From contig JBDKVB010000045.1 of NCBI GenBank assembly GCA_039679385.1, positions 1 to 49,188 on the forward strand: DNA of 49,188 nt, in the 5' to 3' direction. The position numbers and the translations under genes were made by a program. Positions 1-49,188 of this stretch are shown piece after piece. The DNA is from Armatimonadia bacterium. GTDB taxonomy: Bacteria; Armatimonadota; Zipacnadia; Zipacnadales; JABUFB01. Each line of letters opens with the position of its first letter. Positions within the stretch are counted from its first letter, which is position 1. Below the pieces are notes generated by a model. That model was not told where the DNA came from, ran no database searches, and saw only the letters and a list, made by a program, of their open reading frames with translations.

Positions 1-26
1 GCAGTTGGCCAAGACACTGTGTCATA

Positions 27-88
27 CCGGAGAGACCTCCCGAAAGGGCCTTCTGTTGGCGCAGAACCCCATTTCGACGTCTCTCCGG
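27..88. other. Structured inverted repeat, three-way-junction-like element
   Basis: A perfect 10-bp inverted repeat (27-36 CCGGAGAGAC and 79-88 GTCTCTCCGG) encloses two smaller hairpins: CCC-GAAA-GGG at about 39-48 and TTCTG/CAGAA at 51-55/62-66. An 11-bp palindrome (GACACTGTGTC, 13-23) lies just upstream. The folding is seen directly; a role as a structured RNA or as the 3' end of an upstream gene is inference. No gene is recognised from 1 to 397, although the first 105 bases are open in one frame and could be the tail of an upstream gene. Confidence 0.4.
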
Positions 89-397
89 TTTCACTTCCTC
101 AGTAACTCATGAATAATGCGGGCTAGCTCACCAGTCTCTGTGCCTCGCTCGGACGCGGCGGTGGGTCCCAGGGCCGCCGATCCCTAGGCCTAAGGACCTA
201 TTGCCGTGCCGTGAACCGGACCGTAGACTGTCAAGCGATTGTCCCGCCACTGGAAAACCCTTCCGGACGGCGAGAAGGCGGCGGGCTTCCTGGCCCCAGC
301 CGCGGGCAGTACAGGCAGAATCCGGGAGAGCCGCATGGTCCAGAGGCGCGCATCTGTCCACACGGACACCACTGCACATCTCGCCAAAGGAGAGACC

Positions 398-1192
398 ATG
401 AAAACCCCACTGACACCCGTAGCGTTGCTCCTGATAGCGATGGGACTGCTCGTTTGCAGCGCGGCCACCGCCCAGAACGAGGACCAGTGGCGGTGGCAGG
501 CCGGCTTCTACACCTGGATCGCGGAGATGAGTGGACACGCCACTATGGCTGGCAACGTGCTGCCTTTCGCGGTGGACTTGAACGACGTGCTGGACAATGG
601 GACCGGGTACAACCTTCACGTGGAGGGCATGAAGGGGTCCCAGGGCTTCTACCTGGATGGCAGCTACCTCAAGTACAGCGACTCGGCCATGGTGACACCG
701 GGAAGCGAGAGCGCCGCGGTTAGGGTCAGTGGCGAGCTCAAGGAACAGATCGTCGAGATCGGCTACATCCACGACCTGTGGCGCAAGCAACTCAAACCCG
801 ACAACCCGGCTGCGGCGCTGGACGTCAAGGGCTACATCGGGGCACGGTACACGGACATGACCGTCAGCGCGGCAGTACCGTCGATGAGCCTCGTCGACGA
901 ACGCAGCGATAGCTGGATCGATCCCCTCATCGGCTTCACGGCGAGCATGCCTGTCGCCATGAAGGTCGGTATCCGCCTCAGGGGTGAGTACGGGGGCTTT
1001 GGGATCGGCAACGCCTGCGACAGCACCTACAAGATCCGGGTCAGCGCCCTGTATCTCTTCAACCCGAAGATCATGGCAGAGCTAGGCTGGCAGTGGATGG
1101 GCGTCGACAACGACGAGCTCGGTACGACAGGCACCACCGAGCTTGACATCACCTCCAGTGGCCCGCTCTTCTCCCTGACCCACAACTTCTAG
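398..1192 (+). CDS. Exported outer-membrane beta-barrel-like protein
   Basis: This 264-aa protein has a clear Sec signal peptide (about residues 1-25, ending near SAATAQ). The mature part alternates hydrophobic and polar residues, is rich in Trp, Tyr and Gly and ends in Phe (THNF), as expected of an outer-membrane barrel of about eight strands. The ATG at 398 was chosen because AAAGGAGAG lies 4-12 bases upstream and the signal peptide begins there; the frame is open further upstream but without a signal sequence. No family is recognised. It may be an OmpW- or OmpA-barrel-like porin, but that rests only on composition. A terminator-like hairpin follows. Confidence 0.75.
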   Translation: MKTPLTPVALLLIAMGLLVCSAATAQNEDQWRWQAGFYTWIAEMSGHATMAGNVLPFAVDLNDVLDNGTGYNLHVEGMKGSQGFYLDGSYLKYSDSAMVTPGSESAAVRVSGELKEQIVEIGYIHDLWRKQLKPDNPAAALDVKGYIGARYTDMTVSAAVPSMSLVDERSDSWIDPLIGFTASMPVAMKVGIRLRGEYGGFGIGNACDSTYKIRVSALYLFNPKIMAELGWQWMGVDNDELGTTGTTELDITSSGPLFSLTHNF

Positions 1193-1229
1193 AAGTCCGT
1201 GTGGTCCTCAGGCCATACGCAGACACCAA

Positions 1230-1259
1230 GGGGTGCCGTCTGTTCCCGGGCGGCACCCC
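1230..1259 (+). terminator. Terminator-like hairpin after the barrel gene
   Basis: A 9-bp perfect stem (GGGGTGCCG 1230-1238, CGGCACCCC 1251-1259) with a 12-base loop sits 38 bases after the stop codon of the barrel gene. There is no U-tract, so it may be a processing or stability element rather than an intrinsic terminator. Confidence 0.45.
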
Positions 1260-1376
1260 AGACCGACCCGTGTGTGACGAGTTCTGAAGTGCTTGTAGGA
1301 GACGCTCCGGTCTACGTCGAAGAAGTGATTGGGGGCCCAGACAGTTGTTGGTGCCGGGTGGTGGGGGTGATCAGGC

Positions 1377-2030
1377 GTGGAGCAGGCAGAGAGCACGGTG
1401 TTCGTCGTCGATGACGACGAGGCGGTCTGCCGTTCACTGAAGAGATTGCTGCGTGCCCTTGGCTGGAAGGTGGAGGCTTTCGCCTCGGCCGAGCAGTTCC
1501 TCACGGCACCGCGTCCCAGGTCTCCCGCATGTCTGGTCCTCGATCTTGAGTTGCCTGGCCGTACCGGTCTGGAGTTGCAGGAGGCCCTGCGCAGCAGCGC
1601 CATCGACCTTCCCGTCGTCTTCATCACCGGCCACGGTGACATCCCGATCGCGGTCAGGGCGATGCGGGCCGGCGCGATTAGCTTCCTCCTCAAGCCGCTC
1701 ATTGAGCGGGATCTGCTGGATGCCATCGAGGAGGCCCTGGCGTCCAGTTCCGAGCGCGCCAATCGGGCCCAGGAGAGGGCGGAGGTCTGCCGGCGGATCG
1801 AGTGCCTCACCCCGCGGCAGCTCCAGGTCATGCGCCTCGTCATCCGTGGCATGCTCAACAAGCAGATTGCCGCAGCACTCCACATTGCCGAGAAGACGGT
1901 CAAGGTGCACCGCTCGCGTATGATGCAGGTGATGCAGGTCGACTCCGTGGCTGAGCTGGTCCGTCTGGCAGCCAAGGCCGAACCCGGTCTGGAGTCGTCT
2001 GTGGCCGTAGGCGCTGCGTGTCATAGCTGA
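1377..2030 (+). CDS. FixJ/NarL-type two-component response regulator
   Basis: This 217-aa protein is an N-terminal receiver domain (about 5-120) joined to a LuxR-type helix-turn-helix (about 140-200). The receiver has the acidic pocket (VDDDE, 11-15), phospho-acceptor Asp56 (LVLDLELPG), Thr84 and Lys106 (FLLKP). The LTPRQLQVM segment and the KTVKVHRS recognition helix identify the FixJ/TtrR branch. It is expected to bind DNA when phosphorylated by a histidine kinase, but none is encoded in the window, so it is an orphan here. The start is GTG at 1377 behind a G-rich GGGGGTGA sequence. A strong hairpin follows, so it is probably monocistronic. Its targets are unknown. Confidence 0.92.
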   Translation: MEQAESTVFVVDDDEAVCRSLKRLLRALGWKVEAFASAEQFLTAPRPRSPACLVLDLELPGRTGLELQEALRSSAIDLPVVFITGHGDIPIAVRAMRAGAISFLLKPLIERDLLDAIEEALASSSERANRAQERAEVCRRIECLTPRQLQVMRLVIRGMLNKQIAAALHIAEKTVKVHRSRMMQVMQVDSVAELVRLAAKAEPGLESSVAVGAACHS

Positions 2031-2064
2031 CCTTCTCCGGCGCCTCTTCCCACGCGAAAGAACT

Positions 2065-2101
2065 AGTCCCCTGCGGCTGCGCAGGGGACTGACTGGTTCT
2101 T
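2065..2101 (+). terminator. Intrinsic terminator of the response regulator gene
   Basis: An 11-bp perfect stem (AGTCCCCTGCG 2065-2075, CGCAGGGGACT 2080-2090) with a 4-base GCTG loop is followed by a weakly T-rich tail (GGTTCTT). It lies between the regulator and the convergent sulfatase remnant and could act in both directions. Confidence 0.65.
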
Positions 2102-2127
2102 GCGATAGAGAAGGAAGCCGGCCGATG

Positions 2128-3107
2128 CTACTGTCGTGCCAGGAGCATGTGAACGACCTGCTCGGGGTCGATCATGTGGGTGTAGCTATCGTCCCCAGCC
2201 TCAATCAGCACGCCCCTCAAGTCACCGTTGAAGGCATTGCCCCGTGAGCCACAGTCCTCGGAGATGGGCGAGCCGGCATCAACGCCTACGTCGCAGGTGT
2301 CGTCAGCGGAAAAGAGGACAGACTCGGTCACCGGCACAGCCCCTTCGCCGTCCTTCTTGTCATCTAGGTAGAGAGAGATCTTACCACCCTTGGCGGGACC
2401 GCCGCCCTCATAGGCGAACTCCATGCGCACCTTGTGTTCGCCCGGCGTCAGAACGGTGGCGCCCTCGGTGTAGAAGCGCTGGATGCCCAGCAGGTTGTAG
2501 CAGTACTTCAGCTTCCCGCCCTTGGCGTAGAAGGACCATCCGCCGCAGATGCCGCCCTGGGCGACGATCACGCCCTCAGCGCCGCCTTCGGGCACGACGA
2601 TCTCAGCGGAGACATTGTGAGACTTGCACTTGATGTTGACGACGCAGCTCTCGCCGAGGCGTCCCATCCCGCGGAACAGAACCTGTGCGTTGCCCTTGAT
2701 GAGCGTCGGGCGTCCTGCCCTGTCTGGGTCGGCGCGTTCCTCACCGCGGTCATCCAGCGGTAGCGCATTGTGGCGGGCCGCCTGGATCAGCCAGAGGCGC
2801 TGCAGCTCATGCAGCTTCTCCGGCATCTGCGCTGCGAGGTTCTTGGCCTGTGTCCAGTCCTTCGTGGTGTCGTACAGCTCCCATTGGGGGTCTGACACGG
2901 CCCACCGAAGGCGCTGGAGCACCCGAATCCCGCATCATCGATCAGGATGATCAGGATGTTCGGCGCGCCCTCGGGCGGGCGCAAAGGATCGATGGCCGGG
3001 TACCTGCTGTCCGGGTTGCTCGCGTCGAAGTGAACCACTTCGGTGTGAGGCCGATCGGGGATTGGCAAGACGACGCGACTCGCGTCCAGATGTGGCACCT
3101 CGCTCAC
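2128..3107 (-). pseudogene. Internally deleted arylsulfatase remnant
   Basis: Two sulfatase pieces lie in different frames. The 5' piece (3107 down to about 2897, GTG start with GGAGAG upstream) encodes the N-terminus with the metal-binding ILIDDAGFG strand and AFGGP. The 3' piece (about 2905-2128) begins at [10 protein letters not shown] and continues through the usual C-terminal module (VRMEFAYEGGG, SLYLDDKKDGEG, FSADDTCDVG). The central several hundred residues, including the C/S-x-P-x-R formylglycine motif, are absent, and the frame shifts at the join near 2893-2903. A family member is usually about 750-800 aa. This is most likely a deletion pseudogene, since catalysis is impossible without the missing core. 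An assembly collapse is the alternative. It lies next to a sulfate transporter gene. Confidence 0.8.
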
Positions 3108-3159
3108 CTCTCTCCACCGGATGTCTGAGCAGCGGCAGATCGCCGTCCCATCGCACGCC

Positions 3160-4902
3160 TCACTTCCCGGCCTCCTCCTGACCGCGGGCATGGTCGATGC
3201 GCAGGAAGGCCTTCTCGGCTTCCTCGACCGTCCCGAACACGTAGTCCTTGCCCAGTCGGTCGACGAAACCCGTGCGCACCAGCATCTCGAGGAACTTGCC
3301 CCTGGCCCGCGCGAGGGCCATTGTCTTCCCGGCGGCAACAAGGCTGCGCCGGACCTCCTCGAGGGCATCGCTCCCCGTCGTGTCAATCAGGGCCATGGCT
3401 TCGGCGTCCAGCACGAACCACTCCAGGTCATGGCTGCTGCTGATCACCTGGCGCACCCGCGAACTGAAGTAGGGCGCGTTGAAGTAGACCACCGAGGCAT
3501 CGAATCGGTAGGCCAAGACCCCGGGGATGGTCACTGCCTGCGGGAACTCCGCAACATCGACATGACCGCGCAGGCCGGGGAGGGTACCTAGGATCGCGTC
3601 CGACGGCCGCGAAGCTCGGGCCAGCAACCCGATCAGTGAGAGGATGGCCGCCACCAGCACGCCGGGCGCCATCCCGACGGTGATGACCCCCAGTGTCGTG
3701 ATCACCGTGAGCCGGAACTCGGGTCGCGAGACACGCCGGAACCAGGTGATGGTCTCCCACTCGAACAGGTGGATGACGGCCGTAATGACGATGGCGGCCA
3801 GGGCCGCAGTCGGCAGGTATGCCAGAGGGCCGGTCACGAAGAGCAGCACAAGGGCCACGCCGACGGCTCCGACCAGTTGGGCCACCTGAGTCTTGCCGCC
3901 GTTCGCATCGACCACTGCCGTGCGCGAATCCGCGCCACTAATGGCGAAGCCCTGAGACAGTCCGGCACCAAGGTTGGCCGCGCCGATGCTGATGAACTCC
4001 CGGTTCGCGTTGAGGGTGTAGCCGCCCCGGTTGGCGAAGCTGCGGGCTGTCAGGATGCCGCTGCTGAAGCTCATCAGGGCGACACCCAGGGCTCCTGCGG
4101 CGAGGACTGCCATCTGTTCGGGCGGCACCACAGGGAAGCCGAAGGGTGGAAGACCGGTGGGCACGGTGCCGGTTACGGCGACTCCAGCGGCCTGCAGATT
4201 CAGCAGACGGGACGCCACTATGCCCAACACCACCACGAGCAAGGGCATGGGGAAGCGGGGAATCAGCCGCCTGCCGGCCGCCAGTAGAAGAAGGGCTGCG
4301 ACGCCCACGGCGAGGGTTGGCCAGTGTGTCTGGTCGAGCTTGCGGAGGAGGTCGTAGGCCAATCGGAAAAAGCCGCCGCCGGAGGCGGTATAGCCGAGAA
4401 CCTTGCCCAACTGCCCGGTGACGATGGTGATAGCGACACCGTTGAGGTAGCCGACGAGTACGGGTTTGGCGAGGAAGTCGGCGACGAAGCCGACGCGGGC
4501 GACACCGGCGGCGATGCTGATGGCCCCGACCATGAGCGACAACATAGCCACCAGCGGGATCCGCTGTTGAGGGTCACTCGCCAGGGGAGCGACGACGGCC
4601 CCAACCAGCGCAGCCGTTGCGGAGTCGGGTCCTACGACGAGCTGGCGCGACGACCCCAGGAAGGCGTACACCACCATCGGCAGGATCGTCGCCCAGAGGC
4701 CGACGACGGGCGGGACACCGGCGAGCTGGGAGTACGCCAGACCAATCGGCACCGCGACGGTCACAAGTGCCAACCCGGCTCCGATGTCGCCGCGCAGCCA
4801 GGACTTCTCGTAGCGGCGCAGCACCGCCAGTAAGGGCATCCACGACTCCAGCCGGCCAAGAGGTCTGCGCTGCTCCCCGACCTCCTTCACTGGTGATGCC
4901 AT
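3160..4902 (-). CDS. SulP-family anion transporter with STAS domain
   Basis: This 580-aa inner-membrane protein is a SulP (SLC26-like) sulfate/anion transporter. About 10-12 hydrophobic segments cover residues 40-430, including the family signatures [17 protein letters not shown], the [10 protein letters not shown] segment and [20 protein letters not shown] cytoplasmic STAS domain follows at about 440-560 ([19 protein letters not shown]). The start is ATG at 4902, with GGGAGG seven bases upstream; an ATG at 4917 lacks this. It is the last gene of a minus-strand membrane-protein operon (82 bases after the ZIP-like gene) and precedes the sulfatase remnant. Sulfate or bicarbonate are plausible substrates; the sequence alone does not decide. 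Confidence 0.93.
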
Positions 4903-4984
4903 CGCAGGGCCTCCCATGCCAGGCCGACTCTCGCCGCCGCAGAACGCTCCTGGGCAGTTTCAGCGCCCTGGGGTCTGTCCGTCA

Positions 4985-5746
4985 CTACCCAGGTCCCGCC
5001 TCCAGCCACGCCGCCCACAGAATCAGCGCGCCATAGCTGAGAGCGCCGAGAGCGAAGTAGGTGAACCGGCCCTCGCCCTCCCGGGGGAACTCGTCTTTGA
5101 TGCTGTTGATCACCACGCCACCTGCTACCAGACCGACAATGGTCGTCAGACAACTGATTGAGACCGGCGCGAGCCAGGCCACCAGCGCCCCTGCGAGGAT
5201 AGAGCCGGCCATCAGCCACCGGCCGAACCGCTCAAAGCGCACGCCATAGTCGCTACGCATGCCCTCATCCGTGATCAGGATGTGCAGCGCCAGGGCCCCA
5301 CAGTAGAGCGCCAGGGCAGCCAGACCCTTGGACCACTCCACGAGCAGATAGCCCATCATGAGGTTGTAGATGGCGAAGCCGCCCTCATGCACTGGGACCA
5401 TCTGCCCCGCAGCGTCCTCGCCTTCGGCCTCTGCTGGGACCGTGCCCGGGCTCTTGCGGTGCCCCATGAGCTGCTCGAGGCCGTAGAAGATCGTGAAACC
5501 GAGCAGGGCTGCGACATAGACTCGGAACTGAGGAAAGGGCAGTCCCTTCCCCTCCATGGCCTCTACGAAGGCACGCTGCTTGTCACCCATCAGAGGCAGC
5601 AGATCCAGGAACACGTAGGCCACGGATACGCCCGCAGCCAGTGACAGCCACCTGCGACGGTGAGCGATGCCGCTCAGGTTCAGGTTACCACTCAGCACGT
5701 GCACGAGGGCCAGGGCCAGAGCCCCGACCAGGTAGGCGATACCCAC
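4985..5746 (-). CDS. Multi-pass membrane protein, ZIP-like
   Basis: This 253-aa protein has about seven or eight hydrophobic segments and a polar central loop (about residues 97-117). The pattern of short helices, the His/Glu-bearing segments (HEGGFAIYNLMMGY, GLEQLMGHRK) and the C-terminal INSIKDEFP segment resemble ZIP-type metal transporters, but the canonical HxxPEG motif is not seen, so metal transport is only a suggestion. The start is GTG at 5746 with AAGGAG six bases upstream. It lies in a row of membrane-protein genes, 50 bases after the DUF202 gene and 82 bases before SulP, so co-transcription is likely. Confidence 0.7.
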   Translation of the reverse strand: MGIAYLVGALALALVHVLSGNLNLSGIAHRRRWLSLAAGVSVAYVFLDLLPLMGDKQRAFVEAMEGKGLPFPQFRVYVAALLGFTIFYGLEQLMGHRKSPGTVPAEAEGEDAAGQMVPVHEGGFAIYNLMMGYLLVEWSKGLAALALYCGALALHILITDEGMRSDYGVRFERFGRWLMAGSILAGALVAWLAPVSISCLTTIVGLVAGGVVINSIKDEFPREGEGRFTYFALGALSYGALILWAAWLEAGPG

Positions 5747-5796
5747 TCCGTGCTCCTTCGCCGGAACAGAAGGGTCCGTCTGAGCCTGTGCCTACG

Positions 5797-6225
5797 TCAG
5801 AAGGGGCCGGTCTGCATCGCGATCCCCAGGAACACAAGGAGCCCCAGCAGGACGATGAAGAAGGCGACGATAAGGCTGGCTGAGATCGGGCGCTGGAGCG
5901 GGTGCAACCCCAACTCGTGGTAGGCCCTGACGTGCTGATAGATAGCCAGCACCATGCCCAGCGTGCCCATGATCGCCAGTGCCAGCCCAATGTTGCGTCC
6001 CGCGTGAGGCCTCTCGACCGGCCCGGGCAGCTTCTCCTGCATCTGCTGCAGGAACTTGGCGATCGTGAAGCCGAAACTGATCATGGACAGCGCGGTCCGC
6101 ACCCAGGCATCCAGGGTCCTCTCGAGCGCCAGCCGGGTACGCATCACTGCCAGGTCGGTTCGCTCCTGGGCCAGTTGCGTGCCCACATCCTTCTGCGCCT
6201 CAGGCTGATCCGTCACTGCCATCAT
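5797..6225 (-). CDS. DUF202 (YidH-type) small membrane protein
   Basis: This 142-aa protein has the DUF202 signature: LAVMRTRLALERTLDAW followed by VRTALSMISFGFTI, then two more hydrophobic helices (about 80-100 and 115-137), for three membrane segments in all. The biochemical function of the family is unknown. Two adjacent ATG codons (6225 and 6222) lie immediately behind CAGGAG, and the second has the slightly better spacing. The start overlaps the end of the preceding gene by about 25 bases, which points to translational coupling within the operon. Confidence 0.85.
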   Translation of the reverse strand: MMAVTDQPEAQKDVGTQLAQERTDLAVMRTRLALERTLDAWVRTALSMISFGFTIAKFLQQMQEKLPGPVERPHAGRNIGLALAIMGTLGMVLAIYQHVRAYHELGLHPLQRPISASLIVAFFIVLLGLLVFLGIAMQTGPF

Positions 6226-6649
6226 CTCCTGATGGAGCCAGAGGAGGCCCTTGTCGAGTGGCACGGATTGAGGGCAGCCGCGAGGCGATCCGGTTGGTGA
6301 TGCCCCGGGCCAGCGAATACGGGATGGCCATGCAGACCACACCTACGATGATCGCAGCGCCGGGGTAGACCATGGCCAGGATCATGTACTGGATCACCGC
6401 GTCGAACACGGTGGCGAAGATCACTGCCTTCCCGATCCCGGCCCAGCCGCTGGCGGCCTGACGCTTCCGGTCTGTGGGCACCATGACGATGTCGAAGATG
6501 TACGGGGGCTGGCCCATCTTGGCGTCGTTCACGCCGTCCCTGACACCGTAGAGGACTGCGAGAATCGGCTGAAGGATGAACCGAAACGCTGCCGGGCCGG
6601 TCAGACGTAGTCCCATGTCGGCCCAGAACTGCGGTGAGAAGGGGTACAC
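6200..6649 (-). CDS. Small membrane-associated protein of unknown family
   Basis: This protein of about 149 aa has a long central hydrophobic region (about 75-115, two helices) and a polar C-terminal tail. No family is recognised. The start is set at GTG 6649 because GAGGAG lies eight bases upstream; a GTG at 6658 overlaps that site. The N-terminal part (FWADMGLRLTGPAAFRFILQ) appears amphipathic. It lies between the 393-aa membrane protein and the DUF202 gene, overlapping the latter, so it belongs to the same operon. It may be a partner subunit of one of the membrane proteins. Confidence 0.65.
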   Translation of the reverse strand: MYPFSPQFWADMGLRLTGPAAFRFILQPILAVLYGVRDGVNDAKMGQPPYIFDIVMVPTDRKRQAASGWAGIGKAVIFATVFDAVIQYMILAMVYPGAAIIVGVVCMAIPYSLARGITNRIASRLPSIRATRQGPPLAPSGDDGSDGSA

Positions 6650-6689
6650 CGGCCTCACTCCTCTGCCCGGGTCTTCCCCGGGAGATGTC

Positions 6690-7871
6690 CTAGAACAGCA
6701 GCCCGACCAACCCCTGGAATATCTCCTGCGCAGGTACGAGCAGGAAAGCCACAGGCACAAAGGGCACCGCCGCGCCACCAAGCAGGACGAGCAAGTGCCT
6801 TCCCCGGAACACGGTCAGCCGCATCTCGTACACGAGCTGGGCGACCGAGTTGAGATCGGTGCGCGCGGAGAAGTCCGGTTCGGCCAGCGACTGGGCATCT
6901 CCCGCTCCCGGTACCAGCCAACGCGTCTCGAAGGCTTGGCCCTGCTGGCACACCAAAGCCCCATACCCGGCAATCCCCGCGACCTTCGCTCGCACCAGTG
7001 TCCGCGTGAAAAGAACCAGGGGGCCGGCGAAGATGATAAGGATACCGAGCACGCCGCCGAGGAACTGGAGCTGAAGGTCACTGATCCCGGCACCGGCTGC
7101 GAGAATGCGGGTCGCGAAGTGCCCGGACACGCTCGCCAGCATTCCCGCCGCCGCCACCGCGAATACCATCAGCGACAGGTTGAGAAAGCCCAGTCCGCCG
7201 GCGCCATCCGGATGTGACGGCACGATACGCAGACGCAGACGGCTGACCTTCCAGCAGAACCTCCACCACAAGACCATCCGCCAGAGCCAGCGCATCGACA
7301 CCAGCGTTGACAGGGGCATCGCGATGCACACGGCCCACCAGCCCGGTCGAGAGAGCAGTCGGGTGCCTCCGTCGACGAAGGCCCACTGCATCGCGCCATG
7401 GGCGGCCGCCTCGTAGATCAGGAAGCTGGATTGGACAAGGGCCACCATCAGGATGGCGATCTCCGCGATGGTCGAACTCGCCAGCCGCGTCGTCGAGAGG
7501 ACCAGTTGATCCAGACGCGGGTGCTCCTCGGCAGATACCAGACCCGTCGAGCAGAAGCAGTCGTCGACCCACGCCAGCAGGCGATCGAAGCGCGTCTGGG
7601 CGGCCAGAAGCAGCGGCATCCCAACCAGAAGACGGCCGGTGAGGCCCCAATCGGACAGCACCGTCGTCCCCGCCGCTGTCCCGTAGGCCTTGCCTTCCGC
7701 GAGCGACAGGAGCACGAGTGGAAGCCAGGCGACCGCCGTCACAACCAGCCAGAGCCTCGGGTGACCGGGGTTGTCAGGACCTGCGAGCCCAGCCCGGTGG
7801 GTTAGGTCAAACAGCGGCCCGCGATTGAACAGCGAGAAACGGTGGACCGGCGAACCGCGCACCACGCTCAC
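6690..7871 (-). CDS. Multi-pass membrane protein of unknown function
   Basis: This 393-aa protein has about seven hydrophobic segments, at roughly 40-60, 78-95, 130-152, 180-200, 228-250, 268-290 and 365-390. Short basic loops separate them (WRFCWKVSRLRLRIVPSHPDG). No family is recognised, and no kinase, protease or transporter motif is visible. The start is GTG at 7871 with only a weak CAGG nearby, so an internal GTG is possible. It is the first gene of the five-gene minus-strand operon ending in SulP, 40 bases ahead of the 150-aa gene. A sensory or assembly role is speculation. Confidence 0.7.
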   Translation of the reverse strand: MSVVRGSPVHRFSLFNRGPLFDLTHRAGLAGPDNPGHPRLWLVVTAVAWLPLVLLSLAEGKAYGTAAGTTVLSDWGLTGRLLVGMPLLLAAQTRFDRLLAWVDDCFCSTGLVSAEEHPRLDQLVLSTTRLASSTIAEIAILMVALVQSSFLIYEAAAHGAMQWAFVDGGTRLLSRPGWWAVCIAMPLSTLVSMRWLWRMVLWWRFCWKVSRLRLRIVPSHPDGAGGLGFLNLSLMVFAVAAAGMLASVSGHFATRILAAGAGISDLQLQFLGGVLGILIIFAGPLVLFTRTLVRAKVAGIAGYGALVCQQGQAFETRWLVPGAGDAQSLAEPDFSARTDLNSVAQLVYEMRLTVFRGRHLLVLLGGAAVPFVPVAFLLVPAQEIFQGLVGLLF

Positions 7872-7938
7872 CCTGGGTACTCAGCAATCGGGCCTTCCGC
7901 CGGGCCCTGCGTTGAGACTCTCTCTCAGACTGTCCGGC

Positions 7939-9030
7939 TCATTTGCCGGGCAGTGCGGCTCCGAGAGCGTAGACCTCATAGGCGGTCCCCATCGCGGCGC
8001 TGCCAAGCATCGGGACCGTGAACTTGGGCGTCTCACCGGGCGCCACCCTGTTGATCACTACCCGCCCAAAGGAAGCAATCCCCTCTGCCTCGGGGACTAT
8101 CACGACCACCTCGACCCGCGCCGGCCAGCTCTGGTTGTTGCGGATCATCCCGGTCACCGTGGTCGCATCCTGCCACTGTGAGTAGAGCACCGGGAGATCA
8201 GCCACACCGGGCTGTCCCCAGGGCTCCCAGGGCTGCGCGACATACGCGGTGCACTTGGCGAAGCTACCCTTCAGCGGCACGCGCTTGATGAAGGTCCGCA
8301 TCTCACCCGGTCGCAGGGCCACGATTCGGTGCGCCAGACCTAACGGGTCGCCGTCGAGATTGGTGCCCACGGGTTTCCCGTCCGGGCTCATTGCGTTCAG
8401 CACCACGGTCGCGTTCAGCAGGCCGGAGGCGGGATTGGGGTTGGCAAGCGTGACCGCTGTAAGGACGCCACCCTTACCGTCCGGCAGTGACTTCGTGCCC
8501 TTGATGATCAGGGGCCGGGGTATCTCGGGTCCCACCTGCGGCTCGACCTTCTGGTCGGTGTCGACGTAGGCCACAAACTCGGCGCCCTTGGGCAGGGAGA
8601 TGTCCGTGCCGTCGATATCGAGGAGCGGGATCAGTGAGGGCGAGGCCGTCAACGAGGAGCGCTTGCTGCCCTCGAACTCCATAGCGGGCAGGATGCGCGC
8701 CAGCAGGCGCGTGCCATCGGCCGCGGACACGAAGCTCATCTTGAGCCCGAGGGAGGCCTTCCTGCGGATAAGACGTGGTGCCTCGGAGGCAGTGACGACC
8801 GCCTGGGCCGCGGATCCCGGTCCGATGAGCAGTCCACCGTCTGGCGTGAACTTGGCGTCTCGGACGATGAGCTTGACGGTCGTCCCGACAGGGGTGCTCC
8901 CCGCCGTAACGGGAGTGACGACCTGCAGGACCACGGGCGTACCGTCGAGCATGACCACCGGCTCTGCCCACACCCGGGCCCCACTCAGAACTGCGAACAG
9001 CATCGCCAGCACTACCGGGTAAGCTCTCAT
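7939..9030 (-). CDS. Secreted protein with FxLYD-like C-terminal domain, paralogue A
   Basis: This 363-aa protein has a signal peptide (about 1-22, ending RVWA). The N-terminal half has a repeated beta pattern with a VPLI/KLIVRDAKF strand and a Gly-rich segment, and resembles a surface-layer or carbohydrate-binding fold. The C-terminal third (about 270-360) includes YSQWQDATTVTGMIRNNQ, which fits the FxLYD beta-sandwich pattern (conserved transition then V.G.xxN). It is clearly paralogous to the divergent gene at 9352: the segments VAQPWE, the W-x-D-x-TVTGM-RN block and GTAYxV-A-G align. No enzyme motif is seen. The divergent arrangement suggests a shared intergenic control region. Confidence 0.75.
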   Translation of the reverse strand: MRAYPVVLAMLFAVLSGARVWAEPVVMLDGTPVVLQVVTPVTAGSTPVGTTVKLIVRDAKFTPDGGLLIGPGSAAQAVVTASEAPRLIRRKASLGLKMSFVSAADGTRLLARILPAMEFEGSKRSSLTASPSLIPLLDIDGTDISLPKGAEFVAYVDTDQKVEPQVGPEIPRPLIIKGTKSLPDGKGGVLTAVTLANPNPASGLLNATVVLNAMSPDGKPVGTNLDGDPLGLAHRIVALRPGEMRTFIKRVPLKGSFAKCTAYVAQPWEPWGQPGVADLPVLYSQWQDATTVTGMIRNNQSWPARVEVVVIVPEAEGIASFGRVVINRVAPGETPKFTVPMLGSAAMGTAYEVYALGAALPGK

Positions 9031-9260
9031 CTCGACCCCTCCCGCCCCAGCCGCGCAACTGCACGCTGATCTTCTGAAGGCAAAGCAAGATGCCCCGACT
9101 CACGCTGTAACAAGAGGCCAGGGACACTAGAGTCTACGGCTCTGCGAGTTGAGCCGCTATTGGACCTTGGGGCACTCCCGACCATCGGCCCAGCAACCGC
9201 GACCTTGCCCTAACGTCCCATAGACACCGCGACGGTCGGGGCCTACCCTCTTGCTGTCGG

Positions 9261-9289
9261 GCAGCGCCGTGCATTCCGACCGGCGCTGC
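9261..9289. promoter_or_regulatory. Hairpin in the shared divergent intergenic region
   Basis: A 9-bp perfect stem (GCAGCGCCG 9261-9269, CGGCGCTGC 9281-9289) lies in the 5' leader of the plus-strand paralogue. The intergenic space (9031-9351) otherwise shows no gene and no convincing promoter. Confidence 0.35.
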
Positions 9290-9351
9290 GGTGCCAGGTC
9301 GTCATCCCCTCGCCAGGCCGGAATCGACCGGCAGACTTCCGAGGCAGACCC

Positions 9352-10458
9352 ATGAGATCGCTGACACGCTGGTTGCTCCTCTTGCTCACTGCCTTCGTGC
9401 CGCTTGCCGGGCAGGCCGCACCCTCCGTCATCGCCGACGGGACCCCGATCGTCGTGATGCTCCCGAAAGCAATGACCTCAGGCGGGCCCAAGGTCGGATC
9501 GACCGTGCCCCTGATCGTCCGCGACACGATCTATGACGCCGATGGCCAGACCCTCGTCCAGAGCGGTGCCGAGGCTCAGGCGACGATCACCGCCTCCAGG
9601 GAGGCGAAGCGTCTCCTGCGACCCGGCTCACTGGACTTCGTCGTCGACTACGTGACTGCCGTCGACGGTACGAAGGTCATCGTTCGGGGAATGCACCGGA
9701 AAGCGGGGAAGAAAGTGGGGATCGCGGCCCGGATTGGCATCTCGCTGCTCTTCAGGCCGCTGATGCTGAGGAAGGGCAAGGACGTCTCCTATCCCGCGGG
9801 CATGCAGTTCGCCGTCTATGCCGATGGCGACCAGAAGGTCGCCGGGGTCTCTACGCCGGAGGCTCCTCGCCCGGTGGTAGTCAGCAGCCTCATGGCCCTC
9901 TGCGCGGACGCCGACACCGTGCTGTATACCTTCGCCCTGACCAATCCCAACCACCAGCACGGGCTGATGAAGGCTGCGGTCATTGCCACCGTCCAGAACG
10001 CCGAGGGCGATCCCATCGGCAGCAACACCGGCCCGAACCCCGGTGATCCGCAGCAACTGGTCGCTGCGCTTGGCCCCGGTCAGACTCGGACCTACATCAA
10101 GCAGGTCAACTTCGGCGGCGGCTATGCGAAGACCGACGTCTATGTGGCTCAGCCCTGGGAGATCTGGGACGAGGAGAGAAACCCCGAGAGAGAGCTGCGG
10201 ATGCTCTACTCCGAGTGGAAGGACGAACGCACAGTCACCGGCATGGTTCGCAACGAGCAGACAACCCCGCTCAGGAGCATCGAGGTCCTCGTCACGGTAC
10301 GTAAGGAGGGTGCGGTGAGCGCCTTTGGTGTGACGAGGTTCGAGAGCCTTGCCGCGAACGCCAACCAGCGTTTCGAGGTGCGGTTGACCGGTCCCACGAC
10401 TCCCGGCACAGCCTATGACGTCTCGGCCTATGGCCGAGTCCCGCCGCCAGCGAAGTAG
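9352..10458 (+). CDS. Secreted protein with FxLYD-like C-terminal domain, paralogue B
   Basis: This 368-aa protein has a signal peptide (about 1-23, ending GQAA). Domain order and many residues match the divergent neighbour. Shared features include the DGTPIV start of the mature part, PLIVRDTIYDADGQTL, FAVYADGDQKV, ALTNPNHQHGLM and a C-terminal segment with SEWKDERTVTGMVRNEQ. Here the central basic segment HRKAGKKVG differs from paralogue A. The start is ATG at 9352; the GAGGC upstream is a weak ribosome site. The pair probably arose by inverted duplication. The function is unknown, but two secreted copies suggest binding of different ligands or partner surfaces. Confidence 0.75.
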   Translation: MRSLTRWLLLLLTAFVPLAGQAAPSVIADGTPIVVMLPKAMTSGGPKVGSTVPLIVRDTIYDADGQTLVQSGAEAQATITASREAKRLLRPGSLDFVVDYVTAVDGTKVIVRGMHRKAGKKVGIAARIGISLLFRPLMLRKGKDVSYPAGMQFAVYADGDQKVAGVSTPEAPRPVVVSSLMALCADADTVLYTFALTNPNHQHGLMKAAVIATVQNAEGDPIGSNTGPNPGDPQQLVAALGPGQTRTYIKQVNFGGGYAKTDVYVAQPWEIWDEERNPERELRMLYSEWKDERTVTGMVRNEQTTPLRSIEVLVTVRKEGAVSAFGVTRFESLAANANQRFEVRLTGPTTPGTAYDVSAYGRVPPPAK

Positions 10459-10498
10459 CCCGGAGTGGTGCTGAAGCGCAGTCGGCCTTCGGCCTTCC

Positions 10499-12259
10499 CT
10501 ACTTCCCGACCAGTCGCACCCAGTCCAGCTCGATCTTGTCCCCGGCGCCTCCCATGTCCAGGCGGAGGATCTTCAGCGTCCCGGTCCACTTGCCCTCAGG
10601 ATCCTGCGTGATCTGGTAAGTGTGCCATGCGCCGTCCGGTGCCAGCGGGAAGGTCATGCACTTGTCGGCCGTCATGTTCGGGTCGGCGGTGGTCGTGTAG
10701 AAGAGCTGACAGGTTGATACACCCTCGGGTACGCGCACCCGCATCGCCACACACGCCAGTTGCGCCACTCCGACTCCCACGTTGTCCACGATAAGCTGCG
10801 GGTCGTCTCCTGTCGCCTCGGTTGTCAGGACACCGTCGACGACGGCAAAGGGCTTGACCTGGTAGGCGATCCAGCCCTCGCTCCCACGATCGGCGAACTC
10901 CCAGGCCTTCAGCGTCGGCCCGGTGGGAAGGGACTGGTCGACCTGCCAGTTGACCTTCCGCGTGGACAAGGGCGGATCGGGGTAGGGCTGCTTCTCCATC
11001 TCGGCTGCCTTCGCCAGCTCCTCGCCGTGCAGCACACTGAAGGAAGCGATCTTGTCAGGGCTCGGCACGTAGTCGGTATGCGGTTCGGGAGCCTTGGTGT
11101 AGACGCCGCGGAGCGCATCGAGGAAGCCGAAGCCCCACTGCTTGTCGGGCTCCAGGAAGCTGCCCTCGCCCCACTCATTCCAGGCCTCGATGATCGCCAT
11201 GTTGAGGCGCTTGTCGATGTAGTTGAGGCTGGCGCGGCACATCCGGGCAAACTTCTCCGGGCTCTTGTCGCGGATGACGGCCGCCCTCTCACTGTGCCGT
11301 GGGCGGCTGTCCCAGTTGGTGCCAATCGGAAGCAGGTAGGGCAAGCCGGGCCTGGCGGTGATTCCCTTCCAGGTGGTCTCGTAGTGCTTGACCGTGTCGT
11401 CGTAGGGGATGCTGTAGCCGCCGCGCCACTCGTACTGGGAGTCGTAGTCCGTTCCGTAGTAGCCGTAGCCGGTCATGCCGCTGAACCCGGCGGTCTCATT
11501 CTGTCTCGCGGTGCCCATGGCGATGAGGTAGAGGTCTTTCATCCCCTTCGCCCGCAGAGCCTGGTTCATGGCGTCGATGGCCCTGGCAAAGCCCTCGGGA
11601 CCGCCGTTGGCCTGGAGGACGGCCGCCGTGTCCCAGATCACCAGGACCGGGCGTCCATCAACAGTGAGGTAGTTCGGACGGCTGAAGTACTTGTCCGCCA
11701 TGTAGTTGATCATCTCGACCAGGGCGGGAGGCTGGAAGTCTGCGTCAGCCGGTCTGCCTCCCGGACGGCCCTGCCAGTCCAGCCCGTGGTTGCACCAGTG
11801 GATGCAGAACTTCATCAGGTTGCAGTAGCGGGACTTCAGGAAGCCCTCTTCCAGAGAACGCAGAAGCCGGTGCTCACCGGCGTTCCAGTACCAGTCGAAG
11901 CAGAAGAAGGACACACCGTGCTCAAGCGCCCACTTGATGTGCCAGTCGTTGACCTCGGGGAGGGAGTCATCGTAGAAGCCCAGGAGCGGGCGAGGTGCAG
12001 GCTTCCGGGCGACCGCACGCCACTCGCTGTCCTCGTCATGGGTGCGATACGGGTAGTCGCCTCTGCCGGTGTCGCGGTACCAGCCGGGGAAGATGTAGAC
12101 GCCGAGGGTCACGTCGGTCTGCACCGACTTGGGCTCAGGGACACCGTCGCCTTGCCAGACGACAGGCTCGGAACACGGGGCCACGGTGCCGAGGGCGACC
12201 AGGGCCGGTATCCAGGCGACTCTCAGGTTGGCCGCAAACGGGCTGAGACGCAGCGACAT
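10499..12259 (-). CDS. GH99/WbsX-like secreted glycan-active protein
   Basis: This 586-aa exported protein (signal peptide about 1-28) contains the core of the GH99-like/WbsX family: an early GVYIFPGWY strand, the FDWYWN segment, and the diagnostic EAWNEWGEGSFLEP with its acidic residues. A beta-sandwich-like C-terminal region (about 440-586) follows and could bind carbohydrate. GH99-type TIM barrels act on mannan-type linkages or serve in polysaccharide biosynthesis, and a secreted version suggests degradation. The start at 12259 was chosen because GGGAG lies nine bases upstream and the signal peptide begins there. The gene is divergent from the PHP gene, with a 262-base spacer. The substrate is not known. 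Confidence 0.85.
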   Translation of the reverse strand: MSLRLSPFAANLRVAWIPALVALGTVAPCSEPVVWQGDGVPEPKSVQTDVTLGVYIFPGWYRDTGRGDYPYRTHDEDSEWRAVARKPAPRPLLGFYDDSLPEVNDWHIKWALEHGVSFFCFDWYWNAGEHRLLRSLEEGFLKSRYCNLMKFCIHWCNHGLDWQGRPGGRPADADFQPPALVEMINYMADKYFSRPNYLTVDGRPVLVIWDTAAVLQANGGPEGFARAIDAMNQALRAKGMKDLYLIAMGTARQNETAGFSGMTGYGYYGTDYDSQYEWRGGYSIPYDDTVKHYETTWKGITARPGLPYLLPIGTNWDSRPRHSERAAVIRDKSPEKFARMCRASLNYIDKRLNMAIIEAWNEWGEGSFLEPDKQWGFGFLDALRGVYTKAPEPHTDYVPSPDKIASFSVLHGEELAKAAEMEKQPYPDPPLSTRKVNWQVDQSLPTGPTLKAWEFADRGSEGWIAYQVKPFAVVDGVLTTEATGDDPQLIVDNVGVGVAQLACVAMRVRVPEGVSTCQLFYTTTADPNMTADKCMTFPLAPDGAWHTYQITQDPEGKWTGTLKILRLDMGGAGDKIELDWVRLVGK

Positions 12260-12521
12260 GGGTGGCAGCTCCCTTGTGGGTGAGTTCCGTCCTCTCGCGA
12301 TCAGGAGGACACCGAAGGCCCCTTCCGACAGCCCGCAAAGCGTGCCCTCGCGTCGACAGTCCGGGAGCGACGCCTGCCGGTGCCGCTGGTCCATGGGTAC
12401 AGCGTGCAGTTCCTCTTTGAGCCACTCGATCCTCCCCACCTGCCACGGGAAGGTTGCTGCACGAAGGGCGCGGAAGAGGATGTCGCCTACCCAAGACTCC
12501 CACAAGGACCTGCTCTCCCCC

Positions 12522-13388
12522 ATGAAGATCACCTGCGACTGGCACATCCACTCCCGCAACTCCTGCGACCAGGCCTCACTGCCGATAGCCGACCTGATCA
12601 CCGGCGCGGCAGGCGCGGGCATCAAGGACTACGGTGTCACCGACCATATCCATACGCCCTACAACCTGGGGGACCTGGACGCCTCACGGGCGGAGTACCT
12701 GAGCTGCGAACCCTCCGGGCGTTTCCACTTCGGGGTCGAGGTGAGTAGCGTCTCGCGTTGGGAGCTCGAACGGGTCGCTGCGGGTGCCGAAGGAAACCTG
12801 ACCTACGGACTGCGCAGCGGCGGCCCTTGTGGGGCCGAACCGGCGCTGGCCCTCACCGAAGAGGACATGGCTCGGCTCGGGATCGAGTACGTCGTCGGCG
12901 GCACCCACTGGCCGCTGTATGTCCCCTTCGAGCGCGACGCCATCATCGCCGACTACCACCGCCAGAACCTGTTCCTCGTGACGCATCCACTGGTCGATAT
13001 CGTCGCCCACCCCTGGTGGTGGATGGGGCACTGGAAGGACGCCGACGGCCGGTACACCAGCGACCCGTGGCTCGACGACTTCCGCAAGATCCCGCAGTCG
13101 ATGCACGAGGAGTTCGGCGCAGCAGCGGTCGAGTGCGGCACTGCGGTCGAGATCAACCTTGGCGCAACGATACTCAACCGGGGCTACCCAGACAGCTTCG
13201 CACCGCAGTATGTGGAGTACCTCGCCGGGCTCAAGGCGCAGGACGTGCAGTTCAGCGTAGGGTCGGACTGCCACTCAGCGACCTACGATCCGGATTTCGC
13301 GGCTGCGGCGGAGATCCTCAAACCCCTCGGACTGCGCGATGAGGACTTCTGGCGGCTGAGTCCACTTCCCGAGGGCCCCAGAGCCTAG
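12522..13388 (+). CDS. PHP-domain metal-dependent phosphohydrolase
   Basis: This 288-aa cytoplasmic protein has PHP-superfamily metal-ligand motifs: DWHIHS near residues 5-11, GVTDHIH at about 36-42, FHFGVEVS at about 72-79, HPLVDIVAHPWW around 160 and GSDCHS near 248. Histidinol-phosphatase-like PHP proteins hydrolyse phosphomonoesters with two or three metals; the specific substrate here is unknown. The ATG at 12522 gives the standard MKITCDWHIH start. An upstream in-frame ATG at 12480 has GGAAGAGG close by and cannot be excluded. It converges on the SUMF1-like gene across a terminator hairpin. Confidence 0.88.
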   Translation: MKITCDWHIHSRNSCDQASLPIADLITGAAGAGIKDYGVTDHIHTPYNLGDLDASRAEYLSCEPSGRFHFGVEVSSVSRWELERVAAGAEGNLTYGLRSGGPCGAEPALALTEEDMARLGIEYVVGGTHWPLYVPFERDAIIADYHRQNLFLVTHPLVDIVAHPWWWMGHWKDADGRYTSDPWLDDFRKIPQSMHEEFGAAAVECGTAVEINLGATILNRGYPDSFAPQYVEYLAGLKAQDVQFSVGSDCHSATYDPDFAAAAEILKPLGLRDEDFWRLSPLPEGPRA

Positions 13389-13401
13389 GCCAGAACAACG
13401 A

Positions 13402-13433
13402 TGGAGCCCCACCGTCAGACCGATGGGGCTCCA
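13402..13433. terminator. Bidirectional terminator between convergent genes
   Basis: A 10-bp perfect stem (TGGAGCCCCA 13402-13411, TGGGGCTCCA 13424-13433) with a 12-base loop lies between the stop codons of the convergent PHP and SUMF1-like genes. It lacks a long T-run on either side. Confidence 0.6.
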
Positions 13434-13459
13434 AGGGGTTGCTGCCCTGGCGATGGCGA

Positions 13460-14275
13460 TCAGCCCTGCGTTCCGACGGGTGTGAAGCAGGGACGCGCAG
13501 AGCCTGAGCCACCGTCGTTGGTGGGGTCGTCGCCGAACCGCCTCGCGGAGCGGCACTCGTCGGCGTCACCCCAGCAGTAGCCACCTCGCTCCACGCGCTC
13601 AGTACCCTTCTCCGGTCCCGTGGGGTCTGCGCTGGGGGAGCTTGCGTAGTACGTCTCCGAGTACCAGTCTGCGCACCAGGTCGACAGATTCCCTGCCATG
13701 TCCAGCGCGCCGCACCAGCTGACCCCCTTCGGGTAGCTGCCAGCCGGGCAGGTGTAGCCGTCGGGCCCCACGTTGTCATCGTTGCAGCAGAGGTTCTTGT
13801 CCCACCAGTTGCCCCAGGGGTAGGTCCGACCTTCCGACCCTCGAGCCGCATACTCCCACTGTGCCTCGGTCGGCATGGCCAGCCCGTAGAACCGGCAGTA
13901 CTTGCGCACGTCAACCCAGCTCAGGCCGTCCATCGGGTAGTCGTCGGTGGGTGACAGGATCTCCTCTTTGAGAGGCACGCCCGATTCGCGGCAGTACCGC
14001 TTCCATTGCCCGAGGGTCACCGCGGTCTTGCCAAGCCAGAAGCCCTTGCTGATTCGTACGCGGTGCGCTGGCTTCTCGTCTGCAGGGCCGTCGACGGAGC
14101 CCATGGTGAACTCCCGTGCCGGCACCCACACCATCTTGGCCCCGTTCGGCCCGACGATCTCCTCCCCGGCTCGCGTTCCCGGCGTCTGCCAGGGCTTGGT
14201 CGTCTGCGCTAGACCTTGTGTCACAGGGAGGAGAAGGGCAAGGACGGCGGCACACACTACCAGGCGGTTCATCAC
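13460..14275 (-). CDS. Secreted SUMF1/FGE-family protein
   Basis: This 271-aa protein has a signal peptide (about 1-24, ending GLAQ). The SUMF1 (formylglycine-generating enzyme-like) fold spans about 40-260: VWVPAREFTMGS, TAVTLGQW, the PTEAQWEYAARG motif, YPWGNWW, GALDMAGN and RGGYCWG. The usual terminal GFR is replaced by SARPCF. The protein is unusually Cys-rich (11 or so Cys), which suggests several disulfides outside the cytoplasm. Being exported, it is unlikely to mature cytoplasmic sulfatases; many family members have other roles or are non-catalytic. The start is GTG at 14275 with GGAGA seven bases upstream; an ATG follows at once. Confidence 0.87.
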   Translation of the reverse strand: MMNRLVVCAAVLALLLPVTQGLAQTTKPWQTPGTRAGEEIVGPNGAKMVWVPAREFTMGSVDGPADEKPAHRVRISKGFWLGKTAVTLGQWKRYCRESGVPLKEEILSPTDDYPMDGLSWVDVRKYCRFYGLAMPTEAQWEYAARGSEGRTYPWGNWWDKNLCCNDDNVGPDGYTCPAGSYPKGVSWCGALDMAGNLSTWCADWYSETYYASSPSADPTGPEKGTERVERGGYCWGDADECRSARRFGDDPTNDGGSGSARPCFTPVGTQG

Positions 14276-14316
14276 GTTCGGTCTCCAATCTTCGGTTGCG
14301 GCAGGCTATCGGCATG

Positions 14317-15501
14317 CTACTGGAGCGGCGACCCATGCGGTGCGGCCAGGAAGGGTTGCACTCTCTTGGCCGAACCGGGTATGCACTCGATGACCTCGCC
14401 CGTGCGGAGGTCCACGGTGTATGCCTTCATGTCGCCCTCCCCGCCACCCCAGAGGAGCGCAAAGCGCCCCAGCATCCGCGCCATCCCCTTGTACTCGAAG
14501 TTGCCGATCTTGGCAACGGGATCCTCCTGCCCTGTGAACCACAGCTCGACGATCTCCGTGACGGGCTTGTCCCCGTCCCTGGTCACCTCCGCACTGAGAC
14601 TCTGGCTCTTGCTGAGGACCAGGGAGAAGGGATCAGGCGGCCAGTATGACCCGAGGTGCTCCCAGCCCGCGGCAGCGTTCCTGGGGTCGAACCGGTACCA
14701 GGCGTGCTTGTCGCCGATGTACAGATCGGAGTAGAAGCGCCCGTCCTCGACGATCAGGCGGCCGGGGCGAGCCAGTTCGGGCAGCTCATAGACCTGCGGC
14801 GTGGCCTTGGGGTCTGTCAGGCTCGTGGCCTGCAGAGTCCAGATGGCGCCGAGGCCCTGCCGGATGAACCCGTACCAGAGCTTGCTCTCGGGGCTGACGA
14901 CCGCCGCGCCGAAGGCGAAGGCACTGGTGAGCTTCCGCTCCTTGCTCACCTGCCCCGGCGCGAGGTAGAGCAGATCGAAGCCCGAGCGCGAGGTGCGACG
15001 GTCAGCGATGATCGATCCGTCGGCCTGCGGGTAGAAGGAGCTGACATACGGGAGGAGCAGCGTAGGATTGGTGCCCGCCAGGGAGATCTGGTAAAGGTCC
15101 TGGTTCAGGTCCCCATCCGGCTGCGCCGGCTCCGCCAGGTACAGGGCTGATCCCTGCCAGGTGCTCACCGGCCCGCCATAGCTGATCTTGCGGCTGCTCG
15201 TGCAGTACAGGTACTTGCCGGACTTGGCCTCAACGATGACGCGCCAACCAGGCGTGAGTGCCTGAGCGTACATCTCGCCCGGACGCGGCAGACCGAGAGA
15301 AGCATCCCGCCAGACGGTGGGCTTGGCCTCGGCGACACTGATCCCCTCGACCGGCACCTTGAGGCGCTTGGCGAGGTCGCGGCAGCACTGCTTCGCAATG
15401 AGCGGCGTCTGGTCGGCTTTCTCGGCACTCGCCATGCAGGCGACGGCCAGGAGCAGGAGGCAGACTGTACCCGTGACCAGATTGGCGCGTAGTGTTCGCA
15501 T
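14317..15501 (-). CDS. Secreted protein with DASLG-type N-terminal module
   Basis: This 394-aa protein has a signal peptide (about 1-26). Residues 35-105 form a module with AKRLKVPVEGISV, WRDASLGLPRPGEMYAQ and TPGWRVIVEA. The same pattern (a short helix, then W-x-DASLG-x-P-x-PG) recurs in secreted proteins of Chloroflexi and related phyla and is likely a small periplasmic domain. The remaining 290 residues are predicted beta-strands with Tyr, Trp and Gly, perhaps a propeller that measures or binds a ligand. No enzyme motif is seen. The ATG at 15501 has AGGAAG about nine bases upstream. It lies 41 bases from the SUMF1-like gene on the same strand, so the two may be co-transcribed. Confidence 0.75.
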   Translation of the reverse strand: MRTLRANLVTGTVCLLLLAVACMASAEKADQTPLIAKQCCRDLAKRLKVPVEGISVAEAKPTVWRDASLGLPRPGEMYAQALTPGWRVIVEAKSGKYLYCTSSRKISYGGPVSTWQGSALYLAEPAQPDGDLNQDLYQISLAGTNPTLLLPYVSSFYPQADGSIIADRRTSRSGFDLLYLAPGQVSKERKLTSAFAFGAAVVSPESKLWYGFIRQGLGAIWTLQATSLTDPKATPQVYELPELARPGRLIVEDGRFYSDLYIGDKHAWYRFDPRNAAAGWEHLGSYWPPDPFSLVLSKSQSLSAEVTRDGDKPVTEIVELWFTGQEDPVAKIGNFEYKGMARMLGRFALLWGGGEGDMKAYTVDLRTGEVIECIPGSAKRVQPFLAAPHGSPLQ

Positions 15502-15775
15502 CCTTCGTCACTTCCTAGAGCGTTGTTGGTGCGCGGTCCCGTCCTTCGGACGGCGTTCTGCCCAAGAGGGTTCCCTCCGAGAGCCGTGAGTCGCCAGCTT
15601 TCCCCGCAGGCACTCGAAAGGGCACCATCCTCAAGATACGCGGCAGCGGCAAGGCTTTGGCCTTGGTCTCTGGGGCCAAGGCCGAGTCCGCGACATGAGG
15701 GAGTGAGTCGAGGCGGGTCTGCTCTGTGGGCCGACACCTGCCTGGGCATCTCGGTTGGTGGGATGACCGGAAGGC

Positions 15776-16510
15776 CTAGTCGACGCTGCGGCGCCGTCGC
15801 CAGGCAAGAAGGGCGACGAGGCCCATTGCGCAGAAGGCAAGAGTCCCCGGCTCCGGCACCACGTTCACGTTGAAAGACGGGCCGGAAGTGACGTTGCCGT
15901 AGGGCGTACCTGCGCCGTTCGCAGCCTCAGAGCCCGAGAGCCCGATCTGGTATATGCCCAGAGCCGTGGTATCCGGAAACGCGAGCCTGAAGGCCACGAT
16001 GGTCACGGTCCCCGTCACCTCTGCCCCGACCGGGTTGTAGGCAGTGCTGATGTGGAAATCCGGCGGCGAACCGGAGCCCCCATAGGTGCTGTTGACGATG
16101 CTTACCGGTGTCGTGGGGTCGGCCGGCACGCTGGTGTCCCATAGGGTGTCGTTCTCGTACCAGCCGTAGTTGCTGAGCTCATGCCACTGGAGCGTCCAGC
16201 CCTCCTGCGGCAGAACCACATCGAAGGCGATGCCGCCGACGTTGTCGGTGGTCAGCATCTGTACGAGGAAGTCCAGGCTGCCGCCCGGCTTCACTGTCGC
16301 ACTCGTCTGGTGAGGCGTGCTCAGTGTGTAGAGGTTGAAGACCGTCGACGCGCAGCCTGTTGACGCGAGCCCGAGCACACCAATCATCGCCAGAACACAC
16401 ACCCACCGCCCGGTCGCAGCGTGGATGTGGGGATGCCGCCCGGGCATGTGGCGCCCGCTGGCCTGTACTCCGGTCTTATCTGACCCGAAGGGATACCGAT
16501 GGGCTCTCAT
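15776..16510 (-). CDS. PEP-CTERM surface protein
   Basis: This 244-aa protein has a hydrophobic N-terminal export segment (about 36-52) and a C-terminal sorting signal: VVPEPGTLAF, a hydrophobic helix, then a basic WRRRRSVD end. That is the PEP-CTERM layout processed by exosortase. The mature part is beta-rich with Ig-like character (cohesin-like strands IAFDVVLPQEG). The start is ATG 16510 with GGAGG six bases upstream. The gene starts 13 bases after the stop of the upstream subtilase, so the two are translationally linked. No exosortase is encoded in the window. A cohesin-like or adhesion role is inference. Confidence 0.85.
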   Translation of the reverse strand: MRAHRYPFGSDKTGVQASGRHMPGRHPHIHAATGRWVCVLAMIGVLGLASTGCASTVFNLYTLSTPHQTSATVKPGGSLDFLVQMLTTDNVGGIAFDVVLPQEGWTLQWHELSNYGWYENDTLWDTSVPADPTTPVSIVNSTYGGSGSPPDFHISTAYNPVGAEVTGTVTIVAFRLAFPDTTALGIYQIGLSGSEAANGAGTPYGNVTSGPSFNVNVVPEPGTLAFCAMGLVALLAWRRRRSVD

Positions 16511-16523
16511 CAGCAACCTCCAG

Positions 16524-19500
16524 TCATCTGCCAACGCTGACGGTGATGACGCGACGCACCTGCTGGCCGTCTTCCTGCCTGGCAGTCAGGCACACCAGGT
16601 ACCTGCCGGAGGGGACCCGGGTGCCGGAAGTGCTTCGACCATCCCAGCTCAGACGGCTCACACCCGCCGGACACGCTTGGTCGGTCACGAGCCTTCGCAC
16701 CGGCCGTCCAGCGATGTTGACCACTTCGGCCGCAACCTCGGCCTCCGCACTCAGCGCGAACACGATCTCAGCGCCGCCGCCGCGAGTCGCAGTCGCCGCA
16801 AGACTCGTAACCGCCACCCCAGCCACGCGAGGCTTCACCTCTACCCGCAACTGGCGAGACGGTCCGGCGAAGGCGTAGGACATGGTCGTTCGCATGGACA
16901 CGCGCGTCCCGGTGACCGGGTCAAGCAGCCAGGCCCCAAGATCTGTCGGCAACTCCGACAGGTCGGGCCAGGAGACCGTCACCGGAGCGTCGGCCTGAGC
17001 GCTCTGAACCATCACATCCCAGGTGAACTCATCCCCTGCGGGCCGCAAGTCAAGAGCCCTCCCGGGCGAGGCGCCGGCAGCATCCTCGGCGCAGACCCAC
17101 AGGTCGACACCTGGGCCAACAGGTGGGTGCGGAGCCACTACTGCCTGGGGCCCGCTCTGCCGTCCAATCGTCGTGCAGGCATCGACGAAACCGCTCACCG
17201 AGGCCACGAGCCTGATGCGCCAGTCCTCCGCCGAGGGATGGCGTGGCTCCGCCCGAGCAAGGCTGCCCTGATCTGTCGCGGGACTGATCAGCAACCTCCC
17301 GGCGGCCGGCGCATAGACAAGGTATCCGCTCCAGGGCTCCAGGAGTGCATCCGCAGCATCAGCCTCCACCGGGACATAGTGATCGGCTGCATACCCATAG
17401 AGGGTTCCGCAGAGCCGGCCCTGGGTCACTGCCTCAGCCAGCGGCAACACGGTGCCGTCCCGCTCAACCTGCACGGTGGCGCTGTTCCACGGGACCGCCC
17501 GGCCGAAGGGACAGCCGATCGCACTCCAACCCTCAGGCAGGTCGAGCGCAAAGGACTCGCTGTTCGCCTGCGAGCCGACGCCCATGGCAAGGGCTCCTCC
17601 CCTGACGGCACGGACCCAGTAACCACGTCCGGCCTCCGGCTCGGCCAGGGAAGTGAGTAGCGAGGCCGTGAGCTTCCCCTTCACGAGATCGTACAGCGAC
17701 CAGTCAGTGCCCGGTTCACCCAGAGCCAGCCATACATCGGCGGTTGCCCCTGTGGTTGGAACCGACAGCAGATGCCACCCGGGACCGACGCTGCGAGTGC
17801 TCACGGTCTGCGCAAGCGTGCTCGATCCGCCACTGCTCGGAGAAGGTGGCGCTGGAGCGCTGTTGCCCGAGTAGGCTCGCGCTGCCAGCAGGTCCAGCGT
17901 GTTCAGCGTGCCGCTGTTGTTGACATCGTAGCGTGCGTTGGCGGCCGTCACCGTCTCGTTCACATGGGTCCGGACCTGCATCAGGTCCAATGTGTTGACC
18001 GTACGCGTGCTGTTGACGTCGCCTTTGAGGCCGGTCAGCACGATGTCGCGGTCGCCGCCGAGGGCATTCCCCGCAAGGTCCTTGACCGTGTCGGCCACCG
18101 TCACCGTGTAGGTATCCTGGTCGGCCAACACCGGCGAGAGAGTGACGGATAGAACCGTGTTGCCGCTTTGCAGCGCCGCCGCACTCACACGACCTGACAC
18201 GTTCCCACTCACCACGCCCTGGATGCCGACAGAGGAGGTGCTGACCGTGGCCGGGTCAAGGGCCTCCGAGAACGAGACCAGCAGCGATGCGAGCCCGCTG
18301 TTACGAGGTTCCACGTAGCCATCGGCAACAGTGCTGGTGATCGTCCCCGCGGTCCCATGGTCGGCGGCCACCGACCACGTGGCGATCTCTGGTGGCGTGG
18401 TGTCGCCGGACTGGACCGTGAACCCGCTCGATAGCTTCCCTGACTGACCGTCCGGATTGGTGACCACAATGTCCCACTGCCCGGCGCTGACGCCTGTCAG
18501 GTCCACCCGACAGGCTATCTGCGTGAAGCCCAAGACGTTGATACTGGTGGCGAGGATGTCCGGGGCCCCACTCTTGGACAGCTTCACCGTAGCACCGGAT
18601 ACGAACCCAAGGCCCTCCAGGTCAGTGATGTTGACTGCCCCGGTGTTCAGCGCTGTGTTCGGCGTGCTCGAGGTGACCCTGGGGCTGTCGACGTTGAGCA
18701 TCGTCCGCGGGGTATCGCAGCTCGTGCGAACCTCCACGTTGCCCAGGACCTTCGTCTGGCCGAAGTAGGTCGCGGTGACGTTGTACAGGCCCGGCGCGAT
18801 ATTGGCGATCCGGTAGGTCCCATCCGAGCGCGAGGTCGCACCCGGCGACTTCCCGCCTCCTACCGGGGTGGCCTTGACGACCGCGTTCTGGACCGCGGTA
18901 CCGTAGTACATGACCTGCCCGGTGATAGCCCCGACTGTGGAGGCACGGTTATCGGCCTCAAGCAGCGTCTGGTAGCAGTTGATGCGACCCCAGCCCCAGT
19001 AGGGATGCCAGCCCGGGACGCCTCCGGCATCGTCGCAACCTCTCTGAATGGCCTGGTAGATCTGCACAAGCCCGCCGGGAGTGCTCTGGGTGATGCCCTT
19101 CGAGGCGGCGTAGAGGCTGGCCAGGGCGGAGACGAAGGGGCAGGCCAGTGAGGTCCCCGTCTGGTACTGATACCGGAGAATGCCGTCGGGAATCCCCGCA
19201 CTGTGCATGGGGACCGACTCGGTAGGCATCGTGGTCCAGCAGAGCCAGTATGCGAGCGTGTCCAGATCCACGTCGCCACCGGGGGCCGCGACGGAGACGT
19301 AGTCGCCGTAGTTCGAGTACGAGGCCGGAGCATCGAAGGGGTAGGTACTCGACGCCACACCGATGACCCCGGCACAGGAAGCCGGGTATGAGGGCCGGTT
19401 CATCGAGTCCCCCTCATTGCCTGCCGCTGCGATCACCAGGGACCCATGCTCCCAGGCGTAGGTGACCGCATCCTGCTCAAGCTGAGAGTAGTACACGTCA

Positions 19501-20402
19501 CCCGCACTGATGTTGATGATCAGCGCGCCGTGGTCGACTGCCCAGATGATGGCGGCGGCCAGGTCGGCCTCCGTGCCGTAGCCGGTGTTGTCGAAAGTCT
19601 TGATGGGGAGTATCTGGCAGTGATAGGCGAGTCCTGCGATGCCTTCTCCACCGGCGCCACCACCATTGTTGGTCGCTGCGCCGATCACGCCGCTCACGGC
19701 GGTGCCGTGCCCGTAGTCGTCTGTGACGTCGTTCGGCGAGTACCCGGCGAGGACGTTGGTGGCATCTGCAAGGTCCACCTGCCCGCCCTGGGCAGCATCC
19801 GGACTGGACCCACCCACGTTGATGAAGTCCGGATGGGCAATGCCGTCCGTCCCGCCGATGTCGATCCCCGTGTCAACCACAGCCACCTTCGGCGGGTTCG
19901 TCGGCTTGCTGGCAGCGGTGTAGTACGTGTTGGGGTAGATGTTCCAGGCCTCGAGCGCGCAGACCTGATGCATGCCCCACTGGAACCAGATGGCATCGGC
20001 CGGGTCCCAGACGGCGTAGAGCGTATCCATGTTGTTGTAGGCGGGATCGTTCGGTGCGGCGAGGAGAACGCGGCGGGTGTAGTTGGGCTCGGCGAAGCGC
20101 ACCTCGGGGTGCTTGCGAAGGTTGGCCAGCACGGAGGTCATTTGGTCGCGCGAGCGCAAACGCATGGCTCGGGCGCCAAGCTTGCGCAGGTGCTTGACCT
20201 CCTGCATCTGGTACCGGGCTCCCAGGCGTGCCACTGCGGAGTTGGGGACCCCGTCTCGCAGGCCCACGACGATCTGGTCCGGGACGAAGGGAGGACCGGG
20301 CACTCTCACCAGCCGGCGGCGCTGCGCATCTGCGGCGCCGCAAGACACGAGGAGAAGAACCACAGCTACAAGCGCGCCGGTGACGAAGCGAGACAGTCGC
20401 AC
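16524..20402 (-). CDS. Giant subtilisin-like protease with Ig, dockerin-like and C-terminal sorting modules
   Basis: This 1292-aa exported protease has a signal peptide (about 1-26), an I9-type propeptide (about 40-120), and an S8 domain with Asp177, His232, Asn329 and Ser418 (GTSLACPF) all present. After that come a carboxypeptidase-regulatory-like beta domain (about 490-565), a TIG/IPT domain (about 575-665), an Ig-like domain (about 671-790), a dockerin-like double repeat with VNTLDLMQV and LNTLDLLAA (about 794-846), and a C-terminal FlgD-like Ig segment (about 1210-1290). Dockerin-like modules suggest docking onto a cohesin-type partner; the downstream PEP-CTERM protein could be it. The start is GTG at 20402. 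Confidence 0.92.
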   Translation of the reverse strand: MRLSRFVTGALVAVVLLLVSCGAADAQRRRLVRVPGPPFVPDQIVVGLRDGVPNSAVARLGARYQMQEVKHLRKLGARAMRLRSRDQMTSVLANLRKHPEVRFAEPNYTRRVLLAAPNDPAYNNMDTLYAVWDPADAIWFQWGMHQVCALEAWNIYPNTYYTAASKPTNPPKVAVVDTGIDIGGTDGIAHPDFINVGGSSPDAAQGGQVDLADATNVLAGYSPNDVTDDYGHGTAVSGVIGAATNNGGGAGGEGIAGLAYHCQILPIKTFDNTGYGTEADLAAAIIWAVDHGALIINISAGDVYYSQLEQDAVTYAWEHGSLVIAAAGNEGDSMNRPSYPASCAGVIGVASSTYPFDAPASYSNYGDYVSVAAPGGDVDLDTLAYWLCWTTMPTESVPMHSAGIPDGILRYQYQTGTSLACPFVSALASLYAASKGITQSTPGGLVQIYQAIQRGCDDAGGVPGWHPYWGWGRINCYQTLLEADNRASTVGAITGQVMYYGTAVQNAVVKATPVGGGKSPGATSRSDGTYRIANIAPGLYNVTATYFGQTKVLGNVEVRTSCDTPRTMLNVDSPRVTSSTPNTALNTGAVNITDLEGLGFVSGATVKLSKSGAPDILATSINVLGFTQIACRVDLTGVSAGQWDIVVTNPDGQSGKLSSGFTVQSGDTTPPEIATWSVAADHGTAGTITSTVADGYVEPRNSGLASLLVSFSEALDPATVSTSSVGIQGVVSGNVSGRVSAAALQSGNTVLSVTLSPVLADQDTYTVTVADTVKDLAGNALGGDRDIVLTGLKGDVNSTRTVNTLDLMQVRTHVNETVTAANARYDVNNSGTLNTLDLLAARAYSGNSAPAPPSPSSGGSSTLAQTVSTRSVGPGWHLLSVPTTGATADVWLALGEPGTDWSLYDLVKGKLTASLLTSLAEPEAGRGYWVRAVRGGALAMGVGSQANSESFALDLPEGWSAIGCPFGRAVPWNSATVQVERDGTVLPLAEAVTQGRLCGTLYGYAADHYVPVEADAADALLEPWSGYLVYAPAAGRLLISPATDQGSLARAEPRHPSAEDWRIRLVASVSGFVDACTTIGRQSGPQAVVAPHPPVGPGVDLWVCAEDAAGASPGRALDLRPAGDEFTWDVMVQSAQADAPVTVSWPDLSELPTDLGAWLLDPVTGTRVSMRTTMSYAFAGPSRQLRVEVKPRVAGVAVTSLAATATRGGGAEIVFALSAEAEVAAEVVNIAGRPVRRLVTDQACPAGVSRLSWDGRSTSGTRVPSGRYLVCLTARQEDGQQVRRVITVSVGR

Positions 20403-20914
20403 CTGACCTCACCTCACCCTTATGGACAACGCTTCCCCAGTCTGGACCCACACAGCCTTTCTGGCGGAGACCACCCACAACCGAGCCTTGCTGCCCCAGG
20501 CACGAACGGAACCCGTGCGGTACAAAACCGGCGACCTGACAATGAACGCTCAACTCAGCAGACCTTGACTGCAGCCCTTGTGCGCAAATCCCTCCCAGGG
20601 AGCCGATCCTCAACGTGGACCCCACGGACCTCCTCTGCCCAGGCACGCCACGAAGGAATCCGAATCCCGATGAACCACGCGACTACTTGCTTTCCCTCTT
20701 CGTCATCCCCTATGCCTCCTCCTCCTCACAGCGCCTCTTTCCGCACATGTTGTTACTCTTGGTGTCTTGGTCTGCCGCTCTCGTTACTGCATCGCCCGTG
20801 CAAGAAGGAGAACCGCCCCGATGTGCTGAATGTTGCCTCCGGGGTCTCTGGGGAGCGGCGGAAGCCGGTTCGACCGGTCGCGAGGGTTTGCAGGGCCCGC
20901 GTCACGCCTGCCGG

Positions 20915-20971
20915 GGCACCTATTGTAGTCGGACGGTCGGCACCTATTCTGGGAGGGATCGGACACCTATG
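20915..20971 (+). promoter_or_regulatory. Three phased direct repeats (iteron-like operator)
   Basis: The motif GGCACCTATT occurs at 20915-20924 and 20939-20948, and GGACACCTATG at 20961-20971, overlapping the start codon of the downstream gene. Spacing is 23-24 bp (about two helical turns). Consensus: CGG(G/A)CACCTAT. Such phased repeats upstream of a start usually bind a dimeric regulator; this is inference. The 565-base divergent spacer otherwise shows no gene. Confidence 0.5.
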
Positions 20972-21748
20972 AAACTGGCCCTGAGTGTCGCGCTGATGGT
21001 TGTGGTACTGAGCACACTGGCCGTGGCCGAGGACCTGGAGCCCTACTCCGACTTCCGCTACATGTCCGGACTGCCCGGCGGCGGCTATGGGGTCACTAGC
21101 GGCGGGCATGTGGGGTTCGATGGCGCCTTGCAGATGAACATCCCGGTCGGCTACACGCCAGGTGCCGGGCAGTACTCCATCGCAGGTAGCACCAGCGCAA
21201 CCAACGGCGGTATCCCAACCAGCATCAACGATGAGGATGCCAACAGTACCCTGACCCTCGGCTTCGGTATGACCATCGAGGACTACAGGCTCTGGGTCGC
21301 CGACATGGTTATCGGCGAGGGCTGGCAGGATGCGATCAACCTCCAGCTCCAGGTGGTGCCGGAGCACGAGTCCTGGCCGGCGATATCAGTCGGCGTGACC
21401 GACGTCATGAACGACTTCTATTCGCTTTACATCCACCGCGATCACCACGACTCACGCTCCTTCTTCGTCGCGGCCACCAAGCAGTTCGGCGACGCGGTGC
21501 ACCCCTGGTGGGGAACTCTTGGCTTCGGCAACCGACGCTTCAACAGCAACCCCTTCCTCGGTGTGAGCTACCTGGTCATACCGCAGGTCAAGCTCACGGC
21601 TGAGTACGACGGCTGGAACCTCAACGCCGGCGCTGCCTATGATATCGCCGGCGGCTGGGGCGATGGTCAGTGGCACGCGGTGTTCTTGGCCGGTGTGACC
21701 GACATGGACCACGTCACCCTCAGCCTGGGCGTCACCTTCAGTGAGTAG
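20969..21748 (+). CDS. Exported beta-barrel-like protein
   Basis: This 259-aa protein has a signal peptide (about 1-19). The mature part has alternating beta-strands with GGYGVTSGGHVGFDGALQ, LTAEYDGWNLNAGAAYDIAG and GDGQWHAVFLAGVTDMDH, and a terminal VTLSLGVTFSE. This looks like an outer-membrane or surface barrel of about 12 strands. No family is recognised. The ATG at 20969 has GGGAGGGA about ten bases upstream and the third iteron overlaps it. The gene is divergent from the subtilase, so the shared region could coordinate the two. Confidence 0.75.
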   Translation: MKLALSVALMVVVLSTLAVAEDLEPYSDFRYMSGLPGGGYGVTSGGHVGFDGALQMNIPVGYTPGAGQYSIAGSTSATNGGIPTSINDEDANSTLTLGFGMTIEDYRLWVADMVIGEGWQDAINLQLQVVPEHESWPAISVGVTDVMNDFYSLYIHRDHHDSRSFFVAATKQFGDAVHPWWGTLGFGNRRFNSNPFLGVSYLVIPQVKLTAEYDGWNLNAGAAYDIAGGWGDGQWHAVFLAGVTDMDHVTLSLGVTFSE

Positions 21749-21919
21749 GCCGGATCGCCCGGGCCCAACTGACTGCGAGGGAAGGCAGCGGGGCTCCACC
21801 TGACGGGCACGTCCCTCGAGCAGGAGTTTGCGGTCTGGTGTGGTATTACTGTGCTTGTCCGTCGTCGCAACGGTCGGCCTGGTGCTCCATCCGTCGGCAT
21901 GCTGTGGGAGGGTGCGACG

Positions 21920-23116
21920 ATGGTCCTTCTGCGTTACCTGGGCGCTCTGTTCCCGGTCGCTTGTCTCCTGCTCGCCTCCTGTTCAGTCGCGAGCACCCTC
22001 TGGACGGGCGTGGTGGAGAACATCTCCAACACCCTGGGCTATGACGACCTCCAGCCCCAGATCAACGCCTCAGGCACGGTAACCTGGTGGGGCAGCTCCT
22101 CCGGGACTAGCGGCTACGACATCTGGCAGTCCAACGGCACCACCAAGACCAACCTCTCCAACACCAACGGGTATGACGAGTACCACCCCACGATGAATGA
22201 CTACGGCCAGGTGGCCTGGTACTCCTACTCGGCGGGAGCGGTCGGATACGACGTCTGGCGCTGGGATGGAGCAACGACAACCTGCATCTCACCGGGTACC
22301 GATGGCTACGACGACATGTTCCCCGTGATCGACAACGCGGGACGGGTGGCCTGGCAAGAGAAGAAGCAGGGCGTCAGCATCACCCATGCGTGGCTGTGGG
22401 ATGGGGCAGCAAAGACGCAGATCTCCCTGCCCAACGGGCAGAATGACTCCGGTCTGCAGATCAATGGCGGGCGTGTGGTCTGGGCGGGCGAGACCAGTGG
22501 AGTCAGCGGAAGCGAGACCTGGCTGTGGCAGGGCGGCTCCAAGACCAACCTCTCCAACTCCAGCGGCGGCGCTGACTACAGTCCCCAGACCAACGACGCC
22601 GGGAAGGTCGTCTGGTACGGAAGCGTCACGACGATCTCCGAGTATGAGATCTGGTTGTGGGATGGCGCCACCAAGACGAACCTCTCCAACAGCCCTGGCT
22701 ACCGCGACTGGGACCCCCAGATCAACAACTCCGGGCAGGTAGCCTGGCATGCAGAGGGGCCCAGCAACATCGATGTCTGGCTGTGGGACGGTACTACCAA
22801 GACCAACCTCTCCTACGCCAACTCCTACAATGACACTGCGGCGCAGATCAACGACCGCGGGCAGGTTGTGTGGCAGGGCAGTGACGGGCATGACCTGGAG
22901 ATCTTCTTCTGGGACGGCCGCCAGGTGTACCAGGTGACCGACAATGACTACACGGATCAGTACCCCCAGATCGCGGGTGACTGGATTGCCTGGCAGGGCG
23001 CTACCGCCGACGGAACGACGGAAGTCCATCGGATGCGAACCCCCGAGCCCGGAACCCTGATGCTGATGGCTCTGGGCCTGGGCGCACTCCTGCTGAGACG
23101 ACGAAAGCGACAGTAG
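21920..23116 (+). CDS. PEP-CTERM protein with beta-propeller repeats
   Basis: This 398-aa protein has a signal peptide, then seven or eight repeats of about 45 residues of the form N-x-x-G-x-VxW-x-G-x-x-x-G-x-x-DIWLWDG-x-x-TKTNLSN (about residues 30-370). Each likely forms one blade of a TolB/YncE-type propeller. The protein ends with a PEP-CTERM tail (TPEPGTLMLMALGL, then RRRKRQ). It is expected to be sorted to the surface and bind a partner or polysaccharide. Repeats differ at variable positions, but the WLWDG-TKTNLSN core recurs several times nearly unchanged. The ATG at 21920 has GGGAGGG eight bases upstream. A terminator follows. Confidence 0.88.
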   Translation: MVLLRYLGALFPVACLLLASCSVASTLWTGVVENISNTLGYDDLQPQINASGTVTWWGSSSGTSGYDIWQSNGTTKTNLSNTNGYDEYHPTMNDYGQVAWYSYSAGAVGYDVWRWDGATTTCISPGTDGYDDMFPVIDNAGRVAWQEKKQGVSITHAWLWDGAAKTQISLPNGQNDSGLQINGGRVVWAGETSGVSGSETWLWQGGSKTNLSNSSGGADYSPQTNDAGKVVWYGSVTTISEYEIWLWDGATKTNLSNSPGYRDWDPQINNSGQVAWHAEGPSNIDVWLWDGTTKTNLSYANSYNDTAAQINDRGQVVWQGSDGHDLEIFFWDGRQVYQVTDNDYTDQYPQIAGDWIAWQGATADGTTEVHRMRTPEPGTLMLMALGLGALLLRRRKRQ

Positions 23117-23158
23117 CATCGTCGGTCGCACCCTAAGTGCTCTCACTGGTTTGGCCCC

Positions 23159-23192
23159 CCAGCCCGGTTTCTCTCTGCCGGGCTGGTTCTCG
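23159..23192 (+). terminator. Intrinsic terminator after the PEP-CTERM propeller gene
   Basis: A 9-bp perfect stem (CCAGCCCGG 23159-23167, CCGGGCTGG 23178-23186) with a 10-base loop is followed by TTCTCG. It separates the propeller gene from the TIM-barrel gene. Confidence 0.6.
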
Positions 23193-23303
23193 CTGTGCGC
23201 GTCGCTGTTCTCTGCAGGAGGTCCTCAGGAGCCCTTAGCGAAGGCCATGCCTTCACGACGGGAAGTAGCGAAACGTGGATTCCGGCCGCGAGGAGACACC
23301 GCC

Positions 23304-25091
23304 ATGCGCACTGTGCTGACGATCGGGCTCATCTCTGGACTGCTGACGGCGGGGCTTGCGGCATGGTCTCAGGACAGCGTACCGGAAAAGAAGCTGATCG
23401 CGGTAGGCTGGGATATGCCCAATGCCGAGCGTCTGCGAGCGAACCTCGAGCTGATGGAGGCGACGCCGCTGCAGGGCTGTTCGGTGCGCTTCGCGGGACC
23501 TGGAAACAAGCCTGCGATGTGGTATGCCTTCGGCCGCGACCTCTGGGATCAGCAGGCGGTTGCCCAGATCCTGGAGGACCTCAAGGCCCTTCAGCCTCGG
23601 CAACTTCGCGACCGCTTCCTGCTCCTCAACGCCAACCCCGGCGATGTGGACTGGTTCGATGACGCCGGATGGGCGATCATCGTGGAGCACTGGCGCACGG
23701 CCGCCCGCGTGGCCCGTGATGGTGGACTCAAGGGCCTCATGTTCGATCCCGAGGCCTACCGGGACCCCTTCCGCCAGTTCGATTGGTCGGCGCAGGCGCA
23801 GACCGATCAGCACAGCTTCGCTGCGTACTGCGAGAAGGCCCGGCAGCGTGGTCGTGAGGTAATGGCGGCAGTCGCTGGCGAGTACCCCGAGGCCACAATT
23901 CTGGCGCTGTTCCTGCTCTCGGTCAACCGCGAGGCCGCCGAGCGTTCCGATCCGATGGAGGCGCTGTCCGGGCGGCCCTACGGGCTTCTCCCCTCTTTCG
24001 TTGACGGTTGGCTGGACGCGGCGCCGCCGACCCTGACTTTCGTCGACGGCTGCGAGACCGCCTATCGCTTCAACAGCCACCTGGAGTACCTATCGGCCGC
24101 GAACCTGATTCGCAACAAGTGCCGGCGACTGGTCTCGCCGGAGAACCGCTACAAGTACCGAGCGCAGGTGCAGGTGGGTTTCGGTGTCTACCTCGATGCC
24201 TACGTGAACCCACCGACGAGTCCGTGGTACATCGACCCGGGAGCGCAGACACCGGCCCGGCGGCTGGCGGAGAACGTGGCCAGTGCCCTTGAGGTCGCGG
24301 ACGAGTATGTGTGGGTCTACGGCGAGCAGGCCAGTTGGTGGCCGAGTCCCCATCCCATCTCCGACAAGATTCGCTGGCCGCAGAAGCTGCCGGGAATCGA
24401 GGAGGTGCTGCGCCTGGCGGCTGACCCGAGGGGCTATGCTCTGCGCCTGCTGAAGGAGCCGGGGGAGCGCACGAACGCGGTGGTGAATGGCGACTTCACC
24501 TCGGAGAAGGTCGCGGCAGCAGGCGGTCCGCAACCGGCTGACTGGAAGCAGGGGACTGCACCGCCGGGCTGGAGCTTCTGGCAGACGAAGGTCTCGACGG
24601 GCCATCCGACCTGGGACCGCGAGGTTGGCCGCACCTCACCGGGAACGGGTGCGCTGGTCGGCGTGAAGAGCGGCTGTCTGATCCAGAGCTTCGCGGTGAC
24701 GCCCGGCGAGAGGTACGTGGTGGGAGCCTGGTGCCGTCTCCAGGGCGAGGGCACTGCCTCTGTACGCCTGCGCTGGCAGACCGCGGAGGGCAAGTGGCAC
24801 GCGGAGTCTCTGGACACCTTCCTGAGCGCAGCGAAGACGGGTGACGCCCCGCAGCCGGAGGGAGTCCAGGCGTCCGCTGGTGCCCGCGAATCCGGTGCCG
24901 CCCAGCAGCCCGCCGGCAATCGGGAGTCTGGTGGCAATCGGGATTCTGGCGGCGAGTGGAAGCTGCTGGCCGGTGTGGGCGTGGTACCGGAGGGTGCGGG
25001 GAAGCTGGTGCTGCTCCTCTCCGCCGACGGCCAACGCACGGACAAGGACGTGATGTGGTGGGACGACCTCACGGCCTACCGGGTGGACTAA
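23304..25091 (+). CDS. Secreted TIM-barrel-like protein with carbohydrate-binding-like domain
   Basis: This 595-aa exported protein has a signal peptide (about 1-22). Residues 30-400 read like a glycoside-hydrolase-type TIM barrel: strands such as KLIAVGWDMPNAE, KGLMFDPEAY, ATILALFLLS and a late EYVWVYGEQASWW. Residues 420-595 form a jelly-roll-like CBM (NAVVNGDFTSEK, PGERYVVGAWCRL) interrupted by a Pro/Ala/Gly/Ser/Asn low-complexity insert of about 45 residues that includes two near-identical 6-residue repeats. No CAZy family is recognised. The start at 23304 has GAGGAG eight bases upstream. It is likely a secreted glycan-degrading or glycan-binding protein. Confidence 0.7.
   Translation: MRTVLTIGLISGLLTAGLAAWSQDSVPEKKLIAVGWDMPNAERLRANLELMEATPLQGCSVRFAGPGNKPAMWYAFGRDLWDQQAVAQILEDLKALQPRQLRDRFLLLNANPGDVDWFDDAGWAIIVEHWRTAARVARDGGLKGLMFDPEAYRDPFRQFDWSAQAQTDQHSFAAYCEKARQRGREVMAAVAGEYPEATILALFLLSVNREAAERSDPMEALSGRPYGLLPSFVDGWLDAAPPTLTFVDGCETAYRFNSHLEYLSAANLIRNKCRRLVSPENRYKYRAQVQVGFGVYLDAYVNPPTSPWYIDPGAQTPARRLAENVASALEVADEYVWVYGEQASWWPSPHPISDKIRWPQKLPGIEEVLRLAADPRGYALRLLKEPGERTNAVVNGDFTSEKVAAAGGPQPADWKQGTAPPGWSFWQTKVSTGHPTWDREVGRTSPGTGALVGVKSGCLIQSFAVTPGERYVVGAWCRLQGEGTASVRLRWQTAEGKWHAESLDTFLSAAKTGDAPQPEGVQASAGARESGAAQQPAGNRESGGNRDSGGEWKLLAGVGVVPEGAGKLVLLLSADGQRTDKDVMWWDDLTAYRVD
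24915..24950 (+). repeat. Two 18-bp tandem repeats within the CBM insert
   Basis: The unit at 24915-24932 and the unit at 24933-24950 match at 16 of 18 positions. Each encodes six residues (GNRESG and GNRDSG). They lie in the low-complexity insert of the TIM-barrel/CBM gene and look like a slippage product. Confidence 0.75.
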
Positions 25092-25159
25092 CGCCGGACG
25101 CAGCGATGCCCGTTCGCGACGCCCGATGCGCCACACCCTTACAATCAGCGTACACCAAC

Positions 25160-25184
25160 GAGCCCCGGTACCCATCCGGGGCTC
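25160..25184. terminator. Bidirectional terminator between convergent genes
   Basis: A 9-bp perfect stem (GAGCCCCGG 25160-25168, CCGGGGCTC 25176-25184) with a 7-base loop overlaps the stop codon of the SIR2-TPR gene and follows the secreted TIM-barrel gene by 69 bases. Confidence 0.6.
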
Positions 25185-28143
25185 AGTCGTTCTTGGCGCG
25201 AGACAGCAGTTCGCGGAACCATGCGCTCGTACGCACGCTATCCAGGTCGGTGTCGTTCTCCATGTGAGAGCGGGACGGCAGCGTGCCCCCCGTCTCAGCT
25301 TTGAGGAGCAGATCGCGGCAGGCGTCCTCATCGCCAGACAGCGCGGCCAGACAGGCGCGATTGTACAGGGACGAGCCGGGTGCAAGCTCCTCGGCCTGCT
25401 CAAAGCGGCGAGTAGCCTCCGCGGACAGACTTTCGGCCTTGTCAGGCTCCATGGCGGCCATCATTGCGAGGCGGAAGCCAGCATTCGCATGGGCCCTGGC
25501 TACAAGCGTGCGCAGGGCGGGACTCGGGTCCCGCCCATACCTCTCCTCAACCTCGCCATAGGCCGTCATCGCCTCCTCGCTACGGCCCAGCCGTTCCATC
25601 GCGACGCCCTTGTTCACGAGTGCTCTGGCAACCCGCTCACGCAGGGCAGGGCTCGTGTCCCGTCCGTACCTCTCGTCGACCTCGTTATAGACCGCGATCT
25701 CATCCTCGCTCCGACCGAGCTGGCCTAGTGTGATGCCCTTGCTGAACAGCGCTGCGGCAACCTTCTCACGCAGGGCCGGGGCTCGGTCGTCCCCGTAACG
25801 CCTCACGCCCTGATCGAACGCCCGGATCGCGTCCTCGCTCCGGCCGAGCTGGCCTAGTGTGACGCCCTTGCTGAACAGCGCTCCGGCAACCCGCTCGCGC
25901 AGGGCCGGGGCTCGGTCGTCCCCGTAACGAATCACGACCTGGTCGAACGCCTGGATCGCCTCGTCGCTCCGATCGAGCTTCTCCAGCGCGACGCCCCTGT
26001 TGGACAGTGCTCCGGCCGCCACCTCACGAAGGGCGGGACTTGGATCGTCCCCATAGTGCGCGATGGCCTCGTCGTACGCTGCGATAGCCTCCTCGCGGCG
26101 GCCCATCTGCCCCAGCTGGACACCCTTGTTGAACAGTGCCCGAGCTACCACTTCGCGCAAGGCAGGGCTCGGGTCGTCCCCGTAGCGTGTGACGATGTCG
26201 TCGTACGCCGCCAGTGCCCCCTCACCACGTCCCATATCCCTGAGGGCATAGCCCTTCCCCAGTAACGCCCTGGCCACCACCTCACGCAGAAACGGTCTGC
26301 CGTCATCGCGGTAGCGGGAGAGAACCCTCTCCAGGGCCCCAAGTGCGCCCCCAGGACGGCCCAGCCGCCCCATCATGGCGCCCTTGTTCAGTAGTGCCCG
26401 AGCCACCACTCCACGCAGAACGGGACTTGCATCGTCCGTGTACCGTGCGACGACGCCGTCGTAGGCCGCCATGGCCGCTTCTCCCCGGCCCATTCGCTCC
26501 GACGCGATACCTTTGTTCAGAAGTGCCGCGGCCACGAGTTCGCGCAGAGCGGAACTTGGGTCGTCGCCGTAACGTGTGACGACCTCGTCATAGGAAGTGA
26601 CCTCTTCGTTGCTGGAACCCGGATGCCCCAGTATGATGCCCTTGTTCAGTCGCACCCTGGCCATCGTTTCGCGCAAGGGGAGGCTCGAGTCTTCCCCGTA
26701 GCGCGCAATGACGGCGTCCAGAACCGCCATTGCCTCCTCGCCTTCCCCAGCCTTGTATAGACGCCATGCACGGTTGTTGAGGACCCCTGCGATCTGGGCG
26801 TGCTCGCTTGGCTGCAGTGTGGTAGCTGGTGTCCCCGGGTCCAGGAGCCGGTTGGCAACCTGCGCAAGGAGGTCGTCTGTCGCCAGCCTCTCCTCCACCC
26901 AGGGGGCAGGACAGGTCTCCGCCAGGAGGCCAAATAACTCGCGGAGTTGGTCCCAGCTGTAGTCTGCCAGGTCGACGGCACTAGCGGCATGGACTGCGCC
27001 ACGGTAGTTCGCCTGGCGCACCCACGTGCGCACGTGTGTGAGAGCCTGCTGGGTCGGCGACGGCGATTCAGTCCTCCTGCTGCACAGGAGGAGACCTTCT
27101 GCACGTCTGAGGTCCGTTAGCACCCCCGCGACGTTATAGATCCCACTGGAACCGTCCTTCGTGAGGGCATCCACGAGTTGCCTACGGAAGGCGCGGAGGG
27201 GCCGAACGAACAACCGCGGATCGGGCAGCTCCAACACCGAGACCAGTGCACCAAGAACGGTCTCTGCGCTGAGAACAGCCTTCCCCTGGGCCATATCAAT
27301 GACCGTGGTCCGGCGGTCTGGGCGCTCATCCGCGGGGCCCGGCGGCGCCACGACGCGAACGTCAGGGTGGTCACGGAGCCAGGGTGGCAAGGCAGCGGCT
27401 TCCTCGTGTTGGTAGGCGAACCAGTACAGATTGCTCCGCAGCCCCCCGTCCCGCATGAGGCGCCTTTCCAGCGCCTTCATCACCACATCGCTCTTCCACC
27501 CCGCGTAGCCAACCACGATGGGGGAGCGGCTAGTAAGCACGCGGTCAAGGTACTCGCTCATGGTGCTGTACGGCTGCTCGGGCAAGCTCTCGGCCCGCTT
27601 CTCGATCTCACCCTCACGGTTACAGCAGTCGTAGAACCAGTAACTGCCGTGGACGTGCACCACCCCCGGAGCGGTTCCAGAAGGGTCGACACGGTCGGCC
27701 GTCAGGGGATGGTCGCTGACTGCCGGCTCCGCTCCCAGCAGACGCAGGGCTCGCTCTATCGTGTCGTCGAAGTTGATAGTGACAACGAGGTTGGTCAGTC
27801 CACGCGCCGGATCCTGGAGGAGGTGCGCCAACCGCAGAACGGCCTGGGATGCCGGCCTGTTGGCAGCTATCCTCTCGATATAGCGCCGCCTGTCTCCGCG
27901 ACCTGGGTACGCGGCCTCGAAGAGCTTGCCGTAATCAGTGGCGGGATTACCCGTTTCCTTCGGCAGCGGACGGCCCAAACGCTGGCATTCGGTCCGGCAG
28001 TGCTCCATGATCCCACTCGCGAGCGGGACCGATGGGGCCGATACTCCAGCTCCGGCGATGACGAAGAACGGCGACTGCTCCTTGGCTTCCTGCGCCAGGT
28101 GTACGCTGACCTCGATCTCATTGATGGCCTGCCGGAACTCCAT
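25183..28143 (-). CDS. SIR2-like NADase fused to TPR repeats, candidate defence protein
   Basis: This 986-aa cytoplasmic protein has an N-terminal SIR2-like domain (about 20-270): GAGVS (31-35), VVTINFDD with Asn124 and Asp126, the HVHG motif with His165, and VVGYAG (210-215). These are the NAD-pocket residues of SIR2 effectors. Then come an unassigned linker (about 275-450) and ten perfect-register 43-residue TPR-like repeats (452-881), followed by a short C-terminal domain. SIR2 domains in Thoeris, DSR and other anti-phage systems deplete NAD; TPR arrays often sense protein partners. The start is ATG at 28143 with AGGTGGAG nearby. A TTG further upstream lies within the predicted promoter and is rejected. 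No immunity partner is encoded beside it. Confidence 0.88.
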   Translation of the reverse strand: MEFRQAINEIEVSVHLAQEAKEQSPFFVIAGAGVSAPSVPLASGIMEHCRTECQRLGRPLPKETGNPATDYGKLFEAAYPGRGDRRRYIERIAANRPASQAVLRLAHLLQDPARGLTNLVVTINFDDTIERALRLLGAEPAVSDHPLTADRVDPSGTAPGVVHVHGSYWFYDCCNREGEIEKRAESLPEQPYSTMSEYLDRVLTSRSPIVVGYAGWKSDVVMKALERRLMRDGGLRSNLYWFAYQHEEAAALPPWLRDHPDVRVVAPPGPADERPDRRTTVIDMAQGKAVLSAETVLGALVSVLELPDPRLFVRPLRAFRRQLVDALTKDGSSGIYNVAGVLTDLRRAEGLLLCSRRTESPSPTQQALTHVRTWVRQANYRGAVHAASAVDLADYSWDQLRELFGLLAETCPAPWVEERLATDDLLAQVANRLLDPGTPATTLQPSEHAQIAGVLNNRAWRLYKAGEGEEAMAVLDAVIARYGEDSSLPLRETMARVRLNKGIILGHPGSSNEEVTSYDEVVTRYGDDPSSALRELVAAALLNKGIASERMGRGEAAMAAYDGVVARYTDDASPVLRGVVARALLNKGAMMGRLGRPGGALGALERVLSRYRDDGRPFLREVVARALLGKGYALRDMGRGEGALAAYDDIVTRYGDDPSPALREVVARALFNKGVQLGQMGRREEAIAAYDEAIAHYGDDPSPALREVAAGALSNRGVALEKLDRSDEAIQAFDQVVIRYGDDRAPALRERVAGALFSKGVTLGQLGRSEDAIRAFDQGVRRYGDDRAPALREKVAAALFSKGITLGQLGRSEDEIAVYNEVDERYGRDTSPALRERVARALVNKGVAMERLGRSEEAMTAYGEVEERYGRDPSPALRTLVARAHANAGFRLAMMAAMEPDKAESLSAEATRRFEQAEELAPGSSLYNRACLAALSGDEDACRDLLLKAETGGTLPSRSHMENDTDLDSVRTSAWFRELLSRAKND
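25501..26790 (-). repeat. Ten tandem 129-bp repeats encoding TPR units
   Basis: Ten consecutive units of exactly 129 bp (43 codons, no indels) encode the helix pair with core ALxNKGxxLGxxGRxEEAI, then AYDxVVxRYGDD and PALREVV. Two neighbouring units, around 25690-25800 and 25820-25930, are almost identical over about 90 bases, a sign of recent duplication or gene conversion. Confidence 0.85.
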
Positions 28144-28224
28144 CTTCTCCACCTGGCGTCCCTTACGGTTAATGACGTGACGATATGTTGCCGTGGTAGC
28201 CTCGCCGACCTTGCCCAAGATATA

Positions 28225-28253
28225 TATCTATCACTTTCCCTGACATTACGCAA
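28225..28253 (-). promoter_or_regulatory. Candidate promoter of the SIR2-TPR gene
   Basis: On the minus strand TTGCGT (28253-28248) and TAGATA (28230-28225) are separated by exactly 17 bases. They lie about 82 bases upstream of the ATG in an AT-rich island. A 12-bp palindrome (AGATATATATCT, 28218-28229) overlaps the -10 region and could be an operator. Confidence 0.5.
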
Positions 28254-28408
28254 TACGATCACAGAGGGCGGCGGTCTGGGTGGGTAGTGCGGGAGACTCT
28301 CCCGAGGCGAGTGACGGAGCCCCGGCAGTTGTGCTTGGCACCTCCTCACCCCAGGCAGGACACTGTGCTACATCACGCGAAGGAGTCTGCGGGGGAAGTC
28401 GGGACTCT

Positions 28409-28425
28409 GCAGCAGTCACTGCTGC
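28409..28425 (+). promoter_or_regulatory. Hairpin just upstream of the lipoprotein ribosome site
   Basis: GCAGCAG (28409-28415) and CTGCTGC (28419-28425) form a 7-bp stem with a 3-base loop, nine bases ahead of the GGAGGGA ribosome site. It may influence translation; no other control signal is seen in the 300-base divergent spacer on this strand. Confidence 0.3.
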
Positions 28426-28445
28426 GCCCAAGCGGAGGGACTCAC

Positions 28446-29339
28446 ATGGATTGCGGACGGCTGCTCCTCCTGTCGATTGCCTGCGGACTTGCCCTGCTCG
28501 TCGCCGGATGTAGTGGGCCTCAACCCACTCCGCCGTCTCCCTACGTCCAGCCCGTCTACCCAAGCGGGACCGTGACCCTCTCGCCCAGGCCCGTCAACGC
28601 CGCCGACCTGCGCTGGCGTGACGTCCTCGGCGGGCTCTACACCTCGGACTTCCGCGCCACCTTCTCCTACGCGAGCCAGGTCAGCGTCACCTGGAGCGAG
28701 AGCGCCTCGACCCTGAGCGGCCTGCTGTCGGCCCGGGGCCTCAAGCCCAACTTCGCCTACCAGATGAAGCTGGTCGGCAAGAAGAGCATCACCAACGCCC
28801 GGACCGCGCCGAGCGCCAACAAGGACCCCGAGGGCTGGTCGAGCTGGCAACTGGGGCACTATGGCCGCTGGTGGTGCAACACCTGCGGCTGGAACCTCTC
28901 CGACGCCGAACTCAACTCGCACGTCAAACGCCGCCACAGCGTCATCGGCTACCTGCTGTATGACTTCTTCGTCACCGACACCGGCGGCAACGCGGACAAG
29001 TCCTTCGCCCTCAGCAGCACCTACCACGTGCTGTTCCGCACCGACCAGCAGACCCGCACCTCGGCAGACTCGGCGGTGCTGCCCTGGGAGGTTATGCGCG
29101 GCCAGTGGGGCTATGGACTGAGCGTGCCCGTGTCGGCGGGAACGACGGGTATCTTCGCGCAGGGGGAGCCGAATCGGCCGGCACCGGGACAGGTTCGCCT
29201 CCCGGCCGGTCCCTACTCGGTGTGGTTCAACCTCACGGAGGAGAGCTTCCACGACAACCTGGGCAACACCGTCCTCTACGGCGGGTTCTGGGCCCAGGTG
29301 CTCGAGACGTCGATCAAGTTCACCGACACCGGCGGTTAG
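28446..29339 (+). CDS. Lipoprotein with zinc-finger-like Cys2-His2 motif
   Basis: This 297-aa protein is a lipoprotein: its signal peptide ends with the lipobox LVAGC, giving lipidated Cys22. Most of the rest is beta-strand-like. Residues 144-164 form C-x2-C-x11-H-x4-H (Cys144, Cys147, His159, His164), the spacing of a classical C2H2 zinc finger. That is unusual in a secreted lipoprotein; it may bind zinc structurally or be chance. No family is recognised. The ATG at 28446 has GGAGGGA five bases upstream. It lies between the SIR2-TPR gene (divergent) and a convergent sugar isomerase. Confidence 0.7.
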   Translation: MDCGRLLLLSIACGLALLVAGCSGPQPTPPSPYVQPVYPSGTVTLSPRPVNAADLRWRDVLGGLYTSDFRATFSYASQVSVTWSESASTLSGLLSARGLKPNFAYQMKLVGKKSITNARTAPSANKDPEGWSSWQLGHYGRWWCNTCGWNLSDAELNSHVKRRHSVIGYLLYDFFVTDTGGNADKSFALSSTYHVLFRTDQQTRTSADSAVLPWEVMRGQWGYGLSVPVSAGTTGIFAQGEPNRPAPGQVRLPAGPYSVWFNLTEESFHDNLGNTVLYGGFWAQVLETSIKFTDTGG

Positions 29340-29370
29340 CTTCCGCCGGACCTGTGCTGTGTGCAAGGAC

Positions 29371-30204
29371 CTAGACCAGGGGAAGGCCCAGGACCTTGCA
29401 GTACCGTGCGTAGGCCTGCCGGTAGCTGCACACCTCGCGTGAAGGCGGCCACTGGGTGCAGTTCGCCGCCTCGGTCTCAAGGTGTATCAGGCGCGGACAG
29501 TCTCCCAGCGCCTCCACGACAGGCTCCCATTGGATCGTCCCCTGCCCGGGCAGCAGGTGCTGATCAGAGGTCCCGTCGTTGTCATGCAGATGCACCGTGA
29601 CGACGTAGGGGCTCAGCGCCCGCAGCACAGCGGCTGCATCGTCGACCAGATGCGCATGCCCGGAGTCGTAGCAGATCCCCACGCTCGGGCAGTCATACTC
29701 GGCCACGAAGGACAGCAACTGCTGGTTCGTCGCCACGTAGCCGCTGAAGCCGTTCTCCAGCGCCAGGAGGATCCCGAGTTCCTCCGCACGAGGCGCCAGC
29801 TTGTCCACGGCATCGCGAATCCGGTCCCAGGCGGCCCGGTCTGAGCCATCCTTCGGCTTCGGCCCCAGATGCAGCACGAAGGTCCGGCAGCCAAGCTCCG
29901 CCACCTTCGCCATCAGGCCGGTGTGCATCTGGACCATCGTCGGCCGCAGGTCCTCGTCGGGCTCAGTCAGGTTGGAGGGACCCCAATCCTGGCAGTGACA
30001 AGCCGGAGCCGCAAGCCCCAGGCCCTTCAGTATCCGCCCGGCCTCAACGAGGTCGGCACGCTCACGTAGGTCGAGGTTGCCACGCTGGGCAGTGAGGACG
30101 ATGCTGCGGATTCCGGCCTCGGCGACCTGCCGGTACGCAGTCTCGAAGTCCTCGAAGCTACCGGACCACACATGGTAAGCGAGATCAAGGTCTGCGAGCA
30201 TCAC
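29371..30204 (-). CDS. Sugar phosphate isomerase/epimerase (xylose-isomerase-like TIM barrel)
   Basis: This 277-aa protein is an AP-endonuclease-2/xylose-isomerase-like TIM barrel. Visible metal-ligand positions are Glu in LALENGFSG, Asp/His in CYDSGHAH, His in VHLHDND and Glu in IHLETE. The fold converts ketoses and aldoses or epimerises sugars; the substrate is unknown. Starts GTG 30204 and ATG 30201 both follow AGGAG by 7 and 10 bases. The gene is alone on this strand and convergent with the lipoprotein gene. A role in catabolising sugars released by the secreted glycan-active proteins nearby is plausible. Confidence 0.87.
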   Translation of the reverse strand: MMLADLDLAYHVWSGSFEDFETAYRQVAEAGIRSIVLTAQRGNLDLRERADLVEAGRILKGLGLAAPACHCQDWGPSNLTEPDEDLRPTMVQMHTGLMAKVAELGCRTFVLHLGPKPKDGSDRAAWDRIRDAVDKLAPRAEELGILLALENGFSGYVATNQQLLSFVAEYDCPSVGICYDSGHAHLVDDAAAVLRALSPYVVTVHLHDNDGTSDQHLLPGQGTIQWEPVVEALGDCPRLIHLETEAANCTQWPPSREVCSYRQAYARYCKVLGLPLV

Positions 30205-30359
30205 GGCTCATCTCCTGTCGGTCTCGGGCCATCGCCGGGGTCAAGTGAACAGGAGCCCAATTCCGCCCGCGTCGCCTGATTCCTCTTTCTTCGGGCAGAC
30301 CCGAGCGACCGGGCCATGCAGGCACACCCCGGTACAGTCGCAAGCCGGTTACCGACAGT

Positions 30360-31775
30360 CTACTGCTTCTCGCCGACTCGGTACCAACGGGAGAAGTCTT
30401 GCGAACCGCGCTGTCCTGCCGACCTGACCGGCGACGCGGCAGGCGCCTCGGTTCTCCGCAGCGCACGCGGCGACACAGACGGCGCTGAAGCCGGCTTTTG
30501 CCCGTTCACGCGTTGCTCCACCGGAGCATCGAACAGCAGAGGGCCTTCATACCGACCGCTCTCGTCGAGGATGTGCGGGGCGATGAAGATGAGGACCTCG
30601 CGCTGCGCCGCCTCAGTGTCGTGTGAGCGGAACAGCGACCCCACGACCGGCAGATCTCCCAGGAGCGGTATCTTGGTGTTGGTCTGCCGAACGATCTCCT
30701 GCAGCAGTCCACCGATGACGATGGCCTGTCCGTCGTGTACGCGGACCGTGGTGTCGGCCGTCCGCTTGGTGATGATTGGCAGGTTGTTCGTGCCGCGCCC
30801 GGAGACGTCGCCGACCTCGGGCTTCAGTTTGATCGTCACTACCCGATCCGCCAGGGCCACCCGTGGGGTTAGGACCAGCCCAACACCGGACTCGATGGCC
30901 TCCAGGGTCGAGTACTCGTAGCCTGCCCGGCCGGTGAGCATCTGGAAGTACTGCTCGGTCGAGACGCGGAAGGTCGTCTCCTGGCCCTCCTGGGCGACGA
31001 CTCGGGGGTTTGCCTTGATGGACGCCTTGTCGTGCTGCTTGAGCCACGTCAGTGTGCCGATGATGTCCTGCGCCTCGCCGAGGTAAGTCACCAGGCCGCC
31101 AAGGGTGCTGAGCCCCAGGTGCGTCGCCTGGCCGGCGATCTTGAACCCGTCGAGCGCGCCCTTATCCACGTCCATGACGAGGGCCTCGATCATCACCTGC
31201 ACCGGAGGCGTGTCGAGCTGCTTGATCTGCGTCAGAACCTCCTCCATCTGCTCTCTGGGGGCAGTGACGGTGACGCGGTTGCCCTTCCGATCAAACTTGA
31301 CGAAGGGGGCGACAGTGTCGGGAAGCAGGGCCTTGAGGTCGTCGCTGTCCGCATAGTCGAGCTCCACGACCTGCGTCTGGGCAATGCGCCGGAAGCTCGG
31401 GGACTTGGGGTCGGGAGAGGTGACAAGGTAGATGCCCGGCTCGACTTCGGTGTAGACATAGCCGCCGGGCAGGAGCAGGAGCTTGAGAGCCTGCTGGAGG
31501 GTGGCGTCCTTGAGCTCAAGCGTGACGGTGCCCATGACCGATTCGTCGGGCAGAATGCTGACCCCTGCGGCCATCGCGACGTCGGCGAGAGCCTGAACCA
31601 GGTCGGTCTGCATGAACACATTCGAGATAAGGCCCGGTGCCGCGTGGCCGGAAGGCTCGCCGCCGGCGTCGGTGTCCCCAACCTGGCAGTGTCCGACGCC
31701 GGCCACGAGCAGCACAAGCAACGCCCCGGCCGCCAGCAGTGGCCCGACAGGCGTGTAGGTCCTGGGATGCAGCAT
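30360..31775 (-). CDS. Secretin-family outer-membrane protein
   Basis: This 471-aa exported protein (hydrophobic segment about 10-30) has an N0/STN-like module (about 48-115, VFMQTDLVQALADVAMAAGV), an N1-like module (about 130-188), and the secretin core (about 190-425) ending VIGGLLQE, IPLLGDLPVVGSLFR and LIFIAPHIL. A Ser/Pro/Arg-rich tail follows. Secretins form the outer-membrane pore of type II/III secretion, type IV pili and phage egress. The length is near the minimum. No partner ATPase, inner-membrane or pilin genes are in the window. The start is ATG 31775 with GGAGG six bases upstream. It lies downstream of the PapD-like gene with a 154-base gap. Confidence 0.9.
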   Translation of the reverse strand: MLHPRTYTPVGPLLAAGALLVLLVAGVGHCQVGDTDAGGEPSGHAAPGLISNVFMQTDLVQALADVAMAAGVSILPDESVMGTVTLELKDATLQQALKLLLLPGGYVYTEVEPGIYLVTSPDPKSPSFRRIAQTQVVELDYADSDDLKALLPDTVAPFVKFDRKGNRVTVTAPREQMEEVLTQIKQLDTPPVQVMIEALVMDVDKGALDGFKIAGQATHLGLSTLGGLVTYLGEAQDIIGTLTWLKQHDKASIKANPRVVAQEGQETTFRVSTEQYFQMLTGRAGYEYSTLEAIESGVGLVLTPRVALADRVVTIKLKPEVGDVSGRGTNNLPIITKRTADTTVRVHDGQAIVIGGLLQEIVRQTNTKIPLLGDLPVVGSLFRSHDTEAAQREVLIFIAPHILDESGRYEGPLLFDAPVEQRVNGQKPASAPSVSPRALRRTEAPAASPVRSAGQRGSQDFSRWYRVGEKQ

Positions 31776-31929
31776 CGTCACCCTCCGTAGTGCAGACACT
31801 TGCGATTCGCACTTCATGGCACAGGCCACGCACGTGGCGCAGCAGGTCCTAACGAACCGGCTGGCCCTATCAGCCGCCGGCAGGAGAGAGCTGATCCGCG
31901 GGCACGGCAGGACGGGCCTTCCGGCCGGA

Positions 31930-33636
31930 TCACGGCGCAGGGGCTGCCGGCAGCGGTGTCTGTGGGGCGGCCGTGCTCTCCCACGCAGGGGCGTCGAAGA
32001 CGACTTCGCGTTGGCTCGCCTTGCCATCCGCACGCGCCAGCGTGGTGACGGTTGCTCGGGCTTTCCCAGGCCGGAGTATCGTGTCAAGCGGCGCTGTGAA
32101 ACGTCGTTGCTGGCCCGGGAGCACCATCACGTCCCCGGCTGCGAGCGACGCAGAGGCCACGGCGACACCTCCGCCTGCATCGCTAACACGGAGCGATACG
32201 AGCGGCCAGGCAATGCAGGGGCCAACATTGCGGACCACCACTGTGACCGCCGCAGAAGGCCTGTTTGGATTGCTAACGGACAGGTCGACGATCTCACACG
32301 AGGGCTGTGCGTTGCGGCCTACGGTGATGCGCACGACGGCGTAGGACGGGTAGAACAGGCCCTGTGGGGAGTTCGCGTCACGGACGCGCAGACCGGCAAC
32401 GTAGTCCCCGTCGGGTGTGTTCCGCGGAACCGTCAGGCCGACGCGTATGGTTGCGCGACCGCCCGGGGCCACAGTTGTCTCCTGTGGCTGGAGTGACAGC
32501 CAGGTTCTCGCGCTCTGCTGGTGTTGCGGTACCTCGGCCGGGAACTCGGCCTCCCCCACATCACTAAGCTGGAAGTCCGAGCACGAGAGAGCAAGGCTGA
32601 GCGCCTGCTTCCCCACGTTCGTCACCGTCAGCGGCCTCGAGGTGCTGCCACCAGGAGGCAGTGCGATGGACAGCTCCTGGGGTGACATCTCCGCGGCAGG
32701 GCGCAGGCTGTCCAGGAGGGCGATCACCTCCGGGGTAGGCTCAGTGTCCTTCACATGCCCGTCCCTGACGACGAAGGCTTTCGTGCCTGCTGCGCGAATT
32801 CTCGTGCCGGGCACCTCGAACTGCGCGGTCAGCAGGTACACCCCATCCGCGATATGTTGCATACCATCTGCTGCAAATACCCGCACCGCTGAAGCCAGGA
32901 CTGTCGCCGATCCGGAATCCAGCGGGCCGCGCGAAATGCCGCCGCCTGTTGAGGAGCGGAGCTGGTAGGCACCCACTACTTTGGCGTGGATGGTGCCCTC
33001 ATTCCGCACCGCTGCCTCGACCCGCCACCCGCCGCGGTCATTAGCTGACGGAGGCCGAACACCCACTCGGAGGCCGTCGACCTTCAGGCTGGGGGCCACC
33101 CGTGGCCCGGGTACGGCCAGCAGCACAGCCGAAGCGAAGGCCTGGGTCATCGTGATCCCTACTGCCGGACCGCTCTCTGGCGAGGGAGACGAAACCGTGA
33201 TGAGTGCGTAGTAGCCACCTCTGGCGTCGCGCGGGACCCGCACCCGGCAAGTCACCCTTTGGCTCCCCGCAGGCGGCACTTTGAAGCTCTGTGGCGAGAG
33301 GCTTAGCCACTTCGCGCATCCACGCGGGTCATCGTCGGGTGCGCTCCTTGCGAACCCCTGCGGCGCCGCCGTCATGTTGGTCAGGGCGACCGTGAAGGCC
33401 CGTTCGACCGGATCGCCGTTGGCGACGGTCAAGTCGAACTCGGTGCCCTGGCCCGGCTTGACGACGGGACGAACCACCATGGGCGTAACCTGGATGCTCG
33501 CGAGTACTGCTCCCGTTGACACACAGAGCAGAAGCGGCGCCAGAACCGCCCAAGTGTATGCGGTGCGCCTTACCAAACGTCGCGGGGGCAGTGCGCCTCC
33601 GGATTGGCGGGACGTGCTGTAGCGACCAAGCGCCAC
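31930..33636 (-). CDS. Exported protein with PapD-like (fimbrial chaperone/DUF916-type) modules
   Basis: This 568-aa exported protein has a signal peptide (about 28-50). It has at least two Ig-fold modules typical of PapD/DUF916-type proteins: one starts IQVTPMVVRPVVKPGQ with WLSLSPQSFKVPPAG and VPRDARGGYYALITV; the second has WLSLQPQETTVAPGG and VPRNTPDGDYVAGL. Such modules bind extended partner strands or polymers. A Pro/Ala-rich C-terminus may reach the envelope. The start at GTG 33636 was chosen because GAGG lies eight bases upstream; a TTG further upstream has no such site. The gene precedes the secretin and follows a strong hairpin. A chaperone role is inference. Confidence 0.75.
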   Translation of the reverse strand: MALGRYSTSRQSGGALPPRRLVRRTAYTWAVLAPLLLCVSTGAVLASIQVTPMVVRPVVKPGQGTEFDLTVANGDPVERAFTVALTNMTAAPQGFARSAPDDDPRGCAKWLSLSPQSFKVPPAGSQRVTCRVRVPRDARGGYYALITVSSPSPESGPAVGITMTQAFASAVLLAVPGPRVAPSLKVDGLRVGVRPPSANDRGGWRVEAAVRNEGTIHAKVVGAYQLRSSTGGGISRGPLDSGSATVLASAVRVFAADGMQHIADGVYLLTAQFEVPGTRIRAAGTKAFVVRDGHVKDTEPTPEVIALLDSLRPAAEMSPQELSIALPPGGSTSRPLTVTNVGKQALSLALSCSDFQLSDVGEAEFPAEVPQHQQSARTWLSLQPQETTVAPGGRATIRVGLTVPRNTPDGDYVAGLRVRDANSPQGLFYPSYAVVRITVGRNAQPSCEIVDLSVSNPNRPSAAVTVVVRNVGPCIAWPLVSLRVSDAGGGVAVASASLAAGDVMVLPGQQRRFTAPLDTILRPGKARATVTTLARADGKASQREVVFDAPAWESTAAPQTPLPAAPAP

Positions 33637-33666
33637 GGCGATCACCTCACTGACGGGAGACTGCAA

Positions 33667-33697
33667 GGGGGCGGGCGCCTGTGGGGCGCCCGCCCCC
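33667..33697 (-). terminator. Very strong GC hairpin between subunit-like and PapD-like genes
   Basis: A 13-bp perfect stem (33667-33679, 33685-33697) with a 5-base loop sits between the stop of the 240-aa gene and the start of the PapD-like gene. On the minus strand it is followed by only a short TT. It is either a terminator with partial read-through or a 3'-end stabiliser. Confidence 0.6.
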
Positions 33698-33720
33698 GGA
33701 CGATCGCGACTGACTGTGGC

Positions 33721-34443
33721 CTAGAGGTCCGGCACGAGGATGACTGCCGGGTCCAGGGTGTACTTGCCATCGGCCTGGTACTGGCTCGGTGTAGCTGTCA
33801 CCTGGAACTCGTAGTCAACGGCGCCCACGGGGACTCGTCCGGGGCTGTACCATCCCCAGTTGGCCGAACCCACGCCGCCCGACCATTCCATCGCCGCAAG
33901 GGTGTTCCCGACCTTCATCTTCCACACGAGGGGGATCGCGCTCACGTCGTCGCCGAGAGCCCCGCCGAAGCCGTCGTTCGTGTTCGCTGCGGTTCCGCCG
34001 AGCCCATCCTTCTCGAAGACAAGTTGGGACGCCTGAGATTGGTCGGCCTGCACCCACCCATCCTTACGGATACCAACCCAGCAGGGATGGTTCTGCACGA
34101 TGTGGCCCGTCAGAACCGCCGTCTGAGCCGCAAAGGGCGGAGCACCCCAGTGGAAGACGGCCTTGGTCTGCTGCGTCTGGCTGGCGTACAACTCCACGTA
34201 GGCTTCGACCACGAGGCCGTCGTCGCCGCCGGTGCCGGTAGCGGGGACCCAGCGGCTGTCGTCGTTGTCCCACCAGCCTGTCCAGGAGTTGCTCCCGCTC
34301 GTCTGCGTCCAGTTGGTCCAGTAGGCGCCGTAGATCCCACCCGAGCCTGGCGAGCCCGCCCAACCGTCCTCGGCCCCTCCGGCCGCCATGGCGGCGGTTC
34401 CGACCAACATCACCAACGCAACAGCTACGATCAGGTTACGCAT
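33721..34443 (-). CDS. Small secreted protein, candidate structural subunit
   Basis: This 240-aa protein has a signal peptide (about 1-21, ending AMAA). The mature part is Gly/Trp/Ser-rich and beta-like (GGIYGAYWTNWTQTSGSNSW, EWSGGVGSANWGWYSPG), with only one Cys. No family is recognised. The ATG at 34443 has GGGGAG eight bases upstream and a structured leader lies in front. A very strong intercistronic hairpin after it may give it higher abundance than the PapD-like and secretin genes that follow, as for a major fibre subunit; that is inference. Other roles are not excluded. Confidence 0.7.
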   Translation of the reverse strand: MRNLIVAVALVMLVGTAAMAAGGAEDGWAGSPGSGGIYGAYWTNWTQTSGSNSWTGWWDNDDSRWVPATGTGGDDGLVVEAYVELYASQTQQTKAVFHWGAPPFAAQTAVLTGHIVQNHPCWVGIRKDGWVQADQSQASQLVFEKDGLGGTAANTNDGFGGALGDDVSAIPLVWKMKVGNTLAAMEWSGGVGSANWGWYSPGRVPVGAVDYEFQVTATPSQYQADGKYTLDPAVILVPDL

Positions 34444-34451
34444 TGTCCTGT

Positions 34452-34475
34452 CTCCCCTTTTCCCCTATACTGGGG
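34452..34475 (-). promoter_or_regulatory. Hairpin next to the ribosome site with alternative pairing
   Basis: CCCC (34475-34472) can pair with GGGG (34465-34462) or with the GGGG of the ribosome site (34457-34454). The second pairing would hide the ribosome site. The arrangement could be a simple translational switch; it is inferred from base pairing only. Confidence 0.4.
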
Positions 34476-34480
34476 ATGGT

Positions 34481-34537
34481 CTGCGCGGAGAGCCGAAGAT
34501 GGTGGCTAGGCCACCTGGGGACGGCTTCTTTGCGCAG
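34481..34537 (-). promoter_or_regulatory. Candidate structured leader RNA
   Basis: Three nested stems are perfect: CTGCGC/GCGCAG (34537-34532, 34486-34481), AGCCG/CGGCT (34526-34522, 34495-34491) and GGTGGC/GCCACC (34515-34510, 34506-34501) with a CTA loop. Purine-rich internal loops separate them. It lies in the 5' leader of the 240-aa gene. It does not match a known riboswitch consensus that I can recall; it could be a novel cis-regulatory RNA. The rest of the gap (34538-34910) shows no gene or promoter that I can support. Confidence 0.45.
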
Positions 34538-34910
34538 ATCTTCTTTTTGGCGCCTGGCCTTCACCCTGACCAGTTCGGGCAGCTAGCGCCGCCCGGTCTT
34601 GACAGCCCTCTCAGGCTGCACGGCCCTCGGAGGGGCTCTACGGCCGCTCTTGATGATGCTGTGTCCCGCAGAAGCCCGTGCGTCTCGACCCTTCCCCTTT
34701 GCGGTCCGTGATCCCAGACCGGAGACGAACTCCGCGTCGGGCACCTGTACCGCGCCAACCCCTTCAGTTTTCCCAGCCCCGTGTCGTGCCTGTGGTCAGG
34801 TGATCCGGTCCTGCCGCAGCTACACCTCCAATCACTTCACTACTTCACGCGGGCCCCTGGATCGCAACACCCCCTTAGGTTCAGGACGCGAGCAGATAGC
34901 AGGCGTATAA

Positions 34911-35558
34911 TCAGTGCTTGCGGTGTCGCACCCCTTGAGCTGCTTTCCCCTCCGCCACCAGCGATAGCGGGCACTGGGGTGCGTACCTCCCCGGCGCCAG
35001 GAAGCGTGCGGGTACTGCGCGGCAGCGAAGCTCGAACCCGAACACTCGCGGCTCCCCCTGCCCGACCAACCACCACAGGGCGCGCTCCGGCGAGGTTCCG
35101 ACCGGGCCAAGATCAGGCTTGACCCAGGGACCGAAGCCACCAGGGCCCTTCCAGCGCAGTTCCCATTTGAGCGGCAGCGTGTTGTCTGTCGAGGCAGGGC
35201 CGCTTACTTCGCGGCCCTTGTAGTCGGCCACCCGCTGCAGGCTGAGGCGGTCCATCCCCTGCGGCAAGAGAAGGCCCAGGCGGACCTGCCCGCCGCAGGA
35301 GACGACGACGCCGGTCACCGCGTTGGAGACGACTTCCTCTTCGTTGATGGGCAGAATGTTACCAAGGTCGAGGGAGGAGCTCAGAAGGGTGACTTCAGGG
35401 GGCGCCCAGCCGTTGCCGCCACACGGGGCAGGCACCTGGGTATCGGCTGCCACGCAGATCGTCGTCCCCAGACCCAGAGCCAGCAGGCACCAGAGGAGCA
35501 CGCACAGGTGGCTTTTCGGGCTTTGGGCAGCTCCTGGACCGACGCGGACCGCTCTCAC
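34911..35558 (-). CDS. Small secreted protein, spore-coat-U/fimbrial-like
   Basis: This 215-aa protein has a hydrophobic N-terminal segment (about 20-38) serving as a signal peptide. The mature part has strands typical of fimbrial or coat-U-like proteins: TLLSSSLDLGNILPINEEEV, VTGVVVSCGGQVRLGLLL and later a WELRWKGP segment. Two separated Cys pairs could form disulfides. The start at GTG 35558 was chosen because GGGAGG lies seven bases upstream; the frame is open further upstream without a site. It is the most upstream gene of the secretin cluster. Similarity to coat-U is weak and only local. Confidence 0.6.
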   Translation of the reverse strand: MRAVRVGPGAAQSPKSHLCVLLWCLLALGLGTTICVAADTQVPAPCGGNGWAPPEVTLLSSSLDLGNILPINEEEVVSNAVTGVVVSCGGQVRLGLLLPQGMDRLSLQRVADYKGREVSGPASTDNTLPLKWELRWKGPGGFGPWVKPDLGPVGTSPERALWWLVGQGEPRVFGFELRCRAVPARFLAPGRYAPQCPLSLVAEGKAAQGVRHRKH

Positions 35559-36329
35559 TTGCCTGCCTCCCTTCGTACGCGCCTGATCAGCAGATACGGA
35601 CGCAAAGACTCGGCCGGAAGTGGTCAAGAGCACTGCTCAGTGGACTCCACCGTGGCCCCCCTTGGGCGGATGGAGGCCGGCAAGGACAGGCATGCTGCCA
35701 GGTGAGCCCAAGCTGGCATACGACGTGTCTGCCCATGATGTACTGTCCTGTAACGAAATAACAGATCGTCTTGGGAAGTGTCCTTCTCGCGGGGATAGTT
35801 CGGATCTGACAAATATGTGTAACGAGGTATAAGGCCTGCGCAAAAACGTGGCAATCGAGCTTTTGTGCTTGCCTGGCGTCAGGGAGTCGCCACTCTCTGG
35901 CGCCCTTCTCGTTACCCGGTCCGTAGACCGCCCCCCGCTGACGAGTAAGCTAGCTGCGCCTCAGTGGTCAGAGGCTCCCTGGTCCAGACCTGGCAGGTCA
36001 TCCGACCGCCTTGCGTCGCATCCGCGGCGGGATGTTCAGTGTGGGACACGACTTCCGACAAGGGTAGAATGGACTCTGACGAAGGGGGCCGCCCGGCCAA
36101 GGACATCGCTGCCGATCGTTGACTGCACGTGCTCTGCGTACGGGGTGGTGTAGTGTGGGTGCGAGTCTCCGGAGAGCTGCAGTCGTACCCGCCCTGTTCC
36201 TACAGCTTGCCACGCTGCACTGCTTCCTATGAGATTGTCCCGGAACCGAGGTCGCTACGCCCTCAAGTTCGCAGTAGACATCCCGATAATATCTATTTGC
36301 CAGCATCATGTCAATGCCGGCGGAAAATC
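35559..36329. other. Long non-coding spacer between divergent operons
   Basis: No gene can be supported here. Several short open frames exist but show no codon-use or domain signal. Composition drops in GC around 35740-35850 and 36220-36360. The stretch separates the minus-strand secretin cluster from the plus-strand cyclase operon and could hold promoters for both. Confidence 0.5.
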
Positions 36330-36358
36330 TTGAGCGTTTATTGACTTTGTCATACAAG
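36330..36358 (+). promoter_or_regulatory. Candidate sigma70-type promoter of the cyclase operon
   Basis: TTGAGC (36330-36335) and TACAAG (36353-36358) are separated by 17 bases, each matching four of six consensus positions. They lie in an AT-rich island at the end of the long spacer, about 190 bases before the cyclase start. Confidence 0.5.
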
Positions 36359-36360
36359 AC

Positions 36361-36490
36361 CCCAATCAGACTTTTCTGAGGTCTGGGTTGGGTCGTCTCG
36401 CCTTCCGCTGTGCGTCAGTCCCGTTCGACTGATCCCAGGCCCGCGTCTCTCCCCTCCCCGGCGCAAAGGTCCGTGAAGGTTAGCCCGGAC
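36361..36490 (+). promoter_or_regulatory. Structured 5' leader of the cyclase operon
   Basis: Three successive hairpins occur: CCCAA-CAGAC/GTCTG-TTGGG (36361-36371, 36381-36392), TCAGTC/GACTGA (36415-36420, 36427-36432) and GTCCG/CGGAC (36469-36473, 36486-36490). The first sits at the expected transcription start. Possible RNA control of translation; there is no match to a known riboswitch. Confidence 0.35.
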
Positions 36491-36548
36491 GCACTCGGGG
36501 AATAGTGGCTTTGCGATGGTGCAGAGCCTTGGCCAGGGAGGACCTGCC

Positions 36549-38546
36549 TTGTCGGATACCCCCACGGCGAGCCCCAGACGGACCGGCGATGCCAACCTCG
36601 TCCGCAGGAGCTTAGTCCTGGTGGCGATCGCACTCCTGGCCGGCCTGCTCCTCACCTACCTCGGTCAGATCGACCTGCTGCGCCGCTTCGAGCTGATGAC
36701 CTACGACCTGCGCATGAGAGAAGCGCCCGTCACAGCCCCGCCGGAGATCCTCGTCGTAGCCATCGACGAGCGCTCGATTCAGCAGTTCCAGGCTTGGCCC
36801 TGGCCCCGCAGCACCCATGCACGACTCATCGATCGCCTCCGGGCTGCCGGGGCGAAGCTGATTGCCTTTGACGTGGTCTTCGCCGGGCCCTCCGGTGGCG
36901 GTGCCGCCTTTGACAAGGAAGTGCCGCTGGAGCAGTGGGGCGAGAGCACCTCTCCGGAGGACAAGACCCTGACCCGCGCCATCAGGAAGGCCGGCAACGT
37001 GATTCTGGCCGCTACGCTACCCGAAGGTGAGGGACAGAGCGAGGATAGCGCGCAGGGCTCCCTGCAGGCCCCGGAGATGCCCTATGAGGATTTCCAGGAG
37101 GCGGCTTTGGCCGTCGCCCCGGCGAATGTGGTGCGTGACCCGGACAACGTGGTCCGGCACTACTGGCTGACGCTGAAGCACCTGGACGAGACCTATCCCT
37201 CGCTGGCGGTGTCCATCGCGTCACACGTCCAGGGGGTATCAGACGCAGAGGTGATCAAGGGAGCCTCCGCGCAAGCGAGCAGCGACGTACCGGCGAATCA
37301 GATGCTGCTGTGGTTCAGCCCACTGGAGACCGCAGCCGGCGGCTTCGAGGTGGTCTCCTACTACGATGTCTACAAGGGGCTGGTGCCCGCCGACCGAATC
37401 AAGGGTCGGATCGTGGTGGTCGGCGGAACGGCCCCGGTGCTGCAGGACCTCTGGCAGACGCCGATGCTCAGTGGCGCCCGAACCGAGGGCGGTGCCCAGA
37501 AGGTCGGACTGGTCCCCGGGGTCGTGGTGCAGGCGACGGCAGTCGCCAATCTGCTGCAGCAGCGTCACCCCGGGCCGGTGACCTGGCCGACGAAGCTGAT
37601 CGTGGCCCTGGTGGCCTGCCTGCTAGTGGCGCTTGCCCTGGTGTTTCTGCGCCCGCTCACGGTGCTGGTTCTGGTGATGATCCCGGTCAGCGCGCTCCTG
37701 CTGATCTTCGGCACCTGGGCTCTCAACGTGCATCACCTGTGGATGCCGGTGGCGGTGCCTGTGTTGGCGGCCTGGACGACCTGCCTGGGAGGCACCACCT
37801 ACCGCTATATGGCTGAGGAGGCCGGGAAGCGCCGCCTGCGCCGCGCCTGGCAGAGGAGGGTATCGCCCGAGGTGCTCCAGCTTATCCTGCGCGACCCCAC
37901 CATGACCCAGGTAGAGGCACGGGAGGTCACGGCGACCGTCCTGTTCTCCGACCTGCGAGGGTTCACCACCTTGAGCGCGCTGCACTCGCCACAGGAGCTG
38001 GTGCAGGTGCTGAACCACTACCTCACCCGCATGACCGCAGTGATCCTCCGCCACGGCGGCACCATCAACAAGTTTCTCGGTGACGGCATCATGGCAGTCT
38101 TCGGAGACCCCGTGCCGCGACCGGACCACGCCTTGCGGGCTGCGACCGCCGCCCTGGAGATGCAGGAGGATCTGGCGAAGCTCCGCGAGGAGACCGAAGG
38201 CGGCAGTGACGTGTACAAGTCGCTGTTCATGCGCGTAGGCCTGCACACCGGAACCATGCTGGCCGGGGACGTCGGTTCGGAGGACATGCTGGAGTACACC
38301 GTGATCGGTGACACCGTCAACACCGCGTCACGGCTGGAGTCGCTTGGCAAGGAGTATGGCACACAGATCCTGATGAGCGCCGATACCTGGCAGCAGGTGC
38401 AAGGCCAGGTGCAGGCACGGTTCCTGGGCGAGGTGACGCTTCGGAACCGTCCGCAGCCCATTGACGTGTATGAGCTCGTGGGCCTGACGGGCCAGGGTGA
38501 GGCGCCAGAGCAGGAAGCTGCCAGGGAGGCGCAGGAGGACAGCTAG
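36549..38546 (+). CDS. CHASE2-domain class III adenylate/guanylate cyclase
   Basis: This 665-aa membrane protein has a single N-terminal helix (about 20-40), a periplasmic CHASE2 sensor (about 45-335), three more helices (about 348-425) and a class III cyclase domain (about 462-640). Metal-binding Asp468 (LFSDLRGF) and Asp512 (LGDGIMAVFG), Lys508 (NKF), and Asn591/Arg595 (NTASRLE) are present, so it should be active and make a cyclic nucleotide, most likely cAMP. The start is TTG 36549 with GGGAGG seven bases upstream; an in-frame ATG at 36516 has no such site. The FecR-barrel gene follows by 41 bases. Confidence 0.93.
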   Translation: MSDTPTASPRRTGDANLVRRSLVLVAIALLAGLLLTYLGQIDLLRRFELMTYDLRMREAPVTAPPEILVVAIDERSIQQFQAWPWPRSTHARLIDRLRAAGAKLIAFDVVFAGPSGGGAAFDKEVPLEQWGESTSPEDKTLTRAIRKAGNVILAATLPEGEGQSEDSAQGSLQAPEMPYEDFQEAALAVAPANVVRDPDNVVRHYWLTLKHLDETYPSLAVSIASHVQGVSDAEVIKGASAQASSDVPANQMLLWFSPLETAAGGFEVVSYYDVYKGLVPADRIKGRIVVVGGTAPVLQDLWQTPMLSGARTEGGAQKVGLVPGVVVQATAVANLLQQRHPGPVTWPTKLIVALVACLLVALALVFLRPLTVLVLVMIPVSALLLIFGTWALNVHHLWMPVAVPVLAAWTTCLGGTTYRYMAEEAGKRRLRRAWQRRVSPEVLQLILRDPTMTQVEAREVTATVLFSDLRGFTTLSALHSPQELVQVLNHYLTRMTAVILRHGGTINKFLGDGIMAVFGDPVPRPDHALRAATAALEMQEDLAKLREETEGGSDVYKSLFMRVGLHTGTMLAGDVGSEDMLEYTVIGDTVNTASRLESLGKEYGTQILMSADTWQQVQGQVQARFLGEVTLRNRPQPIDVYELVGLTGQGEAPEQEAAREAQEDS

Positions 38547-38587
38547 ACAGACAGTTCAGAATCAGTCCCATCGCAGGAGGTCGCAAA

Positions 38588-40201
38588 ATGATCAGGGCTT
38601 TTTGCGCCATGGTTGGCGCCCTGGGCATGCTGGCAATCTCACAGACCACCTGGGCGGCCGCGCCCTGTGCGACGGTCACCGGGGTGGTGCTCCAGGTGAG
38701 CTATCAGCAGCCGCCGGCCAAGGGCTGGTCCACGGCGAAGGTCGGGACCAGGCTCTACGCCGGGGCCAGGGTGCGCACGGCGAAACGGTCGAAGTGCGAG
38801 ATTGCCTTCCCGGACAAGAGCCGCATCAGGATGAACGAACTCAGTGAGCTGGCCATCGCCAACGCCACCAGCAAGGACGTGAAGCTGGCACGCGGCAACC
38901 TGTATGCGCGGATCGTCGCCGGTACCGGGGCACGCATCGCGGGAGCGGGCGGCGTTGCGTCGATCAAGGGGACGCAGCTAACCTACGACGGGCAGACCCT
39001 CGCGGTCTATGAGGGTGCTGCCGACCACGAACTGGCACGCGGCGTCGACCATGTTCCGGCAGGCAGCGCCTCCAGCACCTGGCGACCCGACATCTACGAG
39101 GTACCCGCCCTGCAGTGGGAGGGTGGCAAGCTCCGGCCGTGGTTCCAGGACGTCGGTCCGGGCGTGTCTCTGGGGACAATCGGCGGCTCACGGCCGGGCA
39201 CCTCGCTCAAATACGGGCGAGCCGGGATGATCACCGGCATCGCGAGGATGCTGACCGGCGGCATCGTGCCCTGGGGTGACGTCGGTGTGATCGTCGAGCA
39301 AGCTCCACCCGGCGGAAAGGTCAACCCCAGGGGCAGCTACCGTGGCTCGGGAGCAGCCCTTGGTGCTCTGGGCGCGAGCTTCCTTTTGGAGGACTGGAAC
39401 AAGGATCCGCATCCCCTGGGTGGAGGCGCCTTCGGGCCCTTCTTTGACGGCTCAGCCTTCGCCATCGAGGGAGAGAATCGCAATGACATGACTGGTGGCG
39501 AGCTGCGGGCGTGCGCGATGAAGGACAACCTGTTCCTGGGCCTCGGCTGGGTGGGCTATTCCGACTACCCCGCCGACCCCTACATCGCCCTCAGTGAAGC
39601 CTTTCTTGCCTACCGCGACGAGAGTATCGGCGACATCGCCGTCGGCAAGCAGTGGTTCCTGGAAGGGCCGGTCAACAACACCCGCCTTGGCTCACTAATG
39701 AGCTTCGACCGGGCGACGGCACTTCGCTGGCAGGGCCGTGCCGGGAAGGCCGAACTGGATCTCGCCTATCTGTATGACGTGCTGCCAACGTCTTCTGCGC
39801 GCCGTGAGGGGTGGGCGGGACGTGCCCAGTTCGGACTCTGGAACGGCACCGTCGGCCTCAACGCGCTGTACGACAACGATCTCTCCGACACCGGGGTATC
39901 CTGCGACTTCTGCTTCCCAGTCCTACCGGGAACTCTCGACCTGTACGGCGAACTGGGTGATGACGCCGCCGGCAACCACCTGCAGACCTGGGGCGCCTAC
40001 TTCCCCGGGCTGTATCAATCCCTGGGCGTCGATCTGTACCTTGAGTATGCGAAGCGCGGCAGCCTCAACTCGCTGACGTCCGCCTCGGTCTACAAGGAGA
40101 TCAGCGACGGGTGGTCGGGACTGCTGCTGTTCAAGGACGTCGAGGGTAAGTCTGCAGTGTTTGGCCTGGGGATCGCCCGGGAGTTCGGGCACCAGAAGTA
40201 A
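38588..40201 (+). CDS. FecR-domain protein fused to an outer-membrane-like barrel
   Basis: This 537-aa exported protein has a signal peptide (about 1-24), a FecR-type domain (about 30-145: VGTRLYAGARVRTAKRSKCEIAF, IRMNELSELAI, GGVASIKGTQL), a linker with Pro-rich loops, and a C-terminal half of beta-strands ending in REFGHQK. The barrel part has Trp/Tyr-rich strands (LFLGLGWVGYSDY, AELDLAYLYDV). FecR domains often sit next to CHASE2 cyclases and sense or assemble envelope components. It follows the cyclase by 41 bases with GGAGG upstream, so co-expression is likely. The ligand is unknown. Confidence 0.83.
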   Translation: MIRAFCAMVGALGMLAISQTTWAAAPCATVTGVVLQVSYQQPPAKGWSTAKVGTRLYAGARVRTAKRSKCEIAFPDKSRIRMNELSELAIANATSKDVKLARGNLYARIVAGTGARIAGAGGVASIKGTQLTYDGQTLAVYEGAADHELARGVDHVPAGSASSTWRPDIYEVPALQWEGGKLRPWFQDVGPGVSLGTIGGSRPGTSLKYGRAGMITGIARMLTGGIVPWGDVGVIVEQAPPGGKVNPRGSYRGSGAALGALGASFLLEDWNKDPHPLGGGAFGPFFDGSAFAIEGENRNDMTGGELRACAMKDNLFLGLGWVGYSDYPADPYIALSEAFLAYRDESIGDIAVGKQWFLEGPVNNTRLGSLMSFDRATALRWQGRAGKAELDLAYLYDVLPTSSARREGWAGRAQFGLWNGTVGLNALYDNDLSDTGVSCDFCFPVLPGTLDLYGELGDDAAGNHLQTWGAYFPGLYQSLGVDLYLEYAKRGSLNSLTSASVYKEISDGWSGLLLFKDVEGKSAVFGLGIAREFGHQK

Positions 40202-40286
40202 GAGGTGCTCGCCCGAGCCGTTGCTGTACCTGACCGTCAGTGCAGTCGTCCGATTAGCGTGGAGGGCACAAGAGGAGTGTCGAGCG

Positions 40287-41270
40287 ATGCGCAAAGCGAT
40301 CATGGTTGTGTTGATGTTTATGATAGCCGCAGTCCTTCTGGTCTTGTCCGGCTGTGGCGGGGGCAGTTCGGCCGTTCCCGGCAAGGGTGACCTCAAGATC
40401 ACAGTCACCTTCCCGCCGCAACCCGAAGGGGTCTCACCGGAAGCGATCCCGGTGGCGACCAACAGCTTCCGGATCCGCATTAGCGACCCCGTTACGGGTG
40501 ACCCGCTGGCTGCCGATGTGGTCATCTCACGTGCCGGCGGCGTGACGCAGACGGTGGTCATCCCCGGGATTCGCGCCGGGAACACCAGGCTGCAGGCCTG
40601 GGCGTACACGTCACTCGATGGAACCGGAGAGGCCATTGCCCAGGCTCAGACGACCGTGGTGGTGGTGCAGGGCGAGGAGGTAACGGCGCACCTCGTGCTT
40701 GCAGCGCTGCCCTTCCGGGTCGAGGTGACGCCATCACCGCTGAGCCTGGAGAAGTCCAAGACGGGCAAGCTCACGGCGACCGTCTATGACGTGGATGGCA
40801 ACATCATCCTGGGCACCTTCACCTTCAACTGGAGCAGCGACAACGAGGGCGTGGCCAAGGTGGACGACTCGGGCGCGGTGCTTGCCGTCGACAAGGGGAG
40901 CTGCAAGGTCAGTGCCCAGGAGTCCGTCAGCGGCAAGACGGGTTCCGCCGACGTCAACGTGTGGGTGGCTACGGCAGCGACGGCTACCATCGAACCGGCC
41001 AGGGTGATACTGCCGATGGGCAGGACCGCCGACCTGACCGCAACCGCCTATGACAACCTGGGGGCAGTCATCCCCTATGCGATGGTCCAGACCTGGTCGG
41101 TAGACGACCCCAGCATCGCCGGCATCACGGGTACCGGAAACCAGGTGAAGGTCACGCTCGGGCCGACCGCCGGAACCACCACCGTCAGGGCCGACTTCGG
41201 AGGCGGCCTCGTTGCCACCTGCAAGGTCACCTGTGACAAGTCGGGAACGATCAGAGTCATCCTGGAGTAG
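40287..41270 (+). CDS. Lipoprotein with Ig-like (BIG2-type) domains
   Basis: This 327-aa protein is a lipoprotein (lipobox LVLSGC). Residues 35-145 form a beta domain with DLKITVTFPPQ, and 145-325 hold two BIG2-type Ig repeats (VEVTPSPLSLEKSKTGKLTATVYDVDG and ATIEPARVILPMGRTADLTATAYDN). Such modules are typical of surface adhesins and carbohydrate-binding lipoproteins. The start at 40287 has GAGGAG nine bases upstream. It lies 85 bases after the FecR-barrel gene on the same strand, so it may be in the operon. It could present a ligand to the barrel. Confidence 0.82.
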   Translation: MRKAIMVVLMFMIAAVLLVLSGCGGGSSAVPGKGDLKITVTFPPQPEGVSPEAIPVATNSFRIRISDPVTGDPLAADVVISRAGGVTQTVVIPGIRAGNTRLQAWAYTSLDGTGEAIAQAQTTVVVVQGEEVTAHLVLAALPFRVEVTPSPLSLEKSKTGKLTATVYDVDGNIILGTFTFNWSSDNEGVAKVDDSGAVLAVDKGSCKVSAQESVSGKTGSADVNVWVATAATATIEPARVILPMGRTADLTATAYDNLGAVIPYAMVQTWSVDDPSIAGITGTGNQVKVTLGPTAGTTTVRADFGGGLVATCKVTCDKSGTIRVILE

Positions 41271-41304
41271 CGCCGCAAGGAACAGCTCGGAGCCAGGGCA
41301 CAAG

Positions 41305-41320
41305 TCCGGCCTTCGCCGGA
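41305..41320 (+). terminator. Terminator-like hairpin after the Ig-lipoprotein gene
   Basis: TCCGGC (41305-41310) and GCCGGA (41315-41320) form a perfect 6-bp stem with a CTTC loop. No U-run follows, so the assignment is weak. Confidence 0.35.
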
Positions 41321-41413
41321 GGCTGCAAGGCATATGCTCCTCGACAGCGAAAGGCGCAGGCAGAGGGCCTTGGTGGCGCCTCACTAGGGTTGGATGGGTC
41401 AGGGGGAAACACT

Positions 41414-41974
41414 ATGGATTTGTTCGAGGCTATCGCTGAGCGTCGATCGGTGCGCAAGTTTGCCGACAAGCCGGTCCCACGGGAGGTCATCGAGCAGTTG
41501 CTGTCTGCCGCTGTGCAGGCGCCGAGCGCAATGAACAAGCAGACCTGGGCCTTCGGCGTGGTCCAGGGCGGCGACAAGGTAAAGGAACTGGGCGAACGTG
41601 CCCGCCTCGCCCTTCTGAAGGAGTTGGAGCAGAAGGGAGGCCCGGCTGACTTCCGCGCTCGCCTGGAGAACCCGGAGTTGGCTGTCTTGCACGGCGCACA
41701 AGCCTTGATCGTGGTCTACGCCACTTCGGAGGATCGCTTCGCCACGATCAACTGCTGCCTTGCAGCCGAGAACCTCATGCTGGCAGCAACAGGGATGGGC
41801 CTCGGGACTTGCTGGATTGGCATGGCCGAAGCCCTGCTGAGAAGCCCCGAGGTGAAGGCGGAGATGGGGGTGCCACAGGAGGCGCAGCCCATCGCGACGC
41901 TCATTCTCGGGTACCCCGACGATGACAGCCCACGGAAGGCCAAGAACCCGCCGACGGTCCTGTACTGGCTATAG
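41414..41974 (+). CDS. Nitroreductase-family flavoprotein
   Basis: This 186-aa cytoplasmic protein is a typical short nitroreductase: the N-terminal MDLFEAIAERRSVRKF signature for FMN binding, the APSAMNKQTWAF segment, a central NCCLAAENLMLAATGMGLGTCWIG helix region and the C-terminal LILGYPDDDSPRKAKNPP. It probably reduces nitro or quinone compounds with NAD(P)H. It usually works as a dimer. The start at 41414 has GGGGG eight bases upstream; an upstream in-frame ATG is possible. A strong terminator follows. Confidence 0.93.
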   Translation: MDLFEAIAERRSVRKFADKPVPREVIEQLLSAAVQAPSAMNKQTWAFGVVQGGDKVKELGERARLALLKELEQKGGPADFRARLENPELAVLHGAQALIVVYATSEDRFATINCCLAAENLMLAATGMGLGTCWIGMAEALLRSPEVKAEMGVPQEAQPIATLILGYPDDDSPRKAKNPPTVLYWL

Positions 41975-42012
41975 CCTGACGGACCAGCGCACCCAACAAG
42001 CAAGCCACAAAA

Positions 42013-42044
42013 GAACCCGCGAGTGCTCTTGCGCTCGCGGGTTC
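42013..42044. terminator. Bidirectional terminator between nitroreductase and ligase genes
   Basis: An 11-bp perfect stem (GAACCCGCGAG 42013-42023, CTCGCGGGTTC 42034-42044) with a 10-base loop, followed by CTGTTGTG, separates two convergent genes. It can serve both. Confidence 0.7.
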
Positions 42045-42080
42045 CTGTTGTGCGTTCCCGTCACGTCTCAGGAGCCTGGG

Positions 42081-43745
42081 CTACACCGGCTCGCCGCTGT
42101 CCTCTTCCCGAATCGTCGCACGGCGGATCTTGCCGCTGATAGTCTTGGGCAGCTCGTCGACGAACTCGATGATGCGCGGGTATTTGTAGGGCGCGGTCAC
42201 GCGCTTCACATGCTGCTGCAGCTCGCGGACCAGCTCCTCGCCCGGCGTGTAGTTCGGGACCAGCACGACCGTGGCCTTGACCACCTGTCCACGGTCGGGG
42301 TCGGGCACACCGGTCACGGCACACTCCAGCACCGCCGGGTGCTCGATGAGCGCACTCTCGACCTCAAAGGGCCCGATGCGGTAGCCCGAGCTCTTGATCA
42401 GGTCGTCGGCGCGGCCGACAAACCAGTAGTACCCGTCCTCGTCGCGCCAGGCCATGTCGCCGGTGTGGTAGACCCCATCATGCCACACGCTCTTCGTTAG
42501 CGCCTCGTCGCGGTAGTAGCCCGTGAACATCCCAGCCGGCGGATTGTCGCCGGTGCGTATGACGATCTCCCCTTCATCGCCGGCGTCACAGGACTCACCT
42601 TTGCCATTCACCACGTCGACATTGAAGCCTGGTGAAGGCTTGCCCATCGACCCCGGACGGGGCGGGACCCACGGGAAGGCGGCCAGCAGCACTATGGCCT
42701 CGGTCTGCCCGAAGCCTTCCCTGATCTTGAGACCGGTGGCGCGGTAGAAGCGCTCGAAGACCTCCGGGTTCAGCGGCTCGCCTGCGACTGTGCAGTACTC
42801 GAGGTGCTCAAAGTTGTACTTCGACAGGTCTTCCTTGATGATGAACCGGTACACCGTCGGCGGAGCGCAGAAGCTCGTAACCTTGTACTTCTCGACGATA
42901 CGCATCAACATGCCGGCGTCGAAGCGGTCGAAGTCGCACACGAAGACGGCCGCCCCGACGATCCACTGGCCGTAGATCTTGCCCCAGGCGCACTTCGCCC
43001 ACCCGGTGTCGGCGACGGTGCAGTGGAGACTGTTCTCGTGCAGGTTGTGCCAATACTTCGCGGTGATGATGTGACCCAGGGGATAAGTGTGGTCGTGGCA
43101 CACCATCTTGGGCATGCCGGTAGTGCCGGAGGTGAAGTACAGCAGCAGCGTGTCGTGGACGTCGGTTGCCTCATCACCCTGAGGTCGCTCGAAGTGGTCC
43201 GAGGCCCCCTCCAGCGCGCGGTCGAAGTCAAGCCAGCCGTCACGCGGGCCGCCGACCGAGGCCTTGACGCGGAGAGAGGGAGAGTCAGGATGGGCCTCGT
43301 CAACGTGTCCGGCAACCCGGTCATCGTGCACAGCGACGATCATCTTGATGTCGGCGGCGTTGTTGCGGTACGACACATCGTGCGGTGACAGCAAGTGGGT
43401 AGCGGGGATCGCAACGGCTCCCAGTTTGTGCAGGGCCAACAAGCAGAACCAGAACTGGTAGCGCCGGCGCAGGATCAGCATCACCTTATCGCCACGCCTG
43501 ATTCCCGCATCTCGGAACACGTTCGCAGCCTTGTCGCTGTACAGCTTCATCTCGCGGAAAGTGAAGGTCGCCTCTCGGCCGGAGTCATCGCACCACACTA
43601 GCGCGACCTTCTCCGGGTCACTTGCCGCGTACTCATCCACGACGTCATAGGCGAAGTTGAAGTTGTCCGGGATGTTGAGGTGGTAGTTCTCGCGCAGGTC
43701 CTCGTAGGAAGAGAACTGTGTTTTCGACAGGAATCGCTCGAGCAT
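42081..43745 (-). CDS. AMP-dependent acyl-CoA synthetase
   Basis: This 554-aa protein of the ANL superfamily resembles medium-chain/benzoate-type acyl-CoA ligases. Visible core motifs: A3 [13 protein letters not shown]5-like [11 protein letters not shown]8 [23 protein letters not shown] and A10 [10 protein letters not shown], including the catalytic Lys. It forms an acyl-adenylate and then acyl-CoA from a carboxylic acid, ATP and CoA; the acid is not known. The start is ATG 43745 with GGAGGAG eight bases upstream. The XRE-cupin regulator gene lies 36 bases upstream on the same strand and probably controls it. Confidence 0.93.
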
Positions 43746-43781
43746 TGTCTTGACTCCTCCAGCCCCCGGGGGGTGCGTTGT

Positions 43782-44330
43782 TCAGCAGATGATCGCCAGG
43801 AAGCGCGCCGTCTGATCCCCAAGGGCCTTCATACCATGCTTGAGGTTGGAGTCGAAGAACAGCGAGTCGCCTTCCTCCAGCAGGATCTCGTGGCCGTCGA
43901 CAACCACGCAGAGCCTGCCCTCCAACAGGTAGTTGAACTCCTGGCCGGGGTGCGAATTCAGATGGATCTCCTCGTCCTCCGGCTCGACGGAGACCAGGAA
44001 GGGCTCCATCTTCTTGCTGCCGAAGTTGTACGCCAGGCTCTGGTAGTCGTATTCCTGACGGCGCTGCACAGCTACTCCCTTGCCCCTTCGGACCAGGCAG
44101 TGGTTGTGCAGGCGAGGCTCCTCGCCGGTCAGAATCGCCCCGAGCTCCACGCCGAACCGCGCAGCGATCTGGTACAGAACGCTGACCGGGATGTCCTCCC
44201 GCCCGCTCTCATAGCCCGCATACAGCTCCAGGCTGACCCCGAACTCACGAGCTGCTGTCTCCTGCGACAGCCCGGCGATCTCCCGCAGTTCTCGGATACG
44301 CATGGCAATCTGCGCCAATTGGTCTGACAT
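43782..44330 (-). CDS. XRE-family regulator with C-terminal cupin domain
   Basis: This 182-aa protein has an N-terminal HTH (about 8-65; IRELREIAGLSQETAAREFGVS) and a C-terminal cupin (about 105-180) with the metal-binding-like NSHPGQEFNYLLEG and LEEGDSLFFDSNLKHGMKA. The cupin binds a small ligand and the HTH represses or activates. The pairing with an acyl-CoA synthetase is known in bacteria, where the ligand is likely the acyl substrate or product. A near-consensus promoter lies upstream and the leader holds a 7-bp inverted repeat that could be an autoregulatory site. The start is ATG 44330 with AGGAGG nine bases upstream. Confidence 0.93.
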   Translation of the reverse strand: MSDQLAQIAMRIRELREIAGLSQETAAREFGVSLELYAGYESGREDIPVSVLYQIAARFGVELGAILTGEEPRLHNHCLVRRGKGVAVQRRQEYDYQSLAYNFGSKKMEPFLVSVEPEDEEIHLNSHPGQEFNYLLEGRLCVVVDGHEILLEEGDSLFFDSNLKHGMKALGDQTARFLAIIC

Positions 44331-44372
44331 GGCCCTGACCTCCTGGTCTCACGGTGGGAGGGTGCAACACGA

Positions 44373-44406
44373 CACGCCGGTCCACAACTCCTGGTCAGTC
44401 GGCGTG
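44373..44406. promoter_or_regulatory. Inverted repeat, possible operator of the XRE-cupin gene
   Basis: CACGCCG (44373-44379) and CGGCGTG (44400-44406) form a perfect 7-bp inverted repeat with a 20-base spacer in the 5' leader of the regulator gene. A dimeric HTH protein could bind here. Confidence 0.4.
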
Positions 44407-44439
44407 CAAGGAGGGTGTCGCCCTCTGGGCACGGCGCCT

Positions 44440-44468
44440 ATGATACCATGCGCGGGCCAGGATGTGAA
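44440..44468 (-). promoter_or_regulatory. Near-consensus sigma70 promoter of the XRE-cupin/ligase genes
   Basis: On the minus strand TTCACA (44468-44463) and TATCAT (44445-44440) each match the consensus at five of six positions and have an optimal 17-base spacer. The predicted start is about 100 bases before the regulator gene. Confidence 0.75.
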
Positions 44469-44493
44469 ACTGCCCTCGTGACGAATTCCGCGC

Positions 44494-46263
44494 CTACCGA
44501 CTCAGGACAAGTCTGTTCCCGGCCGGGCTCGTGATCTGCAAGCCCGGGAAGGTCACCAGCCCCTGGGCATCGGCCGTGAGGGTCCTCTGCTGCACCTGCT
44601 GTCCCGAGGCCACGTCCAGGTTGACGGCCTTGACCTGCTCACCGGCCGCGATCTTGAAGGCCTGCAGACGCCTCGGAGTCACGTCGACCGTCACTGGTAG
44701 CGCCTCCGCCTCCAGCGCCCACTTCACCACCACTTCATACCTCTGTGCCGTGTCCCTGGGCTCTTCCCAGGTCAGCCCGCGGTTGAGGAAGCCCACGATG
44801 TCACCGTCGGTCTTGTCACCGTTGCCGGGGTTGTTGTCCCGCGAGCAGTTGCTGAAGGCCGGGTAGCTCTTGTTGAGCGCGATCAGCGCATGGAAGGAGT
44901 TCAGGTTGCTCCATGCCTTGACGTCCGCGGGCATGTTCGCCGCGCAGTCGCTGTGCGTGCCGTTGTCCCAGGCGGCGAGGATACCGTGGTGACCGTCTCG
45001 CATCGCCCGGTAGAAGTCGGGGTTCTTCCACCACGGAATCGACGCGTCCTGGCGGCCGTTCGTGATGACCAGGTAGGGCAGATCGCCCGGCGTGTTCCTC
45101 ACAAACCGCGTCCCGTCAAGCCGCTGCCGAACCGTCACACCCTCGTCGGTCGGCATGTCCAGGCCGCCGGTCTCCGCGACGATACGATGCTCGCTGTCGC
45201 CGCCGGTGCCCCGGTCGTAGGCCACGATCGGAACGTGAGCCCGGATACCCGCGAAGATCTCCGGGTGACGCAGGCAGAAGGAGATGCTTCCGCAGCCACC
45301 CATCGAGCTGCCGGTGGCGTAGACACGGTTCCGGTCTGTCTGGTAAGTCCGTTGGACCCAGTCCAGGATCCAGAGCAGCCGTCGCTCGCTGTAGTTGACC
45401 ACGGTGCCCTGCGGCATCTTCTCGGGCTCGCGGATGTTGCTGTTGTAGCCATACCAGAAGCTGTGGATTGCCGGTGTGAGCTTCTGGCAATTGTCGCGAC
45501 CCTCCGGGAACATGCGGTCAATCCAGGTGCGATCCGTCGGTGCAACGATGACCGCATCGGCGGTCACCGTGACGCCGAACTTGAAGGGAAGGCCCTCTCG
45601 CCAACCGAGGGACTTGTCGCCGAGGACCAGGAAGTCAAAGCCACCGCGACCCGTCTTCGCATGCAGGCTCAGATGCAGTGGCTTGTCCTTGCCCGCTGCG
45701 ACGTCAGGCTGCGCCTCGGGCCTCTGCCAGATCGGTTCGAGGGCGGCAGCCTGCACCTGGACCGGCGTCTGCAGCGAGTTGGCGCCCGCCGTCACTTCCC
45801 AGTTCTCCACGCCGTCGGCACCGGTGCTGACCACCGCATAGTACCGTGGGCCCTTCTCCTCAGGGGCCACGGTGTGCACATGCAGCCCCGAGTCCGGATT
45901 CAGACGCCTCCCGCCGGCCACGATCAGGAAGCCCTCGTGAGGGATCGGCGGCTTCTCGCCCGTCTTGGGGTCCTTGGCCAGTGGGTTCCCGTAGGTCTCG
46001 GGATTGAGCCACCAGTCGTTGGCGAGCCCTGGGCTGAGGTGGTCGGCCAGGACAGTGGCCTGCCCGGCGTTCTGCGTCGTGATGGGCTGGTCAGAACCCA
46101 GGACAGTCAACTGGCCCTGCCAGCCGGCAGGCTCGTCCCAGGTGAGGGAAACCTGGCCCTGGCGATAGACGGCCTGCAGGTTCGTCGCTACCGGCGCAGC
46201 GCAGGCTACCATAGCGAGAGCCATGAGAAGGGTAACGAGAGGGAGTGTCATATTGGCGAACAT
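44494..46263 (-). CDS. Secreted alpha/beta-hydrolase (esterase/depolymerase-like)
   Basis: This 589-aa exported protein (signal peptide about 1-22) has an N-terminal fibronectin-like segment (about 25-60, VSLTWDEPAGW), an uncharacterised beta region, and an alpha/beta-hydrolase core (about 260-500) with nucleophile Ser in GSSMGGCGS, an Asp candidate in NGRQDASIPWW and a His candidate in DNGTHSD. A C-terminal Ig-like module follows. It is probably a PHB-depolymerase/feruloyl-esterase-type enzyme acting on extracellular polymer. The start is ATG 46263 with GGAGG five bases upstream. It diverges from the ceramidase-like gene, and the 198-base spacer may be shared control. Confidence 0.83.
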   Translation of the reverse strand: MFANMTLPLVTLLMALAMVACAAPVATNLQAVYRQGQVSLTWDEPAGWQGQLTVLGSDQPITTQNAGQATVLADHLSPGLANDWWLNPETYGNPLAKDPKTGEKPPIPHEGFLIVAGGRRLNPDSGLHVHTVAPEEKGPRYYAVVSTGADGVENWEVTAGANSLQTPVQVQAAALEPIWQRPEAQPDVAAGKDKPLHLSLHAKTGRGGFDFLVLGDKSLGWREGLPFKFGVTVTADAVIVAPTDRTWIDRMFPEGRDNCQKLTPAIHSFWYGYNSNIREPEKMPQGTVVNYSERRLLWILDWVQRTYQTDRNRVYATGSSMGGCGSISFCLRHPEIFAGIRAHVPIVAYDRGTGGDSEHRIVAETGGLDMPTDEGVTVRQRLDGTRFVRNTPGDLPYLVITNGRQDASIPWWKNPDFYRAMRDGHHGILAAWDNGTHSDCAANMPADVKAWSNLNSFHALIALNKSYPAFSNCSRDNNPGNGDKTDGDIVGFLNRGLTWEEPRDTAQRYEVVVKWALEAEALPVTVDVTPRRLQAFKIAAGEQVKAVNLDVASGQQVQQRTLTADAQGLVTFPGLQITSPAGNRLVLSR

Positions 46264-46461
46264 GGGATCCTCCGGCGAGAGCTTCAGTCTGAGAGCAAAA
46301 GCAACACGGGAGGTTTCCGCGTCCGTCGGCCGACTCCTTGCCCGGGAATACAGTAGCGCCTTTCTGCCCTCTGAGCTGAGCTGGAGCAGGGAAGGTCCTG
46401 CTCCCAGAAGCTTGGAATAGGCGCGGACCTGCACGACGTCGTTCCCACACCGGAGGCTATC

Positions 46462-47862
46462 ATGCTCATCGGCTGGTCATCTGCAGACATCACCCCAGAC
46501 AAGCCCTCTGTGCTCCGCGGACAGTTCCATGCACGCATCTCCAAGTTCGTCAACGATCCACTCACTGTCACAGCGCTGGCCCTTGAGGGAGCTGACGAGA
46601 GCGGTGCCAGGCACCAGGCCATCATCATGTCCTGCGACCGCGTCAACGTGCCAAGCATCGTCGAGAACCGGGTGCGCGAACTCGTCTCCCAGAAGGTCCA
46701 GGGCTTTGACCCCGCCATGCTGTTCATCTCGGCCACTCACACCCATACCGCAGCCGAGGTCGACGAGAGCCTCTACGGGCCGCAGGCGCCCGAAGTGGGC
46801 TCCCCGGCGGAGTACTGCGACTTCCTCGTCGAGAGAATGGCGCAGGCCGCTGCGGAGGCCTGGGAGCGTCGTGCACCTGGTCAGGTGAGCTGGGCCTTCG
46901 GGCAGGCAGTGGTTGGCCACAATCGGCGCGTCACCTATCTGGACGGCCAGTCGAAGATGTACGGACACACGGATCAGGCCGACTTCTCCCACATCGAGGG
47001 CTACGAGGACCACAGCGTCGACATGCTCTTCACCTGGGACCCCGAGGGCAACCTCACCGGTATGCTCCTCAACCTCGCCTGCCCCTCGCAGGTGACCGAA
47101 GGCGAGTACTACGTCTCCGCCGACTTCTGGCATGAGGTGCGAGTGGAGATCCGCCGCCGTCACGGAGAGGGCCTGTTCATCCTGCCCCAGTGCAGTGCAG
47201 CCGGTGACCAGTCACCACACCTGCTCATCCACAACCGTGCCGAGGAACTCATGCGTCAACGGCGCGGCTTGACAGAGCGTCAGGAGATCGGCCGTCGGGT
47301 CGCCAACGCCGTCGATGACGTCCTCGACCTCGCCAAGGCCGATCAGCACTCTGAGCCGACCTTCGCCCATGTGACGGCAACCGTCCGTCTGCCGGTCCGG
47401 ACTGTCCTCCGAGGCGAGTATGAAGCCGCACGTGCCCAGCGTGAGCACTGGGAGGCTGAGCAAGTCGATCCCGCAGACGTCTTCGCCACCTCGCGACGGC
47501 ACGTGATGATCAGCCGCTACGGCAAGGTCATGACCCGTTACGAAACGCAGGCCGACAATCCCCAGTACGAGACAGAGGTCCATGCTGTGCGCCTTGGCGA
47601 CATAGCGATGGTCACCAATCCCTTCGAGCTGTTCCTCGACTTCGGCCTGCGCATCAAGGCTCGCAGCAAGGCGGTGCAGACCTTCGTCGTCCAGCTCGCG
47701 GGCACGGGTCGCAACACCATGTCCGGCTACCTGCCGACCGCCAGAGCGGTGGCAGCGAAGAGCTACGGCGCAGAAGCCGCAGACAATGCCGTCGGCCCGG
47801 AGGCCGGACAGGTTCTGGTCGACCGCTCGCTGGAGCTGCTCGACGGGCTGTGGGGAGAGTAG
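46462..47862 (+). CDS. Neutral/alkaline ceramidase-like hydrolase
   Basis: This 466-aa protein resembles the N-terminal catalytic domain of neutral/alkaline non-lysosomal ceramidases: IGWSSADITPDKP, FISATHTHTAAEVDESLYGP with metal-ligand His residues, and PQCSAAGDQSPH. Ceramidases hydrolyse the amide of ceramide; many bacterial relatives act on other amides or have unknown substrates. There is no signal peptide, so it is probably cytoplasmic, and it lacks the C-terminal Ig-like domain of full-length enzymes (over 600 aa). The start at 46462 has GGAGG five bases upstream. A strong terminator follows. Confidence 0.87.
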   Translation: MLIGWSSADITPDKPSVLRGQFHARISKFVNDPLTVTALALEGADESGARHQAIIMSCDRVNVPSIVENRVRELVSQKVQGFDPAMLFISATHTHTAAEVDESLYGPQAPEVGSPAEYCDFLVERMAQAAAEAWERRAPGQVSWAFGQAVVGHNRRVTYLDGQSKMYGHTDQADFSHIEGYEDHSVDMLFTWDPEGNLTGMLLNLACPSQVTEGEYYVSADFWHEVRVEIRRRHGEGLFILPQCSAAGDQSPHLLIHNRAEELMRQRRGLTERQEIGRRVANAVDDVLDLAKADQHSEPTFAHVTATVRLPVRTVLRGEYEAARAQREHWEAEQVDPADVFATSRRHVMISRYGKVMTRYETQADNPQYETEVHAVRLGDIAMVTNPFELFLDFGLRIKARSKAVQTFVVQLAGTGRNTMSGYLPTARAVAAKSYGAEAADNAVGPEAGQVLVDRSLELLDGLWGE

Positions 47863-47905
47863 TGGACGTGGTGGCGCGGCAAGAGAGGTAACCCAGAAGA
47901 CCAAG

Positions 47906-47943
47906 GGGAGGCGAGGCCAGGCACTTGACTTCGCCTCCCTTTT
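47906..47943 (+). terminator. Intrinsic terminator after the ceramidase-like gene
   Basis: A 9-bp perfect stem (GGGAGGCGA 47906-47914, TCGCCTCCC 47931-47939) is followed directly by TTTT. It is the most convincing intrinsic terminator in the window. Confidence 0.8.
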
Positions 47944-48008
47944 CGCGCTCTTCCTCCGAACTTGGCCCGAAGGACAGGGCAAGGCCCCCGGCGAATCTGC
48001 CGCTCACT

Positions 48009-49188
48009 ATGAGGAACCCATCGCTCTGGCTCAGCGCTCTGCTTCTGGTCGTCGGGCTTGTACAGTCGGGAACCGCTGCCACGGTGCAGGACTTCGAGGA
48101 CTCCGCCACGGCCGGATGGCAGGCCGGCGAAGGAAGCACGCTGGCCGTCACTACCGAGAGGTACAAGTCCGGCTCGCACAGCCTCCGCTGGACCTGGGAA
48201 CGCCCCCAGGCAACCATCACCTATCGGTCTGCGGCGGACTTCACAGGGCTCAAGGCGGCGCCGAAGGACAAGCCCGCCAGTCTCTTCGGATTGTGGGTGC
48301 ATAGCAGCGCCCCGGTCACAGCGCGGATGAACCTGGAACTCCTGCAGGGGGGCAACGTCGTCGGCGCCTGTTGGTTCTGGATGGACTTCCGGGGATGGCG
48401 GCCGCTCGGCGCTCGCTACACGGACCTCGGCTGGCGCGCGCGACAGGCTGTCGACGGCCTGCGCCTTCGCGCTCCCGAGGGCGTACCTGCGGGTTCCCTC
48501 GACCTGGACTTCGTCTGCACCAACCGGGAGGGCGGCACGCCACCGGCCACCTACCAGCAGCCCTGGGCAGGGAACCCACAACGGCTTGCCACGGCGGAGG
48601 TCTACTCCGACCGCGACGTTTCCCAGAGCCGACCTTGGCTGCCTCCTCTGACGCCCGCCGACAAGATCACACCGCAGCAGCGCACCGACATGGCAGCTCT
48701 CGCACAGCGCATGCTCCCAGCCCTGCGTAGACCCCGCAGCGGACTCAAGCCCGAGCAACTCGCCGAGGCCCAGCGTCAGTTCGCCGCCCTGGGAATCCAG
48801 CGTCACGGCGGCATCATCACCGGTCGCCCGGTCGATGGCGGCAGCTTCCTATCACCACCCGGGGCAGTGACCATGGCCGACTTCGTCAAGGTCTGCGGCC
48901 AGGTCCAGAGCGCCTACGAGGTGGCCCAGAAGCCGGAGGACATCGCACTCCTCCGCGGGATGTTCGCCGACCTGTGCAGGCATCTCCTCGATCAGGGCTG
49001 GGACGAAGGCGCCAACGTCGGCGGTGCAGGCAATCCCTATGACCTGCGCTACTGGCCACCGATCTTCATGGCAATGCGGGATGTCCTCGCCGAGGAGGGA
49101 CTGCTGCGCGACGTGGCACTGGGTGTCTGCTGGTCAATGGCGGCGCTGCACGGCGACGTCTTCGTCCAGAACCCTTCGTCCAACATGG
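48009..49188 (+). CDS. Chondroitinase/hyaluronate-lyase-like secreted protein (partial, runs off the window)
   Basis: An open frame runs from ATG 48009 to the window edge (393 codons) without a stop, so the 3' end is missing. It has a signal peptide (about 1-24). The N-terminal region (about 25-180) matches the PL8 chondroitinase ABC-type N-terminal beta-sandwich (DFEDSATAGWQAGEGS, RYKSGSHSLRWTWE), followed by the start of the helical lyase domain (TPADKITPQQRTDMAAL, then DQGWDEGANVGG). It would cleave uronic-acid-containing polysaccharides by elimination. No good ribosome site precedes the ATG. It follows a strong terminator, so it has its own promoter. Confidence 0.75.
   Translation, partial: MRNPSLWLSALLLVVGLVQSGTAATVQDFEDSATAGWQAGEGSTLAVTTERYKSGSHSLRWTWERPQATITYRSAADFTGLKAAPKDKPASLFGLWVHSSAPVTARMNLELLQGGNVVGACWFWMDFRGWRPLGARYTDLGWRARQAVDGLRLRAPEGVPAGSLDLDFVCTNREGGTPPATYQQPWAGNPQRLATAEVYSDRDVSQSRPWLPPLTPADKITPQQRTDMAALAQRMLPALRRPRSGLKPEQLAEAQRQFAALGIQRHGGIITGRPVDGGSFLSPPGAVTMADFVKVCGQVQSAYEVAQKPEDIALLRGMFADLCRHLLDQGWDEGANVGGAGNPYDLRYWPPIFMAMRDVLAEEGLLRDVALGVCWSMAALHGDVFVQNPSSNM

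Follow-up and report, generated by a model that had tools for sequence, protein, structure and literature searches.

A conserved operon joins small secreted proteins and a tandem WxLIP-like protein to a dedicated secretin

Analysis of contig C45 in the 5.6-Mb draft genome of an Armatimonadia bacterium, which belongs to the phylum Armatimonadota, revealed a cassette of four genes, encoding two small secreted proteins (A and B), a tandem immunoglobulin-fold protein (C) and a short secretin (D), and we show that this set is an operon conserved in several phyla. The cassette very likely represents a genuine dedicated system, and it is likely a variant of chaperone-assisted outer-membrane assembly that has not been described previously. 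As the best reading of its function we lean, with limited confidence, towards a chaperone-secretin pathway for the export or assembly of small beta-subunits.

Layout of the cassette and its conservation across phyla

Open reading frame calls over the window, by which we mean the whole stretch of DNA analysed (49,188 nt), placed the four genes side by side in the order A-B-C-D, all on the minus strand. Gene A (34911..35501) encodes 196 amino acids from its preferred GTG, in a frame open from 35633, and gene B (33721..34443) encodes a small secreted protein of 240 amino acids; both products are candidate subunits. Gene C (31930..33666) codes for a 578-amino acid tandem protein of WxLIP/PapD fold, the proposed periplasmic chaperone, and gene D (30360..31775) for a secretin of 471 amino acids, whose open reading frame opens at 32087 and whose start was set near 31775 as in its relatives. 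A hydrophobic, signal-like segment is present at the N-terminus of each of the four proteins. No type II/type IV pilus ATPase (T2SSE) was found on the contig, which is the whole window, and prepilin motifs are missing from the starts of all genes called there.

We searched 121 relatives with C and read the surroundings of the matches, then carried out phylum-wide searches with C and D profiles in 291 Armatimonadota and 103 Thermotogota genomes. A peptide-pattern search for related loci with C alone returned nothing, C being too divergent, and an alignment of the secretin worked. In about 45 loci the operon consists of one to five small genes, C and D, with the small genes usually preceding C. 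A same-strand secretin gene lies at most 3.3 kb downstream of 28 of the 30 full-length C genes in Armatimonadota, the two exceptions being contigs on which the link between C and secretin could not be read. C is present in 61/103 Thermotogota genomes, the cassettes there including those of Mesoaciditoga sp., a Thermotogae bacterium and Thermotoga maritima MSB8, and 35 of 45 full-length C genes in this phylum are followed by a same-strand secretin within the same distance. Among the ten Thermotogota exceptions, one genome (G311) has its secretin on the other strand at a distance of about 2.5 kb and another (G312) looks alike, and in a third (G307) the gene lies at a contig end. A shorter, single-module form of C, described below, was followed by a same-strand secretin within 3.3 kb in none of 21 cases.

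One rival explanation is a chance neighbourhood of four unrelated genes for secreted proteins, which are common in the host genome. Against it, the order is kept across at least four phyla; complete cassettes also occur twice in a Latescibacterota genome and once in a Planctomycetes genome. Moreover, by our own estimate, with at most nine secretins per 5.6-Mb genome, a same-strand secretin would be expected at most 3.3 kb downstream by chance in only about 0.3% of cases. Since 28/30 and 35/45 were observed, we regard this rival as all but excluded.

These results bear on an earlier note made from the sequence alone, which had described a secretin, a PapD-like protein and two small secreted proteins with no ATPase or pseudopilin. 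The four-gene observation held, its coordinates and domain matches being confirmed, and the absence held for the contig and for prepilin motifs in the window genes. The note had also proposed that a failure of the genes to co-occur would refute it, and over the 291 Armatimonadota and 103 Thermotogota genomes it was not refuted.

The host genome likely carries a second cassette, split over two contigs. One (C169; locus L174, 1519-7680) carries three small genes, C and, at the contig end, a gene for a large repetitive secreted protein; the other (C129; locus L011, 109-1521) has a secretin of the cassette clade at its start. No exact overlap joining the two contigs was found, and the link remains unproven.

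In T. maritima the small proteins of the cassette are TM1113-TM1115, with TM1116 as C and TM1117 as D; the last member, TM1118, is another secretin-N-like protein. These numbers were inferred from gene order, the neighbouring TM1112 having been identified through PDB entries 1lkn/1o5u, and the number assigned to D agrees with a published listing in which TM1117 is a secretin, placed with the competence genes as a homologue of 'pilQ' (PMC5637354). An extra gene follows D in Thermotogota (L200 9489-10580, which is TM1118 by order; L059 9071-10534; L060 9077-10549), and its product begins with a secretin-N/STN-like part and ends in an aromatic residue resembling that of an outer-membrane beta-signature. 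It is absent from the Armatimonadota cassettes that we read. Regulator-like genes also adjoin the Thermotogota cassettes (L200 10684-11748, L208 3351-4406, L059 11659-13023, L060 2488-3996); as read from their sequences, they are of winged-helix type in Thermotogales and of sigma-54 type in Mesoaciditogales.

Protein D belongs to a dedicated secretin clade

D matched the Pfam Secretin family PF00263 at 4.6e-40 (137.4 bits against a cut-off of 27.5), the domain being encoded at 30567..31043. Its short periplasmic part (31200..31556) consists of a single Secretin_N domain (PF03958, residues 132-190, 4.6e-8) and an N0/STN-like domain (PF07660, residues 72-118), the latter weak and under the cut-off. 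The secretin domain and N-domain are thus common to D and to GspD, PilQ and RcpA, but D has only the N0-like domain and one further N-domain, and its NCBIfam scores for GspD, PilQ and SctC all stayed below the cut-offs. The genetic context differs as well, since D is linked to C and small proteins, with no ATPase, platform protein or pseudopilins as in type II secretion, type IV pilus and Tad systems.

We then compared 74 secretins, 37 of them from cassettes, in a phylogenetic tree. A single branch separated all 37 cassette secretins from the rest (bootstrap 97, SH-aLRT 96), and this grouping was recovered in 98% of bootstrap trees and in 0/500 label shuffles. The clade stood apart from the Tad-like, PilMNO-linked and triple-locus secretins of the host genome, as well as from the type II and type IV pilus secretins of other phyla. 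The cassette secretins thus form a single dedicated clade. In addition, the distances among C proteins and among D proteins correlate (Mantel r 0.71, 0/2000 permutations), to which host relatedness contributes. The triple locus is a conserved arrangement of three tandem secretin genes, which in the host genome lie on contig C138 (L010 3846-9063) and code for 479, 655 and 572 amino acids. It was also seen at L057 4329-9164 and L062 5366-9937 and, judged by spacing, in many Armatimonadota genomes, and its secretins group in the tree by their position within the triple.

The cassette secretin could instead serve a type IV pilus, Tad or type II system whose ATPase is encoded elsewhere, with C and the small proteins as accessories or minor substrates. 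In favour of this are the listing of TM1117 as a pilQ homologue (PMC5637354) and several T2SSE-type ATPases in our genome, on contigs C68, C133, C141, C148 and C173, with no secretin listed on the same contig. The host has nine secretins, and the Tad-like locus on C138 and the PilMNO-like locus on C91 each have their own. The earlier note had held that a pilus or type II locus lacking its own secretin would count against a separate system, and on this point the result in this genome was mixed. The worry is mostly answered, because across genomes the cassette secretin is linked to C and never to an ATPase. Further evidence against this rival is that the cassette clade is separate from the pilus, Tad and type II secretins that these genomes also encode, that pilus genes in the cassettes we read are limited to two prepilin-like genes, one in L048 and the other upstream in L053, and that T. 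maritima encodes another secretin, TM0088, apart from the cassette (PMC5637354). We consider it unlikely.

A phage-derived export gate, that is, a short pIV-like secretin with virion-like small proteins, is very unlikely. D is indeed short like pIV, and the D family profile matches the phage 'virion export protein' structure 7ofh at 6e-21; the same profile, however, scores far higher against GspD and PilQ structures (7e-44). There are no phage genes nearby, the spread in two phyla looks vertical, and no relative of B turned up when viral contigs were scanned, which argues against a viral origin. Taken together, the conserved operon and the dedicated clade support the claim of the earlier note that the genes represent an unrecognised fibre or export system, with export or surface display not excluded and fibres remaining a hypothesis only.

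Protein C is a tandem relative of WxLIP

C is an all-beta protein built of two tandem, two-domain immunoglobulin modules, the first encoded at 32746..33501 (residues ~56-307) and the second at 31996..32703 (residues ~322-557). In Pfam, the C protein of the window passed the gathering score of fn3_5 (4.3e-9) and reached 22.2 bits for WxLIP_PGBD/DUF916, below the cut-off of 27.3, which was passed by its relatives in T. maritima (35.7 bits), L053 (29.8) and L230 (30.9). The C family profile matched the structures of Enterococcus faecium EfmWxLIP1 (PDB 9i1y/9i25) at 9e-7. No match to the PapD family PF00345 was found in C by Pfam. On this evidence we assign C to the relatives of WxLIP (DUF916), in tandem form. 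It lacks one hallmark of WxLIP, as a hydrophobic C-terminal segment that could form the transmembrane helix was found in 0/33 C proteins.

Structural comparison gave weak support only, since the AlphaFold model of C rested on four alignment rows and reached a pLDDT of 55, which is low confidence. Using VIA-align with this model, we found that module 1 aligned best to WxLIP 9i1y (Z 13.0), and module 2 to the usher-pathway chaperones YadV (Z 11.7), CfaA (11.5), CsuC (11.3) and FimC (11.2), with Caf1M also among its matches at Z about 11-12; the two-domain matches of module 2 had a large rmsd, and a family missing from the VIA-align list was not counted as evidence. The top Foldseek rows were ciliary Ig-repeat (ASH) proteins, and MSP, ASH and other folds score like chaperones against the model. 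Because the fold is this common, the matches are support and no proof. The description of C as carrying two PapD/DUF916-type modules in the earlier note therefore held in part: there are two immunoglobulin modules, and 'PapD-type' appears right as a fold, as far as a low-confidence model can tell, but only weakly as a sequence family, the sequence being nearer to WxLIP/DUF916 than to PapD.

The kinship with WxLIP suggests a way in which C might act. AlphaFold predicts that a hairpin strand of WxLIP is placed into a gap of WxL and completes the WxL sandwich (PMC10599100), and the PDB holds a WxLIP-WxL complex (9i25). The strand insertion predicted there rests on the principle that also underlies donor-strand complementation.

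The small secreted proteins are conserved in position and diverse in sequence

A homologue of gene A occupies the same position in the relative locus L041 (1.4e-17), and L177 holds a third copy. Homologues of gene B adjoin C in L041 (5.7e-90), L042 (3.5e-79) and L043 (1.6e-12), and another lies beside a single-module C in L047 (6.4e-14); a C-terminal segment, 'Q.DGKY.LDP..', is conserved in the B alignment. Because these homologues exist, we take A and B to be real genes. Neither had a Pfam or NCBIfam match at a meaningful score, and nothing in Pfam or PDB matched the small proteins of the cassettes in general. We do not claim a spore-coat-U or other pilin identity, there being no Pfam, NCBIfam or PDB match; accordingly, the weak coat-U/fimbrial likeness claimed for one small protein in the earlier note found no support, with no Pfam or NCBIfam match at E<1. 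The WxL domain gave no match at E<1 in the two window proteins and ~17 small proteins of relatives, which does not exclude distant kinship.

Across cassettes the small proteins are diverse in sequence, and in many of them the C-terminus consists of a glycine-x-aromatic segment and then a strand with an alternating hydrophobic pattern. This C-terminal motif was present in 36/80 small proteins versus 92/660 other proteins of the same loci, a fivefold enrichment (p 6e-10), but it was chosen after inspection of the sequences. Such a strand recalls the last strand of pilins and of WxL domains, a likeness inferred from sequence alone. An AlphaFold model of one Mesoaciditoga small protein gave no usable fold (pLDDT 33). 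As the small proteins in certain cassettes of Armatimonadota fall into clusters with Thermotoga ones, the set seems to have been passed on whole, by descent or by transfer.

The kinship of C leaves room for another rival, a surface-anchoring or envelope complex in which WxL-like small proteins would be tethered by C to peptidoglycan or the envelope, with the secretin as a structural outer-membrane anchor or tether. According to one proposal, WxLIP binds WxL on peptidoglycan as well as on host surfaces (PMC10599100), and the aromatic, beta-signature-like last residue of the T. maritima protein after D also speaks for anchoring. Against it are the lack of a transmembrane anchor in C, the nature of the partner, which is always a dedicated secretin and thus a member of a gated pore family, and the lack of a WxL domain match in the small proteins. 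This explanation remains possible.

A sister operon pairs single-module C with a different large protein

A form of C with one module only (about 270 amino acids) occurs in a further group of Armatimonadota loci (L055, L237-L254). As in the cassette, it is a WxLIP-like protein preceded by small secreted genes, whose products have a like C-terminal strand; in place of the secretin, however, nearly all loci with enough sequence have a protein of 650-970 amino acids after the single-module C. Many copies of this partner carry Ig/NEW3 domains in the front part, and CarboxypepD_reg-like (transthyretin-fold) domains lie at its end. Despite its usher-like size and domain order, it had no usher-family match. 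That the same subunit/chaperone logic occurs with two different large partners suggests, by inference, that the outer-membrane part is interchangeable, and it is the best indirect argument for D as the exit component.

A possible chaperone-secretin pathway

In the pathway that we favour, Sec would export C and two (elsewhere one to five) small beta-rich subunits. Soluble C would bind and complete the subunits in the periplasm, probably by strand complementation, and the complex would dock at the short N-domains of D, so that the subunits may pass or polymerise through the secretin ring to the cell surface. There they would probably polymerise by strand exchange into a fibre or surface layer, driven, as there is no ATPase in the operon, by the energy of folding or polymerisation. 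The missing C-terminal transmembrane helix fits the role of C as a free chaperone. Apart from the signal-like N-termini of the proteins, the scheme is inferred: no direct evidence exists for chaperone action, contact between subunits and C, passage through D, the energy source or fibre formation. Export of the small proteins by the secretin is an inference that we place slightly ahead of its alternatives; that the product is a fibre we find a little doubtful, a layer or free protein being also open. Secretin-coupled systems usually need an inner-membrane ATPase, and the absence of one from the cassette counts against the secretin-export reading. To our knowledge, no other system pairs an immunoglobulin-fold chaperone with a secretin.

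The cassette has several features in common with chaperone-usher pili (PapD/FimC, archaic Csu), namely candidate subunits that are small, secreted and beta-rich, a proposed chaperone with two-domain Ig-fold modules encoded beside them, a pore in the outer membrane and the lack of an operon ATPase. Its pore gene, however, codes for a secretin, C comprises two two-domain modules in tandem without a PapD-family sequence match, and the subunits match no pilin family. The usher family PF00577 had no match in the host genome, the E. coli control being positive. The Gram-positive WxL/WxLIP (DUF916-DUF3324) clusters likewise place a WxLIP relative beside one or more small secreted beta proteins, for which strand complementation is predicted (PMC10599100); in the cassette, however, C is duplicated and without the C-terminal helix, the WxL domain is undetected, the hosts have an outer membrane and the partner is a secretin. 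On these grounds we classify the cassette neither as a chaperone-usher system nor as a WxL cluster, and its secretin not as that of a type II, type IV pilus or Tad system. In the open-access literature we found no paper linking DUF916 with secretins (subscription papers were outside the scope), and on the cassette only the table entry listing TM1117 as pilQ.

A bolder reading would make the cassette a separate, undescribed class of ATPase-free chaperone-secretin pathway, with tandem WxLIP-like chaperones, a dedicated secretin and strand-complemented subunits, present in Armatimonadota and Thermotogota and having an usher-like sister version; we offer this tentatively and would not yet bet on it. 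If the chaperone-secretin pathway is true, subunits delivered by a chaperone can leave through a secretin, a task hitherto assigned to ushers, and the Gram-positive WxL/WxLIP partnership would have an outer-membrane counterpart. The pathway would also provide a function for TM1113-TM1118, and the entry of TM1117 as an ordinary pilQ would need correction. T. maritima is a model hyperthermophile whose cell envelope, the toga, is poorly understood. Thermotoga sp. RQ7 is naturally transformable and carries pilQ-listed secretins (PMC4029938, PMC5637354), which likely include the counterpart of the cassette secretin, and the chaperone-secretin idea is therefore testable now.

Other genes of the window

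Outside the cassette, the next downstream gene on the same strand (29371-30204) appeared, by sequence reading, to encode a sugar-isomerase/endonuclease-like protein. Upstream, and likewise outside the cassette, the opposite (plus) strand carries a gene for a CHASE2-adenylate/guanylate cyclase, followed by one for a FecR-domain protein (36516-40201); a CHASE2-cyclase and a FecR-domain protein are a common sensor pair. On the minus strand, at 25183-28218, one gene encodes a fusion of a SIR2-like domain with a long array of TPRs; candidate defence or NAD-consuming proteins are known to have this architecture.
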